DNA from: an uncultured Marinilabiliaceae bacterium
GTDB lineage: Bacteria; Bacteroidota; Bacteroidia; Bacteroidales; Marinilabiliaceae
Assembly: GCA_905235955.1 (NCBI GenBank)
Contig: CAJONN010000035.1
Location: 1 to 14,331 of the forward strand
DNA length: 14,331 nucleotides
Direction of reading: 5' to 3'
Part shown: piece by piece, positions 1 through 14,331 of the stretch
Layout: each line of letters opens with the position of its first letter
Position numbering within the stretch: position 1 is the first letter of the stretch
The notes under the pieces: generated by a model
Database searches by the model: none
What the model was told of the DNA's origin: nothing
Seen by the model: only the letters and a program-made list of their open reading frames with translations
Made by a program: the position numbers and the translations under genes

Positions 1-31
1 GTAAAATAATTCATAGACAATAAATAAGATG

Positions 32-70
32 CCCCTTTATGTAACATAGATTACATAAAGGGGTATTTTA
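32..70. terminator. Bidirectional intrinsic terminator after xseA
   Basis: A perfect 13-bp inverted repeat (32-44 pairs with 51-63; CCCC side and GGGG side, loop CATAGA at 45-50) lies 53 nt beyond the xseA stop codon. On the plus strand it is followed by a T-rich stretch (64-75). On the minus strand, the direction of xseA transcription, it is followed by a looser T-rich stretch (bases 30 down to 15). The structure therefore could stop xseA transcription and also transcription from a gene to the left of the window reading rightward. No gene is visible in bases 1-115. Confidence 0.8.
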
Positions 71-115
71 TTTTCTCATTCACGCAAAAGATTGATTTTC
101 AAAAATTTGTATAGG

Positions 116-1420
116 TTATAACACACGCTCTACTACTGAAATTATTTTCCCATTATGAGTAATAGTTGTCAGCACGTCGCCTTTGCTCACATCTGATGCG
201 TTGGTTATGCGTTTGCCATTCAGAGTAGTTATGGTGAAGCCACGACGTAGCGTATCAGTAGGCGCATATATGGCTATGATGCGCTGAAGTGTAGAAATAT
301 TGTTGCCCTGATCGCGAATAAGTTTGTATGAGAGTTGTTGCAACGAGAGTTTGAGCTGCTTTATGTGCAATATTTGCGCACGTAAGTTGTTTTGTGTAGT
401 GAGTTTGAGCTGCGTGTAGAGCCTATCAACATATTGCATTGTGGCACCAACTCTGCCCTGTGTGCTCGATATGAGTTGCATTTGCATATTGTCAGTTCGG
501 CGACGCATCAGTGCCAATATATCTTGCGATGTTTCGTAAAGGCGTGTGCGCAATGCAACTATACGCTCAAGCAAAAGAAGATTGTGTCCCACTATAAACT
601 CAGCTGCGGCAGTAGGCGTCTTGGTGCGAGTGTGAGCTACTATGTCACACACAGAGTTGTCACGCTCATGTCCAATGCCTGTGATGACAGGACAAGGGAA
701 CTGCGCTATGTTACACGCCAAGTCGTAGTTGTCGAAGCAGAGCAGATCGGCTTTGCTACCACCGCCACGAATGAGGACAACGACATCAGGCAAAGTGGGC
801 TCGGCAGCTATGGCATCGAGTGCGCTAATGATGCTTTGAGGCGCATCAGCACCTTGCACCATAGCCGGATAGAGTTTGAGGTTGAAAGATAAATTGTATG
901 CATTGTTGAGTATCTGATTGCAAAAATCGCCATAACCAGCAGCCATATCAGAAGAGACAATTGCAATATTTTGCAAAGCAAGTGGAAGTTCGAACATCTT
1001 GTTCATATCAACCACGCCATCTTCAGTTAACCTACGAATAGTGTCGCGACGCTGACGCTCAAGAGCTCCCAAAGTATACTCTGGATTGATTGCTGAAATA
1101 GTTCCGCTTATGCCATATAACTCATGATAACTAATTGTAGCAAAGAACATTATCTTGAGTCCAGCCTGAAGTTGTTGTCCGGTTTCAGATTCAAAGTTGG
1201 ATAGCAAAGTGTTTGCTACATTGCCCCAAATATTGAACTTCATTCGTGCAACAATATCGCCATGTTGCTCCGATTTTTCTACACATTCTATGTAGCAATG
1301 CTTACTGACGCTAATGCTATGTATCTCAGCAACAATCCATGTAGATATATTGGCATCGCTGACCAATTGCTTTATATAAGCGCCAAGCTGACTGAGAGTT
1401 ACGGCTTCGATTTGTTGCAT
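116..1420 (-). CDS. xseA: Exodeoxyribonuclease VII large subunit
   Basis: This 434-residue protein is the catalytic large subunit of exonuclease VII, which degrades single-stranded DNA from either end to oligonucleotides in repair and normally works with many copies of the small subunit XseB. The N-terminal OB-fold DNA-binding domain covers about residues 5-115. The catalytic domain carries the family signatures RGGGSKADL (218-226), GIGHERD (248-254) and TKTPTAAAEF (266-275); a helical, coiled-coil-like region (280-385) follows, ending in the conserved RRGF...G...I segment near 400-415. Length is normal. The start is ATG at 1420, 12 nt after the stop of the DUF1015 gene, so the two are probably one transcript. 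A hairpin terminator follows directly, and no xseB lies between the xseA stop and the window edge. Family identity is certain; co-transcription is inferred from spacing. Confidence 0.97.
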   Translation of the reverse strand: MQQIEAVTLSQLGAYIKQLVSDANISTWIVAEIHSISVSKHCYIECVEKSEQHGDIVARMKFNIWGNVANTLLSNFESETGQQLQAGLKIMFFATISYHELYGISGTISAINPEYTLGALERQRRDTIRRLTEDGVVDMNKMFELPLALQNIAIVSSDMAAGYGDFCNQILNNAYNLSFNLKLYPAMVQGADAPQSIISALDAIAAEPTLPDVVVLIRGGGSKADLLCFDNYDLACNIAQFPCPVITGIGHERDNSVCDIVAHTRTKTPTAAAEFIVGHNLLLLERIVALRTRLYETSQDILALMRRRTDNMQMQLISSTQGRVGATMQYVDRLYTQLKLTTQNNLRAQILHIKQLKLSLQQLSYKLIRDQGNNISTLQRIIAIYAPTDTLRRGFTITTLNGKRITNASDVSKGDVLTTITHNGKIISVVERVL

Positions 1421-1432
1421 CGTTTTTAGGTT

Positions 1433-2674
1433 TTAGAGAGTGCGAACAACCAATCCGGAACGTAATTTTGGTTCGAACCACGTTGTTTTGGGTGGCATGA
1501 TGTTGCCCGAATCGGCAATAGTGATGAGTTGTTGCATCGAAATAGGATACATGGCAAAAGCTACTTTCATTTCGCCCGAATCAACTCTACGTTTAAGTTC
1601 GGCAAGTCCGCGTATACCACCTACAAAATCTATGCGATCAGAACGACGCAAGTCTTTTATTGCCAATATCTTATCGAGTACATGCTCTGATAGCACTGTA
1701 ACGTCGAGCGAACCAATAGGTGTATCGTTGTAGGTACCTTTACGGGCTTCGAGTTTGTACCAATAGCCGCCCAAGTACATACCAAACTCATGCAAATGTT
1801 GTGGTTTGTATTCTTCGGTGCCCATATTTGTTATCTTCATCACGCTACTGAGCTTAACTATAAATTGCTCATCGGTGAGGTTGTTGAGGTCGCGCACTAC
1901 ACGATTGTAGTCGATGATTTGTAGCTGATTGTCAGGAAAATGAACAGCCATAAAGTAGTTGTATTCTTCGGTACCATTGTGGTGCGGATTGTATGTGGCA
2001 AACTCAGAGCCGATTCTGGCTGCAGCAGCTGTGCGATGATGTCCGTCGGCAACGTAGGTAAAAGGCACTTTGGTAGCGAAAAGCGACTGTATGCATGCAA
2101 CAACCTCAGCATCAGCTACTACCCATAGTGCATGTCCCAAGCCATCATCAGAAATAAAATTATATTCTGGTTCGGTTTTTATTATCTGCTCTACAATGGC
2201 ATCTATCTCAGGTACAGCTTTGTATGTAAAAAATACTGGTTCTACATTGGCTTTCAGATGCCGTGTAAGCACCATTCGATCTTCCTCTTTGTCAGGACGT
2301 GTAAGTTCATGTTTTTTGATAATGCCGTTGATGTAATCAGCACAAGCGGCTGCTCCTACAATGCCATACTGTGTGCGTCCGTTCATTGTTTGGGCATAGA
2401 TGTAGTAGCAAGGCTTAGCGTCTGGTACGAGCCAACCTTTATCTTGCATGTTTTTGAAGTTGCGCACAGCCATATTGTAGACCTCTTCAGAGTGTATGCC
2501 AACATTGGCATCGCAGTCGATTTCGGCACGCGTAACGTGGAGCAGAGAGCATGGTTTGCCATTTGCCATTTGCGCTGCTTCTTGTGTATTCATTACATCA
2601 TATGGGAGACACGACACTTGTTCTGCTATATTGCGCGGTGGTCGGAGACCGCAAAAAGGCTTTACAGTTGCCAT
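1433..2674 (-). CDS. DUF1015 family protein
   Basis: The 413-residue product belongs to the uncharacterised DUF1015 family. Recognisable family segments are the N-terminal KPFCGLRPP (5-13), LPYDV (23-27), KHELT...KEEDR (121-133), the central ADGHHRTAAA (209-218) and the C-terminal MPPKTTWFEPKLRSG (393-407). There is no signal peptide or membrane segment, so it is probably cytoplasmic. The reaction is unknown. The DGHHR motif resembles the phosphate-binding motif of ParB/sulfiredoxin-fold proteins, some of which are free-serine kinases, and DUF1015 genes in Bacteroidales often sit near serA/serC; neither fact proves a function, and serine genes are absent here. A TTG codon at 2680 would add two residues, but ATG at 2674 (M-A-T-V-K-P-F) fits the family better. 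It is the first gene of a probable unit with xseA. Confidence 0.9.
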   Translation of the reverse strand: MATVKPFCGLRPPRNIAEQVSCLPYDVMNTQEAAQMANGKPCSLLHVTRAEIDCDANVGIHSEEVYNMAVRNFKNMQDKGWLVPDAKPCYYIYAQTMNGRTQYGIVGAAACADYINGIIKKHELTRPDKEEDRMVLTRHLKANVEPVFFTYKAVPEIDAIVEQIIKTEPEYNFISDDGLGHALWVVADAEVVACIQSLFATKVPFTYVADGHHRTAAAARIGSEFATYNPHHNGTEEYNYFMAVHFPDNQLQIIDYNRVVRDLNNLTDEQFIVKLSSVMKITNMGTEEYKPQHLHEFGMYLGGYWYKLEARKGTYNDTPIGSLDVTVLSEHVLDKILAIKDLRRSDRIDFVGGIRGLAELKRRVDSGEMKVAFAMYPISMQQLITIADSGNIMPPKTTWFEPKLRSGLVVRTL

Positions 2675-2692
2675 AGACAAGGATATTTTTTG

Positions 2693-2709
2693 CTAAAATA
2701 ACAAAAATT
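2693..2709 (-). promoter_or_regulatory. Possible promoter of the DUF1015-xseA unit
   Basis: On the minus strand two near matches to the Bacteroidetes -7 element TAnnTTTG occur: TATTTTAG (2700-2693) and AATTTTTG (2709-2702), each with one mismatch. A TTTG that could act as -33 element lies about 18 nt upstream of the first one, inside the T-tract of the preceding terminator. Either would give a leader of roughly 10-20 nt to the ATG at 2674. Weak evidence based on position and consensus only. Confidence 0.35.
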
Positions 2710-2719
2710 TGGGTATTAC

Positions 2720-2763
2720 AAAAAAAACAAAAAGGTCTTCAGAACTTCACAGCTCCAAAGACC
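2720..2763 (-). terminator. Intrinsic terminator of the FadL-like gene
   Basis: Read on the minus strand, bases 2763-2734 form a 30-nt hairpin: a continuous 13-bp stem (including three G-U pairs) closed by the tetraloop GTGA, which is of the stable GNRA class. It is followed by T5-G-T7 (2733-2720). It lies 28 nt past the stop codon of the FadL-like gene and would separate that gene from DUF1015-xseA. Confidence 0.88.
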
Positions 2764-2791
2764 AACACTAATTATAAAATACTGTTTTTAT

Positions 2792-4165
2792 TTAGAAACG
2801 ATAATCAATACCTACACCAAATACTTTGTTGGTGCGTGAATAGACATCTGTACCGGGAAGACCTGTACCCATATAGTTCTGACTTTCAACCTTGTAGTCG
2901 TCATACATAGTCCAAAAATAGCTAAGGTTGAGGCGCAAATGTTCGTTGAAGTTGACGGCGCCACCAAAGCCTACTGAGTAGCTATCGCAAGCAAAAGAGG
3001 TATTGCTCTGATATTCGTCAGACAAACCATAGTCGGTACGCTGAGCACCTGCACTTACAAGGAATGTTTTGTTGATATTCCACTCTACACCAGCCAAATA
3101 TTCAATAGTACCACGTTTGAGCAACTTCTGACGGTCGTCGGGCATTTTTGCATTTTTATCGTCAAAAACATGGAACTCAACCATAGCACGCAATGTTGGC
3201 AAAAATTCATAACCAACAGCCGTAGAGAAGAGTGCAGGCAAGTCGTTGCGAATTTTTGCACCATCTTGATATGCAGCCAATTTACTGCCCATATCCGACT
3301 GTGCCAACTGAGCTGCTACACTGATAGGATTTATGCTAAGTTCGTGAGTGTCGTTTTCGGTTTCAATTTTGGTACGGAACTCGTAACGCGCTGTGAGGGT
3401 AAATTTATCTTTGTGGAAATTGACACTAAGTTGTGGAGTGTACCCCCAACCAGTTTGGTCGCAGTCGAGCTGCAAATTGACAAGTTCTGTATTGGGCTGT
3501 TTGAGTGTAGCTATTACATGACCGCGATTGTAGCCATCGTAGTAATTGGCACGAAATGCAAATGCTACTGACCAGCATGAAGCCACCTGATAGGCTGCCG
3601 ACAACTGTGCACCATATACATATTGCTTACCTTTAAGCTCAGTATCAATAGTATAGAGCGATGAAGTGTTGAAAATGTTGTAGCCATGTGAACTAAGTTG
3701 CGGTTTTTGTGTCAAAATAGATTGATTGAGCGAAGCGGTAAGTGGTGCAGTAAACATAGGTATGCCATCTTCAAACTTTACATAGCCACCACTACCAACA
3801 ATGCCAAGCATAAACGATGCTGCAAACTTATCCTTGCGATAAGCTACAAACAGACCTGGCACAAATGGCGCTGTAGCCTTACCATGAAACTTGTATGTAT
3901 TATCTTCAGTGTTGAAAAGAGGAAAGGTAGTTTCTACGTCGCGATTTTGGTGTGGACTTTGCCAATTGAATGATAGTTGCAAACCCTCATGTCCCCAAAC
4001 CAAACCAGCAGGATTGCTAAAAGCTCCGTCGATTTCAAAAGTAGCGCCACGTGCCATCATACGGTCGAAGGCGATGTGATAATTGGTGTTGGTTGTCAGA
4101 CCTCCAGCCATTGCCGATGTAGCACATGCTAAAGCACATGCTATCAGCACAAAATGTTGTTTCAT
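2792..4165 (-). CDS. OmpP1/FadL-family outer membrane protein
   Basis: The 457-residue product is an outer membrane beta-barrel of the OmpP1/FadL/TodX family, whose studied members let hydrophobic compounds such as long-chain fatty acids cross the outer membrane. A signal peptide covers residues 1-20, with probable cleavage after AMA. The mature N terminus (GGLTTNTNYHIAF) followed by EIDGAFSNPAG (44-54) is the family's plug region with its NPAG motif. The rest alternates polar and aromatic residues in strand-like blocks, and the protein ends in an aromatic residue (DYRF), as expected for BAM-dependent barrels. The substrate cannot be read from the sequence. It is monocistronic: its own promoter at 4224-4231 and a strong terminator at 2720-2763. 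No truncation seen. Confidence 0.92.
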   Translation of the reverse strand: MKQHFVLIACALACATSAMAGGLTTNTNYHIAFDRMMARGATFEIDGAFSNPAGLVWGHEGLQLSFNWQSPHQNRDVETTFPLFNTEDNTYKFHGKATAPFVPGLFVAYRKDKFAASFMLGIVGSGGYVKFEDGIPMFTAPLTASLNQSILTQKPQLSSHGYNIFNTSSLYTIDTELKGKQYVYGAQLSAAYQVASCWSVAFAFRANYYDGYNRGHVIATLKQPNTELVNLQLDCDQTGWGYTPQLSVNFHKDKFTLTARYEFRTKIETENDTHELSINPISVAAQLAQSDMGSKLAAYQDGAKIRNDLPALFSTAVGYEFLPTLRAMVEFHVFDDKNAKMPDDRQKLLKRGTIEYLAGVEWNINKTFLVSAGAQRTDYGLSDEYQSNTSFACDSYSVGFGGAVNFNEHLRLNLSYFWTMYDDYKVESQNYMGTGLPGTDVYSRTNKVFGVGIDYRF

Positions 4166-4223
4166 ATTACCTATAAAATTGGTTTATTTTTATGTTTTTT
4201 TGTTCTATTTTTAATTGCGCTGG

Positions 4224-4231
4224 CAAAGATA
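4224..4231 (-). promoter_or_regulatory. -7 promoter element of the FadL-like gene
   Basis: Minus-strand TATCTTTG matches the Bacteroidetes -7 consensus TAnnTTTG exactly. Transcription would begin near 4217, giving a leader of about 50 nt before the ATG at 4165. A TTTG at 4260-4257 lies upstream, but the spacer of 25 nt is longer than the usual 19-21, so the -33 element is uncertain. Confidence 0.65.
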
Positions 4232-4432
4232 AGTACTTTTAGACTATATTTTAGTACAAATAGCACTATTTTAATTTTTTTAGCAATATGAACATTTTTT
4301 GTATATACTATAGTGAATATTGACACGAAAGATATAAATTTAACTATTTTTTAAACATTTAAAAAACAAAAAAATCAGAACATAAGAGATGATTGCAAAA
4401 TAAAAATACAATGATATTCAATATAAAATTAT

Positions 4433-4440
4433 TACTTTTA
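4433..4440 (+). promoter_or_regulatory. Weak -7 candidate upstream of ssb
   Basis: TACTTTTA differs from TAnnTTTG in the last base and sits 26 nt before the ssb start codon. No -33 element is evident. It is the best candidate in this region but weak. Confidence 0.3.
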
Positions 4441-4466
4441 CCACAAAAAAACATAAAAACATAACA

Positions 4467-4850
4467 ATGTTCAAAATTGAAATTATCGGACACATAGGAG
4501 CCGATGCTCGCATTGTGTCAAACAACGGCAACGAATTTGTATCGTTTAGTGTGGCTCATTCTGAGAAACGTAATGACAAAGAGATCACCACTTGGGTAAG
4601 TGTAACAACCCCAAACACCAAGTTGGCACAATATCTGACCAAAGGGACCAAAATTTTTGTCAGAGGCAACGCAACTCTCAGAACATACCAAAACGACCAA
4701 CATCAGACAATGGCTGGAATAAACCTATTTGCTACTGAAATAGAATTTTGTAGTAGTGCATCGCAAACAGCCAAAACGCAATCACAAGATGCACAAGACG
4801 TAGAGCAGCTAACACCTCAATCGCTGAACGAAAATGGTTTGCCATTCTGA
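4467..4850 (+). CDS. ssb: Single-stranded DNA-binding protein
   Basis: This 127-residue protein coats single-stranded DNA during replication, repair and recombination. Residues 1-95 form the OB fold: an N-terminal IEIIGHIGADARI strand, FVSFSVAHSEK (23-33), ITTWVSVTTP (39-48), the AQYLTKGTKIFVRG segment (53-66) and a final strand near ATEIEFC. A short Gln/Ser-rich linker follows, and the protein ends in NENGLPF. The terminal LPF is the partner-binding tip seen in SSBs, but the residues before it include only one acid, fewer than the usual Asp-rich tip. The protein is shorter than typical housekeeping SSBs of about 150-180 residues and may be a second copy; I cannot see the rest of the genome. 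It is a single-gene unit with a terminator 6 nt past the stop. Confidence 0.93.
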   Translation: MFKIEIIGHIGADARIVSNNGNEFVSFSVAHSEKRNDKEITTWVSVTTPNTKLAQYLTKGTKIFVRGNATLRTYQNDQHQTMAGINLFATEIEFCSSASQTAKTQSQDAQDVEQLTPQSLNENGLPF

Positions 4851-4856
4851 ACAAAG

Positions 4857-4895
4857 AGCCACTTAAGGAACATTGCTTTAAGTGGCTTTTTTTTT
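4857..4895 (+). terminator. Intrinsic terminator of ssb
   Basis: AGCCACTTAA (4857-4866) pairs perfectly with TTAAGTGGCT (4878-4887), with an 11-nt loop, followed by an uninterrupted run of nine T (4887-4895). It begins 6 nt after the ssb stop codon and isolates ssb from the peptidase gene. Confidence 0.92.
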
Positions 4896-4967
4896 GACAT
4901 CTTCGCAAATAAAAAGCCGTAAGCAAAATCTCACAACTCAAAACTTATAACTCTGACAATCTTTTTA

Positions 4968-4975
4968 TATTTTTG
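4968..4975 (+). promoter_or_regulatory. -7 promoter element of the M3 peptidase gene
   Basis: TATTTTTG matches the Bacteroidetes -7 consensus TAnnTTTG exactly and lies 27 nt before the ATG at 5003, giving a leader of about 20 nt. No good -33 TTTG is visible. The site covers the alternative TTG codon at 4973, which would then not be transcribed, supporting the ATG start. Confidence 0.6.
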
Positions 4976-5002
4976 CAAAAAAGAAAAAAACAGAACAACT
5001 CA

Positions 5003-7216
5003 ATGAATAAAATCAAAATATTAGCAGCAGCAATGACAGCTACAGCCCTACTCACCTCGTGCACTGACGACGACAAAAACTACCTTTTAGACACAAAATT
5101 TGACACGCCACACAACGTGCCACCATTTGAAAAAATACGCTATCGGGACTACATACCAGCCTTTGAGCAAGAACTCAAAAACGTAAACCAAACCATAGAA
5201 CTGATATGCAACAACCGCGAAGAGGCCACATTTCAGAATACCATAATACCATTCGATCGTCGAAATCAGCATCTTGACGTATTACAAAACATATTTGTAA
5301 ATCTGCAAGAGGTAGAAAACTGCGACACAATGGTAACAATAGCCGAATGGGTAATGCCACATCTGACTGAAGCCTACGACAATATATATATGAATCAAAA
5401 GCTCTTTGAGCGCATAAAACATATATACGACAATCGGGCTCAGCTCGACAGCATCAAGCAACGCGTAACCGAAAAATACTACAAAAAATTTGTGCGCAAC
5501 GGAGCATTGCTATCAGAAACCGACCAAGCTACATTGCGCGACTACAACCAACAGATATCGCTACTCACGCTCAAATTTGGCAACAACATACTGAGCGAAA
5601 CCAATAGCTACCAACTTGTTATCGACAGCATAGCTGACCTTAGCGGACTGCCCGAAAGCATTGTAAACGCAGCTGCACTACGCGCACAAAAAGCTGGACT
5701 AAACGGCAAATGGCTTTTCACACTGCAAAATGCAAGCATAATGCCATTCTTGCAATACGCTGACAGCCACGAGCTTAGAAAGCAAATATACGAAGCCTAC
5801 ACACACCGTGGCAACAACGCCAACGATGCCGACAACAACCAAAACCTAATAAAAATAGCCACACTCAGAGCCAAACGCGCCAAGCTATTGGGCTACAAAA
5901 CACACGCCCACTACGTAATAGAAGAAAACATGGCGCAAACGCCTGAAATAGTTGACTCGTTTATGACCGATATGTGGACAGCCGCACTGCGCAAAGCACA
6001 AAACGAGCTAAACGAAATGAAACAATTTGCCTACAAATACAACAAAACAACAAGCATAGAGGCATGCGACTGGGCTTATTGGGCTGAAAAGGTGCGCAAA
6101 AGCAAATATGACATCGAAGAGAAAGAAATATCAGAATATTTTGTGCTCGAAAACGTAATGAGCGGCATGTTTGAAGTGGCAGAAAAACTATACGGACTAA
6201 CATTTAGAAAAGCTGAAGACATACCACTCTACAACCCCGACGACAACATTGTATATGAAGCTTACGAAGAAAACGGCAATTACCTTGGGCTAATATACTT
6301 CGACTTCTACCCCCGTGCAAGCAAATCAGGCGGCGCATGGTGCACCTACTTCCAAGAAGCACTTGACAACTTTGATGGCACACGCCAAGAGGCACAAATG
6401 TCAATAGCATACAACTTTACAACACCAACCACCAACACACCTGCCCTACTCACATTTGACGAAGTATCAACAATGTTTCATGAGTTTGGTCATGCACTGC
6501 ATGGCCTATTCTCAAAAGGAGAATATGTGGCAATATGTGGCACTGTGCCAAACGACTATGTAGAGATGCCATCGCAAATAATGGAAAACTGGGCATCAGA
6601 ACCTGAAGTGCTCAAAACATTTGCTCGGCACTATCGCACAGGCGAAGTGATGCCAGACGAACTCATCGAAAAACTCAACCGTGCATCGACATGGAATCAG
6701 GGCTTTGCTACAGTAGAATACATTGCCACTGCCCTACTTGACCTCAAATGGCACACCATAAGTGCCGACGAACAGATAACCGATGCACAAGCCTTTGAGA
6801 AAAAAGCACTCAACACCATCGGGCTGATGCCTGAAATAGGTCCGCGCTACCACTCAACCTACCTTGCTCACAGTTTCAACGGAGGCTACGATGCTGGCTA
6901 CTACGTATATATGTGGGCAGAACTGCTTGATGCCGATGCATTTAGCGCATTCAAAGAGAGTGGCGACATATTCAACAAACAATTGGCACAAAAATTCAGA
7001 AAATATTGCTTGAGCGAAATAGGCTTCGATGAACCTATGAAACAATATGTACGCTTCAGAGGACAAAAACCAACATCAGAGCCACTCATAGTGCGTCGTG
7101 GGTTAAACGAGCAAGCAGCTAAGCAACGCCCTACTACTACCAAAACAACACCACAACAAACTACCGAAAAGCTAAAGAAAATAGAGACAACAAACTCTAT
7201 CAGCCAAAACAACTAA
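5003..7216 (+). CDS. dcp: M3-family zinc metallopeptidase (Dcp-like), lipoprotein
   Basis: The 737-residue product is a thermolysin-like peptidase of family M3, closest in layout to peptidyl-dipeptidase Dcp, which removes dipeptides from the C termini of oligopeptides. The catalytic zinc motif HEFGHALH lies at 493-500 (ligands H493 and H497, catalytic E494); the third ligand is probably E521 in DYVEMPSQIMENW. The N terminus is a lipoprotein signal with lipobox LLTSC, lipidated at C20, followed by TDDDK, which resembles the acidic signal that sends Bacteroidetes lipoproteins to the cell surface. E. coli Dcp is not a lipoprotein, so this copy likely digests peptides at the outer membrane. After the M3 domain there is a Thr/Gln/Lys-rich tail of about 40 residues. 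ATG 5003 is preferred over TTG 4973, which would push the lipobox inward and overlap the promoter. Dcp versus oligopeptidase A specificity is not settled. Confidence 0.93.
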   Translation: MNKIKILAAAMTATALLTSCTDDDKNYLLDTKFDTPHNVPPFEKIRYRDYIPAFEQELKNVNQTIELICNNREEATFQNTIIPFDRRNQHLDVLQNIFVNLQEVENCDTMVTIAEWVMPHLTEAYDNIYMNQKLFERIKHIYDNRAQLDSIKQRVTEKYYKKFVRNGALLSETDQATLRDYNQQISLLTLKFGNNILSETNSYQLVIDSIADLSGLPESIVNAAALRAQKAGLNGKWLFTLQNASIMPFLQYADSHELRKQIYEAYTHRGNNANDADNNQNLIKIATLRAKRAKLLGYKTHAHYVIEENMAQTPEIVDSFMTDMWTAALRKAQNELNEMKQFAYKYNKTTSIEACDWAYWAEKVRKSKYDIEEKEISEYFVLENVMSGMFEVAEKLYGLTFRKAEDIPLYNPDDNIVYEAYEENGNYLGLIYFDFYPRASKSGGAWCTYFQEALDNFDGTRQEAQMSIAYNFTTPTTNTPALLTFDEVSTMFHEFGHALHGLFSKGEYVAICGTVPNDYVEMPSQIMENWASEPEVLKTFARHYRTGEVMPDELIEKLNRASTWNQGFATVEYIATALLDLKWHTISADEQITDAQAFEKKALNTIGLMPEIGPRYHSTYLAHSFNGGYDAGYYVYMWAELLDADAFSAFKESGDIFNKQLAQKFRKYCLSEIGFDEPMKQYVRFRGQKPTSEPLIVRRGLNEQAAKQRPTTTKTTPQQTTEKLKKIETTNSISQNN

Positions 7217-7261
7217 GAAGGGGAAAGGCTACTTTGAGCCAATATCAAATATTGAAAGAAA

Positions 7262-7885
7262 ATGAAAACTCCACAACCAAACTACAAAGAAGAATTTATC
7301 AACTTACTACGCTCAACTGAGCGTGAATATATAGACTACGTAATAGAAGACATAGATAAACTTGGATTTTTTAGCGCACCAGCCTCTACTCGGTTTCACC
7401 TCAACTTTGATGGTGGACTATGTCAACACTCGCTCAACGTATGCCACGTAGCGCTTATGCTACGCGAACAAATGATAGCGATGAAGCCCGAAATAGCCGA
7501 TTACTTGAAAAAAGATAGCGTAATAATAGCCAGTCTGCTCCACGATGTGTGCAAAGCCGACATATACAAACCTGTAGTAAAAAAACAAAAAAACGCCTTT
7601 GGTGTGATAGAAGATGTGCCCGGCTACGATGTAGACTATAGCAACTTTCCGCTCGGACATGGCGAAAAATCAGTTATTGTCATCTTGCGTTGTGGCTTTG
7701 ACCTTACCGATGACGAAATAATGGCTATAAGATGGCATATGGCAGCATGGGATTTGCCATTTCAAAGTCCTGAACTCAAAAACAACATCAACAAAGCACG
7801 CGACATCTGTCCGCTATGCTCATTGATACAAACAGCCGACACATTGGCATCGAACATCATAGAACGCACCGAAGAGACATTATAA
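7262..7885 (+). CDS. HD-domain phosphohydrolase
   Basis: This 207-residue cytoplasmic protein is a metal-dependent phosphohydrolase of the HD superfamily. The metal-binding residues can be followed: H56 (in CQHSLNV), H94-D95 (in SLLHDVCKAD), then H133 (GHGEKS), H159 (RWHM) and D193 (QTADTLAS). The extra histidines suggest a two-metal site of the kind seen in nucleotide hydrolases, but substrate cannot be predicted. No fused sensor, RelA or GGDEF domain is present. Residues 1-40 are a helical N-terminal lead. The gene starts 45 nt after the peptidase stop; the gap holds only short inverted repeats and no terminator, so read-through from the peptidase is plausible. Confidence 0.88.
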   Translation: MKTPQPNYKEEFINLLRSTEREYIDYVIEDIDKLGFFSAPASTRFHLNFDGGLCQHSLNVCHVALMLREQMIAMKPEIADYLKKDSVIIASLLHDVCKADIYKPVVKKQKNAFGVIEDVPGYDVDYSNFPLGHGEKSVIVILRCGFDLTDDEIMAIRWHMAAWDLPFQSPELKNNINKARDICPLCSLIQTADTLASNIIERTEETL

Positions 7886-7914
7886 ATATGTCAATTACAA
7901 TATCTCCATCTAAT

Positions 7915-7922
7915 TACATTTA
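7915..7922 (+). promoter_or_regulatory. Weak -7 candidate upstream of comEC
   Basis: TACATTTA differs from TAnnTTTG in its last base and lies 58 nt before the comEC start, in the 95-nt gap after the HD gene. No -33 element is visible. The gap also holds A-rich runs (7940-7946 and 7961-7969) but no convincing terminator. Confidence 0.25.
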
Positions 7923-7980
7923 CCAATCAACTAACAAATAAAAAAAGCTTCGGCATAATTAAAAAAAAAGCACCATCGCT

Positions 7981-9993
7981 GTGTTTCCTGTAGTACGCAC
8001 ACTATACAAATTTGCCTCAGAAGATTACCGACGCACACCTGCATTGCGATGCGTTGTGCCATTTATTATTGGCATAGTTGCTTGCCCCAATGATAGCGTC
8101 AACATTTTTCTGCCAGCAATGCTTATAGCATCGGCAACGCTCGGTATGCTTATTGTTGCGCTAAAACATAGTCAGCATTACAACAACTGGAGAAGTACGT
8201 TGTGCGAAGTGTTATTGTGGGTTAGCATAATAGCCTTTGGTATGTCATATACCCAAATGCGCACAGGCAATCTACTACCCTACAACGGCAAAGCATACAT
8301 CAGCGGCTACGTAAGCAGCATCTTCAAGTCAAACGACTACGGCACACATGTAATAGTAGAAACTGATAGCATACTGACTGATAGCGTGCAATATTACAAC
8401 ACCAAAGGCTACCTAAAAATATACAACCCAGACACGGAGCTAATGCCCGGCGAGAAAATAAATGCCAACGTGTGGATAAAAGCCATTCGCCCTGACGAAT
8501 GGGCAACTATTGACGAGCAAACATGGCTCAACGAACACCATTTTCAGTTTAGTGCATCAACTGATAGCATTGTAGCACTTGGCACTACAGAACGTTCAGT
8601 ATCTACACTTATTTGGCAACTACGCCTCATAGTGCGCCAACGCCTTGCTGCATCGGGCTTGAGTGCCGACAATGTCAACATTATGATGGCACTGCTTATG
8701 GGCGACCGCAGCCAGCTGAGCAACACTATAAAACAGCAATTTAGCGACTGTGGCATCATTCACATATTGGCAGTGAGTGGCATGCACGTAGCTATGATAT
8801 ATAGCATTGTAGCCTTTTTGCTTACAAACTTGCGCCAAAATCACCGAAAACTTTGTTGCATCTGTATTCTGATAATATTGTGGTTGTATGCCATAATATG
8901 TGGCATGTCGCCATCGGTATTCAGAGCCGTGATAATGATGAGCATTGTGGAAGTTGGGCGAGTCAGAGGGCGCACACCAGACCTCAACAACACGCTGTCA
9001 GTAGCTGCCATCATCATTCTGCTCATCAGTCCGACCGACATATACAATTTAGGCTTTTGGCTTAGCTTTGCAGCCGTATGGGGATTGGCCAATCTGAATC
9101 ACATATTCAACGGGCGTAATCCGTTGGCACAGACAGTTTTAGGTCGATATGTATACAATGCAGGCACAATGTCGCTTGTAGCACAAACCACCACAGCTCC
9201 GATATCGCTATTGGCTTTTCATAGGTTTCCTGTATATTTTCTCATTCACAACATAATGCTTATTTGGATTATTGCTCCGCTCGTATGCCTCACATTTTTA
9301 TCAATTTTAGATGGCGGAGCAATACATATAGGCATAGTTACCAACCTTATTCTCAATCTATTTCAGGCATACATAAGTTGGGTAGCATCGTGGCGCTATG
9401 CTGTAATAGAAAACATATCGTTTGGCTATGCCCAATGTGTATTGGCACTACTGACACTCTATGCCCTCAGTTGGGCTGTGAGCAACAAATGGTTTAGCTG
9501 GCAAATAGGCAAAGTGTGGCTCACTGTTGGCACATGCTTCACACTCTTTGTAGGCTCATGTATTGTGCAACGCATTATCACTTCGCAGCGCAACGACATT
9601 GTGCTATATAGTGCAGGTGATGAGATGGGAATAAGCATTATAGAAGGTAGACAATGTGCCCATATACTTACAGACACTACCAACTATAAGCTCCTCCGAC
9701 GAGCACGCAACATAGAGCAAAAAATGCTTGCCACCACTGCCAACATACAAACTATGTATGATGGAATGCTCATAGAAACAAAAACCGACACGCTTATGAT
9801 AGTGGGCGATAGTAAATGCATAACACCATCAGCAACAACACTTTTGGTAGTTGGCACAGCTCCACCACCCAACCAAACGCTACATAATGTTGTGATTGCT
9901 CCGTTCGTGCCACTTATAAGCAACTGGGAAGAACGTGCAATAGGACTTTTTAGAATAATGCAATATAATGAAACACTGAAACTTAAAAGCTAA
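7981..9993 (+). CDS. comEC: ComEC/Rec2-family DNA internalization protein
   Basis: The 670-residue integral membrane protein belongs to the ComEC/Rec2 family, the inner membrane channel that passes single-stranded DNA into the cytoplasm during natural transformation. Order: two or three TM helices (about 25-95), a soluble DUF4131/OB-like segment (about 100-190), then the Competence domain with MALLMGDRS (238-246) and HILAVSGMHVAMIYS (261-275), followed by many TM helices to about residue 525. The C-terminal 140 residues are soluble but lack the HxHxDH motif of a metallo-beta-lactamase domain, so the nuclease-like part of longer ComEC proteins is absent or degenerate, as is frequent in Bacteroidota. 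The start is GTG at 7981: an in-frame stop lies at 7960-7962 and no ATG occurs between, while the next ATG would delete the first helix. Confidence 0.93.
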   Translation: MFPVVRTLYKFASEDYRRTPALRCVVPFIIGIVACPNDSVNIFLPAMLIASATLGMLIVALKHSQHYNNWRSTLCEVLLWVSIIAFGMSYTQMRTGNLLPYNGKAYISGYVSSIFKSNDYGTHVIVETDSILTDSVQYYNTKGYLKIYNPDTELMPGEKINANVWIKAIRPDEWATIDEQTWLNEHHFQFSASTDSIVALGTTERSVSTLIWQLRLIVRQRLAASGLSADNVNIMMALLMGDRSQLSNTIKQQFSDCGIIHILAVSGMHVAMIYSIVAFLLTNLRQNHRKLCCICILIILWLYAIICGMSPSVFRAVIMMSIVEVGRVRGRTPDLNNTLSVAAIIILLISPTDIYNLGFWLSFAAVWGLANLNHIFNGRNPLAQTVLGRYVYNAGTMSLVAQTTTAPISLLAFHRFPVYFLIHNIMLIWIIAPLVCLTFLSILDGGAIHIGIVTNLILNLFQAYISWVASWRYAVIENISFGYAQCVLALLTLYALSWAVSNKWFSWQIGKVWLTVGTCFTLFVGSCIVQRIITSQRNDIVLYSAGDEMGISIIEGRQCAHILTDTTNYKLLRRARNIEQKMLATTANIQTMYDGMLIETKTDTLMIVGDSKCITPSATTLLVVGTAPPPNQTLHNVVIAPFVPLISNWEERAIGLFRIMQYNETLKLKS

Positions 9994-10013
9994 AACCAAT
10001 AGACTACAAAAAA

Positions 10014-11844
10014 ATGAAAAACTTACAAATTAGAACAATATTCACCTTCTACATTCTCTCTGTAATAATTATCAGCACAATACTATTTGTACCGATATTC
10101 TACTCACAGATAACAAGCATAATGGACACACAAGGCTTTGCTTTTTACACAATGGTATGTATATCGCAAGCTGCAATATTCTCATTACCAGCATTTTTAC
10201 TTGCTGTCATTTTGCTCAAAATCAGGTTGCCACGTGTTGCTTGCATTGTTGCCATAGGTCTAATGGCATTATTCAGCATATTCCTCATTATCGACATAAA
10301 AACATACGCCATCTACCGTTTTCATATCAACGGTATGGTGATGAACATGATATTGGGTCCGAATGCTACACAGATATTCTCCTTTGGTACAGAACTTTAC
10401 ATAATTGCCATTGGCACAATATTGCTCAGCATTGCTATATATTGCGCATTGTGGTTTATATCTGGCAAAATAAAAAACATACCTAAGCAAAGCTGCAATA
10501 ATTGGCACTATAGCTACCATATTGCTCTCAACCATTGGAGCTCACCTCACATACGCCTACGGCTCGTTTGTAGCTACGCCATCAATAGTAAAAAGTGCTC
10601 GACTCATACCATATCTCTACCCTCTCACAGCTCGCAATCTAATGATAAAACTTGGCGCAACACCTCCGCCAACAACAACCATAAATGCTGCTTCGGGCGA
10701 TGTAACCTATCCATATCAAGCACTACAAACACATACACCAGACTCTGTGCCCAATATTCTGATGATTTTTATCGATGCATGGAGCCGACGTTCGTTTACG
10801 CCTGAATGTATGCCCAACATCTACAACTACGCACAAAACAACACTCTCTACACCAACCACCGCACATGCAGCAACGGCACCCGAAGTAGCATCTTCAGCA
10901 CCTTCTTCTCTGTGCCAGACATATATTGGAAAGACTTTCAAACACAACATATCAGTCCGCTATTTATTGAGCGAATGCTCCAACTCAACTACGATATGCG
11001 CTTCTACCCAAGTGCCTCGCTCAACAATCCGCCATTTTCAGAAGTGGTATTCTTCAACGTGCCTAACCTACGCACCGAAACCGAAGGCAGCAGCGTGCGT
11101 GAACGCGACACACGAATAGCCACCGACTTCATAACCGACTTGCCACAAATGGCACAAAACAAACAGCCATTCTTCTCGTTCCTATTTTTCGACCTTGCAC
11201 ACAGTCCTGAGCTACCCGAAGAACTCACACAAACTTTCCAGCCATCGTGGACATTTGCCAACTACTCTGCACTCAACAACAATACTGATCCAACGCCATA
11301 CTTCAACCTCTACCGCAACTGTTGCCATTACATCGACAACTTAGTTGGACAAATATTGCAGAAAATAGAGCAACTCAACCTTGCCGACAACACTATCATA
11401 ATCATCAGTGGCGACCATGCACAAGAATTCAACGAAAACCATAAAAACTTCTGGGGACACAATAGCAACTTCAGTCAGTGGCAAACATCCGTGCCATTCA
11501 TAATGCATACGCCAACTGACACTGCACATATAGTTCAGCATCGCACCACTCATTACGACATTGTACCAACATTAATGAACCAATATTTGGGTGTCGACAA
11601 CCAATTTTCAGATTATAGCATAGGCACTCTGCTTGACACAACCGATGGTCGAGGTTGGCACATAGTAGGCTCAGAACTCAACTTTGCCTTCATCATAGAG
11701 GGCGATACCATTTTGGAAAAAACTGCCGAAGGCTCAGTGCAAATAACCGACCCTGCACTCAACGACATCACAAACTTTGCCATCGACCCTATCAAATTCA
11801 AGCAAACAACCGACAAAATGAACCATTTTTACAACGGACACTAA
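10014..11844 (+). CDS. YejM/PbgA-like membrane protein with sulfatase-fold domain, frameshifted
   Basis: The gene reads in one frame from ATG 10014 to about 10475 and in the +1 frame from about 10477 to the stop at 11842-11844. Dropping one base gives 609 residues: TM helices near 9-30, 44-68, 75-97, 126-147 and 160-183, a linker with IPYLYPLTARN, then a periplasmic alkaline-phosphatase-superfamily domain. Metal or nucleophile positions are intact: D254 (FIDAW), T289 (SNGTRSS), D467-H468 (SGDHAQEF), H482 (WGHNSNF). Five helices, an RFH segment after TM3 (compare RFHLHLNP in E. coli YejM) and YPLTAR (compare YPMTAR) point to the YejM/PbgA (DUF3413) group, which in enterobacteria controls lipopolysaccharide synthesis; LtaS-like phosphotransferase is the alternative. 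It starts 20 nt after comEC and is probably co-transcribed. Unless the frame is restored, TM5 and the catalytic domain are not made. Confidence 0.85.
10472..10478 (+). other. Frameshift site in an A6 run
   Basis: The upstream frame reads ...GGC AAA ATA AAA AAC ATA CCT and then runs through unrelated sequence to 10805. The downstream frame is blocked by TAA at 10471-10473 and becomes open just after it. Removing one A from 10472-10477 joins the frames as G-K-I-K-T-Y-L-S-K-A-A-I-I-G-T, which continues directly into a hydrophobic TM5 helix. The shift must therefore lie between about 10472 and 10495, and this homopolymer is the simplest place for it. Confidence 0.75.
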
Positions 11845-11895
11845 AAACTGTCAAATAAAAATATTCATTTATAAAAAAACTTAAAAAGTTTTAGT

Positions 11896-11903
11896 TACAT
11901 TTG
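11896..11903 (+). promoter_or_regulatory. -7 promoter element of the SpoIIE-phosphatase gene
   Basis: TACATTTG matches TAnnTTTG exactly and lies 31 nt before the ATG at 11935, giving a leader near 25 nt. A short AT-rich inverted repeat (AAAACTT and AAGTTTT, about 11877-11893) sits where the -33 element is expected; no TTTG is seen there. This suggests the last gene is transcribed on its own in the 90-nt gap. Confidence 0.6.
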
Positions 11904-11934
11904 CCTATGTTCGTCTGTAAAATATCTAAAAAAA

Positions 11935-14253
11935 ATGACAACAATAAAGGTTTTAATACCATTATTTTTCATTGCAACATCAATATTTGATGCTATTGAC
12001 ACCAAGGCACAACTGACCACTGATGAAGAGAGAGTATTGGTCGACAGCCTTATAAACGTCTACAACCACACCTCTGATGAGCAACAACAGCTACAACTAC
12101 TTGAAGCCATAGCACGGCATCATGACAACGTTGACTCCACCATTGTATATGCCAACAAACTTATCAGCTTATCACGCAAACTAAACAAACCAGGACAAGA
12201 AGCTCAGGGACTAAGCTTCCTTGCTTGGGCATACTATAACGACAGTAAATATTTGCAAGCCAGCGAAATGTCGCGCAAATCAATACTCATTGCCGACTCT
12301 ATCAACGACAAAAAGATACTTGGCAACAGCTATTATCAGCTCGCCAACGAATATTCTATGCTCAACGACATCAGCATAGCTATTGAATATTATCAGAAAG
12401 CACTCGAAATACAAGAAGAATTCAAAGACACCAGCAAAATTTGCGACATACTCAAAAACATAGCCCAAACATTTGCTGAAAACATGCTCTACGACGATGC
12501 GCTTGAATGTATTGAACGCTCAAAAAAATTAGATGAGCAATATCTGTCACAATATTATCTGTCAGAAGATTATTGGATGATAGGATATACATATTATATG
12601 AAATATTGCGACACAAAATATACTGTCAAAGACAACCAAATCCTAAATCGAGCCAAAGAAAACATACTCACCGCTATAAACTTATCAGAGAAAAACAAAT
12701 ACAAATATGGCATGTTGCGCTCATACATAATGGGAGCTGCCGTATTGGTAGAAATAGCTGATAATGAAACCGATACGCCACGTCGCAACGAAATACTTGA
12801 TAGCTGCTACACATATATACAATTAGCCTACAACCTAAGCGAGCAAATGGGGCGTGACATATCGGAACTCGACATACATGAAGTATATTTGCACTACCTC
12901 ATAAATGCCGACAAAAAAACACTTGCTATGCTCGACTCGCTCAACATTGTTTTCCATCAATCGCCCGAAGAGCTAAACAAAGACATATCTTATCTATATC
13001 ACAACTACTGCATCTACTACGAAAGACAAAACGAATATAAAAAAGCCCTCGACTACGAACGCATATCGAACGAACTAAAATCGAACCTACAGAAAAACGA
13101 CTATGCAGCCAAAGCATCGCGCTATATGGCACAAGGCAACTTCAATATGCAACTACGCGAACGCGAACTACACTACGAAAGCGACAAACACCTGCGCACT
13201 ATCATCATAGTTTGTGGCTCGATACTACTCTTCTTCCTCGTAATATTCTCAATAAGCACAATAAAAAGCTACAAACGAACTCAAGAAGCATACCGAGCCT
13301 TAGACATCAAAAACAACGAACTCGAGAAACAGAAAGAGGAGATTTTGGTGCAAAACGAATACCTTGAGCAGCAAAAAGAACAAATTGAGAAACAACGCAT
13401 CAATGTACAAGAACAAAACAACATCATTAGCCAAGTCAACCAGCAACTTACTGACAGCATAAACTATGCCGGCCTCATACAGCAAGCTGCGCTACCATCT
13501 GAAGGTCAGATGAATAGCATATTTGGCAATCACATGGTAATATTCAAACCACTCAACATTGTTTCAGGCGACTTCTATTGGGCAACTCAGGTAGGCAACC
13601 TCAAAATGCTTGCCGTGGCCGACTGTACAGGTCATGGCGTGCCGGGTGCATTCCTTAGTATGCTGGGCATATCAATACTCAACGACATTTCAGCCCGATA
13701 TACCAACAAAGAGATAAAAGCCGCCACCATGCTCGACCAAATGCGCAGCACCTTTATGAATGTGCTACACCAACACGCTCAGGAAGACGAAAACCATGAT
13801 GGCATCGACATTTCACTCATCATCATCAACACTGAAACACAATCGCTTAGCTACGCAGGTGCCTTCCGCCCTATCATCATTGTGCGCAACCACGAGGCTA
13901 TGAAATTTAGCCCAGACCGTATGCCAATAGGCGCACACTACAACGTTGCCGAGCACTTCACCAACCACGATGTAGAACTGCAAAATGGCGACACAATATA
14001 CCTCTTTACCGATGGCATGACCGACCAATTTGGCTACGACAGCCAAAACCACTTGCACAAATACACTTCAAAACGCTTGAGAACACTGCTCGCTGACATC
14101 CACAACCAGCCATTCTCAGTGCAACAAACCAAGATAGAGCTGTCATTTGCAAGTTGGCGACTTGAGACACAAAGCCTCACCGACACAGGTATGCCCTACG
14201 AACAAACCGACGATGCATTGCTCATTGGCATTAGATATAATAAGGATGCGTAA
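11935..14253 (+). CDS. TPR-containing membrane sensor with SpoIIE-type PP2C phosphatase domain
   Basis: The 772-residue protein combines a signal peptide (1-25, cleavage after TKA), a periplasmic region of TPR-type helical repeats (about 40-400; clearest near 85-155, such as NSYYQLANEY and AIEYYQKALEI), one TM helix (about 422-442), a cytoplasmic coiled coil rich in Glu, Gln and Lys (about 450-505) and a SpoIIE/PP2C serine phosphatase domain (about 507-770). Phosphatase metal residues are present: D546 in SGDFYW, D563 in ADCTGHGVPG, D693 and D697 in FTDGMTDQF, and D759-D760 near the end. Such proteins dephosphorylate STAS-type anti-anti-sigma proteins in partner switching. The layout implies that a signal sensed by the TPRs crosses the membrane to the phosphatase. 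No STAS or HATPase kinase partner is in the window. It has its own promoter; no terminator is seen before the edge. Confidence 0.92.
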   Translation: MTTIKVLIPLFFIATSIFDAIDTKAQLTTDEERVLVDSLINVYNHTSDEQQQLQLLEAIARHHDNVDSTIVYANKLISLSRKLNKPGQEAQGLSFLAWAYYNDSKYLQASEMSRKSILIADSINDKKILGNSYYQLANEYSMLNDISIAIEYYQKALEIQEEFKDTSKICDILKNIAQTFAENMLYDDALECIERSKKLDEQYLSQYYLSEDYWMIGYTYYMKYCDTKYTVKDNQILNRAKENILTAINLSEKNKYKYGMLRSYIMGAAVLVEIADNETDTPRRNEILDSCYTYIQLAYNLSEQMGRDISELDIHEVYLHYLINADKKTLAMLDSLNIVFHQSPEELNKDISYLYHNYCIYYERQNEYKKALDYERISNELKSNLQKNDYAAKASRYMAQGNFNMQLRERELHYESDKHLRTIIIVCGSILLFFLVIFSISTIKSYKRTQEAYRALDIKNNELEKQKEEILVQNEYLEQQKEQIEKQRINVQEQNNIISQVNQQLTDSINYAGLIQQAALPSEGQMNSIFGNHMVIFKPLNIVSGDFYWATQVGNLKMLAVADCTGHGVPGAFLSMLGISILNDISARYTNKEIKAATMLDQMRSTFMNVLHQHAQEDENHDGIDISLIIINTETQSLSYAGAFRPIIIVRNHEAMKFSPDRMPIGAHYNVAEHFTNHDVELQNGDTIYLFTDGMTDQFGYDSQNHLHKYTSKRLRTLLADIHNQPFSVQQTKIELSFASWRLETQSLTDTGMPYEQTDDALLIGIRYNKDA

Positions 14254-14331
14254 GTAGTAAGTTTTGAGCTAAACAACTGCTATTGCTATACATTAAGCCT
14301 TTCGCTGATATTGTAAATTTTCCCCATTCAT

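Follow-up and report, generated by a model that had tools for sequence, protein, structure and literature searches.

What is to be made of a gene whose two halves lie in different reading frames: a broken copy, a reversible switch, a recoded gene, a pair of proteins or a fault of assembly? The window analysed here, which spans contig C35 from end to end (14,331 bases), raises this question in a YejM/PbgA-like gene (positions 10014-11844, forward strand) whose frame changes between the fourth and fifth transmembrane segments (TM4 and TM5). The parent genome is a 2.18-Mb bin of 271 contigs, 81.3% complete, and the host is an uncultured bacterium, probably of gut habitat. The original prediction had listed assembly error, recent inactivation, phase variation in a homopolymer and RNA polymerase slippage as possible causes. 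Among these a recent, ordinary inactivating indel is best supported, and we give it a probability of roughly two in three; assembly error is less likely, and phase variation and polymerase slippage found no support.

The neighbouring genes are open reading frames with no evident break. Pfam identified SSB-like, M3 peptidase, HD, ComEC-like and TPR-SpoIIE proteins among their products and NCBIfam an exonuclease VII large subunit, while two proteins had no NCBIfam match. Counterparts in the related genome G003 align in one frame over nearly their whole length with the M3 peptidase, a 415-aa protein and the TPR-SpoIIE protein, and the ComEC-like protein is fully covered by a 668-aa relative.

Organization of the YejM-like gene

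The upstream open reading frame (ORF; 10014-10805, forward strand, 263 aa) encodes in its first 153 residues or so TM1 to TM4 of a DUF3413 domain, including the D-X9-H motif that the available text of PMC7018646 describes for the DUF3413 transmembrane domain, and the remainder is an out-of-frame tail. TM5, a linker and a domain of the sulfatase/alkaline-phosphatase superfamily follow in the +1 frame, which is open from 10474 to 11844 (forward strand) and contains the 440-aa downstream ORF (10522-11844, forward strand). Possible starts in this frame are TTG at 10522, ATG at 10642 and later ones, and P0003, the copy found in the protein database, begins at ATG 10975. The upstream product matched DUF3413 in Pfam over profile positions 16-161 of 248, with 39.4 bits against a cut-off of 27.1, and the downstream product matched Sulfatase (PF00884) over positions 1-297 of 301, with 89.8 bits against a cut-off of 25; both domains are thus recognized, on a chain that is broken between TM4 and TM5.

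A six-frame search for DUF3413 matched profile positions 4-161 in one frame as far as base 10487; the match resumed in the other frame at base 10486 with positions 160-222, a piece that scored under the curated cut-off. Codon usage, modelled on the eight other genes of the window, favoured frame 0 in all five 90-base intervals before 10464, gave a tie in the interval at 10464 and favoured the +1 frame in 14 of 14 intervals from 10554 to 11724; the last interval, which overruns the end of the gene, slightly preferred the third frame. Since the profile match and the codon preference switch frame at the same place, the break is present in the sequence as given. By hydropathy, the upstream product has four transmembrane segments, and a single further one opens the +1 frame. 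The halves therefore do lie in different frames, as had been predicted, with the break between TM4 and TM5 of five helices, and the arithmetic of the predicted joined length is right (the total is equivalent to 609 codons).

The family name needs more care. YejM proper acts in the control of LPS synthesis and LpxC turnover, and in Escherichia coli and Salmonella YejM/PbgA/LapC combines a five-TM DUF3413 domain with a periplasmic domain of sulfatase fold. The unbroken relatives of the window gene have the same domains in the same order, and one of them, P0001, matched the YejM structures 5i5h and 6xlp at about 3e-26. However, the NCBIfam model NF038282, whose cut-off is 825 bits, gave only 120.5 bits for the downstream half, 139.6 for P0001 and 154 for a second unbroken relative, P0002, and did not match the upstream half. 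These scores lie so far under the cut-off that we call the gene YejM-like and not YejM: the predicted resemblance holds through DUF3413 and Sulfatase, whereas assignment to YejM itself does not. The window gene also differs from YejM/PbgA/LapC in that this copy is frame-broken and in that its distribution within the genus is patchy, not universal.

Position of the frame change

An A6 run is present at 10472-10477 (forward strand), as originally noted; the prediction that the frame breaks within it was not confirmed. A +1-frame stop, TAA at 10471-10473, means that the change lies 3′ of the first bases of that stop, and codon usage sets an approximate 3′ limit, so that the likeliest interval for a one-base change is 10473-10503 (forward strand). 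The codon-usage model put 20% of its weight on positions up to 10477, that is, on the A6 run, 77% on 10478-10500 and less than 3% further on. Between 10473 and about 10503 the choice of site affects nothing but a variable loop, and the protein alignment, in which this loop is too variable to pick the exact base, is consistent with the same interval. A lysine that stands just before TM5 in P0001 can be matched by eye with the +1-frame lysine encoded at 10489-10491, a weak hint that the break may lie 5′ of that codon. Given the model weights and the variable loop, the A6 run is one of several possible sites and cannot be taken as a result.

Relatives and the reality of the break

A protein-database search with the downstream half returned 739 homologues at E ≤ 1e-30, of which the best 120 are considered here. 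Of these 120, 118 combine DUF3413 and Sulfatase in a single chain and two, the split copy P0003 and P0035, do not; 115 reach a length of 573 aa or more. Nearest to the window gene among the unbroken ones are P0001 (84% identity, 605 aa) and P0002 (70%, 601 aa), and no unbroken in-frame copy above 84% identity occurs among the best 120. Six relatives come from named genome records, all of them Bacteroidales: three Paludibacteraceae MAGs, one Prevotellaceae MAG, a Bacteroidales MAG from horse faeces and Prevotella cerevisiae. The plasmid records searched gave no match, and we found no literature on YejM with a frameshift in Bacteroidetes.

The database search for the upstream half as a separate protein yielded one form alone, P0121, which matches the window identically and is recorded on three contigs; this search was weakened by a query of which about 110 of 263 residues are out-of-frame tail and by a length limit outside which full-length relatives fall. 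P0003, the downstream end from its ATG, is likewise on three contigs, the longest of 34,206 bases; since the window contig has only 14,331, at least one other assembled contig carries the same break. All alleles found for this gene, in the protein database and, for the downstream half, among the best 120 of 739 homologues, were out of frame.

We also asked how often genes are broken elsewhere in the assembly. The comparison took 41 of the 271 contigs of the window genome, the longer ones being cut to their first 20 kb (703,952 bases in all), and 80 stretches of G003 (1,590,977 bases). It found 172 G003 proteins with a close counterpart (best match with at least 45% identity over at least 60% of the length), at 171 distinct places. 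Only one place was broken, namely the YejM-like gene, so the sequence is not generally rich in indels, which bears out the original view that it is not generally error-rich. The reverse comparison gave one broken place in 169: a 1002-aa ORF of the window genome (L055:4525-7531) has a counterpart in G003 that changes frame at L123:5940-5967, on contig C9.

These data bear directly on an error of assembly or consensus, in which the real gene would be unbroken and the frame change of the contig false, for example through mixed strains. The bin is fragmented and incomplete, and the three contigs with the split form may share reads, in which case they could amount to one observation. The ComEC-like neighbour is recorded on two contigs and its cluster stands for three member sequences, so that variants (or fragments) of this protein exist. 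Against an error stand the identical split on three contigs, at least one of them distinct from that of the window, the single break in 171 places and the four A7 runs of neighbouring genes, all of which sit in open frames. We consider such an error unlikely, and less likely than recent inactivation, to which it is nevertheless the chief alternative; we infer that the break is real DNA.

Divergence of the broken copy

With P0002 as outgroup, 11 changes were private to the window lineage and 11 to P0001 in the upstream half, and 18 and 22, respectively, in the downstream half; with P0004 as outgroup the counts were 8 and 7 upstream and 13 and 18 downstream. On these counts, whose power is low if the break is young, the broken copy has diverged no faster than its unbroken 84% relative. 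Three readings follow: a break younger than the split from P0001, an artefact, or a gene whose decoding goes on. Both halves look to be under constraint, and their normal divergence would also suit an assembly artefact or some form of continued decoding.

Homopolymer runs and the possibility of phase variation or recoding

Envelope genes are typical targets of phase variation, and slipped-strand mispairing at the A6 run could in principle toggle the gene reversibly. The break does lie in or near a homopolymer, and in one relative (locus L033) the counterpart of this gene loses its frame at a C9 run. However, the A6 run is ordinary. The eight other genes of the window hold 13 A/T runs of 6-7 bases, the A7 runs among them, all in open frames, and codon shuffles of the YejM-like gene gave a mean of 1.6 A/T runs of at least six where two are observed; the tract is not longer than composition predicts, as a phase-variable homopolymer would be. 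Nor is it kept. The longest A run in the loop DNA was 1 to 4 bases at ten orthologue loci (L002-L006, L031, L032 and L034-L036, of which L005 and L036 are identical in sequence), while L033 gave no motif match. As no in-frame form above 84% identity appeared among the best 120 homologues and the break may fall outside the tract, we regard phase variation at this site as very improbable.

The orthologue of L033, from the Paludibacteraceae MAG RGIG9042, goes out of frame at its C9 run (L033:4100-4125), in the linker that joins TM5 to the sulfatase-type domain; the gene is the same as in the window, and the place and the tract are different. In the genus of L033 the gene is found in three of six genomes, and the two other copies are unbroken, their open frames coding for 611 and 618 aa. 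The C9 run, known from one assembly, is a better candidate for slipped-strand mispairing than the A6 run, and it is a possible phase-variable site or a possible assembly slip. In three relatives, a second sulfatase-type stretch of 22-23% identity lies upstream of the YejM-like gene (L031:687-1097, L032:1802-2539 and L033:2784-3209), which suggests a paired arrangement.

Some full-length protein could also be made from the broken gene by slippage of RNA polymerase or by ribosomal +1 shifting. The lack of accelerated divergence and the recurrence of the identical split on three contigs would be compatible with this, and there is a precedent: according to the available text of PMC4256274, the interrupted tssM1 gene of Citrobacter rodentium is rescued by slippage at an A11 run. 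That gene resembles ours in having an A run at the frame break and in being associated with the envelope, but its run is of 11 As and its rescue is proved by experiment, whereas the window has six As, known from sequence alone. In the reporter study of which part is available as PMC6260861, slippage of the E. coli polymerase was undetectable below eight As, although that enzyme is not one of Bacteroidales. A programmed site would be expected to keep both the break and the slippery sequence in relatives; those among the best 120 homologues are unbroken and none of the ten loci has an A run above 4. A recoding site is therefore not conserved, and we hold recoding to be no likelier than the phase variation weighed above.

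Probable loss of function and apparent dispensability

The reading that we prefer is thus a single-base, frame-shifting indel that would have arisen recently, in a Bacteroidales lineage, in the TM4-TM5 loop of a gene for a YejM/PbgA-like inner-membrane protein. The product would be a stub of four helices followed by a meaningless tail, and it would lack the membrane-anchored periplasmic domain; from the sequence we infer that the break probably abolishes function.

It could be argued instead that the two ORFs give separate, cooperating proteins, or that the four-helix part works alone, and in Salmonella the five-TM domain of PbgA does hold the growth-essential role (PMC7018646, in the text available). 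The cut, however, precedes TM5 instead of following it, translation in the downstream frame could begin no earlier than the TTG inside TM5, and the database search for the split upstream form, with its partly out-of-frame query and its length limit, retrieved nothing but that form. A functional split seems the most doubtful of the explanations considered.

Inactivation would be in keeping with the distribution of the gene. At E ≤ 1e-60 it was found in five of 15 genomes of the genus and six of 71 of the family, and four members of the genus that are at least 97% complete (G002, G004, G012 and G014) are without it at this threshold, G004 having a divergent DUF3413 protein over the cut-off. With only five of 15 genomes carrying the gene, its loss seems to be tolerated, and members of this genus can apparently live without it, in contrast to Salmonella, where the transmembrane domain of PbgA is needed for growth according to the same partial source.

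The window genome has two further long sulfatase-type genes, on contigs C50 and C77, with apparent membrane segments; their products, of 614 and 688 aa (L163:685-2529 and L164:547-2613), have no DUF3413 match, and a DUF3413 search of this genome gave no match besides the YejM-like gene. These two proteins are possible partial substitutes.

Frame-shift pseudogenes of dispensable genes are a general class in bacteria, and the window gene shares their traits: a single frame change in a well-kept gene, unbroken relatives and absence from congeners. It is probably a young pseudogene, of a gene that its genus can seemingly do without.

Significance

A broader idea would be that the DUF3413-sulfatase family is a contingency locus in gut Bacteroidales, independently switched off in different lineages by homopolymer frame-shifts, with the A6 run nearby in the window and the C9 run in L033. 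We think this highly unlikely; if it were true, envelope control would vary between strains. Similarly, if the reads held mixed alleles, this would suggest that uncultured Bacteroidales switch an envelope regulator at strain level. The locus carries the caution that a frame break beside a short homopolymer does not by itself make a switch. As it stands, the case is of little importance: it would illustrate how a Bacteroidales lineage loses an envelope gene that it seems able to do without.
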